A stretch of 64,000 nt of DNA, taken from positions 124,001 to 188,000 of the forward strand of contig SWBL01000030.1 of assembly GCA_024195585.1 (NCBI GenBank), read 5' to 3'. Below are positions 1 to 64,000 of this stretch, piece by piece. The position numbers and the translations under genes are program-made. The stretch is from Aureobasidium sp. EXF-3400. Lineage: Eukaryota > Ascomycota > Dothideomycetes > Dothideales > Saccotheciaceae. The notes beneath the pieces were generated by a model that was given only the letters and a program-made list of their open reading frames with translations, searched no databases and was not told where the DNA came from. Position 1 is the first letter of the stretch, and every line of letters begins with the position of its first letter.

Positions 1-795
1 CCTTCCAACGACACCATTAAGATGAAGGTTTACCTTACCCATGGTCTCACATCTACTGGCGAGATTGGCGTCACCGCAGATGGCAAAACTGAGTACATCA
101 CCCAGCCTTGGTTGAACACCGATGAGGACAAGGAAGCTCTTGCTTCCTTCGTTGACCGCTTGATCGGCTTCGCACAAGCAGAGAACTCGACTTTGACTCT
201 CGATGCCGGACTCACTGCTTCATCTAACGTCACTGGTGCTGATCTGATCAAGACTTTCGTTACTGGCAGCCATTACGTCGGTACCGCCAAGATGGGCGAA
301 GACGATGGTCGCAAGGGTGGTGCTGCAGTCGTCGACTTGGACACCAAGGTTTACGGCACTGACAATCTGTTTGTCGTGGATGCCTCTTTCCACCCTGACT
401 TGCCTACTGGCAACACCCAAGCTATTGTTATGGTTGCAGCCGAAGCTGCTGCCAAGAAGGTCGCTGCTGTAAAGGTTGGCAGTGCCCCTGCTGCTTCTGC
501 TTCTTCCTCTGCTGTCGTCTCTTCAACTACTGCTACCCAGGCTGTTTCGTCTTCCGCTGTAGCTGTGACTTCAGCTCCTGCATCTGCTTCCATCACCTCT
601 GCTCCTACATCTACTTCCGAGACCGCAACCTTCACCGGCACCACTGCGATCACTTCTGTCGCTGTGCCCAGCCCTGCTTACACCGAAGTGCCCAAGTGGG
701 GTCGTTGCGGTGGTATTGGCTACGATGGACCTACTAAATGTGCATCTGGCTCATCCTGTAAATACCAGAATGATTGGTACTACCAGTGTCTGTAG
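1..795 (+). CDS. GMC oxidoreductase, cellobiose-dehydrogenase type, C-terminal part with CBM1
   Basis: This is the 3' end of a gene that begins left of the window; the frame is open from base 1 and stops at 795 (264 residues visible). The first ~150 residues are the C-terminal part of a GMC flavoenzyme: [11 protein letters not shown] carries the expected catalytic His, and [19 protein letters not shown] is the C-terminal GMC signature with the partner Asn in PTGN. An Ala/Ser/Thr-rich linker of about 65 residues follows. The last ~33 residues form a family 1 carbohydrate-binding module ([15 protein letters not shown], then SGSSC and WYYQCL) with four cysteines. Family knowledge: such AA3 enzymes oxidise cellobiose or related sugars outside the cell and the CBM1 anchors them to cellulose. 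The N-terminal cytochrome domain of true CDHs cannot be checked here, so a CBM1-tailed dehydrogenase without haem remains possible. Confidence 0.88.
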
Positions 796-1063
796 AAGCA
801 GGGGGATTTGAAAGGAAGAGCGAAAGTTTGTATATAGTGTTTTTTTTTCTTTTTTTGCTTTTTGGTTTTTGGTTGCGTTTTTCTTCTTCTTCTCTGTGGT
901 AGACTAGTGTACCCTCACTGCTGCCGTTTTTATCTTATTCTCTCAATCGGAGTTTTTTTCCACTCAATCTTCCAGTCTTCCCTCCTCTTGCTCGTTTAGA
1001 CCTTTCGCGCCTCTCGCTCGCGTCGGTGATTGATCTTCCGTCAACGAAGTGACACCGGCTTTG

Positions 1064-1999
1064 TCACACATCATCAAGCTTCTTGGATGATATGATATAC
1101 AAGACCAGATCATCAACAGGCGAGGCGTTTTGATTGATGAGGTATTGAATCGCTGTGATGAAATCGGCATCATCTGTGATCTGCATGTAGCCAGTTAGAG
1201 ATCTGGCATATGCGTAGGTAAGGATCTCATTCTCGGACAAGTTTGCCAACCTGGCAAGCCTGTCGAAGGTCAAGTGGCCAATGTCGAAGAGTGAGGTTCG
1301 GATTGGTGCTCCACTGCCACAAAGCCAAAGCAGAACTCTCTTGGTTGTTCGTAGGTTGCCATTGACGAAACGATTGATCCGGATGTTGTACTGTTTCAGT
1401 GCTGAAGGACTGAACTTGTCATCGACTTTGGAAGCCTCGATTTGCGGTACGTCGTCATCGAGGTCGAGTGAAATTGCCCTGGTGAATCTTTTGTGGCGAG
1501 GGACGTTGTCGGTCGTTAAGGTGGTTTCGTTGTTTGTCTGGTTGTTGTCTTCATAGTTGCTATCTTCTTCATTGCTGTCTCCGTGATTGTTATCCGCGTG
1601 ATCGTTGTTTTGAAGGACAGGCGATGGTGTTAGCTGATTGTTGTCACTTGACCCGTTGGCAACGCTGCTGTCTTGGATCTCTTGATTGGCAGACGGAGTG
1701 GTCCGGCCGTCTCGCCTGTTGCGAAGCTTATCGTGTATCTTACAGGACATCATCCTCGAGATGCAACTTTTGGTCCACGCTTGGCGATCTTGAGGGATCC
1801 AATCTTTGTTGTTGCTTACGAATTCTGCAGCGTATATGTCTCTTTGTGTCTTGATATCCTGGTATGGCAGCTTCGAGATTTCTATTGCGTGATTCTGTAT
1901 CTGGGCCTTTGCAGTTTTGAACGAATATGATTTTGGCCAAGGCAGTGGCTTGAGTTCTCCCCACCTATAAGGAGGTGCTTTTTGACGGCTCCTCGCCAT
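1064..1999 (-). CDS. Hypothetical protein, 311 aa, acidic Asn-rich centre
   Basis: An uninterrupted 311-codon frame converges on the oxidoreductase gene. I do not recognise the family. The N-terminus is basic and aromatic (MARSRQKAPPYRW...). Residues ~110-170 are low complexity, rich in Asn, Asp and Glu. The C-terminal ~120 residues look folded, with a helical segment (FDIGHLTFDRLARLANL) followed by FITAIQYLINQNASPVDDL. There is no signal peptide or membrane segment. The start is placed at the first ATG of the frame, preceded by about 1 kb of non-coding sequence shared with the divergent regulator gene. No function is proposed. The two ordered ends around a disordered middle argue for a real gene rather than a chance frame. 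Confidence 0.65.
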   Translation of the reverse strand: MARSRQKAPPYRWGELKPLPWPKSYSFKTAKAQIQNHAIEISKLPYQDIKTQRDIYAAEFVSNNKDWIPQDRQAWTKSCISRMMSCKIHDKLRNRRDGRTTPSANQEIQDSSVANGSSDNNQLTPSPVLQNNDHADNNHGDSNEEDSNYEDNNQTNNETTLTTDNVPRHKRFTRAISLDLDDDVPQIEASKVDDKFSPSALKQYNIRINRFVNGNLRTTKRVLLWLCGSGAPIRTSLFDIGHLTFDRLARLANLSENEILTYAYARSLTGYMQITDDADFITAIQYLINQNASPVDDLVLYIISSKKLDDV

Positions 2000-2990
2000 G
2001 GCTAGTTGCGTCCCAGATGGGAAATGCGAAGTGAAACGTAGGCTGAAGCTAGACAGACTGTCAGTGTGAGAAGATGTTGCATAAACAAGTCAATACGGTG
2101 GAATGTGATACCTTGAGGCTGGAACCGACGGTGAGATTGGCGCTCTTCCAATGCTTCCGTGACCTAGTGCTGCGCCTATCTCGTAAGTCCCCAAGTGGCT
2201 AGCACGCGCGTCCTTGAAATCTATGACACGATGTCGGCGAATCAAGGCGATGATCGGGTGCAGTGCTGCGACAGGGATAACAGAGTGTAGTTTTGCTTGT
2301 GTAGTCGAGGGAAGAAAGTGACACCTGAGAGATGAGAATCAAAGTGACGAAGGATGATGAGTGAAAATGCTGTGAAAGGAAGTCGCCTAATCTCAATTAA
2401 CACCCACGACCTTCCACAAGTGTCATTCTCATCATGATCATGCAGCGGGGGTCAAAGGCCACGGCGGATCTATTAATTTCTTGAGAAAGTTATGTTCCAA
2501 AAACAAATTGAGCACACAGCATAGCTATAACAAAGGTACATCACGGTTACGTCCTTCAGAGTAAAGTCAGATCCAACAGCGAGATCTGTATCCCGGAATA
2601 ATACAGTAGCTGTAGTGAGGACCACCAGGCGTCATAGTATCATCGGGCGATATATCATGCTTGATGTGCGTATCGATAGAGTAAGGAATGTCAAGGTCGG
2701 ATAGCAGGTAGTAGAGCAGCTGCACAGAACGATCGCGAGCGATATACACAGGACGGTAAGCAGCGGACGTCGCTTCAGAGGCGTTGAAAGTCGGACGCAG
2801 AGCACATCTTTAGTGATCTCCCCATCGTGTATTGCATTGTGTTGGAATGAGCAAGGATCTCATCAGAAACAAACTTCGAGGGAAGTCGTTGCCAACGCAA
2901 GGCTCGCCTCCGATGATTCCCCGTATGGAAAGGACGTTCTTGTCCAGATAATGGAAAGAAACTATCCATCTTCTATTTCTTACATCTCTG
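2000..2990. other. Divergent intergenic region, 991 nt
   Basis: This stretch separates the minus-strand hypothetical gene from the plus-strand zinc-cluster regulator. Short frames on both strands show no conserved motif. I see no repeat or RNA gene. It presumably holds both promoters. Confidence 0.6.
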
Positions 2991-5264
2991 ATGGATAATT
3001 CCACGGATGCAGAGTCGTCTTCTGAACCACCCTCGAAGAGGAAGCGTGTGGTGACTGCATGTCTAGAATGTTATAGGTCAGTCTGTACCGATCAAGCTTG
3101 ACAGTATAGCTTCCATTCTAATCACGTCACAGACGAAAGCAGAAGGTGCCTATGGTAAATCGATGGAGAGTGACAACAAAGCTGACTGCTGAATTAGTGT
3201 GACAGAAGAAAGCCATGCCAAAACTGTGTGAATCGTAATGTCGCTGCTAAATGCATATATGAGCAACCACTGTAAACTCAATGACAAATTGCGACTACAG
3301 CATCGTGTCTGACACACCGTCCAGGCCGCAATCCACCGTTTTGCAGTTCAAGTCCCACTCGCCTGTTTCGGCCGAAGACGATTCTCCTCCTTTGGAATCA
3401 ACCCCGGATGGCACTGCACTTTCCTCTTTTTACGACGTTCATGCTTTTACAGATTTGAAAAGGGTTCGTTCACAATTATTGCATACTTGAAGTCTCCTAC
3501 TCATCGTTGTTGTAGTTACTCGAGACCGATGAAGTCTTCCAGATATCCGAGTTTGTCCGGGAGACCTCTAATAAGATCAAGCCCAGCTCTAAGTTTTGGG
3601 TTCTGGCTGCTCAGCTGCCAGACTCTCACGTTATAACCAAAGCGTTCAACTACTACTTTGACGAAGTGCATTGGCGCTACAATGTTGGTCAGAGATACTA
3701 TATGAACAAGCAACTCGAAGACTGGAAAGCCGTGGTACAAACACCTGCTTCGCAAAACATTGGCATTGACAAGAATCTTCCATATTTTGTGGCATTCGCC
3801 TTTGAGTTACTCGCCGTCATCCTTCAATATATGCGGCCTGATAGAGAGATAGCTCGCTTGCTTGGTGCGACGAACTCAAAATCAGCTGCTCATATGTCTC
3901 GAAGGTACAACGATGCAGCTTCTGAGCTTATGCTGATGCTTGGTCGACACAATGGCACGATTACTGTTGTTGATTACGATCTACTTAGAGCGAGTTGGCT
4001 GAAGAACAATGGCCGCGGTATCGAAAGTTGGTACGCCACCAGTGACGGAGTTAGGTAAGTCAACATGTACTCGATCGATAGCATTCACGTTTCTAACTTC
4101 AGCGATCACAGACAAGCGCAGCAGTTGAATCTTCATCGTGAGCCACGTTTTGCTCCAGGAGACTCTGACTCATCCAAGAACCTCGAGCAATTTTGGTTCC
4201 AAGAGTATAACAGAAGAGTTTGGATCAACCTGTTCTGCTGGGATTCGGGAACAGCAATGAATCTTGGCCGTCCGCGAATGATAAATGCAAAGGATTGCGA
4301 TATCATCCTACCGGTTGATCAATCGTTTCCCGATGACCTTTCTCACACCGTACCAATACCTCAGAATCAGCACACGCCCTCACCCCTCTCTTTACTTCTG
4401 TTTCGTTACAAAATTGCTGGCAAGATCCATGAACTTCGCGAGTATGGCCTAGACAAACAGGACGCCGACTATATCTCGGTGTGGACTTTGCATGATGAGC
4501 TCAACAACCTGCTGAACGACCTTCCTTCATATCTTAATCCGAACAACCCTGCAACACATTTAGACTCTGAGTTCTTATACCTCCCTCTGCACAGGGAAGA
4601 AGCCTCAAGTCAACTGAACCTGGTCATCATGGAGCTGCACCGACCCTTTATCGCAAAGCATCCGCAGAGTCGAAGCGCCGCTATGAAAGCTGCGATTGGT
4701 TCCATTGATAATCAAAAGATGTTGATGGAGTTGTCAGGCCGGCACCACTACAGCTATTTTGGTTTCGGATTCTATACGACCAATGCAGCAATGATGCTTG
4801 CTGCGATTGCTCTTATCCACCCAGACAAGAACCAGGTCAAGTGGATTGAGTCTAAAATGCAGCAAGCTCTGTCGATTCTGGTTAACATACAAGATGTCAA
4901 CATAGTCGCTCGAACATCATTGCCTGTAATACAACGACTGTACGATAAGATTCAAGGCTCCCTTTACATGAATTTCTCCAGCGCGACCACTTTGAGCAGC
5001 CATGAGTCCGCACTGAGTCAAGATAGTGGCGATTTATCCGCGACAGCTCCATCTATGGGTATTCTCCCTATTGCACCTTTCACCGCTGAATTCATGCCTG
5101 GAAATGTAGAGGATGCAGCGCTCCAAAATTTCACGGACTTACCTGCTTGGACCGAAATACCTCAGGTCAATGATTTCGATGCTGCATTCTGGCTCGACCA
5201 GCTCAGCAAGCTACCAGATACCATGCCACAGGATGGTAACCTCGGGCAAATCACAATGTGGTAG
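2991..5264 (+). CDS. Zn2Cys6 fungal-specific transcription factor
   Basis: Six exons: 2991-3076, 3133-3145, 3198-3271, 3301-3463, 3516-4054 and 4103-5264; they sum to 2037 nt (678 aa). The start is followed by KRKRVVTACLEC. Splicing the 13-nt second exon completes a canonical binuclear zinc cluster, C-X2-C-X6-C-X5-C-X2-C-X8-C, at residues ~24-53. Each junction is GT-AG and only this arrangement joins all six cysteines. The middle carries the fungal transcription-factor regulatory domain (LEQFWFQEYNRRVWINLFCW, then the LGRP segment typical of PF04082). The protein should bind CGG-containing DNA in the nucleus. Targets are unknown; the neighbouring DUF1989 and oxidoreductase genes are candidates by position only. 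Confidence 0.88.
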
Positions 5265-5597
5265 TCAGGCTTGCTCGTGGATTGATTGATTGATTGAATC
5301 ATTGTTATCAATCTTTATGGACTATGTTCCAAACATATCTTTTTGCCAACATGATGCCAACATATCAACGTCTGTCGTCAACGTCAGCCACCTTCCTCTA
5401 AATTTCGGCCGAAAATATGCCAAGCAACATCACGACATCGATACGGCGATAAAAGCGACGTAAACGCCTGAATCCGGCTATTAACTAGGAGCTAGGGTTA
5501 GGGCATGCTGTCCACTCAACTGTCAACGATAGCTCGTTCCTCTGGCTGGGGCTGGGAAATGCCTAACCATGCTCGAGTCGTGACAAATTCACCTTTC
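5265..5597. other. Convergent intergenic region, 333 nt
   Basis: Both flanking genes end here. It contains a short GATT tandem run (about 5281-5297), a perfect 12-bp palindrome TTTCGGCCGAAA near 5402-5413, and CTAGGGTTAGGG near 5492-5503, which resembles one and a half to two telomeric repeats. No gene is visible. Confidence 0.6.
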
Positions 5598-6547
5598 TCA
5601 GGAAGATACATTCTCTCCAGTCGGTACATTCATGCCATGAAGTCCAGTATATTTTGGTGGTTCAAATTGTGTCCAGCCATCCAGCAGTGACTGATCGTTC
5701 AAACTGTAGACTTCCGCTCGAAGAGGTCGGCAACAGTCCAGCATACTCTTCTTTTCTCCTTCTTCGCCAGCGCCTCCTTCGCCCCAGCCCCAAGCACTGA
5801 GGTCACCTCCAGGGCATGCAGATAAGGCCATCAAAACATCCTGCTCGGCGAAGAACTCGAGATAGTCGGTCTTCTTGGCTGGACTTGGCTCCATGAAGTA
5901 TTTCCCCTCTGCATTCAGTCCGGTAACTTGAAAGATGTTGATGACATCGTGGACGTCAAACTCACTGTTCTCTCTTGATTAGCGACAAAGGCTAGAGAAC
6001 GCCAGCACTAGATAGCTTACGTGAGTCCGTATGGAACTACTGCTCTTGTCAAATTCGAGTGACAATGGTAGTCATATTGATCATTAGTGAGCATCGTGTT
6101 CACATACGGATCGCAACGAGTGCCCAGCAAATCATGACATCTACCACCCCACTGATCCACGCCATAATCCTTCAACGAGTCCGCAATAATAGTAATCATC
6201 GGCCTCAGATAAGGCAAACAGCTCCAAAGTCGATCATACACAGTAACATGACTAGCCTGCAACTGTCTCGTCCTCGAAGCCCAAAATCTCTCGCGCGGAT
6301 TAGACAGATTCCAGATGTTCAAGTCACCGACTTGAGGACCTTCTGGAGTTGAAAAGCGGACAATGCTACCGGCAGGCACTTTCCAGGCTTTGGCGGAGCG
6401 GGGTGGGATATCAATCGTCTGGATTAGAGTTCTGGATTTGCTGTTGGCTAGGGAGTCGTAGAAGGCCTTGTTGGCGTTTAGGATGCTGCCTGCTGTTGGG
6501 AGGTAGGCTGGTTGGGGAGCTGCGTGGGGTTTATCGGCGGATGCCAT
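5598..6547 (-). CDS. DUF1989 / urea carboxylase-associated family protein
   Basis: Two exons, 6021-6547 and 5598-5964, joined across a 56-nt GT-AG intron (5965-6020), give 297 aa. The protein matches the DUF1989 family by pattern: WKVPAGSIVRFSTPEGPQVGDLNIWN near the N-terminus, then a region with DLLGTRCDPYVNTML and YHCHSNLTRAV, then EFDVHDVINIFQVTGLN across the splice, and a C-terminal FFAEQDVLMALSACPGGDLS. Bacterial relatives sit beside urea carboxylase and take part in guanidine or urea-derived nitrogen use. In fungi the function is largely undefined, so only the family is asserted. No signal peptide is seen. The gene is convergent with the zinc-cluster regulator. Confidence 0.85.
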
Positions 6548-7871
6548 TTTTGAGTGTTCTTTTGAGATATGGAGATGCCAATTGGATTACAGAAAGTGCA
6601 GGATGGGTGTAAGGAGCTATATGTAAGATATATACTTATCTGATGGAGGTTGTAGTCATACGACGAGATAGCAGCTCCACACCGATCAGATACCGATCAG
6701 CCGAGAATAGCCGTGCTTGGAATCCTTCCTCCTCGTACTAAAGTTTGTCACACTGTGCCTTTACGAACGCAAGATCTGTCGGCAGAACGGTAGCTACAAC
6801 CTCGAGGACTTGATCAAGACGACAGCCTTATAGATATTGATGTCTTGTCTGAGACTTGTCGTACGTCTTCGTAATCAGTGTCGCGTTGACCGAAATGCGA
6901 CAATTGACACGACGGGATGATTGTCGGAAGTTTCAGGATTATTGATTGTGTACACGTGATTTTGATAAGTCTGGAGGATCTGATGCTGACAACGCAAAGA
7001 CCTGCCAGTTCGAGAGTCAGCCCGCCGAAGCAGCAGATCGTGGGTACAGCGATTGAGGAAACAACCAACAAGTTCATCCCGAACGTTGGACGATCGTCAG
7101 CTCTAAATGCCGGCTTCAACGTTAATTTGCCGGGTTTCGACCTCGAGTTCTTCTGGAAGAGACTCATCGACATGTCGCTTGGTCACGCCACTTCGAAACC
7201 GCAAAGGATGCCTGAGACAGCAGGAAGGGCCGGGCTAAAGGTCAATCTTATATCTTTCGAGGACAGTCGCGACCTCTCAATAGGTGACATGATTAATCGT
7301 GGAGATGTCGCAGTCTAGTAGGCGCGGAAGATTCTTCCGAGACATGACCAGATGGCCCGCTCCACCTGCTCTCTCGGAATTATGACCAAAGATGGAATTG
7401 CTCGAGTCATCGACACTGCCGTATCTGCTTTACTCGTCTCAAGAAGCGTCTGGTTTCAGACCGATCGTAAGAAGGGCGGCTTAGTCAAAACCTAGAAGCG
7501 AACAGTGCGAGCAAGGGCCATGAGCCTTCAGGCTTGCCAGCAACCCTGGTAGCGAGATTTACAAGACTAGCCGGTGCTTGTGGCTATCGACCAGGCCACT
7601 GAGCACGTTGGGCAAGCTCCACAAAGACGGCATTCTCAATTTGTGCACCTGCGACTCTCGGCAGGTAGCCGACCGTTGTCCATGTACCTAGGCACTTATA
7701 TGATCGATAGACCATCTCTTATGACAACCCTTTGGTCGCTCCCGGTTTCTTTCCACAACTCTATTCACGTTCTTTCTCCAGTCTTTCTGTTCGTCATATT
7801 CCCAGGCCATGTTATCGTAGACCATCTACCTACCCTTTCTTTGACCACACTCGATCTCACTACACGCCAAC
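6548..7871. other. Intergenic region, 1.3 kb, with an unsupported 133-codon frame
   Basis: This lies between the divergent DUF1989 and rhodopsin-like genes. A plus-strand frame at 6917-7318 and an overlapping minus-strand frame at 6814-7173 exist. Neither has a recognisable domain or a neighbouring exon that extends it. I treat the stretch as non-coding promoter DNA, possibly with decayed coding sequence. Confidence 0.45.
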
Positions 7872-9142
7872 ATGTACGACAGGTCTACCCAGATCCTGGC
7901 CGTATGCGTCTTGTTCTTCATTCTTTCTTGGCTTTCTGTGGGACTACGCGTATATGTTAAGTGTGTCAAACATCTATCCTCGACAAGTTCACGACTGACG
8001 TTGTTGCAGAGCTCGATTACTAAAACAAGTCGGCTGGGATGATGGAGCCATGCTTGCGACTTTACTTCTCTTCACAGTTTACTTATCATGTCAACTCGGA
8101 AGTCTCGCACATGGTAACGGAAGACATCGTGCGACCATGACTGATGCAACAGCCCAGATTGGATTGATGGTGAGTTCGAAGATGACTGCTACGCACACCA
8201 GTCTCCTAACCAGCTTTGCAGTACTGGTTCTTCTGTGAGCTGTTCTACACACTGGCGACATCGATGTTGAAAATCGCTATCGGACTCTTCTTCCTACGCA
8301 TTGCTGTCAACAAGTGGCATATCTGGATCATCAAGACTATCATGTTCTGCAGCGCCGTGCTCGGTCTCACGTACTTCTGCATCGTCCTGTTCCAGTGCCA
8401 CCCAATCTCTTTCTGGTGGGACCTCAACCCCGAGCACCATGGACGTTGTATGAGTGCTTCAGTCTTTTCTGTTGCGGGTTATGTGGTCTCGGCCTTGAAC
8501 TCGGTGGCAGACTGGATCTTTGGTCTGCTACCGATCTTCATCGTCAAAGATTTGCAGATGCATCGTCATCAAAAAGCGATCGTGGCGGTCATTCTAGGTT
8601 TTGCTGCGGTCGGAAGTTCTGCGACCATCATTCGTTTACCTTACGTCTGGACTTTGGAACATTACAAGGGCGAGTTCCTTTGGCGCACTGCCGATGTGGC
8701 CATCTGGACTACTGTCGAGGTTGGAATTGGCATCACTGCTGGCAACTTGGGAACTCTGAGACCGCTGTTGCAGCGTCTCTTGACTTTCATGGGCATCTCA
8801 AGCTCAACTGGACCTGGCTCGAAGACTTGGAGCAAGCGCAACAGAAACGGAACGCACGCCTACATGGGCAGTGGAGCAACGCCACTAGACGATTTCACAA
8901 GCAAAGGAGCCGTCAAAACGACCGTCACAATCCGTGGAGGCGCCCCCAATGCTGACACACAATGGGGTGGACTCTCTAGGACCGATAGTGAGGAGGAATT
9001 TGTACCTGGCGCGAACAAACTGCACGATGGGGGCATCCTACACAGTGTTCAGATCGACACACAATACGAGAGAATGCAGGATGATACATTGGGAGCCGGC
9101 AACACCTCACCACGGGCGACACAAGCATTCGAGAGAGTGTAG
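7872..9142 (+). CDS. Fungal rhodopsin-like seven-helix integral membrane protein
   Basis: Three exons, 7872-7960, 8010-8169 and 8222-9142, sum to 1170 nt (389 aa). The first exon starts with a hydrophobic helix (ILAVCVLFFILSWLSVGLRV). After the splice comes the family hallmark GWDDGAM, then helices around YWFFCELFYTLATSMLKIAIGLFFLR and FQCHPISFWWD, SVADWIFGLLPIFIVKDLQM, and WTTVEVGIGITAGNLGTLRPLL. This is the PF20684 'fungal rhodopsin domain' pattern with seven predicted membrane segments and a ~110-residue hydrophilic cytosolic tail. Despite the name, family members generally lack the retinal-binding lysine; most are uncharacterised or linked to PTH11-like sensing. No CFEM domain is present. 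The ligand is unknown. Confidence 0.88.
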
Positions 9143-10265
9143 CCCACACGAATTGTTCATTTGTTTTGTTCTTGCATTTTCAAGCGCTGGCGCCATCAGG
9201 GGATCACTGTTTTTTCGACGCGCCAAAGTCCATATCACAATCATCATACTAATGCTTCTCACGAATTTGCAACACACCGCTCAATGCAGCAAGCTCAACA
9301 CAGTAAAGTTCCAATATTCTGCTCTATCGATTGCCGGTGATCACGAAGCCTCTACTGTGTCTCTCGGACAAGGAAAAAACGAGAACGATGTCATTGCGCT
9401 CCTTGAAACGCTCGCTTCTTGAGATCGTAAACCTTGATTCTTCTTTGGACGAAGTCAAGAAAGAATTTGAGTGTAAGGTTTCCATACGTACTCAGCCCTA
9501 TCCTCCGCACCTGCCTGATGAAGATAGACAGCTGCATATCGAAAGTTATCGTGGTTGTCCTCATGAAACGGCAAACCCTCTGGTTGTTGCATAGATGACT
9601 ACATCAGTTTCATCGAACGTCTGCATCGCATCCAGCGACAAAACAGTGTTTCTCAAACAAGAACTGCCAAACCTAGAGCTTGCGCTCCCAGAAATTGATG
9701 GTTCTCGAATCTCACCACTGATGTCGCTTTGTACAATCTCGGTCGCAATCCACTGGAGCAAAGAAATCCATACACCTGGTTCGAGAAGCTGCAGGTTTGC
9801 AGACTGCAGGCTGCAAACAAACTTCAGACCACCTCGTGGTGGAACACACGGTCAAAGCGTGCGTGGGGCCCAGACGCACGGCTCATTGTCCCGTCCCACA
9901 TTATCGTACCGCAAGGCGTTACGCACAAGCGAGTGGGCCAAAGCGCAAGCGGGCTTTTCATTTATGGGATCCTCTGCCGCGTTTGCTTTGTCACACTAGT
10001 GCCTTACAAGAGGGCCGATATCAATGAAGGATTTGAGTGACAGGCACGTTACAGGTGTGAAATATGTCAACAGAGAAGATCCCATATTAGAAAGCTTGGG
10101 TTTGAGTGTATCAAAGACCACTCGGTCGGGAGAGGAAGTTGATGCTTCTTTCCATATCTCAAGGTCTCGTGTCCCTCTTGCATTAACCCGTTTATCCAAG
10201 AGTGTCGCTCTGATCGTCGCAAGGTAGCTGTTGTTGGCAAGGTCAGGGGCAAGATCTTCGCTCAA
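9143..10265. other. Intergenic region with coding-like relics
   Basis: About 1.1 kb lacks an intact gene. Short plus-strand stretches read like protein but are broken by stops and frame changes, especially between about 9570 and 9850; they are listed separately. No repeat or RNA gene is seen. Confidence 0.5.
9570..9850 (+). pseudogene. Possible decayed coding relic
   Basis: In one frame the sequence reads GCCIDDYISFIERLHRIQ, meets an in-frame TGA near 9703, and continues in the same frame as NLGRNPLEQRNPYTWFEKLQ. Both halves have protein-like composition, unlike the surrounding frames. No ATG and no good splice pair joins them to a longer product. A disrupted gene is the simplest reading; chance is not excluded and the family is unknown. 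Confidence 0.25.
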
Positions 10266-10410
10266 TACAAGGGGGTGCAAGAACGGGTTGGCCCCTCCAT
10301 TACAAAATAGCTTAAATTTGTATGGCCAATTCTGCCAAGGTCCGATTTTCTCATACAGAATTCAACTATTCTGTAATGGAGGGGCCAACCCGTTCTTGCA
10401 CCCCCTTGTA
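10266..10410. mobile_element. MITE-like fold-back element with TA ends
   Basis: Two 45-nt arms, 10266-10310 and 10366-10410, are reverse complements with one mismatch and surround 55 nt of unique sequence. The outermost base pairs are TA on both sides, which fits a TA target-site duplication; the terminal inverted repeat then begins CAAGGGGGTGCAAG. There is no room for a transposase. Size, TIR structure and TA ends fit a non-autonomous Tc1/mariner-pogo-type element (MITE). I see no second copy in this window. The near-identity of the arms suggests recent activity or strong constraint. Confidence 0.8.
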
Positions 10411-12164
10411 CCGCTCTGCTCTACTTGTATCGAACTATGTTAATTCGTTGGACTCGTCAGCCGTACTGCGGTCGAAGCGCATGGACGAGAACCAACGAGT
10501 GAACCCTGGTCTACGATGATATATTTCATAAAGTTTCGACAGCGGTTGTCCTCCATGGAGATAATCGATACCCTCTCAGGATGCTTGGTCTTGCGTGCTT
10601 TGGGTGCGGGAGCTTGAATGCCTCACTCTCTTCACATGGCTAATAGCTCCGTATTTGGAAGTCTTGGCTGCTGTGAGGCCAGGAAGCTACGAAGCGCAAC
10701 TGGTGGACGGACGCCGTCGCCAGTTGTGGTTTGATACTCGTCCGAAGACATTGTCAGGCAACCCACAAAGTTTCTTGCCGATGTGGAAAGTGTCAGTCCA
10801 CATGCCAGCCATTGCCAGGCTTCGATATTGACAAGGTTGATAAGTCGGACGACCGTTCTCTTAGGTTCCAGAGCATATGGTCTTGATGACATCAATTCGT
10901 AGCCTATCTTGACGACAAGCAAACGATGCTACTCCGAGTAGCACCTCTGCCGTGATTACATCGTCAATACTGAATGTTCTTGGTGCCAATTGGAGTAGGC
11001 CCCTAAATGATGTGATCACCGAGAACTGCGAAAGAACTCATGATTGGCCGTCCCCAAATGCCCATATATCGGTATCGGCCGAGCTTGAGTAAGTCCCTAC
11101 CTAGAAGGGCAGAGCGACAGGGTGGCAAATTTCTCGTACCTTGCCATACGAGCATCAAGACATTCGTTGGGCGTCTGATAGAGAGGAAGAGAAGAAGACG
11201 TGAACGAAGCAGTTACGAACTTACGACTTCCACGACTTTTGGCCGCTCTGTGTCCGCGCTAGCTTGTCCTTTTTAACTCACGACTTCTCATGCTTGACAA
11301 TGACTAGACAGATTCGAACAACTACCAATCATCGTCAGTGGAACATACTTGGCACTTGGGTGAGCACGTCGGTTTTAGCATATGGTTTCTCTACCCGTTC
11401 TCTACCTAGTCTTGCACCAAACTTGCTCGACGATGCGACTCATGTGATCGGTCGACTACGGCTCAGCTGTAGAAGCTCATCTCTAGCCATATTGGTATAC
11501 CGGTACTGCTTCTTGCGAGCCAGCCGCACAATAGCCCAGTACACTATTCATGAGCTCAGGGTCCACAATACTAGACACCAAATAGCTATTGACGCTATTG
11601 ACTACTTTGCAGCTGCTCGGATCCGCTAATGTTGGACATGATTCGACACGTGCTTGTATTTGTCACGAGTCAACTCAACCATGGAGTGGAGCAGACATCT
11701 GTAAAGATGACTCGATGAGAAGACTAGGCATTTCCAGACCTCCACGATCAACAAGCAGAATCTTGGTTAAACACAGCACAAGTGGAAACCTCCGAGGCAG
11801 TCAGCAGTAGGTCATGGCGCTGGATACTTTCCGCTGAACCAACGCTTAACATGGATGAGAAGATGAGATGCAATCACATCTCGGTAGACGTACACCTAAT
11901 TCAAGTGTGAAAAGTTTTTTTCTTCTTGCAATCGAACGACGTTTTAGGAGTGCTAGCAGTGAATTCAATGATGGTAATGTGATGCCGCGGCCATCCGATG
12001 ACAGTCGAGAACCAAAATCACCAGCTGCCATCATCTTCTTTAGATGCTCCCTGCAAAGGCTCGTCCTGTTCTTGACTCATGGCAAGATTACTTGAGATCG
12101 AGCACATGCCATCGAGGAGCTATGATGGTTGGGTGCTTTGAAGGTAACGTGCCTACCAGGTAGC
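10411..12164. other. Gene-poor region, 1.75 kb
   Basis: Many short frames occur on both strands, none with a recognisable domain. One minus-strand stretch at 10861-11025 looks like an isolated exon and is listed separately. Otherwise I see nothing functional. Confidence 0.45.
10861..11025 (-). pseudogene. Possible orphan terminal exon or gene relic
   Basis: Directly after a good acceptor (TTTCGCAG at 11026-11033 on the minus strand), 54 codons run to a TAA and read like folded protein (FSVITSFRGLLQLAPRTFS, then DDVITAEVLLGVASFACRQ). No matching upstream exon is found. The fragment may be the last exon of a decayed gene or chance. Confidence 0.22.
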
Positions 12165-12734
12165 TCATGGCTTTCCAGGTCTCTGACCTTTGGTGCTGAA
12201 GTGGCATTGGCGGCCACGTTTCTCGCACTGAAGGCATATCTTGTCTCCGTCCATGTTCGACTTCTTACCTGGAACACATTTGACTCTTGCCCAGGTGCAG
12301 GTGTCGCATGACTTGTACTTCTCTCCGTCAGGGTCCTTGCACTGGTCATCCTTTGTCTCGTCGTCCTCCATGCTTTCTTCCTCCTTCATCTTGTTTTTGC
12401 ACTTCTCCTTGGTTGACTTGCCTGTGACCACCTGGGAAATCAAATCCGCCTTGGCTTCGACCTTAGCTTGGGTCTTGCGAGTCGACTGGACTGTGGAATT
12501 TGTTGCGAGCTTGGCAGCCTCCTTGTTCTCATCAACTTCTGACTCACTGTCCTGAATTTCATCGCGAGAGTCGTCGATGTAAAGGTTTTCGAAGTCAAGC
12601 TGAGACTGTGCTGGGTACTTGCGACCGATGGGTTTGTGGTTGGCGTAGTAACTTGAAAGATCTTCAACTGGGATCCACTTGGGTTCTGTGGTTGGTTGCT
12701 GCTCCACATCAGGAGGCTCTTGAGTGATCTTCAT
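12165..12734 (-). CDS. Small protein with C-terminal Zn2Cys6-like cluster, 189 aa
   Basis: A single-exon frame of 189 residues. The first ~130 residues are hydrophilic and disordered, acidic with Lys/Glu runs. Residues ~143-177 hold six cysteines as CDTC, six residues, C, a 13-residue loop, CLQC, six residues, C. This is the spacing of a fungal binuclear zinc cluster except that the central loop is longer than usual. The cluster sits at the extreme C-terminus, and there is no fungal regulatory domain. It may be a stand-alone DNA-binding protein, a truncated regulator, or a member of a small lineage-specific family. Nothing upstream looks like a missing exon. Confidence 0.7.
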   Translation of the reverse strand: MKITQEPPDVEQQPTTEPKWIPVEDLSSYYANHKPIGRKYPAQSQLDFENLYIDDSRDEIQDSESEVDENKEAAKLATNSTVQSTRKTQAKVEAKADLISQVVTGKSTKEKCKNKMKEEESMEDDETKDDQCKDPDGEKYKSCDTCTWARVKCVPGKKSNMDGDKICLQCEKRGRQCHFSTKGQRPGKP

Positions 12735-14848
12735 TTCCTTCTCCTGGAGTGCGCCAGAGAGTGGCCAGTTGGGTGTGTTCTGAGTGCGAAGTTCGACGAG
12801 ACGCAGTGCGGTCCGGGTTGGCCAAGTACGTACGGCTGGATGGAGCGGCTTTGTTTGGTGAGTCGATAGGGTGTCTGTTACTCAACTCTGCACGTACAGC
12901 TTTGTCTCAAGGTGACACCCAGAGACTGACACATGGTCCAGAAACTCCGCACGCCTTTCATGGCTGTGCCTTGCTCTCACAACCCTTTGTGAAAATGAGT
13001 CTTGGAGCCAATATGCACGCTGCACGGATGTCTAAAGCTCTCTTTCACTCCCAACAAAGCAGCTCAACCATCATGGTGCGTGCTGTGCGAACGATGTTTG
13101 GTTCATTCAATCGAGAAGCCCTCTTTGTTGGCATTGCAAGAGCGGGAGTGGGTAGAGAATGAGCGGTTACGAGCGAGGAAGGCATGGAACTAAGCAAACA
13201 TGGCAGCAGCTATTGGACTGCTCAGTATCGGATAAAGGAGTCATTATCAGGAGCGAAGCAGACAGGTGAAGGGGAACGAAGCGGCATCTTATCAGGTCTG
13301 TAGACTTGCAGCTCGTCGCTGTGGATCAGCAGAGTGAGCCAGGAACTGGACGATATCGCTGAGAGTGTCGTGTACTCAACCCTTCAGTGGACGCCCAACA
13401 ACCCCGGTTGATTCTGTGCACTACAACAGCTGATTATGGAGCACTGCATCCTAGGAACATCACGATCGAAGCATTATGAACAAGGCTTCCATGATGCCAC
13501 TGCAAGGTGGCTCATACGTCCTCCTCGTCGGACTCCGACCACTATCCACCATGCGACCGCGACTACCAACACCCTACTCGTACTTCATCCTTCACACCAG
13601 AGATAACCTTGGATACCGGTTATGGCAATCATGACCTCGGTTATGGACGGTTGCATGTTAGCGATTGCCGTCGTCAAGTATTGCCTTTTGCGTTTGAATC
13701 ACCAGATCGATTGTTCAGCAGCTGACTAGTCGGGATTCTGGTGTCCAAACGTCGCAACGATCGCTGAATCTCATAAGGATCTTGGATCAATGGATGGCTA
13801 TTGATATTGACAGGGTTGGCCCACTGACATCTTTTTGCAGACTCAAAAAGCAATTTTTCCGGTAGTGAGGGCGACATGTTCGATGTATTGAGTTGTTGCA
13901 TGATGCTCAATGAAAATACTCATCACCACCGAGATCTGGGAGCACCATGGCCGGACTGAACATCCTTTCATCTGCAAACCCCAAGCTTGACTCCAAAGTC
14001 TGCACAAACAACACACCAAACGTCAACCAAGATCATGCCCACGAGCAAGAACAACCACGAATTGAACATACCAACCATGTCACAGCTCTCTCTGCCCTAC
14101 TGTGTTCCAGTCCATCCATGGGGTTGTCGACCTGAAGGACTTCCAAATCTCGCGTTCGTACCCTAGAAGCCCAGATCCAAATTCGCAACTGCCATGGGGA
14201 GCGGTTAATCTGAGATTGGTCTAGTCAACACACTCTTGCGCGTTCCCCGCGCATATCCCAGCGTACTTGCCCCAAGCACAACTGCCGTGTTCTGGATCCG
14301 AGAACAGTGACCATGTACTTGATCCAGATCCCATAGCAAACCCATACGCCTGGAAAAGCTTACTGGGCCTGCCGAGCAGTCCCGGCAGAGCTGGGCTCAC
14401 AAAATGGCAGAGCAAACGAGCACACAAACGGTCAAGAAGGAAGGAAGTCTGGGGGAGAACAGGCAAAATGCTTGGATATGCTTGTTGGATCGACGCCTTC
14501 AAACCACCGTGCACGTACGTGGGGTACCCCGAACTTGTACCCCCGCATGGTGGCGTATGGGGAAGTCCTTTCATTGCATCTGCCGTTACAAGTGTAAATC
14601 AGCGATTGGCCGACGGACTGTGTGCGTGGAGTTTGTTCTTCGAAGGAGCTGAGGCTGGGGTCAAGATATAAGTTGAGATGCTTGCTGCATGCGAAGACCT
14701 CCATCCCTCTTTCTGGTCCAACCTTTTCTGTGATTTTGTCTTTTCGACAAACTTCTGATCTCACCCTTCGTTCCTCTGAATATCTAGTGTGACAGAAGCT
14801 TCTACACATCTTTAATAGATTGGGTCAAGACCCCCAGCTGTAGTCAAT
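12735..14848. other. Intergenic region, 2.1 kb
   Basis: This lies between the small zinc-cluster gene (minus) and the MFS gene (plus). Several 60-135-codon frames overlap on both strands without motifs or consistent splice structure. I see no repeats or RNA genes; it probably includes both promoters. Confidence 0.5.
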
Positions 14849-16654
14849 ATGGAGATGAACTACAACGATGCAGAATTGCATCAGATCGAGGAGGAGATTG
14901 GCCAGGAGCTCTTGCCCGGCACAGAGGTATATCGTCTTCTAGTACCACAATCCAAGAATGGTTTGCTGATATGAATGGAATCAGATCATGGCCGATGTCG
15001 GAAGCCACCACTTTGTAAAAGGTCACAGTGGTGTTCTCGTTCCTCAACCCTCAGACGACCCTCACGACCCCTTGAACTGGTCTACGAAATGGAAGTTCCT
15101 CGCCATCACATCGAGCAGTTTGGTTTCTTTCAGCCAAGGCTTTGGGCCTCTCGCCCTTGCCCCTGCCTTCGGATACTACATCAAAGCCTTTGATTGTTCG
15201 TTGGCGGACGCTGTGCAGTTCACAGGTATTTCCATTCTGGTTCTTGGATTCAGCAACTTCCTCTGGGTGCCATTGAGTTCGTCTTTTGGCCGCAGAGTGG
15301 TGTACATAGCCAGTCAGTTGATGTGTCTGGCTAGTATGATTTGGAGAGCTAGAGCTCAGACATATGGATCCTTCATGGGCGCTTGTGTGCTCAACGGTCT
15401 CGGTGCTGGGCCTGCCGAGTCTATTCAACCTGCCGTCATTGCTGACGTCTTTTTCCTCCACAACCGTGGCTTCCAGAACACTGTCTACTGGACTGCGTAC
15501 ATGGGTTCGTTGATGGTGGGTCCGATTATCTCCGGTGTCATGTCAGATCGTCTTGGCTGGCGCTCTTTCTGGTGGCTCAACGTTGGTCTTGTCTCTGTGT
15601 CGCTCCTGATGGTCATCTTCTGCTTCCCTGAGACAAAGTATCATCGCCCTCACCCTCACGAAATCCCTGGGCCGACTACAACTACTCGCAACTTCGATGA
15701 TAGTAACTCAACACTACCAGTGCCGGACAAGCTCTCAGGCGGTCATGTCGAAGACATTGAGATCCAGCAGATCGAATCAAGGACTGGCATGCCCGATCTA
15801 TCAGCAACCAAGACCGCAGACCGTGATCCTTTCCTCGGCAAGGGCTATCCCTCCAAGGCACAATGGAAGCTATGGCAACCAAACGACCACCCCTTGAAGA
15901 GCATGGTCAGCGACCTCTGGCTTCCCTGGAAGTTATTCGCATTCCCCATTGTCGAATTTGCCGCTTTTGTTTGCTCATGGTCTTGCTCGAGTTTCTTGAC
16001 ACTCAACTTGACTCAAGCCCAGGCTTTTGCTGCACCACCTTACAACTTCTCTTCCGAAGACATTGGATTCTTCAATTTTGCCATCCTGATTGGTGCAATC
16101 ATTGGTCTGGCGTCGTCCGGAAAACTGAGTGATTGGGTAGCCGCCAGAGCCACAAAGAAGAATGGAGGTATCCGTGAGGTAAGAAAGGGATAGTCCCAGG
16201 CTTCCGCTTCGCGTCGCTAACAAAAGTGTGTGCTTTCTAGCCCGAGATGCGTCTGATCGCAATGATTCCCTACGTGATCATCATGTACATCGGCAACATC
16301 GTCGCCGCCATCGGCATGGAAAGAAAATGGCCCTGGCAAGTCATCGTCGTTATCGCATTCGGTGCCGCCGGCATTCAAGTAGCCTCAATCCCCTCCATCG
16401 TATCCACCTACGCCGTAGACTCGTACAAGCCCGTCGCTGGCCCCCTCTTCGTTGCCGTCACCGTCAACAAGAACGTATGGGGCTATGGCTTCTCCAAGTT
16501 CATCACCCCTTGGGTCGAAAAAGCTGGATTTATCCCACCAATCATGACAAACGGCTCGTTGGTGTTGCTGTGGTGTCTCTTCGGCATCTTGTTCTACTAC
16601 AAGGGAAAGACGTTCAGAAGATGGTCCCGCAACTCTTCCGTGCATAAGATGTAG
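14849..16654 (+). CDS. MFS transporter, DHA1-like
   Basis: Three exons, 14849-14926, 14985-16178 and 16241-16654, sum to 1686 nt (561 aa). The short first exon encodes an acidic leader (MEMNYNDAELHQIEEE). The second carries the DPLNW motif just before the first membrane helix, typical of fungal drug:H+ antiporter-1 proteins, then LSSSFGRRVVY (loop 2-3 motif A type) and GLGAGPAESIQPAVIADVFF (helix 4-5 region). A ~95-residue hydrophilic central loop separates two six-helix halves; the last exon supplies helices 9-12 with SIPSIVSTYAVDSYKPVAGP. It should be a plasma-membrane exporter or importer of small molecules; the substrate cannot be read from sequence. It is overall most like HOL1-type fungal MFS proteins. 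Confidence 0.9.
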
Positions 16655-17646
16655 AACAAAGGTTATCTTTAGCAGCGGAACAAGAGAAACTAGGCCAAGA
16701 AGGATTGAGAATCAAATTTCGTTTTCCAGGGTTTGTTGGTGTGCCTCTCGTGTAAAACTGTGCTTATACCACCATGGGGCTCCATGAGCTACTCAGATCT
16801 GCAAGTTTTGACACTTTGATACATGCAAAGGAGTGGTTAGGGTGGAGCACCATACACTTTGGTTGAGGTAACGATCAGCGATGAACCATAACAGCTCGGT
16901 AAGTCCTTCCTTACTCTTGTGATCGTCGAAACTCGTTACGATGATCTTCACATCCGATGCTTTGTACGGAAAGTGCATTGATAAAAGTCAGAGAAGAGAA
17001 AAATCTCCGAGGTGCTTAGGAGAGAGTTTGGCATTTTTGTGCATACCAGTAATGCCTTCTATCAGCCCTATCCTCGTATCTGTGTTCATACACGACCCGC
17101 TAATCCACCCGTAGCTGTAACCCGCCCGCTGTCGAAAAGAGTCTTGAAGTGAAAGGAAAACAACAGACGACAGTCCAAGATCTATGAATAAAGAGAGATT
17201 TGATGAGAACAAAAACAACAGAAAAGAGAAAAAGGAGACTCGGATTCCTCGTTAAGATGCGTGAGGTATGGATTTATTGCGCACATTGAGTCGTCGAAGC
17301 TAGGCAGAACAGGGAATGGAAAAAAGAACAAGGAAGTGCGCGCTGCAGAACAAAAAGGTCCCTCGCCAACATCACCCCGTTTCTAGAATAAGGCAAGAAG
17401 CAATCAGCATGTTGGTATCCAAACAAACAAGCGCTGCATGAATAGGCTTCTGATAGCCCAAGTGGAACATATGCAACCTCCCATGATTGAGCGAACGCCT
17501 TCAACACCACGACATGCTCAAATCCCGAGTCATATCGCGTACTCTTAGACAAAAAACCAAAAAAGCAGAAGGGGAAAGGAAAAAGAACCGAGCTTGAAAA
17601 GCCCATGTGTACTCTTGCGCCTATTAGCAACCAAACAATATCATCC
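16655..17646. other. Convergent intergenic region, 992 nt
   Basis: The MFS gene and the phytochrome gene both end into this stretch. Only short frames without motifs are present. It probably contains long 3' untranslated regions, including that of the phytochrome. Confidence 0.5.
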
Positions 17647-20600
17647 TTAGAAATCGTGTGGTTCGCCATTCACATCAGGGTCATCCTTGTCCTGTTGTTC
17701 CGGAGGAGGCTCGATTCCTGCATCGCGGTCTTGCACGGCGGCTATTCTGTGCTGCTCCTGTGTCTGTCTGCTGTCGTCTTCGTCATCACCCTTCTCTTGC
17801 GGATCATCGCTAGCCGCTTCTTTTTGCACAGCATCGCTAGGTCCAGACATGGCGATCTTGTCGTCGTCTGGTTTTGTTTCGGCTTCCCAGACATCAGACT
17901 GAGATCCTTCAAACCAACCACCTCGTTCCCACTCGCCTTTGACGTAGACGTTCTTGTGGCGAATTTGCTTGTCGACAATTCCGGTCATGATCTCTTGCAA
18001 TCGTGGGAAAGAGATAGGCTTGAGAATCCAACCATCGAAGCCAGCGTCGACATATATTTGAAGCTCCCTTTCGAGGAGAGATGCAGAGACTGCAATGATA
18101 GGAATTCGGCCATTGAGAGATGCTCGAGTAGAGAGCAGATGTGAAGGATGTGACTTTTCGAACGAACGAATAACCTTGGCAGCTGTAAGACCATCGACAA
18201 TAGGCATCTGTAGGAAGTTAGCAAGAAAATCCATTAGCGAAAACTTAGAGAAACGAACCTGCATGTCCATCAAGACGACATCAAAGTAGCCGCTCTTGTC
18301 GCCATGAGTGCTGGAACATTCCTCACCGTTGGAGGTGAGGTAAATTTCGTGACCCATTTTCTCAAGTCGTTTTTTGATGATCCTACTGTTGACCGGATCG
18401 TCCTCAGCAACCAAGACACGCATGTGATCTGCTGTAGGCGCTTCTTCTGTTGTCTCCGGAGGTTCCTCCTGATGTATACCAAGGACACGCGATGACTCCT
18501 GTGGTTGGTCTTGAGCTGCGGCGGGAACATCGTCTGTTTCCTCTGGTACGCGCACAGCTCTGACAGGTCGTCCTTGATCCATAATACTAGATCTGCCAGG
18601 CGGATCTTTGATAACCTCAGTAGTTAGTTCTTGTGAATTCGTTTCGTTGCTCATTGATCGAGGCCGTAGTGCTTGGCTATTATTTGAAAGTGCTGATGTA
18701 CTATGCCGCGAGCCCAACTTTGGCCTTTGCCCACTAAGAGAGCCCTTTCCACGAGAAGGCGCGCCTCTTTTGGCATCGACAGGTGATGAAATTGCGTCAA
18801 TGAGTCTGTCAGCCTCGCTGCGAGTTGATTCTTCACTGGCGTGGCTGCGCCCAGACTTCATGCTCGGCAAACTGCGCCTGCTGTGTATACTTTCGTTGCT
18901 TGTTGTGCGGGATAACGACTGCTCGATCGAGTTACGCCTTTGATTGCCACGCTCCACAAGAGTAATCTCGCCCTCGTTGCCGGCGGAAATGAGTGTGGAG
19001 CGCTGGGATCCTTCCGACATGGACCCTGCAAGCGTCTTCTGTCCATTGGTAGGTAGATCGAATGGCAATTGCAGAGTGAAACGTGAGCCCTTGTGTTCGA
19101 CGGACTTGAGTCGCAGTTGCCCATTCATGTTCCTGACGATACGCGCCACTACAGCCAGACCAAGGCCTATAGTGCGGGTCTCTTCTGATCCTGACTCGAC
19201 TTGTTTGGCGTTGAAGGCTGGTTCATCGTCCAGCATATCGTGCACTTCACTCTGTACTTGCTCCAGTTCCCTGAATAAACTGTCCAGCTTCTTACTGTTA
19301 AGACCACAACCAGTATCGGTAATGGTGATCTCGACCTCGACATGGTGCTCTTCTTTGGAGAGCACATACATCTCGATGCTAATCCCGCCAGTCTTGGTGT
19401 TCTGAATGGCGTTGGCTGTAACATTTGATATAGCTTGACGAACCTTTCTCTGGTCTCCGATAACAGTGGCGGGAAGACCTGGATGTTCGATCACGTCGTA
19501 GCTGAGATTCTTGCGGCGGGCGTCCCCAGCGAACTGATCTGTCGCATCCTTCAAGGTAGCAGACAAGTTGAATGGCTCTTCCTTGGTGAGACTGCCACCT
19601 TCTTCGGTCTTGGTGAGATCTAATAGGTCGTTGATAACGTAAATGAGCGACTTGGATGCAGAGTGTGACTTCGACAAGTTCTCTCGTGTATCATCGTCCA
19701 GACTGCCTTCTAAGGCTATCTCGAGATAATTGATGATAGCATTGAGCGGCGTCCTCACCTCGTGGGCCGAGTTGGCTAGAAGTAAGCGTGTCAATTGGCT
19801 GTTCTTCAAGGCAGCCTCCTTTTGCCGCCAGACCTCAATGAACTTGCCATAGACAAGGCAGAGGACGGCAGCTGTTTCGATCTCTTCCTCGGTCCAATCG
19901 CGACACTTGCCAACGACTGTCTCACTCCAAGTTTTGAAGCTCTTTCTCGGCTCGAGATATCCCTCGGTACCTTCTTTAACAAACTTCTCGTAAGGGTTAC
20001 CTGCCCACTTCACCTCTCGGAGCTGCCCTCTGCGGAAGAAGACGATAAAGTCGTTGCCACCAGCAGAAAGCGGAACAACAAGTATACCAGCAATGTGATG
20101 GAAACCAGGTGGATAACGAAGATCAGGGAACTCCTCCTTCAAATCCTGTGTGGCAGTGACGGAAGTGAGTTTGCGCATTCTCAAATACTCAAGCATTGCC
20201 AGAGCTTCTTGCGTCTCTTCGACATGTCCAAGTACTTTAGTCTCATCTCTGATAGAAAGCATGCCAAAATCAGCATCGAAGAGCTTCAAGAGGTCTTCTG
20301 ACGAAGCGATGATATATCCGGACGGGTTCTTTGATGTTGGAACAGTGTTGATGAGTTTGCGAGCATGAAGTCGTGAGGCATATGAAAGTCGTTCTATGTT
20401 CCGCGAAGCAGTCTCACCGACGAGTCTGCACATCTTCCTGATAGGGAAAGAAACGCGAGTTCCCCTGGAACCATAGGCATGGCAAGAAATCAGACCCCAC
20501 AGTTCATCGAAAGCATTAATAGAGATGGACATGGATGACCGCACGGCCATATTGGCAAGGTACTTGACGTGAATGGGAGACATGGCTCGAAGGTAGGAGT

Positions 20601-22158
20601 ATGTGAGATCAAGGGGTTTCTCGAGGTCCTGTACAGTGCGGCAGACCAGACGAGCAGTCTCATGGTCGCGGTCGTACAACATACGAACCTTGTTGACCTT
20701 GTAGAGTTCTCGTGCTTGCTTTGGGATGTCGGAGGCGGGGAAGTTCAATCCTTTGTAGAGATCCTTGGTGGCCCTGGGATCCACTAGTTCGGTCACGACC
20801 CGACCGTTCCACTGCGAATCGAACTGATACACCATGACGCGATGAAAGCCAGTAAGTTCCTTCACGACGCCAACAAGGATTTTGAGAAACTTGTCCAAGT
20901 TAGGGGCAGCCGCAAGTTGTTCTTGCACTTGCGACATGACATTGAAAACCTCCATGGCGGCAGCCTCTCCCTTGCGCTTCCTAGCACTCCGTAGTACTCG
21001 TAGAGGCTTGCTTGCAATCTCTGTGCTCTCAGCAAACTCGTCAGCTGTTGGATTTGAGGCCAGTGTATCCTCGGGCAAGTCGGGTGTCCCTTCATTGTGT
21101 GGAACTAAAGGATAAACCGGGTCATCCTCGAGTTCGAATTCGCAAATGACGAGACCAGGATTCTTGTCAGTGATGTGCATGGCGCACCACAATTTTTGCA
21201 ACTTTCGTTGCGGGGTTCGTATTGACATGGTAAAGACTTCGGGACCATTCGAGCCCACGTCTGCCTCTTCGTCTCTGATGAAGTCAATGTGATCCAAAAG
21301 GTTGTCTGTTTGATCCTCAGACAGAATATCTGTGAAGCTGTCAAGGGCGAATAATTGCTTTGGTGTGTAGCCAAGAAGCCTCTTAGAGTTTTCGCTGACC
21401 ACTCTCACAATCAATTTGCCCTCGGTCTCCTCTTCAAAAGCTATCAGCAACCCAAAACTCTGAACAGCACCAGGGATATGGATAGGTTCGTCTTCGCAGC
21501 GCTGTAGCGTGTCTCCGTCTCTGCCAGTGATGATAGCATGGCCGCCTTCGGATACGACATGCTTGAATCGAGCGGTTATCAGGCCAGTACCTGTCTCATC
21601 TGTGGCGCCCAAGCTTCTCAACGAGGGTGCGCGGTCTGACGAACGTGGGCGGGTACTTCGCGAGTCGGTAGAGCGATTGTCGCTATCGTTTCTGCTAGAA
21701 GCGAGCTCGTTGAACAATTGTGCCGAATGCCGTTGTTTCTGATTTGCGTTATTCGATTTCTGGTGGTCTTGAGACTTGTTCTGACGACTCTCGGCAGAGC
21801 CGCTGGTCTTGTTCCTCGATGTTCCACTCTTATGGTCGGATTCGCTAGCGACAGAAAACCTCCTGCCCTGATGAGGCGCCTGAGTAAAATAACCATTATT
21901 GCTAGTGTCGGAGCGTTGCGAAGGGGTAGCATTGGGGTCGACGGAAATGACAGAGCGAATAGGAAAGACGCGGTCGGCGACGTCTGGGCTCAGCGGATCC
22001 ATTGGAGAGCGACAACTCGCTGCATTGTCTGCGCCAGGCCAAAGATAGGACTGAGGGCGATTTTGCTCCGAAGAAGACCTTCCTTGAAATTCTTGGGAAG
22101 ACTCGGAGTGCGAGGACGGGCTTTTGTCTGGTCGACGAGATGGTTCATCTTCAGACAT
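17647..22158 (-). CDS. fphA: Fungal phytochrome, hybrid histidine kinase
   Basis: The 4512-nt frame includes one in-frame 51-nt GT-AG intron (18208-18258); spliced product 1486 aa. Order: disordered Ser/Arg-rich N-terminus (~1-200); PAS domain opening with CEDEPIHIPG, whose Cys (~221) is the bilin-attachment site; GAF (~400-600) with NFPASDIP and the conserved AMSPIH; PHY (~610-810); HisKA with phospho-acceptor His in AHEVRTPLN; HATPase with GCGLN and GLGLAVV; disordered linker; receiver domain with VAEDDPVN and phospho-acceptor Asp in VLMDMQ. The architecture equals Aspergillus FphA, a red/far-red sensor that signals through phosphorelay and affects development and metabolism. All residues needed for chromophore binding and kinase activity are visible, so the protein looks functional. 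Confidence 0.95.
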   Translation of the reverse strand: MSEDEPSRRPDKSPSSHSESSQEFQGRSSSEQNRPQSYLWPGADNAASCRSPMDPLSPDVADRVFPIRSVISVDPNATPSQRSDTSNNGYFTQAPHQGRRFSVASESDHKSGTSRNKTSGSAESRQNKSQDHQKSNNANQKQRHSAQLFNELASSRNDSDNRSTDSRSTRPRSSDRAPSLRSLGATDETGTGLITARFKHVVSEGGHAIITGRDGDTLQRCEDEPIHIPGAVQSFGLLIAFEEETEGKLIVRVVSENSKRLLGYTPKQLFALDSFTDILSEDQTDNLLDHIDFIRDEEADVGSNGPEVFTMSIRTPQRKLQKLWCAMHITDKNPGLVICEFELEDDPVYPLVPHNEGTPDLPEDTLASNPTADEFAESTEIASKPLRVLRSARKRKGEAAAMEVFNVMSQVQEQLAAAPNLDKFLKILVGVVKELTGFHRVMVYQFDSQWNGRVVTELVDPRATKDLYKGLNFPASDIPKQARELYKVNKVRMLYDRDHETARLVCRTVQDLEKPLDLTYSYLRAMSPIHVKYLANMAVRSSMSISINAFDELWGLISCHAYGSRGTRVSFPIRKMCRLVGETASRNIERLSYASRLHARKLINTVPTSKNPSGYIIASSEDLLKLFDADFGMLSIRDETKVLGHVEETQEALAMLEYLRMRKLTSVTATQDLKEEFPDLRYPPGFHHIAGILVVPLSAGGNDFIVFFRRGQLREVKWAGNPYEKFVKEGTEGYLEPRKSFKTWSETVVGKCRDWTEEEIETAAVLCLVYGKFIEVWRQKEAALKNSQLTRLLLANSAHEVRTPLNAIINYLEIALEGSLDDDTRENLSKSHSASKSLIYVINDLLDLTKTEEGGSLTKEEPFNLSATLKDATDQFAGDARRKNLSYDVIEHPGLPATVIGDQRKVRQAISNVTANAIQNTKTGGISIEMYVLSKEEHHVEVEITITDTGCGLNSKKLDSLFRELEQVQSEVHDMLDDEPAFNAKQVESGSEETRTIGLGLAVVARIVRNMNGQLRLKSVEHKGSRFTLQLPFDLPTNGQKTLAGSMSEGSQRSTLISAGNEGEITLVERGNQRRNSIEQSLSRTTSNESIHSRRSLPSMKSGRSHASEESTRSEADRLIDAISSPVDAKRGAPSRGKGSLSGQRPKLGSRHSTSALSNNSQALRPRSMSNETNSQELTTEVIKDPPGRSSIMDQGRPVRAVRVPEETDDVPAAAQDQPQESSRVLGIHQEEPPETTEEAPTADHMRVLVAEDDPVNSRIIKKRLEKMGHEIYLTSNGEECSSTHGDKSGYFDVVLMDMQVRFSKFSLMDFLANFLQMPIVDGLTAAKVIRSFEKSHPSHLLSTRASLNGRIPIIAVSASLLERELQIYVDAGFDGWILKPISFPRLQEIMTGIVDKQIRHKNVYVKGEWERGGWFEGSQSDVWEAETKPDDDKIAMSGPSDAVQKEAASDDPQEKGDDEDDSRQTQEQHRIAAVQDRDAGIEPPPEQQDKDDPDVNGEPHDF
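18208..18258 (-). other. fphA: In-frame 51-nt intron in the phytochrome receiver domain
   Basis: The segment starts GTTCG and ends TACAG on the coding strand and inserts 17 residues between the phospho-acceptor MDMQ and MPIVDG. Receiver domains have those two motifs adjacent. Because it is a multiple of three without a stop, retention would give a longer protein with a disrupted receiver rather than a truncated one. Confidence 0.88.
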
Positions 22159-23981
22159 GGTGTTGGGCGTCGGCCTCGGTCAGTGCGGGTATGGCGATAG
22201 CAAGGAACGTACAAGACGTCCAAGCACAGGAGAAGGGTCGTCGCAGTAGGTGGGTAGGAATACAAGGTGGCCGGTACGAATGAGTGAATACTAGTCGGTG
22301 GAGCGTTGTTGGCGACGAAGGGGCCAGGCCTTGAGTCGAGATGGGCGAGCGTCTGGGAGTGACGCCACGTTGGGCCGAGACAGAGGGACGGAGCGACTGC
22401 GTGCTTTGAGCTCTGGAGACAATGAAAGGCCCTGTAGCCCGGTCTGCGACGCGATATGGATGGGAACGGGTGAGAAGACGAGATGGCAGCACTCGAGAGA
22501 GGTTCTTGCGAACTTGATTCTTGAGGTGCTTGATTGCCGGTGGCGATGGCGGATCCGTGAGAGTCCCTTTCGAACGTTTTCTTGGCCGAGCGACCCTCGA
22601 GTTTTCGATCTCCACGATGCGAGCCTGACTCTGTCCTGCGCCTCGATCAAGCTTAACACTGCGAAGGGGTGCGAGAAGAACTACTGTGGACTTGTCTAAA
22701 GAAAGAAGATTCTGGTTGAGCACAGGGCAAATGAGGCATCGGTGATCATAGTGCTGCGCAGAATGTATCATTATTGCTTTAACACCCTTGCGGAGCTGAT
22801 CAGCATCGTAACCCGCACTTTGCTAGGTAGAAACTTGGTAAGGCTCCCGCTCGCGACAATCCTTTCTTCTGCTCAGATACTCTAGACGGACAACGCGTCG
22901 TCGACATCTTCATGTATCAAAAGACCTGTATGCTGTAGACAATGCAGAACAACGTCTATTCGTCGCTTCGGCAGAGTTTGGAAGACCATGTTATGAGCCG
23001 TATCATGCCGCTCCCAGCACCCAATCCACGCCGGGTGTGAGCAATGCCGTGAAGAATGCAATTACCATTTGGGGTTGTTGACCTGGCTTTTGCGATTCCT
23101 CTGTTGTTCTTAAAGCTATAGCGCTACAAAGACCACATAACATAATAAAATGAAGAACGGCCCACGCTCGTCCGGCAATCGCGGCTGGGCTTCTCGACAC
23201 TGTGGAGCCGTTGCGTTTGTGGCTGAATTGTACATGTGCATTTGTCTGGGTCGATGCAATTGTTGCTTCAGCATAAGAGCAACATCGGTCCCTGGCGGAA
23301 ACCGAGGCAGTTTGGGCTTATGCCTGCTGCATGTCTACTTGTAGGGCTGATTTCTGATTTCTAGGCTTCGACCTGCCTAGAGATCTGTCTGTGACAAGAT
23401 CTGCCTGTCCATGTGAAGAGCTGTATATTAAGATGGCAGCTAAACCCAGTGTTATTGAGCCAAGTGCCCATGACTCTCAAATCTAGCACATGATTTCATA
23501 GATTTGGACGTATGAAGTTTATATGTATAACATGGATATAATGGGAGGTTGGTATAAGTTGCAAATCCCTAAGTTATCTTTGTTGTCGACAAGGAAGCAA
23601 GAACGTATGCCAAGCTTCGTATCTCGGCCTCATGCGACACCGGGGACTGTGATGGCTAACACCGAGCAAGCAAGTGCAGGCTTCCAGAGACCCGACCGAC
23701 CACAACTCTCACACTCTCCCAGTCACGCACAACTCTCGCCACAGACCAGACAAAGATCCTACTCATACTCAGCAAGCCTTCTCGCCATACCTTCCCGACA
23801 GCCAACTCATCGCTCTGCCCTCGTACAAGAACAAGCCTGTAGCGCCCCCACTCCGCACCACCCTTCACCCCGCATCGATACCTAGTCATCGTCGACCTGA
23901 GCAACGACGACGACCTGATCAGTTTCGCAAAGCTCCAAACACACTTCTCGACCTCTTGAGACCCACACAACCACAGCCAAA
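22159..23981. other. Divergent intergenic region, 1.8 kb
   Basis: This lies between the phytochrome start (minus) and UBC8 (plus). The phytochrome probably has a long 5' leader here. A 206-codon minus frame (22151-22771) and a 120-codon plus frame (23523-23885) lack conserved features. The stretch before 23982 is pyrimidine- and CA-rich as in fungal promoters. Confidence 0.5.
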
Positions 23982-24990
23982 ATGAGCAGCCCGAAAAGAA
24001 GAATCGAGACGGATGTAAGTCTATGGACACAGAACAAAGAGCTGGAAAGTAGCATGGGCTGACACCTTCTTTCTTGCTGCCTACAGGTCATGAAGTAAGT
24101 TTCAGACCGCGCAATAGACCCTTATTGTCCCGTATACTGACCGTTGACAGGATGTATGTATAGACGCCACCTCGAGCCATCACGTGCATCTCTGACAGGC
24201 CAACCAGGATGATGAGCGACTACGAGGTTACTCTGGTAAACGACAACAGTAGGACCATACCCAGTCATATCGCCTTTGCATGCTCTGCTAACTAACACTC
24301 TAGTGTTCGTGTCTATGCGCTCACTAGCATGCCACCCGTCGTAAAGCTTACATATGTGCAGGCAGGAGTTCTTCGTCAGGTTCAAAGGCCCTGAAGAGAG
24401 TAAGATACAGCGGTCAAGACGATAACGTCGGCATCATGCTGAAGCCTTGTACAGCACCCTTCCAGGGCGGTCTCTGGAAAATCCATGTCGAATTACCCGA
24501 CCAATACCCCTACAAGAGTCCCAGCATTGGGTTTGTGAACCGCATCTTCCATCCCAACATTGATGAGCTGTAAGGCCCTCTGCACCGCGAGCGAACATGA
24601 ATCGAAACCTGACGATGCCCAGATCTGGCAGCGTCTGCCTCGACGTCATCAACCAAACGTGGTCGCCAATGTACGAAATGGTCAACATCTTCGAGGTGTT
24701 CCTTCCCCAACTGTTGCGCTACCCCAATCCGACGGATCCTTTGAACGGCGAAGCTGCAGCTTTGATGATGAGGGAACCGAAAAGCTACGAAGCCAAGGTC
24801 AAGGGTGAGAACCGTTGGATGTATTTGACATCAGCGACACGACTAATTGCTGTCAGAATACGTCTCCAAATATGCATCGAAAGAAGCGGCCGAGGATGCA
24901 GGCGAAGACTCGGACGACGACGACGAGATGAGCAGTGTAGGCAGTTTCGACTCTGACGACGAACCCGCCGGCAACATGGACGAGATCTGA
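23982..24990 (+). CDS. ubc8: Ubiquitin-conjugating enzyme E2, UBC8/UBE2H type, with 8-, 3- and 1-nt exons
   Basis: Best model has nine exons: 23982-24014, 24087-24094 (8 nt), 24151-24153 (3 nt), 24208-24248, 24304 (1 nt), 24362-24399, 24455-24569, 24623-24804 and 24857-24990. They sum to 555 nt (184 aa). All eight introns are GT-AG; seven are 52-57 nt and the first is 72. The protein begins [14 protein letters not shown] and aligns without gaps to yeast Ubc8 and human UBE2H. The active-site Cys lies in [14 protein letters not shown], with the HPN motif in IFHPNID. The acidic C-terminal tail is family-typical. Yeast Ubc8 works with the GID/CTLH ligase to ubiquitinate gluconeogenic enzymes. Without the tiny exons the frame breaks between NDN and QEFFV. 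Confidence 0.93.
24151..24153 (+). other. ubc8: Inferred 3-nt exon of ubc8 (GAT)
   Basis: It is flanked by GTTGACAG and GTATGT and splits 113 nt into introns of 56 and 54 nt, each with a CTGAC branch-like motif. Including it gives K-M-M-M-S-D, the same length as KLLMSD in yeast; skipping it keeps frame but deletes one residue. Confidence 0.7.
24304..24304 (+). other. ubc8: Inferred single-nucleotide exon of ubc8 (T)
   Basis: The base lies between AACACTCTAG and GTTCGTG. Exon 4 ends in A and exon 6 begins with G, so the T completes the ATG of NDN-M-QEFF. It divides 113 nt into introns of 55 nt (with GCTAACTAAC) and 57 nt. No other GT-AG choice I tried keeps the reading frame and the conserved residues. 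Confidence 0.72.
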
Positions 24991-26200
24991 TTCAGGGATG
25001 ATGAAGCGCGAATTGCATGCATGTCTGCACTTTTTCGGAGCCCGAGACCATGGCATTGCTAGGTAGTCAAGCGGCGCAGCATGATGGACAGCGGTTTGGG
25101 GCGTTCAAGGGATCGGGGACGGCGTTTTTTAATCTCATTCATTCTTGCATTGCTATTGCTATTCTGTTGGAGGGACTAGGGACTGAATTTTCATATTCGA
25201 TGAATGCATGCATAGGTACACAAGACGAATTCTGAATAGGCTTTGGAAAGATTTTGGCGCCGAAACCGAGCAAGCTTCCGGATCGCATAAGAGGGTGTGT
25301 GTGTTAAACAGATGGGCTAGACGGACAACGGTTTAGCGGATCAGAATGGCTTTTTCTCCAGATGCGGCCCCACTGTGGGAGGTCACGGAGGTGGGAGAAA
25401 GTCAGGGAAAAGGAGAGGCAGCAAGAGTCAGGAGGGTGTGCGTGCGCAAGGCAGAGAAGATTCGATGCGTAGACCAATCCAACATAGTCGGTGACCTTTG
25501 AAACCACATTTGATCATCAAAGAAACCAAAGTAGATGCGATCGATAGGAGAGCGTTGTCGAGTAGGACAACGGCAGAGATAGCGTCTCCCAAGGTGGGAC
25601 ATGTGAGCGGTGAGGAGATGCAGGAGATCCGAAAAGATGTCATTAAGGTGGTGCAAAAACGTGCCTTCCGCGTGGCTGGTTCCTTTGCCTCGTTCTGAGA
25701 CGACGATGCAATGCAGGGTTAGTAGGATCGACTAAGCATCGAGAGGATGCACTTGGCAAACGAGGCCGGCCAGAGCTGTAGAGCGAAACACAAGGCATGG
25801 CAGGGACTACAACAGTCGATACATGGAATGCTCAGTTTGGATGCAAACAAGGTTATCAAAAGATTGCAGGGAGGGCGAATTTGCTTCTGGCAGCAAAAGG
25901 AAAAGAGGCCCTGCCTGAGTCAGTAGGGTGCTCAAAGTTTTGGCGGAAGGTGCTCTAGCGCGTACCAACGGGAAGGCTCGCCAAGGGATGCAGCATGGAC
26001 ATGGCGATTTGGAGTCTTCAGCTTCTCTCGACACCCTCGTTGCAGCATTTCAACAAGATAGAGACGACGACGCCAGACACACGACACGAGTTATGACCTG
26101 AACCCTGCATCAATTCCCAATACAACATCCATAATCCAACCACGACGTCGCTGAGCCCACCGTCCCCGTCGACCGCAAAGGCAGCCAGGCTGCTCCCACC
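24991..26200. other. Intergenic region, 1.2 kb
   Basis: This holds the 3' end of UBC8 and the promoter of the downstream kinase gene. Only short frames without motifs are seen. No repeats or RNA genes were recognised. Confidence 0.5.
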
Positions 26201-28140
<1,940 letters not shown>

Positions 28141-29319
28141 GCGGTCTGTCTCTGAACACCTTTTCCCGTCCCTCTCCTCTTCGAACCACGGATCTCTCCT
28201 GGAAACCAGTTTGCCGTTTTATTCCCATTTAATCGTTGCGGGCTTTTGCCATCCACTGGCTGTTTGCTTACTTTCTGTTTACTTTCTTCCCGGAGCAGGC
28301 GGCGTGAAACACAAAGGACGGGGCGAACAGCGGGTGTCTCGTGTTTATTTCAAGTCTGGATTTTCTCTCGATTGTTGCAATGCCTAGATTGGTTCAATGA
28401 TGTGTCTTTTCAAGAAGAAAGAGTCGGGAATTTTAAACAGGAGCAAAGCCACAAAAACGATTTTGCATAAGAAAGCAAAGGTGATGGGAAAATCACCCCT
28501 CCCTTTTTGCTTCAAGAGGATTGTCTACACCCACACCGCCTCAACTTGCACCATCCCAGCAACACGCATACATATGGGACAGGTGAGAGAATGGATGGCA
28601 GCGACGAAGCAAACAATCTCTTTTTTTCCCTCTCGTTTTCTTCTGCATCTTCAGAGTCATGCATAAAAGAGTTGTTCATCTCTTTTTTTTCTCTTTCTCT
28701 TTTTAGCCTTTTGTACAAAACCTACGTCCAATATCGATATCCCCAATATTTGTGCATAAGCATGGCCTTTCCAGATCTGTTTTCTCTTTCACGTCTGTAT
28801 GGGTACTTTGGAATCATAAAAAGAATGCACAGTGCAATCAAAAGATACAGCAGTGTCCTTTGAGAGCCACCGCTTCGTCTGCCTTTTTCCGATTCAAGAC
28901 ACCTTCTGACTGCCTTCTGAGCCATATCATGGTCTCTTCAAGCGACATGCAATATCGATCGACGCCTGCCAGGTTCATGTACTTGCTTGTACGGTCACAG
29001 TCCTGAGTTTGCATGTGATCATATGCTCTCAGTCATCTGGAGGAAGGTGCACCCAGGCGTCGCAGGTCGAGTACTTGCCAGATCCGAGATTTAGGTTATG
29101 GAAAGAGCAATGGAGCTCGGCTGACAAGAAAGTGTCCTTTCATGTCTGATATGACTCGTCTCTGATAGTCTTCGTTTCTCGACTAACTCCTCTTTCTTGC
29201 GCGAATCGTTGTACTGCTCTCATACCCACAGCCTTGTACTACATACCACTGCCGACTACGTACAATGGCCGTTTTTGAGTCGATGATATCCCAGAACAAA
29301 CCACACCATTCATTATTTC
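28141..29319. other. Intergenic region, 1.2 kb
   Basis: This lies downstream of the kinase gene. It is pyrimidine-rich around 28600-28710 and has only short frames. Nothing functional is recognised beyond a likely 3' untranslated region. Confidence 0.5.
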
Positions 29320-30135
29320 TAACCATAAAAATAGCAGGATATTCTGTAGGAATAAGTAGTGTACATCGAGTCTGGAATGTTAACCAGCTTTCTCTGGAAT
29401 ATCTCTACTGTCAGAATATATCTGTGCATTTCTGTAGTCTTGAAAATTTAGCTTTGTTGATAAGAGGAGATTAGGCAAAGAGTTACCTGTCATTTATAGC
29501 AGGTAGGTTCTTTGGATAGGTGATCTCCAAATGGTGGTGATATTATGTAGACTAATTATAAACAATGACACAATAATTCGCGAAAATAGAACAAAGTCCG
29601 TTGAGAGTTCAACATTTGTTAGCTCTCTCTGGATATCTCTACTATCCAGATACATCTGTGTATTTCTACAGCCTCGCAACTGTTCTATAATAATTAGGAG
29701 AGGAGGAGCAGGTGAATAGCTCAGGGGCATAGCACACAGGTGAGGATCTACTGTTTCACACGGCATACCGGACTATGATCTAGCTATAAAAATGCACAAA
29801 CATTTACCCAAGAGAGATGGTTCTATTGAGAGCTGCTAAAACCAAGACTCTCATTGGACATTGTTCTTATTGGGAGACATTTGTGCATTTCTACAGGGTT
29901 ACAAACCGCTCTAGACCACCAGGGGAGGAGTATATAGGTAGGTACAGGGCATATCATACAACAAAGATGGAAACTTTCCCCATAATAAGCCATAACATCA
30001 TTTCTAGCTATAAAAATGCACAAACATTTATCAAAAAAAGATAGTTGCACTGAGAGCCGACGAAATCAAGACTTTCTCTGAATATCTCCACTGTCAGGAA
30101 ACATTTCTGCATTTCCGCAGCTCAGATATAACGTC
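29320..30135. repeat. Four diverged tandem repeats, ~225-nt period, AT-rich
   Basis: A block containing ATAAAAATGCACAAACATTT, then GAGAGCTG..AAA.CAAGACT, then TGGATATCTCTACTGTCAG and TGTGCATTTCTACAG recurs in order. The last motif begins near 29424, 29658, 29883 and 30107, giving spacings of 234, 225 and 224 nt. The third and fourth copies are most alike (both have CTAGCTATAAAAATGCAC); the first is most diverged and incomplete at its left. No long frame runs through the copies. The array lies between the kinase gene and the 3' end of an orphan gene. It could be an old satellite, relics of a repeated element, or tandem non-coding RNA units. Confidence 0.7.
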
Positions 30136-30469
30136 CAAGTCAATTCGGGAGCAAGAGAGAACCTCTAGACGGAAGAGGGCAAAGTCTTAATACAAGGTTG
30201 ATTTCGTGGCACTGTTTGTAGAGATACCATGTTTGATTGTGTGATTGGAAAGCTAAGCTAAGCCAAGCCATTTTGATAGAAAGGCACCTCTGATTGTAGT
30301 GCCATGCAGAGAAGAAAAGCACCTTGTTTAGTGCCATGCTGAGTAGAGAGTAAAAAAAGCAATTCATAATCCTCCTCTTTATTATGCATCGAACCATTAG
30401 AAAAGCAGAAAAACAGCAAAGGGGGTATCGAACGTCAGAAAAAACAACAGTCATCAAGTCGTGATCGCC
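30136..30469. other. Short intergenic stretch after the repeat array
   Basis: About 330 nt between the last repeat and the stop codon of the minus-strand orphan gene. It probably includes that gene's 3' untranslated region; no other feature is seen. Confidence 0.5.
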
Positions 30470-32044
30470 TCAGTTTTTCGGAGGCCAGAAGGGGGCATTG
30501 TTGGTGTATTCAGGAGGCCAGACCTCGCCAGGGGGGCCCTTGAAATCATCGACATAGCCCCAAACAACCTCCTCATCCTCCTCAAGCAAAGTACCGCTGT
30601 GGAGTGCAGCCTTGCGACGAGCCAACTCAGCTTGGTGACGATCAAGCTCAGTCTGGCGATCGGCTTGACGGCGGGCGATTTCAGCAGAAGGGACGTTCTT
30701 GTAACCGGCAACAGCATTGTAAATGTTGCTGCGCTGGGCGACGCGTTCGGGTGCGTAGTAGGCCGGGTTGTTGGGGTCTTCGCGAGCGTCGGTCAGGTAG
30801 TCGTGGGGACTGGTCTGGTTCTGTGGAGTAGGGAAGTGGTCTGCGTCGACCTGCTCGACGACGTGTCTGAAATCACGCTCATCGATATCTGCCCAGTTCA
30901 AATCGGCGAGCGAGACAGTCTGGGGGGGCTGAGCGGGTGCGGGCTTTATGCGAGGAAGAGGAAGCGTGTTACCGCTGGCAGAAGGCAAGGCTTCCTTGCT
31001 GGCGGAGTCCACGATTGTGGTTGCATTGATTTCGGCGTTATTGCGAGTAGCGCCCTCGAAACCTTCACGGTCCAAGTTGCGCCAGGCGTCTGCCGCAGGC
31101 GCAAAGCCAACAGTGTGAGGCAGCTGTGGGTCAGTGGTGGCAGGCTTACCCATGACGGCGTCGTATTCGTGGACATAGTCAGGGTAGTAATCTTCAGGGA
31201 CGAATGACTCCTCAGACTCGTTGTCAGTTTCTTTGGCAGAGGCAGTCTCTTCGTATGCGTCGGCCAGTTCTTCAAGATCCTCCTGGAAGTGAGTAGTCTT
31301 GGTGCGCTTGGTTCTCTTGCGAGATTTGTTGGTGCGAGATTTGTTGTCGCGCGAGACGGGGGCAGACTTAATGGCCGCAGAAGCGGCTTGCGATGCGGCT
31401 TGGACTTGATCGCGTGAAGCGAAAGGCACTTTGGCGTAATTTTGGTTGAGTTCATTCATCTCGGCGACGTTGGCAGATGGCTGGTCGTCCCAAGGCGAAG
31501 CGTAGGTGTTGTTAGGCATGGCGGTGTTGTGTTTGTGAGCGTAAACTTGCTTCCACCAGCCTGGATAGAGCAGACCCAAAGCCTCTAAGACGTCGAGACA
31601 ACGGACTGCCTTTGCAGTTCTGTGGTGGCGTACAAGATGAATCTCACACCAGCGAGTCCACTGTTCCTTGTTCTTGGTTGTGCGGCCGTCAGGCTTGAGG
31701 TCCTTCTCCCATTCAACGAAAAAGACTGTCATCAAGTGTTCGTAGTCACTGGCTGAATACTCCATAGCAGCAGCAACGAGACGTTGGAGTGACCAGTACT
31801 CGCGAACACCGTCCTTACGCAGGCCCTGTTCCAACCAATTCTTCGTACGGATTACCTGAAGCGCATCAAGGGCACATGCTTTCTTGCCATAGACTTCGAC
31901 AGCATCGTCATCATACCAATGACCTGTAGGATGAAGGACAACAGTGCCGCCAGCGTTCAAGTTGCCTGGTCCCAGCTCCTGATTAACATCATCGAATGTC
32001 TCCCACAGCTGCTCGGCCGTGTTGCACACCTTCTTCGTAGACAT
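30470..32044 (-). CDS. Hypothetical protein, 524 aa
   Basis: An uninterrupted 524-codon frame. The N-terminal ~180 residues look globular and helical, with tryptophan-rich motifs (HPTGHWYDDDAVEVYGKKA, LEQGLRKDGVREYWSLQR, MTVFFVEWEKDL and LEALGLLYPGWWKQVY). A basic stretch around residue 235 (SRKRTKRTKTT) could be a nuclear signal. The rest is disordered and acidic, with a C-terminal Arg/Gln-rich helix (ARRQADRQTELDRHQAEL) and a terminal Pro/Trp-rich segment. I do not recognise the family and assign no function. Consistent codon use and the ordered N-terminus support a real gene. Its upstream region carries a cluster of CGTAA motifs. Confidence 0.75.
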   Translation of the reverse strand: MSTKKVCNTAEQLWETFDDVNQELGPGNLNAGGTVVLHPTGHWYDDDAVEVYGKKACALDALQVIRTKNWLEQGLRKDGVREYWSLQRLVAAAMEYSASDYEHLMTVFFVEWEKDLKPDGRTTKNKEQWTRWCEIHLVRHHRTAKAVRCLDVLEALGLLYPGWWKQVYAHKHNTAMPNNTYASPWDDQPSANVAEMNELNQNYAKVPFASRDQVQAASQAASAAIKSAPVSRDNKSRTNKSRKRTKRTKTTHFQEDLEELADAYEETASAKETDNESEESFVPEDYYPDYVHEYDAVMGKPATTDPQLPHTVGFAPAADAWRNLDREGFEGATRNNAEINATTIVDSASKEALPSASGNTLPLPRIKPAPAQPPQTVSLADLNWADIDERDFRHVVEQVDADHFPTPQNQTSPHDYLTDAREDPNNPAYYAPERVAQRSNIYNAVAGYKNVPSAEIARRQADRQTELDRHQAELARRKAALHSGTLLEEDEEVVWGYVDDFKGPPGEVWPPEYTNNAPFWPPKN

Positions 32045-33352
32045 TCTGGTCGTTGAGACTATGTACGCCCAAGGTTAGCTCGGCGCCGAGATGCGTAACT
32101 AAAAGTTTATTACGCGCAGTGGAGTACGACTAAGCGATTCTGTTACGCATATAGGGGCGGCGTAACTTACTGTAGACGATGTCGCTTTTATGCGAGTCCG
32201 CCTGGTGTAGTTGATAGTCGTGTAACGATCAAAGAGACCAGAAGATCAGGCTCTCGCGTAAGACCACGACGTAAAGGTATGCGAGCGCCGTCACGTTCGT
32301 GTGTACGTCGAGAGCAATGAAGTGATGTGACGACGATAGCGACGTAAAGTCGACAGGGTCGCGTGAGAATTTTTAATGGAGTGAGGATTGAATCAAGAGG
32401 TGAATTGAGGATGGTTATGGTAAACAAGTGAACGAAATTTGTGTGTGCGGAAGCACGAGACTAGTCGAGTCGACAATCAATTTTCCGTATCTGTCGACAA
32501 ACGAGCTCCGAGTGAAGGGCAACAATAAGGAGTCGGACTTGTGTAGTATGTCAGGATGGCTGGTACGATGCTCAGACTGGAGACGAGGACCTTGGGCATG
32601 GTGACCTTGCCTGGCATCTCGAGGACCATCAACAATTTTCATCAATACCCCCACCCCATGAACAAGCATGCAAAGACATTGAATCTCTGGATGGCAGTGC
32701 TCATTTGACAGGAAACGATGTCCATCAGGTGTCCTTGTTTCCTGCTGTTTCCCATAGAGGAATTGAAAAGAAGCCAGGGACTGACTGCCAGATGTGACTG
32801 AGAATCTCTAACACTTTCCATATGTCCATGCGATGAGGCTCTTCCAGAAAACCGCAGTCGACGCGAGGGCTTGGTGGTAGATTGGCTGATACTGTACATG
32901 GCGCAGCATGAATTGTGAACGTTTGAAGGCGATATTCACCAGATGCCAGAAGCAACTCATATTGCTTGTGAGCCTCAGAGTAGCATCCATACTCTGCAGA
33001 TGTTCTCTTTGTTCAACCAAGCAAGGCCAAGTACCTCTCTACGTGGGCGCAGTAAGTCATTTTTTGTGCTTCCTTTCTTTTTCTCGTGAGGATGTTGACT
33101 CAGGGAATCGTGACAAAGGAAAGTTGACGCAAATGTCAGGGTATCAAAAGAGGAAAACCAGGGACGGAGCCCTGGGGTTGAGGAGAAACATGCAAGTTTT
33201 TATTTGTATCCTTCTCTCTCTTCTACGTGACAAACCCACTTTGCAGGTCTAAGAAACGCCATCGCAGCCCCCAAGCCCAAAGATGCATGATCGATAATGC
33301 CCGTCAATAAGTAAAACTACTGGTACAACGAAAACAGAGACGTGGATTGCGT
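32045..33352. other. Intergenic region, 1.3 kb, with CGTAA/TTACG cluster
   Basis: Upstream of the orphan gene the core CGTAA or TTACG occurs at about 32094, 32110, 32143, 32161, 32258, 32270 and 32343. The remainder, to the 3' end of the proteasome gene, shows only short frames. Confidence 0.5.
32090..32350. promoter_or_regulatory. Clustered CGTAA/TTACG motifs upstream of the orphan gene
   Basis: Seven copies of a 5-bp core in both orientations lie within ~255 bp directly upstream of a start codon, mostly as GCGTAAC/GTTACGC or ACGTAAAG. This is far more than expected for a pentamer in such a length. The core resembles half-sites of bZIP factors. Function is inferred only from density and position. 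Confidence 0.4.
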
Positions 33353-34266
33353 CTAGTTTTCGGGTCTGTTCTCAGCATAGCCGGCACTGCCCACGGCTTG
33401 CTCGGTGGTCTCTTCTGAGCTTGCGGGCTTGGACAGACCGTGCTCCTTGAGTAGAGCGTCGATCTCCTCGGCACCCCAGAGGTGGTGGTAGACAGTGCCT
33501 TCCTTTGTTCTGCCGACCGTGGCAAACTCGACTGATGACATGTTAGCTGTGCCATATAAAATGTAGTTTCAATGACCGGACTTACTCTTTTCGCTGCTGA
33601 GGTTTGTGGAGTCCATAGTCTTGCTCAAAACCTTGACGGCTAAGCCGCAGGCTTCTCTCAACGAACACTCATCATTGTAGTCTTGCTTGAGCAAACTCTG
33701 AGCGCTGGCATTGTTTGCGCCAACGCTGGTGGCCTTCCAACCACCGTAGTTGCCACTGGGGTTGCTCTGGTAGAGTTGGAATTGGCGCTGGTCGTCGTAA
33801 CCAGCGTAGATGAATGAGACACCAAAAGGACGCAGACCACCATGTTGAGTGTAACCTTGCTTCAGATCGCACAGGCGGCGGACCAGCTGTTCGCAAGGAA
33901 TCTCTTGGTTGTAGGTGAGGAGGTAGTTTTGGGCGGCTGAGCGGGCGTAGTTGATGAGAATGTTGGCATCGGCGGTCATTCCAGCGACGGCGCAGATCAT
34001 GTTACTTGAGAGAGGTCAGCATCGATAGTGAGGCAAGAGTGCGATATGTCGACGTACTCATTCAAGGTGTACAGCTTCTCGGCGGATGTGTCTTGTTCGA
34101 GCAGCTTGCTGGTGACCTTGCGCTCGGCGGCCAGAACAATGCCATCCTTTGCTAAGATACCCAGAGCAGTTCCGGCATGCGAGATGGCCTCAAGAGCGTA
34201 TTCGACTTGGTAGAGACGACCCTCGGGCGAGAAGATGGTTGTTCGTGAATCGTAGCGGCGAGACAT
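33353..34266 (-). CDS. pre9: 20S proteasome subunit alpha type-4 (Pre9/PSMA4)
   Basis: Three exons on the minus strand, 34058-34266, 33586-34004 and 33353-33531, sum to 807 nt (268 aa). The N-terminus [20 protein letters not shown] is the alpha-subunit signature, and [20 protein letters not shown] is diagnostic of the alpha-4 class. Splicing restores [11 protein letters not shown] at the first junction and SSEKIEFATVG at the second, both matching yeast Pre9. The C-terminal extension beyond residue ~240 is Glu/Ala-rich, as in filamentous fungi. The protein is a structural subunit of the outer ring that gates entry to the core particle. The next gene upstream, MTA phosphorylase, is on the same strand about 370 nt away. 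Confidence 0.96.
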
Positions 34267-34638
34267 GGCGCTTGCGTGTAGAAGTGTCGGTCAGAGACGA
34301 GATTGGTTGGGAGAGTGCGCTCGGAATACGATGCGCTAGCGGCGGAGATGGAAGGAAGGGCGATATGCACAAGACAGGGAAAGAGCGATGGATTGTAAAG
34401 TGAGTGCTCGTCGTCGTTGCTTGACTGCTGGCTGGCAACCGAAGCTTGAATCGTCATGCGCATTGCCCCAAGCTCAGCTCCTTCTCCGACGCCGACTATT
34501 CTGTTGCCAACGCGCCCATCCATTGTTATCCATTCATTACCAACAAACGTCTTTAAACTCATCCATCCTCGTGTACTGTATTCATTTGATCTATACGGCT
34601 CACATACCATCGACTGTCGTCAAGACAAGTCAACATAT
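34267..34638. other. Intergenic region, 372 nt
   Basis: This separates the proteasome gene start from the end of the MTA phosphorylase gene, both on the minus strand. It should contain the proteasome promoter. A 152-codon frame reading through it overlaps the first coding exon in another frame and is not supported. Confidence 0.5.
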
Positions 34639-35726
34639 CTACTCAAAGTAACCAGGGAACAACCAAGTCAACTTCTTCTTGGCTGCCTCCTTGCGACCAG
34701 CAGGTGCAGTAATACCACCAGCAAACTTGGTCTGACCCTCAAGGTGCTTAGCAAGGATCAAATCAGTGTGTTCCTCCTTGCTCAGCTCGTCGAGAACACC
34801 GCCAACGAAGCGGCGAGCGTTCTCCGAGTTGGCCTTCATGTTACCCATAACCATCTCAACCGTCACATCCTCAGAGCTGTGCCAGCAGTCGTAGTCGGTA
34901 CTCATGCAAATCATCTGGTAGGCGATCTCGGCCTCCTTTGCCAGCTTGGCTTCGGGGAGAACAGACATGTTGATAACGCTGCCGCCCCACGAGCGGTACA
35001 TGTTTGACTCTGCGCGAGTGGAGAATTGAGGGCCCTCTGTTGTGTGTTAGCTTTTTGTCTCGCTCCACCATCTTTCTTTCCTCTCATCCCTACGCACCCA
35101 TGCAGATAATGGTGCCCTTGTCGTGAAGGTGCACGTTGTCGCCTTCGAGGCTGTGACCAAGCTTTCTCACAACAGCACCGAGCTTCTCATCGAAGGGGTC
35201 GGCAAAGCCAACATGGCCAACCATACCCTCCTCGAAGAAGGTGAAGGGACGAATACCCTTGGTACGGTCAATAACCTGGTCAGGCACGACAAAGTCGCGA
35301 GGCTTAATCTCCTCTTGCAAACTGCCGACAGCCGAGAAAGCGATGATGGTACGGACACCGAGCGAGCGAAGAGCGGCGATGTTGGCGCGAGCAGGAACCT
35401 CATGAGGAGCAATCTCATGGTGCAGACCGTGACGAGACAGGAAAGCGATGGGGATGTCCTTGCCGGTCGAAGGAGACTTGTGGTGCAGCACGCTAATGGG
35501 TGACGAAGGGGTTCCCCATGGTGTGTCGACGTTCAGGCTGGCAGCGAGGGTGAAGCCTGGCAACGATTGCAGACCAGTGCCGCCAATGACGGCAATGTGG
35601 ATGGGATCTGTTGAATGCGAACAGCCGCCAAATGTCAGGTCCTCATTCTTTTAACAGTTTGGTCTAGAAGTTCCAATCCGTGTTGGTGCAGCGTTTACCA
35701 GAGTATGTGCTTGCGACGTTTGCCAT
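34639..35726 (-). CDS. S-methyl-5'-thioadenosine phosphorylase (MTAP)
   Basis: Three exons on the minus strand, 35699-35726, 35098-35607 and 34639-35036, sum to 936 nt (311 aa). The sequence opens [20 protein letters not shown], with the nucleoside phosphorylase glycine motif; it continues with [19 protein letters not shown] (phosphate and substrate region) and [33 protein letters not shown] is formed across the second splice, followed by [17 protein letters not shown] and the catalytic region STDYDCW. MTAP cleaves methylthioadenosine to adenine and methylthioribose-1-phosphate in methionine salvage, linked to polyamine synthesis. The frame stays open for 44 codons upstream of the chosen ATG, so a longer form is possible. 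Confidence 0.95.
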
Positions 35727-36264
35727 CTTGCGGAAGCCTATGTGTATGCAGCGAACTGAGTCTACACTTGGTCTGAAGAACTTGGGATTGAAAGGACGCT
35801 TCAACATTGATTTCATCCCACCTTGAACTTTTTGGTGGGGAAGTTCTGATTGCGACATTGGCCCAAGCGCGTTCCTCGTCTTCTTCGCGCCTGTGCATCG
35901 AGCCCGTGGTTCTATTACGAGTATGAGAGGGTCGCTGCAAGACTACGTAAACTTTCGCTGAAGAAAAACATCTAATATAGACCGCTCGTGCAGTGATATG
36001 CATTCAATTATATTAACGAGCGTAAACTTATTGTATGTCTGTCGAACGGACTTGCTCGGACATAGGTACTCGAGTATTGATGCAAAAAAACCAATATCCC
36101 CTGCCTGCTTCATGCAGATCGATAATCTCCGTCCCGGGAAGAATCATCTGGTCGTTGTAGGTTGTGACCAAGATTCAATTAGGTATTGCATGTATTGACT
36201 GTACGATTCATCCAGCTATCACAATGATGGAGAACGCCACTATGCCAGATCAATGCCTTGAGAT
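35727..36264. other. Intergenic region, 538 nt
   Basis: This lies between the MTAP start and the AcuK stop, both on the minus strand. Its first 132 nt are an in-frame upstream extension of the MTAP reading frame; the rest shows nothing recognisable. Confidence 0.5.
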
Positions 36265-38464
36265 CTAGATAATCGGTAGGAACTGTTTGAAGTCAGTATG
36301 TCGCTCTTCTCAAACCAATACAGAATCGCAAGACTAACATTCATAACAATCATCATGGGAATGTCAAACACGTCTCGCTTGACTACCCAGCAGAACATAC
36401 AAGACACCTTGCCGTCCCGATCACCGAGCGAATTCATTCCAGACTCGCCACTGATGAGGGGACCGACAGGTTTGCCATTGTTGAGTCTGTTCTCTCGCTC
36501 GGCCAGAAGGTCTGCGCTCCAGCCAGGGTCTTCCTTGGTTTTGTATTTCAGAAGCTTGCAAGGCTTCATCATGACACCACGTGAGTCTCCAAAGGCAAGT
36601 TTTGCAAAATCTTCGTAGAAGTCGATCACATTGTCGTCTTCCATGAGCTCAGGAAGAAGGACCGGTTGCAGTCGGCCTGCTGTGTCTGCATTGCTTTGGG
36701 TACGGGGTGTTGTGGTTCCTCTCGTGCTGGTCCCCGTTTGGCGGCCTGATGCGTTGCCGATATTGATATTCTGATTTGCTTCTTTGCCAAGAAGGACGTC
36801 CCTTGACCATCCTGTCAGTAATGAGAATTCTTTGCTGACAGCAGCGACTTCGCCAGTACGACGTAGGATCAGTGTTGGCGTTCCATAAGCCGTCAAAAAG
36901 TCATCGTATTCGAACAATGTCCTTTGAAAACATTTTTCCATGAATATTAGATCATCAACATTCAACTGTTTCGTGCAAGAGATGAACGATGGTCGAATAG
37001 CCGCGAGTGCTCTGGCAATTCGCGCAGTCTTCTGTGGTGAGTATAATCGTTGCAGGCATGCGGTCAGGGCGTGGAAGCCAGTGGTGTATGAATATGGAGC
37101 GGTGACAGATGTGTATATGTCAGAAGGATCTCGTCGTCTTCTGTGTTGACTCGGCCGGGCCTGGGTTATGTCGTTCGTTGAGAAACTGTTTCTGATTTGC
37201 GATCGATGTTGATGACGACTGTAATCTGGATTTGAGGTTTGCAGCATATTTTGCGCCGAAGCGGCAGGACTTGAGTTGTACCCTGTGCCAAAGTCCATCA
37301 TGTTGGCAGCACTGGGGCTTGCTCCTGACATAGAGCCATTCTCTCCGATAGCAAAGGCGTTCGGAAAGTTGAGCTGTCCATCAAAACTGTTATCGCCTGT
37401 TATCGGAAAGACCTGGCCAGAGCTGTTTTGTCTAGCACCATCGTTGTTGCGCTGCCAATCGGTAAAACCTGTGGTGGTGTAGCCAAAGGTTGATGAGTAG
37501 TTCGAGTTGGTTGGGTCGTAAGGAATTGAGGTCATCAGATTATTGTTCTCGGTGTCAGGAGTCTCGACGGCACCAGAAGACATATGTCCGAGCATACCAA
37601 ACTCCAGAGCACCATAATGATTGCCAAAGTTCAGACTCGAGATATCGAAGTTAAAGAGTGAAGGGTCGGCAGGATCGAAGAACGGGGCGTTGAAGGGTGC
37701 GCCAGCCTTTGCATCTCCAGAAGTATGTGCTATAGAAGAGATAGGCTCTTGAGGGGGCGGCATCTGTTGAGAAGTGGCCGAGGGGAATGGCTGAGTGACC
37801 ATATTCTGCTGCGGAGCGTATGGATTGTTATGGACCATTGGGGACTCGGTAGCTGAAGGGGAGTTGATAGGAGCTACCGAAGGAGTATGACCGAAGTTCG
37901 CAAAAGGCTGAGCACCAACAGGAGTGGGATAATATGATGACGAGGATTGGGCTACGGGAGTAGACTCAGTAGCTGGGGTAGCTTGATTCATTTGGCTCTG
38001 GCTTTGGTTGAAATTGTGTGGTATCAGAGCTTCGTTAGGTGCATCGTGTAGATATTTAGCCTTCTTTCGTACTCCATCGTGGCAGTGGTCTTGTAAGCCA
38101 CGTTTTATGCAGCGAAGACATGGTCGTTCGTCACCTGGTCAAGTCAGAGCAGCGTTCTGAGGAGTTTAGAAAGTAAAGCAGACGTACCGCATGTCAAATG
38201 TGCACGTTGGCAGGCATAGCAAGCTCTGCGCGCCTTCTTCCTCCTTGGCCTCGAGGGATCTTTTGCATTTGCGCGCTTGGTTGCCGAGTCGTTGTGGTCT
38301 TTGTTGGACGAGGCAGAGGCCGGTGAAGCCTTGTCGTCGCTCTGAGAGGGTTCTTGAACCGAGTCGGACATGTTGGGCAGTGTCTGAGACGGAGTCTGTG
38401 TCTGGTTGGACGTGGGGTCTGTCTGCTCGTCGGGCGAGCCTTGTTGGACTGGATCGGGGGCCAT
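36265..38464 (-). CDS. acuK: Zn2Cys6 transcription activator of gluconeogenesis, AcuK/ERT1 type
   Basis: Three exons on the minus strand, 38188-38464, 36339-38134 and 36265-36282, sum to 2091 nt (696 aa). The first splice completes the zinc cluster [11 protein letters not shown] plus GDERPCLRC with a final Cys in [20 protein letters not shown], a string characteristic of AcuK/ERT1 proteins. The middle is Ser/Gln/Asn-rich. A PAS-like domain (~residues 490-560: [24 protein letters not shown] region) precedes a C-terminal [14 protein letters not shown]. The last exon, only 18 nt including the stop, supplies FLPII, matching the FLPCI ending of relatives. Family role: activation of PEP carboxykinase and fructose-1,6-bisphosphatase genes on non-fermentable carbon, with AcuM as partner in Aspergillus. 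Confidence 0.94.
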
Positions 38465-39410
38465 GGCCAGGGTGATATAAGAGTCGAGTCCGCCGGAGTG
38501 GCACGGAGCAGGTGGTCTTGTACAGAAGCACGTTTTCTGCAGCTTCCCGTGGATTGTTTCCGTTTCAGGAGTTCCAGGTGGATGGATGTGAGATCACGAG
38601 TGGCTGTATGCGCCGTGCCACAAGGGTCCGCCAGGGAGAGAGGCAGACACTACGGATCCCGCCCACGCGGTGCAAGGTAAGCAGGGGCAGCAGCGCGCTG
38701 TCTACCAAAGCAATGTCTACGCAGTTTGTGTCACCCTCGCTAAAGTCATGATGTCTATGCCAGACTGTCGGGAACGCGCGTGTGGGCCGAGGGCACGGCG
38801 GAGCGGTGTCACTGCACAGTCGCAACAGGACGTCCTATGCTTTGAACGATGCAATGAGTCCGCGACCTTTGCGCGACGACAGCACGAGCTCCGGAGATGT
38901 TGTATTTGCAGAGAATGGGTAGCTTGTCGATACCATGAACCTGACTGGACATGCGCAATTCGGCCTTGGCAAGCCCGCATCCTTCCCGCGAGGCCGAGGC
39001 AGGCCTGCCGAAGAACCCTTGGGGCCTGCGCTTTGCTTCTCCAAACCTTCCCCTCAGTCTGCCCGCCTCCATATCAAACGTCCAAGCGTCCTCACATGTA
39101 TCCTTGACCATTTTCTGTGCCAGGCCAACATGCCAGCTCGTCAAGTTATTGAGTCTTTGGGTAGTACATGCTCGCTTGTTCGTCCTGTCACCGCCATTCA
39201 TGTCTCGCGGCTCGACCCTCATTCGTCCCACCTCGACCTTCTCTGACTGGTTTCCAAATACCCAGCCAGCTGTTCTCCTCCACCAAGGGGTCCGAGCACA
39301 GATCTCTTTGGTGTCTCTTGCCTCGTGGGAGAACGCGATGCACTATTGTTCATGCAGTGCCACCGATCCAAGCTCATCTATTTCTGTACCTCAGCCTTCC
39401 CAATCTGTCC
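38465..39410. other. Intergenic region, 946 nt
   Basis: This lies upstream of AcuK and downstream of the MFS gene, both on the minus strand. Frames on both strands overlap and lack motifs. It presumably holds the AcuK promoter and a 3' untranslated region. Confidence 0.5.
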
Positions 39411-42376
39411 TCATGATTGCGCAAACTTGGAATTCTTGCGGAGTCGCTTGCCATATTCTATTGGCTCGTCAGCATTCCTCGTCGCTCCTTCTCTAACCAA
39501 GTAATGCTTCTTACTGAAAAATAGGTACGCTTATGCCAGGGTCAGCACTTTTATCCATGGTACGGGGTCTTGAACAAAACAAACTTACGAAATGGTGCCA
39601 TGGCAAGGGCTAGGAAGGCCAGTAATGACGACGCCTGTCACCAGTTTAGCATCACTTGACCATAATCATCGTATTCGCATTCCTGCTACCCACCCATTGG
39701 TATCCCAACTCTGTTCCAGGTTTCTGCATTAGTGACCGCTTCTTCGATCATTGCCCGAGTTTGGAAACTTACTGTTGTACATTTGCACACCTAAAAACAG
39801 GGTTAGCGATGAACGAACCGTGATGTGATATTTCCAACTGACCAAAGAGAGGGAACGCTGCAGCAAAGCTTGAGCGAGCAAAACTATTAGCTGCCAGCGC
39901 GCTCGCGGCATACAAGGGGTACTATTGCAGAAAGTCAGTTTTCCATGCACATCGCAGCCAGAGGCGGTCAAATGAAGCATCGGGGCGACCCTACGGTCCG
40001 CTCCGCAGCCGCTCACGCCGTTTGGAATGATCACCTACGCATTCTACAAGGAAGGTAAAGACGCCACTGAAGACGAAGATATTTCTGTTTATTCCCGGGT
40101 TAGCAACACGCCTCTTGTGGGTGTCTTACTTCAGCCCGCTCAATCTTGACTCACCCAAGACCAAAGATGCCACTGAAGACAATGGGAACTTTGGCAAATC
40201 CAACAGTCAGTGTTCAGTCGCTTATGCAAGGCATCGAGCTTCGAATGGTCTTACCGATCCAATGTACCTGCAGCACGGGGGTTAGCTGGGTGTTCTTCTT
40301 CAACCATGGATTTGGGCTTCCACCTGGCCCGTCGTGCAAAGTGGCACTTCTGGGGCCAGTGAGATGCTGCGGTGGGGTTGCAAGTGGACATTGGGCAGTA
40401 TGCATATTGCGTCCAATAAGATCGGAGATCTTCCTGCATTGCGCCAAGGGAAATAATCGATGCAAGCCACTTACCGAGGAATACGTTGTCCAGCCTGTGC
40501 GATGCCTTGTGTTAGCTATCCAATGGTTCTGTGCGAACCACCTCCTCTCCATCTACTTACCGAAACCGAACAGGCCGATTGGAACCAGAACTGCACCGCT
40601 GGCACAAATGTCAGCACGTTCGGCACACTTTTGCATATCCCAACACTTTGAAGGCATACAGAATTGTTGGCGGTAGACGGAACTCGGGCTCAGAAACGCC
40701 TCCGTTCTTGTTCACCAGACGGGTATAGTTTTTCCGCCAAATGGGATCGCAGCTGACACCTGTAATCATGCCGACAAAGATACCTATGAATGTAAGTCCG
40801 GTCTGCCATAGTACGAAACCATGATTGTTCTCGAAGACGAGAGGGAACGCTCCGAAGAACCTAGGGCACAGTCAGTATATCCAATGGACGATGGAGCCCT
40901 CATCTACGTACAAGTATAGAATGCCGAGAAGAATGGCGGAGAGGATACACAGACTCAGGCACATCGCTTCGAGAAAAAGCAGCTGGAATGGTCTGACACA
41001 GCTCCATGCAACGGTCCGAAACACCGATTTGTTCATGTTTTCGATTGGTGCTCGCCAGGCTGGATTACCCGTATCCTTCCTGAGCTTGATGGCTTTTTTA
41101 CGCAAAAGAACGGGATGGTAGGTTTCGGGCACGAGGAAAATGATAGCTGCCAACATGCCGCCAGACCAAATAAGCAGAACGTAGAAGGTCCATCGCTAGA
41201 AGCTGTGAGTCAGTGAACGAGCGGCTCGGTGGTGTGAATGCATACCCAGTTGGTGTAGTAGTTGATGAAACCGCCGACAATAGGTCCAATCTCAGCTACA
41301 CCATTGTAAGCATAAATCTCGGACTATGCAGATAGAGTGGACTCACGGCCAACGAACGGAGCCGCTGTATAAAATGCTGCATCACGTCAGCTTCTGGCCG
41401 TTCTTCGTGTGCTTTGTAAACGACAAACCCATTGGCAGAGAGAGCTGAGCTTTGGGAAACAGATCTCCAACGGTTCCTCCTGCTACACTGTTGTGCATCA
41501 TCGCGGATTAGTTCTGCTTTAGGAAAAGCATTCTTCGGATCGTAGAATATTCAACCATACCTCAGAAAGGCACTACCAGCAAGTCCGTCGAAGAAACGTG
41601 CCACCAACATTGTTTGGATGTTTTGTGCCACGGCGCATGGGATCAGCCAGATTAAGAAGAATGTGTAGGAGCCGATGTAGATGGGTCTTCTTCCGTAGAA
41701 CTTTTGATCCGGTCAATCTCGGTCCCTTCTTGTCGTGTTGAGAAGTTGTGCACTTACTTCTGAAAGTGGCGACATAACCATAGGTCCGAGACCTAGTCCT
41801 ACGACAAACAGGGACAGTCCAAGAGTAGCGACAATCCTTGAGCAGCCAAACTCTGGTTCCAATTGCCCATAAGTTGACGTGTAGAGCGCAGAGGTGCATG
41901 TTCTAATTCACATGAAAGTCAGTCCGGCATGCTCAATTGTATCGGCATATCGGTCCAGTCAGGCGGGTACTGTAGACATGGTGCCAAAGGCATGGTCTTT
42001 TGATGCGACAGTTCAAGGTGGTAAGGATCAATGAAAGATCTACGTACACGCATAATGAGCTGGCAGACACGATTATGACAATGATCCACTTCCGGGCGTA
42101 GGCCATGCTTCTGGGGTTCATGGGGTCGTCGTCGCCGCCGTCCCAGGTGACTTCGAACTCCTTCTCATGAGCGCCTTCGTCGCCCACAGCTGTGATTCCA
42201 CTCTCTTCATCCTTGGACCCTCGTCTAGCCTGCTCATCTGTATCGCTTTCTCTTGAATGTCGCACTGCTTTCTCGTCTGCTCCTTGGTCGACTTGTGTAT
42301 CTGGATTGGGCACTACGTCGAAGGGTACGCGCTCTTCATCTTCTTGCACGGCCTTGTCTGATTCGTTGCGTTCCAT
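39411..42376 (-). CDS. MFS transporter with 18 exons, polyamine/drug DHA1 type
   Basis: Eighteen exons on the minus strand (low-high): 42048-42376, 41758-41902, 41561-41700, 41429-41487, 41347-41364, 41246-41295, 40912-41195, 40660-40860, 40561-40598, 40475-40494, 40255-40267, 40155-40188, 40039-40084, 39843-39921, 39773-39790, 39694-39710, 39589-39634, 39411-39529. They sum to 1656 nt (551 aa) and every intron is GT-AG. The product has the acidic N-terminus and DPMNP of TPO/FLU1-like transporters, SPLSEFYGRRP (motif A), DGLAGSAFLSVAGG, GPEIGPIVGGFINYY, a central loop, FGWTTYSSVHWI, YPLYAASALAANSF and the C-terminal YGKRLRKNSKFAQS. It probably exports polyamines or drugs at the plasma membrane; the substrate is inferred from family only. 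Confidence 0.9.
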
Positions 42377-43715
42377 GTCTGCTGCGACGTGTTGACTCGA
42401 TCGTGCGACGGGCTCAAAGGCGACGGTTCGGACCGGTGTAATTGTTTATGTGACGGAGGGAGCGATGACGGGTGCTTGGTAATTGGACCTGGTTTGTCAT
42501 CAAGAACGCGCAATCTACTCAGCAGAAGTTATCGATAGAGGAAACAGCGAACGGTGACTGCCAGATTATTTTCCCATTTTGGCCCCCTCTTTCTTGCGAG
42601 CCGCTCTTTCCTCACGACCGTACCGGTATGTCATTGCGTATGGAGATAGCATCTCGCTCGGAACTTTAATGCCGAGAAAGGTTATTCCTGCCACTTTGGG
42701 GAATGCGGGTCCTGTCATCGGCAGCAAACGACATGTCCTAGCGGAGACGAAATCTTGTTCGTTCTGTCTCCATATCTGCTGAATCCATCAAGACCTGTTC
42801 TTCTGGTCGACGCGAGTTCTTGTCAGCTACAGCAGTGCTCGACGGATAAAACCCCCAAACAGCATGATAATCATCATTGTAACTACCACCTGAAATGCTC
42901 CCGCCATACCTCCAACTTTTTTCCAGAACATCCAGCCAGATATCGACTGATAGATCATCTTCTGGACTATCCTTTCGATCTCGTCAAACAAAAGGACCGC
43001 ACCAGCATTGTTCATGATGCGCGTATGCCATCGTACAATCTTCTAGACAAGCGAGCGAGTTGACCGGTAGGTGACTCTGGATACCGTCGATAGTACTGAG
43101 CCCTTATCCATGTGCTGCCAACCTGACACGTTTGCTTGCTCGGAAACCAAGAAACCACAACAAGCAACATGGTTCATTGTGCAAGAGACAATGGCCATTG
43201 GAAGTCAGATGGTTGCATGAATGTGCATGCGTACTTGCGTGCTTACCACATGGTGTGACTAGGACAAATCTTTGTTTTGCTGTGTGCATGCACTCGAGCA
43301 AGTACATTCCCCTCTGTCAGTCAAATCAGACCGAAGTTCAGTGTGTCTTCTTTGATCCTCATCAGTGTCTCAGGAGCATGATGATATGTGCTGGATGGTG
43401 GATTTGAGTTGGAAGACGAAAAAGTGAAGCATAGGCTCTGCTGCTTTGTGAGTCGCCTGGACCTCTAACGAGTAGCCAGACTCATTCTCCCCATTCTAGT
43501 TGCTAGCTTTTGTCAATTCACATCATCCGAAGGCCGAATTTTCCGGAGGAGAAACGAACGACTTGTTGCTCCGGGTGACCAGAGCTTCGCAGTTGGCTTT
43601 GGGTTGCTTCACTGCACTCGCGCTTTTCTCTTCAGTTCCGCACAACACTCTCTGTTTCTTTACGACTGCAGTCCCACTTCTTTCTTCTCTTTCATCGACA
43701 CGCATCTTTCACTAC
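42377..43715. other. Divergent intergenic region, 1.3 kb
   Basis: This lies between the 18-exon MFS gene (minus) and the dynamin-like gene (plus). Short frames only. The frame upstream of the dynamin ATG is open back to about 43500 but lacks another ATG, so it is read as leader. Confidence 0.5.
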
Positions 43716-46319
43716 ATGGCGGACCCCTACATCAAGCTTGAGCAATCACCCATAACTGAACACGCTCCTCGCGTCTTCAACAACTCTGCGCCGTCTGACA
43801 CTTCCTCCTACACTACTTCTGACACTTCCACCATGACCGCGCCTCCACCCGCGCATGGTGCCTTCGACATGGCCGACGGTCAAGATCAAGCCCCTCAAGT
43901 CGCTGGCGCGCAGCTCGACCTTCTAGGCCGCCCTGTGCAGAAACTGGTTCAGTTGATCAAGGAGCTTGAACAACTTGGAGTTGAGACGACGAACTTGCCC
44001 CTGCCCAAGATCGTCGTCGTCGGTGATCAGTCTGCTGGAAAGAGCTCTGTAAGTTCTATCGCCCTCCACACATGCGCCGCTTTTCTAACTCTAGACTAGC
44101 TGATTGAGGGTATCAGCGGTATCAAAGTCCCTCGCAGCGATGGAACATGCACTAGATGCCCTCTCCAGATCACTCTGTATTCCTCCTCGGAACCAGATGC
44201 TGCTGCCTGGTCTTGTGCGGTCTCGCTGCAACAAAAGTTCTCGTTTGACCCAGAAGCCATCATAGACGGACGCGAGCGCTATGGTAGATGGCGTGAAAAC
44301 CACACCCCAGCAACCATCCCATTCGCCGTTGTCAATGACAAGAACGACCTTGAGAATATCCTTAGTCGTGCGCAGCGCGCTACTCTCAACCCAGGCGATA
44401 ATCCTTTGAATTATCTTAACAACGCAATCTCTGTGGAGAAAATGCCTATGTTGGTCGAATTCTCGCCGAACAAGATTATCCTCGACATCACAGCACCAGG
44501 ACAACCTAGTCTGTCATTCATTGATCTGCCAGGTGTTGTTCAACAAATGACAACCGCTAAGGACAAATGGCTTGTCAATCTTGTTGAGAATTTCGTGATT
44601 GATCACATCAACCAAGGAAACTCACTGATCCTGCTTGCTCGTTCTATGGAGTCAGACTTCGCCAACTCAAGTGGAGCTAAACTCATTGACGAGTGTGGCG
44701 CTTTGGCACGTACTGTTGGCTGTCTTACCAAGCCCGACCGCTGGCCTCCTGGTAGTAGAGCCCAACACATCAAGAATGTTCTGCATGGCGATGCTTTTGC
44801 AGTTGGACATGGCTACTTCGTCACCAAACAACCCAACCAGCTGGAACTGAACAACAACATCTCCGCCGACGATGCTCGTAGTTCAGAAGACCAGTTCTTT
44901 ACCCAAGCTCCATGGAGCACTGAGCTGCAAGACTTCCAGGAGCGCTTTGGAACCTTCAAGCTCCGTGACTTTCTCTCCATCAAATTGACAAACCAAATCC
45001 TGGTCACTTTGCCCAAAATTGTCAGAACAGTCGACGCTCACCTCCAAGAGGTTGAAACATTGCTTGCAGGTTATCCTGACCCACCCGAGAATGCTCTTGG
45101 TAAGGTACTTGAGGCGCTGACTACCTTCCGCGTTGCGGTTGAGAAACACGCACAGGGAGCCTATCCTTACAACGAAATGCATAATTCTCTCAAGGGACTG
45201 GCCAACACCTTCCATTCCAATCTGCAAAAGCTTCGCCCGGGCCTCATTGTTGCAACTCCCGAAGAGTTCCGTCAGGCGGTTGAGACACCTACTTTTTCTC
45301 TGCTTTCTGATGATGATGCTATTGGCACACCTTGCCCTAGCATTGAGCCCAGATCTCAGAAGAAGAGAAGAGCCGATTTCGATACCCCAACCACTTCGAC
45401 TGCAAAGAAGATCAAGTCCGATATTGCCACTCCTAGAAACAGCTCCAACTCCATGACAAAGAGAAAGACGTTTCGCTTGCTTGAAGTACGCGATACTTTG
45501 AACAAGCTGACAGCTTCGAGCGTTCCTGGCGAAGTTGATTTTGTTGCTGTCGACCACCTTCGTAAGCAGACGCTTGTTGGTTGGGAGCAACCCATGCTTG
45601 AATTCGTCAACAGTGTCCACCAGGAGATCCAGAATACTTTGGATCATCTGCTCGAAGAGGCTTGTGCTCAGTGGCTTAACACCGCCTTTTTTACTGAGGC
45701 CAGGAAGATTGTCAAAGCCTTCGTAGCCGATACCATTCGCGACCAGCTGCAACAGGCAAAGCGCGCTCTGGACCGAGAACAGCGCAAGCCTCTGACCTTG
45801 AACACTGAGGGTTTCAAATACCACCACGACAAGGAACTCCAAATTCTTCTGGAAGGACGTGCTACACAGAGACTCGTCGAGAAGACCGAAGATGCAGACC
45901 GCGCTGCCGGCAAGATCATGGTCGACCAGAGCGAACGCAAGAAGAGGGCCAAAGCCGATAACAAGGCCAAGGGCGAGCTCAGCGACGACCCCTTCGCCGA
46001 AGAGATCAAGGTTATGGCCAAGGTCAGAGGCTACCACAATGTCGCTCTTTCTCGCTTCCTTGATGTCGTTGTGCAGGGTGTCCAAGCAGAGGTGCTGCAT
46101 GAGCTCGAGACCAACCTGCTGTCGCAGTTGAAGGTTGGTCTAGAGGTTGAGACACGCGACGCGCAGGATCGTTGCAAGGAGCTGCTTGCTGAGGACCGCG
46201 AGCGTGAGATCCGTCGCAAGGAGTTACAGCAGGAGAGAAGCAACTTCATCGAGGCCCAGCGCAAGCTTGCTGCCATCAGCCAGATTGGAGAGGACGTCGC
46301 TTCGCTGTCTGACAACTGA
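43716..46319 (+). CDS. Dynamin-family GTPase (Mx/Vps1-like fungal clade)
   Basis: Two exons, 43716-44048 and 44100-46319, give 2553 nt (850 aa). The first ends exactly after the P-loop GDQSAGKSS (residues ~103-111); the second opens LIEGISGIKVPRSDGTCTRCP, holding the G2 threonine. DLPGV (G3) and TKPDR (G4) follow, then the stalk (GTFKLRDFLSIKLTNQILVTLPKIV) and a C-terminal helical region resembling a GED (FLDVVVQGVQAEVLHELETN). There is no PH or proline-rich domain. Residues ~530-570 are an insertion rich in basic clusters and S/TP motifs (KKRRADFDTPTTSTAKKIK) that resembles a nuclear localisation signal. Fungal relatives are expanded and largely uncharacterised; membrane remodelling is presumed. 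Confidence 0.93.
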
Positions 46320-46732
46320 TGTATTCGATCAAGTCTAAGTTGACTGCTACGAAGAAAAATTGTACAACAAGATGAAGGACGAACAGGAAAGAAAACAAGA
46401 GAAGAAGAATCAAGAGTAATGGCATGAGACTATCCGGACAATGAGAAGAGATGGAACGAACATTGAGACTGTATTACAGTGAGATGGTGCTCTCACTCTG
46501 TAGAAAGCAAGAGCCCGGTAGATAACAGTCATGCAAAAGATTCCAGTAGCTTACCTTGATATGTCTTCTTCAACTGTGTGTGAGTAATAGAGGCAATGCT
46601 TATGATAAGATAGACTGACTGACTGACTGACATACAGAGCAGCGCTGCGCATCGCGGCCAGAGTCTCGTTTGGAAGGAGGAAGGTTTGTTCGTGTGTTCA
46701 TCGTAAAGGTCGTTTGATATATTCGCAAGAGA
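46320..46732. other. Convergent intergenic region, 413 nt
   Basis: This lies between the ends of the dynamin-like and MFAP1 genes. It includes a short GACT tandem run near 46613-46630. Nothing else is recognised. Confidence 0.5.
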
Positions 46733-47944
46733 TTAATCGTAGCGTGGCCTCTTTTCATCACGGCCACCACGATCATCGTCTCTCCTTCGCCTCTCTCCCA
46801 CAACAGAAGCATTCGCTCCGGTAGCTCCCTCCCTGTCCCTGTATCTATCACCTCCGTATCCAGGACCACCTCTTCTATCGCCATCATCAGCACCCCAGCA
46901 TCCAGTATCTTCAGCTTTCAGATCTTTGTATTTCGTCCTTCCCTTCCTGCCCAGTTTTGTCATATCGCGGATCTGCATGTATTGTGGCAAGATCTCACGA
47001 TTACCAGAGTCGTCCTGGAATTTAGCGCCCATAATGTCGCGTTTCGAGATCTCTGCCAATTGCTCATCATCTTGAAAGAAGGCGCCTTTGTGGTGGTATT
47101 TCTGCATAAAGCCTGCTTGGCCTCTTCCTTCCTTTTCTTCTTTCTGTGCAGCGATGTGTGCTGCATCTTCTGCTTCTCTTTGCTCGGCTGTCAAGTTGCG
47201 TCTTCGTTCAATTTCTTCGCGTTCCTTTTCTGCGGCTTCGATGGTTTCACGCTCGCGCTTGACGCGCCGCAGTTCGCGCAGTTTCCAGGCTGCGAGCTCG
47301 GCTTCGGGGTCCAGGTTATCGGTGTCGTCGACATCTTCTATGGCGTCTGGGTCTTCGTCGTCCCAGGCTCTGCGACCTGCCGCTCGTGCCTGTGCGTCTT
47401 TTTCTATTTGCGCTTGGAGCAAGGCGTCGGCTTTTTCTTGCCGTTTGCGCTCTTCTTCTTCTGCTGCTGTTTCTTCTTCGGTTTGCTGTGGCGCTGTAGC
47501 AGCGGTGTTCTTGCGCTGGGCTTTGGAGACAAAAGTTGGAGCGACGAATTTGCGGGTTGGTGCTGATTCTTCTTCTGACTCGTCGTCGTCTTGGTTGTCG
47601 GAATCGGAGGCAGAGTCTTCCTCGCTACCTGAGTCTTCGCTGTCAGATGCTGTCTCAAAGCCTTCTTGGGCTTTTTGCGCTAGCTCTGCTTCGCGGGCTC
47701 GTAAGGCCTGGGCTTCTTGTCTCCGTCGCTCGAGCTCGGCTTTGCTGATATTTGAATTGAATTTAGGAAATGAGGTGGCTTTTGGGGGTGCAGTGGTTGT
47801 TGTCTTGGTTTGTTGTTGCTGCTCGTTTTCTGATTCAGAACCGGATTCTTCTTCTGAGGATGATGATTCGTCCTGGCCGACGGCTTTTCCTGGGCGGTAG
47901 CGCAGAGGCGCTAGGGGATTTGCTGTCATGCGTTTTGGCGGCAT
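46733..47944 (-). CDS. MFAP1-like spliceosomal protein
   Basis: A single-exon 403-aa protein. The N-terminus (MPPKRMTANPLAPLRYRPGKA) is conserved in the family. A long acidic, Ser/Glu-rich region and a charged coiled coil (EREEIERRRNLTAEQREAED) follow. The C-terminal MFAP1 domain contains FMQKYHHKGAFFQDDEQ and DMTKLGRKGRTKYKDLKAED, followed by a Gly/Arg-rich tail. Despite its name (microfibrillar-associated protein 1), the conserved protein belongs to the spliceosomal B complex in the nucleus, interacting with Prp38-type proteins. The gene is intronless, and its strongly biased composition produces long antisense frames that should be ignored. Confidence 0.92.
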   Translation of the reverse strand: MPPKRMTANPLAPLRYRPGKAVGQDESSSSEEESGSESENEQQQQTKTTTTAPPKATSFPKFNSNISKAELERRRQEAQALRAREAELAQKAQEGFETASDSEDSGSEEDSASDSDNQDDDESEEESAPTRKFVAPTFVSKAQRKNTAATAPQQTEEETAAEEEERKRQEKADALLQAQIEKDAQARAAGRRAWDDEDPDAIEDVDDTDNLDPEAELAAWKLRELRRVKRERETIEAAEKEREEIERRRNLTAEQREAEDAAHIAAQKEEKEGRGQAGFMQKYHHKGAFFQDDEQLAEISKRDIMGAKFQDDSGNREILPQYMQIRDMTKLGRKGRTKYKDLKAEDTGCWGADDGDRRGGPGYGGDRYRDREGATGANASVVGERRRRDDDRGGRDEKRPRYD

Positions 47945-48178
47945 TGTGTGGGTGATTAAGTTGTTGAATGTTGTTGTGGAAATAAAAGATGCAAGGTATT
48001 AAAGCATGGAGCAAAAGTGGCTGTGACGACGATGCGCATGACGCGCTGCGCCGACCAGCTCGAGGCCTGAAGAGCTCTGCAATTTCTATCGACCACCATC
48101 ATCTTGCTATCTTGTCGGCGAATGAAATGTTTGCCTTTGTCAAGGTAGTGTTTCATTTCATGGTAATCATACTTGTTG

Positions 48179-49473
48179 TTACTGTATAACTGCTTCGTGC
48201 ACCCATCTGCGTAGACTGTCCGTCAATCGCCCTTCCACCCCATGCTCTCTCCAAAAGTGTCCTGCGCCCTCAACCTTCTTCCATCTAAAGCACGATTGCC
48301 TTTCCGGGCCAGCACTCCGCAGTGACAATGCATCCATCTTCTTGCACCAGTTGTCCACCTTGTGAGAAGAAGTGAATCCATCCTTCGTGCCAAAGATGAC
48401 CAACGTAGGATGCCGTACCAAGTTATGTGCTATGTGATCAGCATGGCGCCAGAACATCAGACTTGACGTCGACAGAGACAGAAAACTGGACAAGGGCGGT
48501 AGTAAAGGTGAGATCAAGAGATAGTGTGTCAAGACGCGAGGCAGGCTCTCTAGTGTAGGTATATTCCCTGTAGAAATGGTTCTTTGTGAGGATTTTGAGG
48601 AAAGTGTTTGGGTTGAAGATGATGAGTGCTTGTGACTGCGGTGCATTGCATGTTTGATTCGTGCTGGGACTTCCATGCCCTTGTGCATGAAATCCATGCT
48701 GTGGCGGTCTGCGGGAGAGGGACTATCGCTGCCTCCGTATACGATGGAATGTTGGGAACTCGATTGACGCTTGTGTTGTCTTCGTAATGGTGAATTTGGT
48801 AATCTACCTCGAGGATCCACTTGGTTAGAAAGTGATGTGTTCGTTTGTAGAGCCAGCTCTTTGGCCCGCTTTAGGATATCAGAGGTCCAGGGCGACGTTT
48901 GTGTTTCTCGGAACATGGCCAGAATCTCTGAAGTCGGTGGAAGGTACGTGGCAATCAAGGAGCCATAGGAATATCCACCCAGAACCAGAATGATATGTTC
49001 AGAAGTTACATTTGGCATGCTACCTGTGGGAGACTGTGCAGGAGTTGTATCATTGGTCCGTGGCGTGTGTAGTTGGTCCATGTAGAACATTAGGTGTCCA
49101 GCAACCGAGATATAGTCGTCTCGTTCTGCCTTGCCAGACCAGCTGGTACTGCCATGAGAGTTCGCGGCACCCCTGTTTATGATTCAGCACTGCAGCTACA
49201 GCCTAGGTTCAAGGCAGATCAATACCGAAAGTTAAATGTTCCGACGACGAAATCAAGATCGAGCAATTGGTCTACCACCGTCGTCACGACGGCATCGTCC
49301 ATAGAACCTCCAAGAGGCGCATAAGGATGTGCGATCAGAGCAGCCTTTCTCGTGTGTTGTTGTGCTGACTGCGGTTCTTGAAGAGAGACAGGGTGGTATA
49401 GCCGGCAATCCAGAAGAGTGCCGTCGGCCGCTGACGGAATGGTGAAACAATATACAGGCGTGTTATCCGTCAT
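48179..49473 (-). CDS. Alpha/beta hydrolase fold protein
   Basis: Two exons, 49226-49473 and 48179-49172, joined across a 53-nt intron, give 1242 nt (413 aa). N-terminal strands include ALIAHPYAPLGGSMDD, then FNFRGAANSHGSTSWSGKAE formed across the splice (oxyanion-region FNFRG). The nucleophile elbow is GGYSYGS (G-X-S-X-G). After a Ser/His-rich insertion come VIFGTKDGFT-like sequence with the likely acidic residue and GAGHFWREHG with the catalytic His. All three triad positions are visible, so activity is likely, but the substrate is not predictable. No signal peptide is seen, so it is probably cytosolic. A basic serine-rich insertion around residues ~190-260 may be disordered. Confidence 0.85.
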
Positions 49474-49816
49474 GTTGGTGTACTTGTCATGTTGGAAGCG
49501 ATGAAAAATATTTCATATATGATTTGCGCATCATGTGTTCGTGAAGTCAGGAGTGTTGATGATGCCGCGGAGGAAACACGAGAACTTCGGTCGTATTCGC
49601 TGGCAATGACTAGCAGATATCGCGAATCAGCGATCCCGATGTCAATGTAGAGCATCAAAGTTCCATTGTGAGGAAATATTGGGAGACACAAAATGACCAC
49701 CATCAGTGAGGTTACGTGTAGCAAGAGTATCTCTGCGACGGTCGTGCTAATAATCATAAAATCATTTCGTGCGTGTCTTCAAGCTATTCATAATAAGAAT
49801 CTAACGGGTATCGTAT
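49474..49816. other. Intergenic region, 343 nt
   Basis: This lies between the hydrolase start and the stop of the coiled-coil gene, both on the minus strand. It should contain the hydrolase promoter; nothing specific is recognised. Confidence 0.5.
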
Positions 49817-51374
49817 TTACTCCGTATCCGTATCTTGATGCGAGATCAAAAGCTCTGGATCAGGGCCATCATCTTCAGTGTCAGTGTCTGAAATGCTGTG
49901 TGTAGGACGCTTTGCTGCAAAAGCCTTGTCCAAATCGCGAATAGCTTCACCATCATCATGCTTACTACCTCTAGGAGTTTGGGCTCCTTCCAATTGACCA
50001 GAACTGCCTGAGACTCCTTTCGCCTCTTCCAAACTCGCCTCACCGACCGCAGAGGCAAGAGCCGCTTCGAGGATTTGTTTCCCTTTCAAGAAAGCTTCGA
50101 GTTCCGCACCAATTGCCGCAACCAAGAGTTTCCAACTGCGTGTTTCGGCAAGCTTGTGCTTGCTTTCGAGCTCTGTAGTAGTCTGCTCGAGCATGGTGAG
50201 TAGCTCCTTCGTTTCTGTAGGTGCATCAACCTGGGATTGCGATTCTCTACTCATGCGCGACATAGCCTTTGCAAGCGACCTTTCGAAGGCAGAAACTTGC
50301 TTCACAGCATCTCTCCAAACGAGAGCACCCTCTTCAAGCGCCTCTCGCTCAGTATCGCTAATGCGACGCCTTTCAATCAGCGAATCTCGTTCCCGACTGA
50401 AGATGTCCTTCGCAGATTTCAGAGTTCGACCTTGAGAAGGTGAACGCCAGAAGCGATCCATGTCTGTAACATTGATGATCGCTGACCAGTGGCTTGCAGA
50501 ATCATTGTGAAGGAAACTTCGAATAGAGTCCTCAACGATGCCTAGGCTTTCCGTGTACGATGCAAGGCGTGCATCAACAGTGTTCTCGATCTCCTGCGCC
50601 TCTGCCCTTAACTTGCGCTGGTCGGCTTTTAGGCGAGCTAGTCTGGCCTCAAGGTCGTTGATCTCCGTTTGCATGTCGTCTGCTTGTTTGTGCAAGTCAA
50701 GAGCGCGGTTGTGATCATCGCCAGAGCGGATTTGGGAAGCGCGTGACTGCAAGGCATTGCACTTCTTCTGCCAGGCATCGAGTTGGTCGACAACAGATGC
50801 GAAGTGATCGAGGCTTGGGGCTAGATACTGAGACTCCTGAGACTTGAGTTGTGCCAGACGTCGCATAGTGGCATACAAGCCGATCCTAGCATGACGGAGA
50901 TCAATTTTCTCTGATTTTGAGGAAGACTGTGGCTTCGTATTGAGGGCACTAGCAGTTGGTGTGCTCGAGCCTGTCGATAAACCATCGTCTTCTGCAGCAG
51001 AGGTTGGTGGTGCATCAAGACCAGAGAGAAGGGCATCGGCTTGTGCATCGAGGAGGACTTGCAAATGCGCTTCAAGCTCGCGCTGTTTTCGACGGAAGAG
51101 TAGGAGATTGTCGTCGGTCTGAGCAGAGGGGCCAGCAGGAGAGTGCGAAGTTATGGGAACATAGATGCTGTTTACGATGGGTTGAGGCACGGCAGAAGCG
51201 GCCATGGGAGAAGGAGTACGCCATCGAGGGTTCTTGGAACGGCGACGACTATCGGGTGACAAAGATGAGGGAGAGTAGCGAGGAAGCGCATTAGAGAGCC
51301 ATGATGAACTGCGATTGAATCAGTCTGTCTAGTTGGTCACGGTGGCATCGTCAGAAGCAGTCATACCCCTCCAT
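49817..51374 (-). CDS. Coiled-coil protein, Atg28-like
   Basis: Two exons: an 8-nt first exon (51367-51374, ATGGAGGG) and 49817-51308, joined across a 58-nt intron, give 1500 nt (499 aa) and an N-terminus MEGSSWLSNALPRYSPSS. The pattern RRKQRELEAHLQVLLDAQAD-ALLSGL, then STGSSTPT and RHARIGLYATMRRLAQLKSQ, agrees with what I recall of Pezizomycotina proteins annotated as autophagy-related protein 28. Long coiled coils cover about residues 160-270 and 330-400, and the C-terminus is acidic (DTEDDGPDPELLISHQDTD). Atg28 was described in methylotrophic yeast pexophagy, and filamentous homologues are poorly tested. Family assignment is from memory of the pattern, so moderately sure. Confidence 0.7.
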
Positions 51375-51975
51375 GTCTGATTAAGATATGATGGCAGGAC
51401 ACGTATCGCAAACAAGTATGCAGGTGGTGAGTGGTAAAAGCAAGAAACCTACGGTTGTCGTATCCTTGGTCAACTTGGACGACTATCATGTGAACACATG
51501 GATGGACTGCAAACAAGGCAAACTTTCTGGTCTGGTCTGCAGGAACCGGAGTGCTTCTAGTGGGCTACAAGGTCGTGACTGTTGCTGTACTGAGAGTGGC
51601 CAGCATGCATTGTTCAAGGCAGGCCCAAGCGACAAATGCCTGATTGGACAGACGGCATGTGGCAGGAACAGTGAAAGATGAAGAAGAGTGAACAAAGAAA
51701 GAGCTGCCCGCTGCTTGGAGGCCGTGCGGGAAGAGCCGCTTTGGAGCATTGCCATTGCACGTTTCTGGAGCATCCACCTCCAGCGTCAGCGACACGACAA
51801 TCTTGCTTTCCGAGTCAACTTTCCTTCTACAACAACCACTCATCGCCCTGGCTTGAACACCATCCAACCATAAACCGCCCACCCGTCACTTTCACTATTT
51901 TACTCGACAGCCGACTGAACACCAACTTCCTTCCTAGCGTCGCCGCGTCGCTTCATCCACGCAGCATACTTCACA
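51375..51975. other. Divergent intergenic region, 601 nt
   Basis: This is a divergent promoter shared by the Atg28-like gene and SPT5. The SPT5-proximal side is pyrimidine-rich. Short frames on both strands show no motifs. Confidence 0.5.
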
Positions 51976-54900
51976 ATGTCCTTCCTTAACCAAGACTTTG
52001 GCGATGCCTCCGACGATGAGGAGGAATTCAATCCCGCCCCTGCTGTTGCCTCTGACGACGAAGCCGACAACAACGACGACAACGACCAGAGACAGGACGA
52101 CAATCAGGATGATGATGATGATGATGCTCAACCCAATGCTCGCCGCTCATCTGCCCAAGAAGAAGACCAAGACGACGACGCTGCCCCAAGCAGGAGTCGC
52201 GCAAACAATGACGACGATGATGAAGAAGAGGACGACGAAGATGAAGAGGATGACGAAGAGGACGAGGAGGATGAGGACATAGTGCGTTCCCCCACCCACT
52301 ACTATCCCTGTACTGCTAACTCTTGTTTGTAGGGTCATCCCCGTAAACGTCGCCGCAAGGGCCCTCGCAACCAGTTCCTCGATGTCGAAGCCGAGGTGGA
52401 CGATGAAGACGAGGAGGAGCCTGATGAGGACGATGAAATTGCTGGCGAGGAGATGCACCCCGACGATTTGCTCGAGCTTCCTGCAGGCGCCGAACGTGAC
52501 GACCGCAAGCATCGCGAACTCGACAGACAACGCGATCTGGCTGCTAGCATGGATGCCGAGAAACAAGCACAAGCTTTGAAAGAACGTTATGGAAGAAACA
52601 GAGCTGCCAATGTCGATTCAGCCGTCGTACCTCAGCGTTTGCTGCTCCCCAGTGTCGATGACCCCAAGATCTGGCGCCTCAAGTGCAAGCCTGGCAAGGA
52701 AAGAGAAGTTGTGTTCTCCATCATGAAGCGTATTGAAGACCGCGCAGGTACAAGGGAACCGTTGCAGCTTATCTCAGCATTTGAAAGAGGTGGTGTTATG
52801 GCTGGCAACCTCTACTGCGAAGCTCGACACGTTGAAGATGTCACAAATGCTCTGGAGGGGCTTCAAAACGTCTACATGGGCACCAAGCCTATGATGGTTC
52901 CTATCACCGAGATGCCCGACCTCCTCCGCACTCGCAAGAGCAAATCTCTTGAACCTGGCATGTACGTCCGTGTTAAGCGTGGCAAGTACGCTGGTGATCT
53001 GGCTCAAATCGACGAGGTTGAATCCAACGGCACAGAGGTTACACTTCGCCTTATCCCCCGTCTGGACTATGGTTTGAACGACGATGTCAACGCCGCTGCC
53101 GACAACAAGCGCAAGCGTTTCGGCTTTGGCTCGAATACTGGTCCTCGTCCCCCTCAGCGTCTCTTCAGCGAAAACGAGGCAAGAAAGCGTCACGGACGTT
53201 ACCTTACAAAGGGTACTGGTTTCACCGCAAATACCTGGACATACATGAACGATACATACGTTGACGGCTTCCTCATCAAGGATTACAAGGCCAATCACTT
53301 GCAATCCGAGGACGTCAACCCTACTCTGGAGGAAGTCACCAAATTCGCTGCTGATGCCGAGGATGGAACTGAAAATCTGGACCTGTCTGCTCTCGCTGCT
53401 ACCATCAAAAGCAACAGTTCTGGCGCTTTCCTCCCTGGCGATCATGTTGAGATCTGGCAAGGCGAACAACGTGGCGTCGTCGGAAAAGCTGTTTCAGTGC
53501 ATTCGGATATCGTGCGCATCCTTGTCTCGTCTGGTGAGCTTTCTGGTCAAATTATCGAATCTCCAGTCAAAGGCCTACGTAAGCTCTTTAGAGAGGGTGA
53601 TCACGTCAAGGTCATTGGTGGCAGCAAGTACTTTGACGAAGTCGGAATGGTTGTCAAGATTGTCGAAGATCGTGTCACCATTTTGACTGACTCGAATCAA
53701 ACCGAAATCACTGTCTTTAGCAAAGACTTGCGTGTCGCTACAGATTCAGGCGGTCAGGTTGGTGTTGGAAAGTACGACCTGCACGAACTTGTTCAACTTG
53801 ACGCTTCGACCGTAGCCTGTGTAATCAAGGTGGACCGCGAATCACTTCGTGTGCTCGACCAGACTGGCACAGTCAGATCTCTCCTCCCTTCAAATATCTC
53901 TAACAAGCTCGAGCGCCGCAAAAACGCTGTTGCCACTGATCGTGAGGGTTCCGAGATCCACATCGACGATACTGTCAAAGAGGAAGGTGGTGAAGGCAGA
54001 CAAGGTCGCGTCCTCCACATCCATCGTAACTTCCTCTTCGCACACAACCGGGAACAGACCGATAATGCTGGAGTCTTTGTTGTTCGCACAAACAATGTCA
54101 AGACTGTTGCAGCCAAGGGTGGCAGAGTGGCCTCAGCTCAAGCTGGTCTTATGAAGATGAACCCAGCACTACAGCGTCCCGGAGCTCAACAGGCTGGTGC
54201 TCAAGCTATGCCGCCACCACGCCAGATGGGTCGTGATAGACTCATTGGCAAGACCTGCACTATTCGCAGGGGTCCTCACAAGGGTCTTTTGGGAATTGTG
54301 AAAGACAGCACAGACACTCATGCGCGTGTAGAGGTTCATGGTAGTAAAAAAATCATCTCCATCAGCAAAGATTTCTTGACTGTCAGAGATCCTGTCACTG
54401 GTGCTGTTATTCAGCAGAATGCAGGCCAACGTCCTGGTGCACCACCAGCTGGAGGTGCTGGCGGCAGACCCCCGGCATGGGGAGGCGCGACTCCTGGTAG
54501 ATTCGGAGCTACGCCTAGAGCGTCAGACGGTGGACGTACCCCTGCCTGGAAGCCAGCAGCTGGCGGTCGCACTCCTGCATGGGCTGGCGCAGGTGCAGGT
54601 GGAAGAACCGCTTATGGCGGTAGCGGGGTTAGCAGTGTGCCGGCATGGCAGAGAGGAAGTGGCGGCAGCACAGCTTACGGCGGAGCAACCACATACGGAG
54701 GTCAAACGTCTTATGGAGGCCAGACATCCTACGGAGGCAGCACCGCATACGGAGGAGTAAGTCACCATTCACTCACCATACTACCTGAAACTGAAAAACT
54801 GACAAACTATAGGGCACATGGAATCCAAACAACCGCACACCATACCACGGAGGCGGCACAGCTTACGAATCGGGATCGAAAACTCCGGCTTATGGCATGG

Positions 54901-55076
54901 ATGCTCCCACACCTGGCTTTAGTGCACCCACTCCTGGCAACTTGGATCAACCCACGCCTGGATATGGTCAATACCGTACTCCGGCTGCAGCGCCCACACC
55001 AGGTGCTTTCCCTGAAACGCCCGGAGCCTGGAATGCCGAGACTCCTGCTGGCGATGGCGGTCCTGCATACGACTGA
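51976..55076 (+). CDS. spt5: Transcription elongation factor SPT5
   Basis: Three exons, 51976-52281, 52333-54756 and 54813-55076, sum to 2994 nt (997 aa). The first exon is an acidic N-terminus with long Asp/Glu runs. It is followed by HPRKRRRKGPRNQFLDVEAE, then the NGN domain (WRLKCKPGKEREVVFSIMKR and GNLYCEARHVEDV) and several KOW domains (MYVRVKRGKYAGDLAQID; GDHVEIWQGEQRGVVGKAV; GDHVKVIGGSKYFDEVGMVV; IGKTCTIRRGPHKGLLGIVK). The C-terminal region is Gly-rich with TPAW/TAYGG and TPGF/TPGY repeats, the substrate of Bur1/CDK9. SPT5 with SPT4 clamps RNA polymerase II and controls elongation and pre-mRNA processing. The final splice restores AYGGGTWNPNNRTPYHGG. Confidence 0.97.
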
Positions 55077-55481
55077 GCGCGTGTAGAAGAAAAAGCACAA
55101 ACGCGGAGCAAGACGCAGAGAAGGGGGTTTGCATTTATTGGCGCGTTTGTTTTGTGCCCTCTTTTTACCCTCGAGGGCCGAGCCGTGGACTTGTTAACAA
55201 GACTCTCTGAAACTTTCTTTTCACAAACGAGAAAAAAACAGGTTTATGTGATATTCGGAATGATCAAAAAATGCCAATCCTTGTTCACCTTTGCTGATTT
55301 AGAATTCAAGCTTGACTTTGATGCCCTTTGCTAATCTACCACTTGTGACTTTGTCGAAAGCGCCCGAGAACTACAACCCAGAGATATAATATGCTTTTCC
55401 TGCTCCTTGAGAGAGTAATAGAGATGAGTGCGTGACAAAGACAGAACTGACAGGTACTGTATGCTCTCCAAGCCTTCTTTC
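55077..55481. other. Convergent intergenic region, 405 nt
   Basis: This lies between the ends of SPT5 and the F-box-like gene. It holds 3' untranslated sequence and no gene. Confidence 0.5.
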
Positions 55482-57142
55482 CTACCTAATATCATGCTCA
55501 GGACATCTACCCAGCACCCACTTCTCCCACATCTTCCACTTCCTGGTATCGACACTGATACCATCATCGCCCAAAGCATCAACAGCAATTGGGAAAGCTC
55601 TGCCATTGCAGTTGCACCATGGCACGGAGTTTGGTGTATCTGGCGAGTTCAAAGGCGGAAAGTCCATCTCATGGGCTGCTCTTCCGCGCTCTTCGTCATC
55701 GGAGTCAGAGTTGTTGTGGTCCGAGTCAGAGTTGTTGCTGTCCCAGTCTGATGCCGTGGAGTGGTTTGTATCGTTTTGATCTGTTTCGTCCCAGTAGAGA
55801 TCATTCTCCGAGTCAGACTCTGAGTCTGAAGAGCTCAAACCACCAGGAGGATCGTCGGGTAACTCGATACCTGCATTTTCCCAGACAGTGTCGAAGTGGG
55901 TTGCATAGTCGATGCGTCTGAGGGATACCCAATCTAGTCTTCTCATCTCGGTGTGCAAGAAGGCAAGGATGGTTTTCCACATGCTGCCTTCTCTGAGCAT
56001 TACGTCTCTGAGCCTTAATCCTCGTAGTCTGTCTTTGTGGCGTTGCGCAAAGGCGATGATTTCATCAGAGTGAAGACGCCAGCCTTGAATTCCGAATGCT
56101 ATCAACTTGCTCCAGCGAACGTTGTGGAATATTGTTTCCAAAGGCAGACCAATGGGTCGATGAGAAGGAAAGCCCACATGAATAGCTTCCATGTTCACAG
56201 CTGCCGAGAAGACGGTCTTGAAAAGGTGAGAAAGTTCAAACATACGAACTTCAAGGTCTGTACCGTCGTCGAAATAGCCATCGTCAAAATGCAGTTCCAG
56301 GCAAGTAAGTCGTTCTGCTAGTGTTGAGAAAGAGCCTGTGGGATTTTCTGCCAGCACGAGTGCGCTCTGTGGACTCAGCATTGGCGAAGAAAAACGTGAG
56401 CAAGGTGATCGAGACTCCAAAAGTGCATTTCCTATTGTTCTGGCACTGTGCGCACAGGCAGGCGCCCATTTGAGCTCAACAAAGTGGCTGATGTTCTGGT
56501 GATATCGGATGTAGGTAAGCAGTCTTTCGTCTTCTTGATCTTGAACCCGCAAGATCTGGACGTGCTGCAAAACGACAAATGCCTTCATGGCTTTCCTCAA
56601 AACTTCGACATCTCGTTTTGAGTTTACTATTTTCTGCTGCTCGTATATCTTGCAGCGAAATCTTTCGATATTGGATTTGCCGATGGTTTGCTGGGTTTGA
56701 GCATCTAATGATTGTATGCTTTCTCGACCTTTGTATGAGCATCAGCAAATTATCCAGAAACTCGTTGGATGATACCGTTCTTCTTGGTACCTTGTGTGCA
56801 AAAATACGGCACCTTGTAGCTGAACTTCTTGACATGTTTCGCTAGGTGCGGCTGATCGGCGATGGCCTCTAATCTCGCAAGCCCCTTTGACGAGAACCTG
56901 GTTGTGACACGTGCGAACTGATGAGATGCACCCAGAGCAGCGAAACGTCGACAGAGCAATCTGAACTTGCCAATGTTTACGACTTGGTCTTGAGAAGGTA
57001 AGGGGTCCGGCCTGAAGCTTTCTTGAGATAAGTATGCTCGCTTGTCGACGCTTACGAGCTTCTCAGGGTCGGCGGCTATGAGATCGAGTATATCATGGAG
57101 CAGCTCGTTGGATAGATCGAGAGCCCCTCGATAGCCGATCAT
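55482..57142 (-). CDS. F-box-like protein, 532 aa
   Basis: Two exons, 56791-57142 and 55482-56728, joined across a 62-nt intron, sum to 1599 nt (532 aa). The N-terminus (LDLSNELLHDILDLIAADPE, then LLCRRFAALGASHQFARVTT) resembles the F-box-like opening of fungal leucine-rich or HET-adjacent proteins. The middle has loosely repeated hydrophobic segments (LTCLELHFDDGYF, MEAIHVGFPSHRPIG, LRGLRLRDVMLREGSMW), as in degenerate leucine-rich repeats. Near residue ~430 lies an acidic Ser/Asp/Asn-rich stretch, followed by a conserved-looking tail. It may be a substrate receptor of an SCF ubiquitin ligase, but the F-box match is weak. Confidence 0.75.
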
Positions 57143-58286
57143 CGCGTAACTTGGTGTCGTTTGATGCCAATAGAATCGTTTCGTGAGACTTTCAGTCTGA
57201 CTTGAGGAGCATTATACCCAGCGGTCGTGAAGGCGGCAAGGAATGAGAGTTGAAGAAAGCTCGGGAAGCACACGACAGAACAAGTAGACTCTCTGAGCGA
57301 GTTGCAGGCACATGACGACAGCGGTCGAAACCGCAAAAAGGGAACTCTTTGGGGAGTGGTCAGGTGGGTGCGTTGTCGTTGGCTTCCTCTGTTGGCATCT
57401 GAATATTCGACGCCACCAACACGCGCCGACGGGAGAGCGAAATGTTATGCCCGTCACGATCGGACCGGGCCATCACTGCATACGAATCAGATCATGTGAT
57501 TGTGATATGAGCGAGGAGCGGCAATTATACAAAGCCCCTTCATGCAGGTCGCTTCGCTGGCACTCGAGGGGAGATTGTGGCAGGGGACAGAGAGTGCGCC
57601 ATGAGCGGGGGCTTTGCAGGTCTGATTTTCTGGCTGATTGCGCTTGCATGTTTGAACATTTCTTTTGATCTATCACAGGCAGGTACAAACGACTGGAATG
57701 AGCAAGGAGATTACAGGAAAGTTCAGCAATAGGAAACTACGTTTTGCGGCTTCACTCCTCAGCAACCACCCAAATCTCGAAGCCGGCAGATAAATTCTCT
57801 CCTTTACCATTCACACTATCCAGTAAATGAATGGCATCGCTGTTTCATCTATGCATCTACCCTAGCAATGCTGGCCACTGGACGGTACAAGAACCAATCT
57901 TTGGTTACACTACTTCACCCACCATGATGAGCAAGTTTTTGGACGTGAGAAGCGCTTCAGTCACTCAGATGTTGAAGCATGATCCTCTCGTGCGTGTCTT
58001 ACCGCAGTCCATTGGTGCTGTTAACCTGACATACTGCGTTCGCCCTTGACCTGCTCCATTGAGTGGCTTTTGTGTGTGGCATGGGCGTTGGAGCTGTTTT
58101 CGGACGAATCGGTGTCTGAGTAGTACGCAGTCCTTTATTGTTGCTTGGTCTTATTTCCCTTAGTACTACGATAAATTCCAGGCCACGCCGTTGTCCATCG
58201 TCATGTTGTTTTTCAATTTCCAAGCTGGCCCGGGTTGTCGTTATAATATAGTATGGCCAGATATTTGAGAGGCATTGCACTCTTCT
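57143..58286. other. Intergenic region, 1.1 kb
   Basis: This lies upstream of the F-box-like gene and downstream of the adenylyltransferase gene, both on the minus strand. Only short frames without motifs; a likely promoter plus 3' untranslated region. Confidence 0.5.
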
Positions 58287-59462
58287 CTAGAGCGAAGCTG
58301 TCTTTTGAGCACGCTTCTTCCTGATCTCAGTACTACTAAGCTTGCCCTCGAAGTCTTGCAGTGATGTGGCACTTGAATTCTCTTTGGCATCCAGAACATC
58401 AACTTCCAAGACGTCTAGCTTGGACCATCCATTCTCAGTGCGCTTGTCATTGACAGCACTGCCACCAGCTCTGGTTTCTGCTGAGATGATAAGAGCGGAG
58501 ATGTCTTTCTCAGTGATGGTTGGCCCGAATGGATCCCCAATCTCGACGCATCGGACACTCAAGCCATTCGGATACTTGACATTGACTGCATGACCATTTG
58601 GACCTGGCTCCTTCACTTCTTCTACGACAGGCTCCGCAGCATCAGCAGTGGCAAAGTTCAAGATTGCATCGAGGAAACGGTGGACAGATGCTTGACGGTC
58701 AGACCAGCTTTCAAGTTGTTCGGCATACTTCTTGTTCTTGAGCAGCTCATCATTTGTGATGCCAATAGTTACGATGGATTCGGCCTGAGTTTGATCAACG
58801 GAAAAGGCAGTCATGGTAAGCAAGAGCTTGTGACCGATATGCAGATGGTCAAAAGTACCACCGACAGCGACATGATGGTGTTCTTTGGTTGATAGGCGAG
58901 GAGTTGTGGTGGGCCTCGATGCTCCAGACGTTGGGTGGCAATCGCAATGATGATTAGCGGCAGCCTGTTTAGCAGCAACAAAGGCTCGGACAAAGACCTC
59001 TCCTTGATCATTCTCTACACCAAATGCATACTGCCATGGGCGTTGACTGGCAGCAAGAGACTGTAAATCGAGTACAGGCCCATAGGATGTGGGGTGTGCA
59101 GAAGCATCAAAACTAGATTGAGGAGACCAGGCGACAGGCAGGATACGGACATCAACGCCGTCGGAGTCTTCGACATTGACATGTTCTTGAGCAGCTATCA
59201 GACAGATGAGTTTGTAGACGGCAGCAAGAATAGTTTGGGTGGGCGCGTAGAGCTCTGCACGCGGGAGGGAAGCTTGTGCAGTCAAATGAGGTATGGCCAG
59301 TGCAATGTCAAGAACCGAGGGTTGGACTGATTCTTTGGAAGCCAGGTCGGCCTCTTTTAGCACTTGGGTAAGAGTGTCGGCATATAATTCTTTGAGAGCG
59401 GGAATAGTCGCAGGTGATGGTGGAGGGGGAAGCAAGAGAAGAAAGCTCGCAGCATCGTCCAT
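58287..59462 (-). CDS. Phosphopantetheine adenylyltransferase (coenzyme A synthesis)
   Basis: A single-exon protein of 391 aa from the ATG at 59460-59462 (MDDAASFLLLLPPPPSPATI). The frame extends 49 codons further upstream, but this methionine matches the family start better. The C-terminal half holds the nucleotidyltransferase core: HHVAVGGTFDHLHIGHKLLL with the HxGH motif, IVTIGITNDELLKNKKYAEQ, and EIGDPFGPTITEKDISALII followed by SAETRAGG. The enzyme transfers AMP from ATP to 4'-phosphopantetheine to make dephospho-CoA (yeast Cab4). No dephospho-CoA kinase domain is fused, unlike the animal bifunctional enzyme. The N-terminal ~200 residues are a variable fungal extension. Confidence 0.93.
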   Translation of the reverse strand: MDDAASFLLLLPPPPSPATIPALKELYADTLTQVLKEADLASKESVQPSVLDIALAIPHLTAQASLPRAELYAPTQTILAAVYKLICLIAAQEHVNVEDSDGVDVRILPVAWSPQSSFDASAHPTSYGPVLDLQSLAASQRPWQYAFGVENDQGEVFVRAFVAAKQAAANHHCDCHPTSGASRPTTTPRLSTKEHHHVAVGGTFDHLHIGHKLLLTMTAFSVDQTQAESIVTIGITNDELLKNKKYAEQLESWSDRQASVHRFLDAILNFATADAAEPVVEEVKEPGPNGHAVNVKYPNGLSVRCVEIGDPFGPTITEKDISALIISAETRAGGSAVNDKRTENGWSKLDVLEVDVLDAKENSSATSLQDFEGKLSSTEIRKKRAQKTASL

Positions 59463-59724
59463 GTTGGTTAAAGCAGAAATTTGAAGGATGGGCGAGAAGA
59501 GAGACGCTTGACCGACAAGGGTTGATTCTGTAACTTGTATAGAATAGTTGATGATGAGATGTCCGAGGGGTCGAAGGATATGGCATAAAAGTGTGGAGCA
59601 AGCTATCACTTCCGACGTTCGCTATCAAGTTGTCGTCGTAATCAGCGAGGACTTAGTCGTAATGCCTTTGTCTTCTGATCCTGGATAGCACTTGGTAGAG
59701 GAAGTCTAGAGCTGGATTTTGGTC

Positions 59725-61795
59725 ATGTCGCATTCAAACAAAAAGTCGATTGCGAAGGGGCTGGGACTAAGTGCAGCATCGCTGGGTGCTATCGGGAGTC
59801 CATCATCGTTGGCCGACATGCAGCGCCAGCACCAGCCAGACCAACATTACCCTGACCAAACCCTGTTCAACCACCAACCACAACAGCAACCTACTGATCA
59901 GGTCGCGTCGCCCTCGGCTTCGGGCAGTAATCGCGCAACAGCCTTCGCGCCGCCATCACTATCCACGACATTGGCGAGCAGCGCCATGTCAGGCGGCCTC
60001 GACACTCCAAACAAGGGTGACTTTAACATCCAGCTTCAACAAGCTACGCCCACCCACTCGACGTCGTCGTCGTCGCAACCCCAACAGTACAACATGTCTG
60101 CTCTACCGAACACTCTGCTCCCGGGCGCTTCTTCGTCCTCGCGACCATCGACCAGTGCGACAACCTATTCAGCTCCGCAAACCGTCCCTACCATGCCCCC
60201 TCCCATCAACACCAACCAGCAGCAGTATACGCCGCGTCCACCCACCCTCAATTCCCAGCACAGTCACTCGCGCTCGAGTCCTGCTGGCCTCGACCAAAAG
60301 TACATTGCTTTCTCCACCACTCCTACAAAAGCTTACAACTCCGTCACCCCCTCGTCAAGCCATTCTCCTCTAGGCCTGGCCGACATACGCCCTCGTACCA
60401 ATTCCGACTTGCTCAACCGCCACGGTACCCAGTCAGCTGCCGTCTACGACTATGGTCCCAGCCAGACAAACTGCAGCTACATGGCTCCGTGGGCCGCCTA
60501 CTCATTTGATTGGTGCAAGTGGCCGGTGCCCAACGGTAATAGCTGTGGTAAGATGGCCATTGGCAGTTACCTCGAGGACCCTCATAACTTTGTGCGTCGC
60601 ACTCTTGTCCCGCTCAATCCATCCAATCGAACCTCCTGACTGACTAGACTTGCAGATTCAAATCGTCGACACGCAGATCACCTCCCAGGACCAATCAGCC
60701 ATGGGCGGTCCTGCCTACGGCGTCGACTATGTCAAGGTCGCCGAAGCCACATGCGCCTACCCGGTGACGCGTATTTCGTGGGAGCCACCATCTTCATCCA
60801 AACAATCTACCGATCTTCTTGCTACCTCGGGCGATCACTTACGCCTGTGGTCCCTACCCTCATCCTCTCAGCCCGCCATGCTGTCCAATAACATTAACCG
60901 ATCCGCCTCGGTCAATGCGCGCGATCCACCCGTCCAAAAGTTGCAGCCTCTCGCACTCCTCTCCAATTCGAAGACCCCTGAACACACTGCTCCTCTGACC
61001 TCTCTTGATTGGAACACTCTCTCGCCGAAGCTTATAATCACATCGAGCATTGACACGACTTGCACTATCTGGGATATTCCTACACTTACAGCCAAGACGC
61101 AGCTGATCGCACACGACAAGGAGGTCTTTGATGTCCGTTTCTGTGCAGGCAGTGTAGATGTGTTTGTCAGTTGTGGTGCCGATGGAAGTGTACGAATGTT
61201 TGATTTGCGAAGCCTGGAACATAGTACCATCATCTATGAACCCTCGGAGAAGTCTGACAAAGACAAAGGTATTCATCATTCGAGTTCTGCTTTCAGATGC
61301 GAGTCTAACAAGTTTAATCCAGCGGCTATGCCATCTTCTCCAACAAAATCATCGGCAGCAGGACTACCATCATCCCCTCCACTTCTTCGTCTTGCCGCCT
61401 CACCACATGATGCACACCTTCTGGCAACTTTTGCTGCCGAATCGAACATTGTGCGCATTCTTGATGCCAGACAGCCCGGCACAGCTCTCCTTGAGCTTCG
61501 CGGGCATTCAGCTTCTCTCAACTCAATAGAATGGAACCCCAGCCGGCGAGGCATGCTTGCCAGTGGTGGCGATGACAGCCAAGTATTGGTCTGGGATCTT
61601 CTCAACTCTGGCAATGGCGCCAGCATCAACGGTGGCGCGCAAGGAGAAGCTCAAGCAAAGGGCCCTTCGGCAAGCTGGAGATGCGATTACGAGGTTAACA
61701 ACATTTCTTGGGCGCCACAAAGCGCATTGACCGGCCAAGGCGGCGATTGGTTAGGGGTCTGCGCTGGCAAAGGAGTATGGGGCGTCAAACTGTGA
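59725..61795 (+). CDS. WD40 protein, DCAF7/TTG1-like
   Basis: Three exons, 59725-60591, 60656-61268 and 61323-61795, give 1953 nt (650 aa). The last intron (54 nt, with a CTAAC branch motif) is in frame and could be read through, adding 18 residues. The first ~230 residues are disordered, Gln/Ser/Pro-rich. The conserved part starts YMAPWAAYSFDWCKWP and continues MAIGSYLEDPHNFIQIVDTQ across the splice, the hallmark of the DCAF7/AN11/TTG1 family. WD repeats follow (LTSLDWNTLSPKLIITSSID, CTIWDIPT, FCAGSVDVFVSCGADGSVRM, LNSIEWNPSRRGMLASGGDD). These proteins are scaffolds for kinases and transcription factors; the fungal role is unclear. Confidence 0.92.
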
Positions 61796-62327
61796 CGATG
61801 ATGAAGCAGAGCATTATTGAGCTGCGATGATCAATTTTGCATATAATGCGTACGCGAGCGGCCTTTGAATGCATTTACGACCGGGCGGCAACAGGTGGGG
61901 ATTGGAAGCGAGGCGTCTTATGGATAAAGTATAGTATACTTGCACGTTTACGTTTGCTGTGCAAGAGAAATCTAGGCATGGCATAAGACTGCCAAAAGCA
62001 CACAGATCTCAGTTTCATGTCTCTTCCTCTCAGCTTCTCTCTGTGACATGCTCTTCGCCCGTTTATAGTCGAGTCTGCGTGAGCGATCGTATTGGTGTGT
62101 CTGTTGACCATCTTTCGTCGCTCGTGTGTCGTGACTCGTCTTCCCTAGACAATAGCGACCTGCAGCAATTGTCGTCTCTCGTTGCGGTCGTATCCTTCGG
62201 CACTCCACGCCTGCTCGTGGTCGCTCGAGATCAGCGTCGCACAGCTGCCTCGTCGTCTCGAAAGCAGCCATAGCTCAAGCGCAGGCAAGTAGTATAAACA
62301 TCCTTCTCTTGCTTTTTCTTGCTCTCC
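61796..62327. other. Convergent intergenic region, 532 nt
   Basis: This lies between the 3' ends of the WD40 and NAA38 genes. Two overlapping ~100-codon frames on opposite strands lack motifs. Nothing else is recognised. Confidence 0.5.
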
Positions 62328-62680
62328 TCATTCCTCTACCTCAATCTTGGTGATGTACCTCCCTGGCACAACAACCAATCCCACAAATCTCTTAACCATG
62401 TCGACTTTCACATTGCCGGTGTCGCCTTTGAGTTGCATCTGATATGCTGCGTCTTCGACTACACTAGACGGTGGTTGGCGGTACTCGTGTGTTAGAGAGA
62501 GGATGATGTTGCGCTCCTGTGTCTTGTCAGAATAAGTGGTGTGAGGGAGTTAGAGAAACGCACTTGATCGGTGCATTTAATGGTTCCGACAAAGATGCGC
62601 GAGTCGGTGGTGTGGATGCGTAGGGTTTTGTTGAGGAGAGCAGTGAGGTATTCGGTTGCTTCTGTGTTACTGCGATCCAT
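62328..62680 (-). CDS. naa38: LSM-domain NatC auxiliary subunit (NAA38/LSMD1)
   Basis: Two exons, 62564-62680 and 62328-62516, joined across a 47-nt intron, give 306 nt (101 aa). The product opens MDRSNTEATEYLTALLNKTL and has the Sm1 motif RIHTTDSRIFVGTIKCTDQE formed across the splice, an intervening loop, and the Sm2-like RFVGLVVVPGRYITKIEVEE. Length and motifs fit the single-LSM protein NAA38 (yeast Mak31), which binds the NatC N-terminal acetyltransferase together with NAA30 and NAA35. The frame is open upstream of the chosen ATG for ~60 codons, so a longer N-terminus cannot be excluded. Confidence 0.9.
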
Positions 62681-63290
62681 GATAGTTGTGTTTCTGCTGT
62701 GACTTGTGGATAACACTTGAAGGTTGCTGTTTCCTTGTCGTGGTAGATGGATGGTTGCCAACATGACGGAATTGGTACCGCGGGGGGTTGGAGACGAGCT
62801 GTGCCTTCTGCTCAAACTCTCTCTTTTTTGGTCGACTACCTCCACCTTACACCAGCTCAAGTCGACATTGGCTACTGTAATGTACCCTGTAACATACTAG
62901 GCGGAGAGGACTTCCACATCGTCGTTTGAGCAGCGTTTCTCCTCAGCAGCGAGTTTCTTTCGTCACTTCGCCGAAGGTCAATTCATCTGGTCGAACCCGC
63001 TAGGCTGCTTGTATGCTTCACTTGATCGTCTCAGATGGTCTGACACTGTAACATTCTGCTCTATAAGTGACGAGCTTGCGGAAATCATGTTCGATCTTCC
63101 AAGGGCATGGGAGAGTAAGTTTGAGGAAAGTGAGAGCCGTCATCTTTATTATACTTTACTCTTTTATTTTGCTTTTCCTTCACTATAACTCACAAGTACT
63201 GTTCTCTTCTAATCTGACATATCCTTCGACGCTCTCTCTTTCTCTCTCACACACCTGCAGCCTTACAACAAGAAAATCATCAGTTTCAAC
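62681..63290. other. Divergent intergenic region, 610 nt
   Basis: This is the promoter region between NAA38 (minus) and the partial gene at the right edge (plus). The right half is strongly pyrimidine-rich (TCTCTCTTTCTC near 63233-63248). No gene is seen. Confidence 0.5.
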
Positions 63291-64000
63291 ATGGCGCCAT
63301 TCCCATTGACTCCGCCTTCATCCAGTAGTGAGGAAAGCTCACCATTGGCTGCGCGCAGAGCTGCAGTAAGCAAAAAAAGACCCCCAATCAGATCGAGTTC
63401 GTCGTCGAAGCCTACGTCTCCGAAGTTCACTTGGAGAGCTCATCATCGTCGAACATTGTTGGTCTGTCACAACATGGATCTACCAGCCCAGGATCTCGTT
63501 CGTATTTTTAATACTTTATATCAAGAAGATTGTAACCTTGCTGGTTATCAAGACGGTGTCACTCGACGAACACTCCAGGCGCAATGGCAGGAACACCGAA
63601 AACCAAATTGCAAGTCATGGCAGGATGTCCTGGCTTCGTCGGACATCGAGCTTGAGCTTGCCAGAAGAGAGATCGAGGAACGTCTCGGTAAAAGTCCTAT
63701 TCACATCAAAACGTCTTCCTTGTCTAAAGTCTCCCGGAATTCCCAAGTCCAAATCTTCAATAAGCCAAACAACCCTTCTTCGTTGAGTACACCTACTTCT
63801 CGAAATGCAGAGACGACCAATATTACAGTCACACCTCCAACCCCAGCATCAACTACATCTTTCAAGCCCTCAGGACCAGCCAACAGCGTTCAAAAGCTAG
63901 CTGCCCAGAACCGAACCCCAAGACAGCTTGTGTCCGTCGTTATAGAGACTCGCAAACAGACAGCTGTCGTTACCAGTACTCAATCATCGCGTAACATCTT
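63291..64000 (+). CDS. Hypothetical protein, 5' part, runs off the window
   Basis: From the ATG at 63291 the frame stays open through the last base (236 codons). It begins MAPFPLTPPSSSSEESSPLA, continues basic and Ser-rich (KKRPPIRSSSSSKPTSPKF), then a more ordered stretch (WRAHHRRTLLVCHNMDLPAQ, DLVRIFNTLYQEDCNL, RRTLQAQWQEHRKP, WQDVLASSDIELELARREIE), and then a Ser/Thr/Pro-rich region. I do not recognise the family. An Arg/His-rich helix followed by a second amphipathic helix could be a DNA-binding or interaction module. Placement directly after a pyrimidine-rich leader supports this start. The 3' end and any introns lie outside the window. Confidence 0.65.
   Translation, partial: MAPFPLTPPSSSSEESSPLAARRAAVSKKRPPIRSSSSSKPTSPKFTWRAHHRRTLLVCHNMDLPAQDLVRIFNTLYQEDCNLAGYQDGVTRRTLQAQWQEHRKPNCKSWQDVLASSDIELELARREIEERLGKSPIHIKTSSLSKVSRNSQVQIFNKPNNPSSLSTPTSRNAETTNITVTPPTPASTTSFKPSGPANSVQKLAAQNRTPRQLVSVVIETRKQTAVVTSTQSSRNI

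Follow-up and report, generated by a model that had tools for sequence, protein, structure and literature searches.

The ubc8 gene of Aureobasidium sp. EXF-3400 very probably contains an exon of a single nucleotide, a T that completes a conserved methionine codon and is separated from its neighbouring exons by two short introns. To judge from the protein models of its relatives, this exon is very probably ancestral in the Pezizomycotina, from Pezizomycetes to Dothideomycetes, where it would have been kept together with a 3-nt exon lying a few codons before it and would be spliced stepwise through a regenerated donor site.

The window, a 64-kb stretch of DNA corresponding to C30:124001-188000 in a genome of 53.4 Mb and 717 contigs, includes a nine-exon gene for a ubc8/UBE2H-type E2 enzyme on the plus strand at 23982-24990. 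The exon lengths (33, 8, 3, 41, 1, 38, 115, 182 and 134 nt) sum to a CDS of 555 nt including the stop codon, giving a product of 184 aa; the first-pass annotation had arrived at the same nine-exon total, and recomputation agrees with it. The features are listed below, the branch sites being called against the branch consensus, and the HPN motif and catalytic cysteine having putative roles in this product. Splice junctions are marked ^ in the text.

23982..24014, plus strand: ubc8 exon 1, 33 nt
24087..24094, plus strand: ubc8 exon 2, an 8-nt microexon, GTCATGAA (GTGATGAA in the second copy of the gene)
24151..24153, plus strand: ubc8 exon 3, a 3-nt microexon, GAT, identical in the second copy
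24208..24248, plus strand: ubc8 exon 4, 41 nt, ending ..AACA, the last A being the A of the ATG codon
24249..24303, plus strand: ubc8 intron 4, 55 nt, GTAGGA...TAG
24288..24292, plus strand: likely branch site CTAAC of intron 4, with branch A at 24291 and then 12 nt of intron
24304..24304, plus strand: predicted ubc8 exon 5, the single nucleotide T, middle base of the ATG for Met29
24305..24361, plus strand: ubc8 intron 5, 57 nt, GTTCGT...CAG
24347..24351, plus strand: likely branch site CTTAC of intron 5 (CTGAC in the second copy)
24362..24399, plus strand: ubc8 exon 6, 38 nt, starting with the G of the ATG codon
24455..24569, plus strand: ubc8 exon 7, 115 nt, bearing the HPN motif
24623..24804, plus strand: ubc8 exon 8, 182 nt, bearing the putative catalytic Cys (SGSVCLDVI)
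24857..24990, plus strand: ubc8 exon 9, 134 nt with the stop codon, encoding an acidic tail

Tandem acceptors, GCAG^GCAG^GAG (window 24358-24368), are found at exon 6, and in the second copy too; use of the second of these with the T exon causes a frameshift, and it is in frame only with a 5-nt form of exon 5 that is considered below.

The predicted product, in which the sequences IFHPNID and SGSVCLDVI are both present, matches PF00179 (UQ_con; E 2.1e-40). Its best match among solved structures is 8pmq_E (E2-24 kDa; E 1.6e-70), presumably yeast Ubc8, which has the sequence NDSMQEF; UBE2H structures match at E 6.4e-68 and 2.0e-66, and are followed by the E2 chains 2onu (6.7e-62) and 1yf9 (5.2e-56) and then by Ubc13 (1.1e-27). 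Judged by these matches, the product is a member of the Ubc8/UBE2H class of E2 enzymes, a class that partners the GID/CTLH ubiquitin ligase, and its closest named relatives among the matches listed are from Aureobasidium. The protein query P0006 found three loci among genome contigs, all titled archaeal or bacterial, and no relative among viral contigs, while the ubc8 DNA had no match among plasmids.

The first-pass annotation had placed the end of exon 4 (..AACA) at 24248 and the start of exon 6 (GCAGGAG) at 24362, with 113 nt between them, and these coordinates proved exact. Removal of the whole interval as one intron loses the reading frame, as had been claimed, with a stop reached at codon 69 when T24304 is left out. 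Treating this base as an exon, by contrast, yields introns of 55 and 57 nt, both GT-AG, and restores the ATG of the methionine within Asn-Asp-Asn-Met-Gln-Glu-Phe-Phe, so that both elements of the original proposal were borne out. Frame and the conserved Met together require exactly one base that is absent from exons 4 and 6. T24304 has TAG before it and GTTCGT after it (TAG^T^GTTCGT), branch-like motifs stand 12 and 11 nt from the ends of introns 4 and 5, and GCTAACTAAC occupies 24287-24296 in intron 4. GTTCGT is further from the consensus than the gene's other donors, which are of the GTAAGT type, and the CTTAC of intron 5 is not an ideal branch motif; the presence of such motifs is in any case a weak test, intron 6 of the window being without any near its 3' end.

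A second copy of ubc8 is found on the minus strand of contig C1 (L009), with its T at L009:2016. The lengths of all nine exons are identical between the two copies, which agree at 500 of 555 CDS bases and differ by 48 synonymous and 3 nonsynonymous codon changes. At the aligned place the second copy likewise reads TAG^T^GTTCGT, between introns of 56 and 61 nt whose branch-like motifs both lie 12 nt from the intron ends, the motif of intron 4 being CTAAC at the same distance as in the window. Between the copies, identity falls to 64% in intron 4 and 57% in intron 5, yet TAG^T^GTTCG is unbroken; since the copies are homologous and close, this indicates retention amid intron divergence, and not deep age. 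The neighbours on both sides match as well, at 77-83% DNA identity (C30:144500-153000 against C1:225394-232913). Such a duplicated neighbourhood on different contigs is as seen in a hybrid or diploid genome, and the copy on C1 resembles the model from Aureobasidium sp. EXF-12298. In A. melanogenum and Hortaea werneckii, diploid strains have been recognized by a genome size above 46 Mb (PMC9535773, in excerpt).

All one- and two-intron paths across the site were enumerated in both copies, the donors allowed being GT (or GT/GC), the acceptors AG and the minimum intron length 35 nt. When donors were restricted to GT, 44 open in-frame peptides were obtained from the window and 84 from the second copy, nine of them common to both; a contiguous NDNMQEFF occurs in just one of these nine, which in each copy is the path through the T exon. 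The first-pass annotation had raised another frame-keeping junction as an outcome that would count against the exon, and enumeration found NDNMQEFF to be reached in both copies by way of the T exon only. Single-intron solutions, GC donors and the unspliced reading were included in the enumeration, and none of them yields this peptide. The frequency with which such a site arises by chance was gauged from 20,000 dinucleotide shuffles per copy in which the intron ends were kept. A central AGTGT appeared in 570 shuffles of the window and 846 of the second copy, with 8 cases in which both had it at places no more than 2 nt apart; the strict pattern, for which a GTNNGT donor and also a branch motif were needed, appeared in 6 and 15 respectively and jointly in 0 of 20,000. 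The joint figure takes homologous copies as independent and is indicative only; it does not give a probability of origin.

A comparison with related species had been suggested as a further check, and the second copy has the same structure; beyond this genome, 192 distinct relatives were gathered from three protein searches, keeping the best 120 of 5,780, 5,761 and 6,021 hits, so that they represent a top-ranked sample and no census. Two plant entries (P0001 and P0036) were excluded from the counts. The 127 named fungal entries, a few of which are on contigs of 1-7 kb, were treated as genome-derived models; the taxon group was looked up for 13 taxa, and for most of those named we assume the group membership. 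Within this best-ranked set, the Met site is broken in 71 of the 84 named Pezizomycotina models and intact in 13, while it is intact in 43/43 and broken in 0/43 of the other named fungal models, which come from Taphrinomycotina, Saccharomycotina, Basidiomycota, Mucoromycota, chytrids and others (Fisher test, 71/84 vs 0/43, p 1.3e-22, a nominal value as species are not independent). It is also intact in all 63 proteins from other sources. The methionine had been described as invariant, which holds for the 43 fungal models from outside the Pezizomycotina and the 63 other-source proteins and fails for some non-fungal E2s: human UBE2H has LNEF, and the two plant entries read LNE (Quercus) and MQE (Pyrus).

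The other-source proteins are informative as to what the spliced product looks like. Longest contigs of 902 to 7,280 bases are listed for 61 of the 63, and none for P0044 or for the plant-labelled P0178. With eight introns in the gene here, the simplest explanation for a contig of roughly 1 kb whose frame is unbroken is that it represents a transcript, and we infer as much for these short contigs. By a rough nearest-neighbour score, 53 of the 63 proteins are nearest to Pezizomycotina and 10 to sequences elsewhere. None has an insert at the Met site, where all read Met-Gln-Glu or Met-Ser-Glu. In five matched pairs, drawing on three contigs, the named model is broken and the contig protein reads NDNMQEF: Morchella importuna, M. 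sextelata and M. snyderi are each identical to P0058 over 149 residues after the site, Penicillium chrysogenum shares 150 identical residues past it with P0013, and Lepidopterella palustris shares 151 with P0004. Zero-length rows for the Aureobasidium entries P0116 and P0017 are artefacts and were left out of the matched pairs. P0178, which uniref labels as Anthurium amnicola, has a chytrid Ubc8 model as its nearest neighbour and perhaps reflects contamination of plant data.

Other junctions of the same models served as controls. In the 84 Pezizomycotina models, junctions 1/2, 6/7, 7/8 and 8/9 are intact in 78, 79, 84 and 84 cases, and in the 43 other fungal models in 41, 42, 43 and 39. The stretch K-x-x-M-S-D, which spans the 8-nt and 3-nt exons, is intact in 42/84 and 42/43 respectively. 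As the control junctions are mostly intact, the excess of faults in Pezizomycotina can be located at the ultra-short exons. Of the 42/84 models broken at the 8-nt and 3-nt exons, 19 are short by exactly one residue. Met-Tyr-Val, which reading through GAT^GTAYGT would produce, is seen in four models, from Pyrenophora, Lepidopterella, Thelocarpon and Sclerophora.

The residues in the broken models carry a signature of their own. In 33 of the 71, NDN is followed by Ser and then by K (11), M (8), T (7), E (4) or L, D or G (one each); translation of A^GT[A/G]NG would account for 31 of these 33 (K, M, T, E or G). Sixteen read exactly Ser-x-Gln-Glu-Phe, which would be consistent with the second GT of A^GT[A/G]NGT having been used as donor ahead of an exon 6 beginning G^CAG, which makes up a frame that would otherwise be one base short; the Aureobasidium row among the 16 need not fit A^GT[A/G]NGT, the second copy here having GTATGA. 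A further nine read Met-[Phe/Tyr/Ser]-Val, corresponding to AG^TGTNNGTN, in which the T exon runs into its own donor; these are from Aspergillus tamarii, Hortaea, Septoria, Friedmanniomyces, Coniosporium, Sclerophora and three Aureobasidium. Three of the 12 models starting with Met are without the Val, and the Met-His of one of these three, from Mollisiaceae, is incompatible with a GT donor. The remaining broken models have Arg for Met (5), Lys without Met-Gln-Glu (7), other sequences (12) or have lost NDN (2); an alternative acceptor, CAAG^AG, would produce the Lys. The Aureobasidium entry P0034 reads CSYPIIRLQSVITKVADVARRQEF, which but for one residue is what the second copy would give from TAG^T onward; the MFVSIRSLEFF of P0007 differs by one residue from a window path with a GC donor.

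Several other structures could be proposed for the site. The 113 nt might be a single intron, with the apparent frameshift due to an error in assembly or sequencing, of which a discrepancy of one base is typical, or to the gene being a pseudogene. A one-base sequencing error had been named at the outset as an outcome that would tell against the exon, but it is made unlikely by the second copy, on another contig, with the same one-base deficit, the same T and the same exon lengths; the 48 synonymous against 3 nonsynonymous differences point to selection on the protein, and 71/84 Pezizomycotina models are broken at the same codon, leaving this explanation with a negligible chance of being correct. 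Exon 5 might also comprise the 7 nt TGTTCGT (24304-24310), which is open and in frame in the window, gives introns of 55 and 51 nt and adds Phe-Val after Met. Its donor, GTCTAT, is poor, however, the second copy has AC after TGTTCGT and so offers no GT donor, and no such insert is present in any of the 63 other-source proteins, making it extremely improbable. The sole other length-preserving solution open in both copies is a 5-nt exon, TGTTC, joined to the downstream acceptor GCAG^GAG, which replaces Gln with Phe to give Asn-Met-Phe-Glu-Phe. It would employ the donors GTGTCT and GTACCC, and not the GTTCGT common to both copies, and Met-Gln-Glu or Met-Ser-Glu is read in 63/63 other-source relatives; we find it scarcely credible. 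The single-nucleotide exon is the structure that we adopt for the window.

How far this exon extends beyond Aureobasidium is a separate question; the evidence is at the protein level in eight Pezizomycotina classes and at the DNA level in one genome. The exon in the window could be real and the faults in other Pezizomycotina of mixed cause, comprising other small exons, odd splice sites and scattered annotation faults, so that it would not be subphylum-wide. Consistent with this, the other Pezizomycotina are known here from protein models alone, 13/84 of these are intact at the Met, and only nine models, three of them from Aureobasidium, have the Met-x-Val by which AG^T^GT itself becomes visible. 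Against it, the fault affects a single codon in 71/84 Pezizomycotina models and 0/43 others, 16 models have the Ser-x-Gln-Glu-Phe that A^GT[A/G]NGT, G^CAG and a missing base would be expected to produce, and the contigs matched to five broken models restore the Met only; mixed causes are accordingly an unlikely account. The presence of the one-nucleotide exon throughout the Pezizomycotina is thus suggested with considerable confidence by these sequences, and the relatives' protein models would place its origin before the split of the sampled classes, with retention thereafter.

With acceptor and donor arranged as AG-T-GT, the two splice sites overlap and would be unusable by two spliceosomes at once, so introns 4 and 5 would have to be removed stepwise by intron definition; exon definition is implausible for an exon of one base. 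Joining of ...ACA to the T would regenerate a donor, ACAT^GTTCGT, for the removal of intron 5, a route that would resemble recursive splicing with one base left behind. The mRNA keeps no base from a ratchet site. In ubc8 one base has to be kept for the frame, so there is no zero-length exon of that kind, though the T24304 site may work like a ratchet site nonetheless. As the branch motif of intron 4 is closer to the consensus, the upstream intron would be expected to be removed first and intron 5 second, an order that we consider somewhat likelier than the reverse. The authors of work on APC11 proposed a similar combined model, and for the potato invertase microexon the second intron is the first to be removed, as cited in the same paper (PMC4674806, in excerpt). 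Skipping of the T in ubc8 is predicted to bring a stop at codon 69, retention of intron 4 one at codon 44 and retention of intron 5 one at codon 42. The enzyme would therefore be made by accurate splicing only, and the exon would have been retained over time because skipping it or keeping either intron brings an early stop.

One nucleotide is the least that the spliceosome can join as an exon. If the one-nucleotide exon of ubc8 is subphylum-wide, and so present in Neurospora and Aspergillus, which serve as genetic models, the order of intron removal, the reading of overlapping AG and GT sites and the evolutionary retention of such exons become directly testable. Most of the Pezizomycotina models seen (71/84 named) render a conserved enzyme wrongly, and, if the ancestral reading is true, most database entries for this enzyme in filamentous ascomycetes are wrong at the Met codon. 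The residues of the faulty models also provide a comparative signature for finding further ultra-short exons.

The first-pass annotation knew of no established fungal case, which is now outdated, the CYP621A gene of Fusarium being in print (PMC12940212, in excerpt). Among the matches listed from the open-licence literature, this was the only fungal nuclear one-nucleotide exon found, and no ubc8 microexon was found; that of ubc8 is a new fungal case, and apparently a more widespread one. The two are alike in being fungal nuclear exons of one base within a split codon of a conserved motif, and differ in that CYP621A is a P450 gene, with a G and with Fusarium orthologues, whereas ubc8 encodes an E2 and has a T; the CYP621A exon is supported by comparison and 18 SRA reads (PMC12940212, in excerpt). 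A longer fungal microexon is reported for Xlr2 of Trichoderma (PMC11121469, in excerpt). Single bases between two introns are also described from mitochondria, in placozoan cox1 (excerpt of PMC5436844) and at rnl-576/577 of Ophiostoma, where the introns are group II and not spliceosomal (excerpt of PMC12308204).

Recursive or ratchet sites, mentioned in PMC4674806, resemble the ubc8 site in that the 3' site abuts the 5' site and one step creates the next donor, although ubc8 keeps one base. VPS55 of land plants similarly has a deeply conserved and usually unannotated 1-nt microexon, backed by RNA-seq and RT-PCR; it differs in belonging to plants, in having duplicated and also alternatively spliced forms and in its GTRAGT donor (PMC8831610, in excerpt). 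A further parallel is with APC11 of Arabidopsis and other land plants, in which one frame-essential base likewise lies between a canonical AG and GT, in a ubiquitin-pathway gene whose annotation misses the exon and across a large clade that conserves it (excerpts of PMC4674806 and PMC8831610). By contrast with the two short fungal introns and the T of ubc8, which is known from sequence, the APC11 exon is in a plant host interval of 422 nt, consists of an A and was proven by mutation of the base (PMC4674806, in excerpt).
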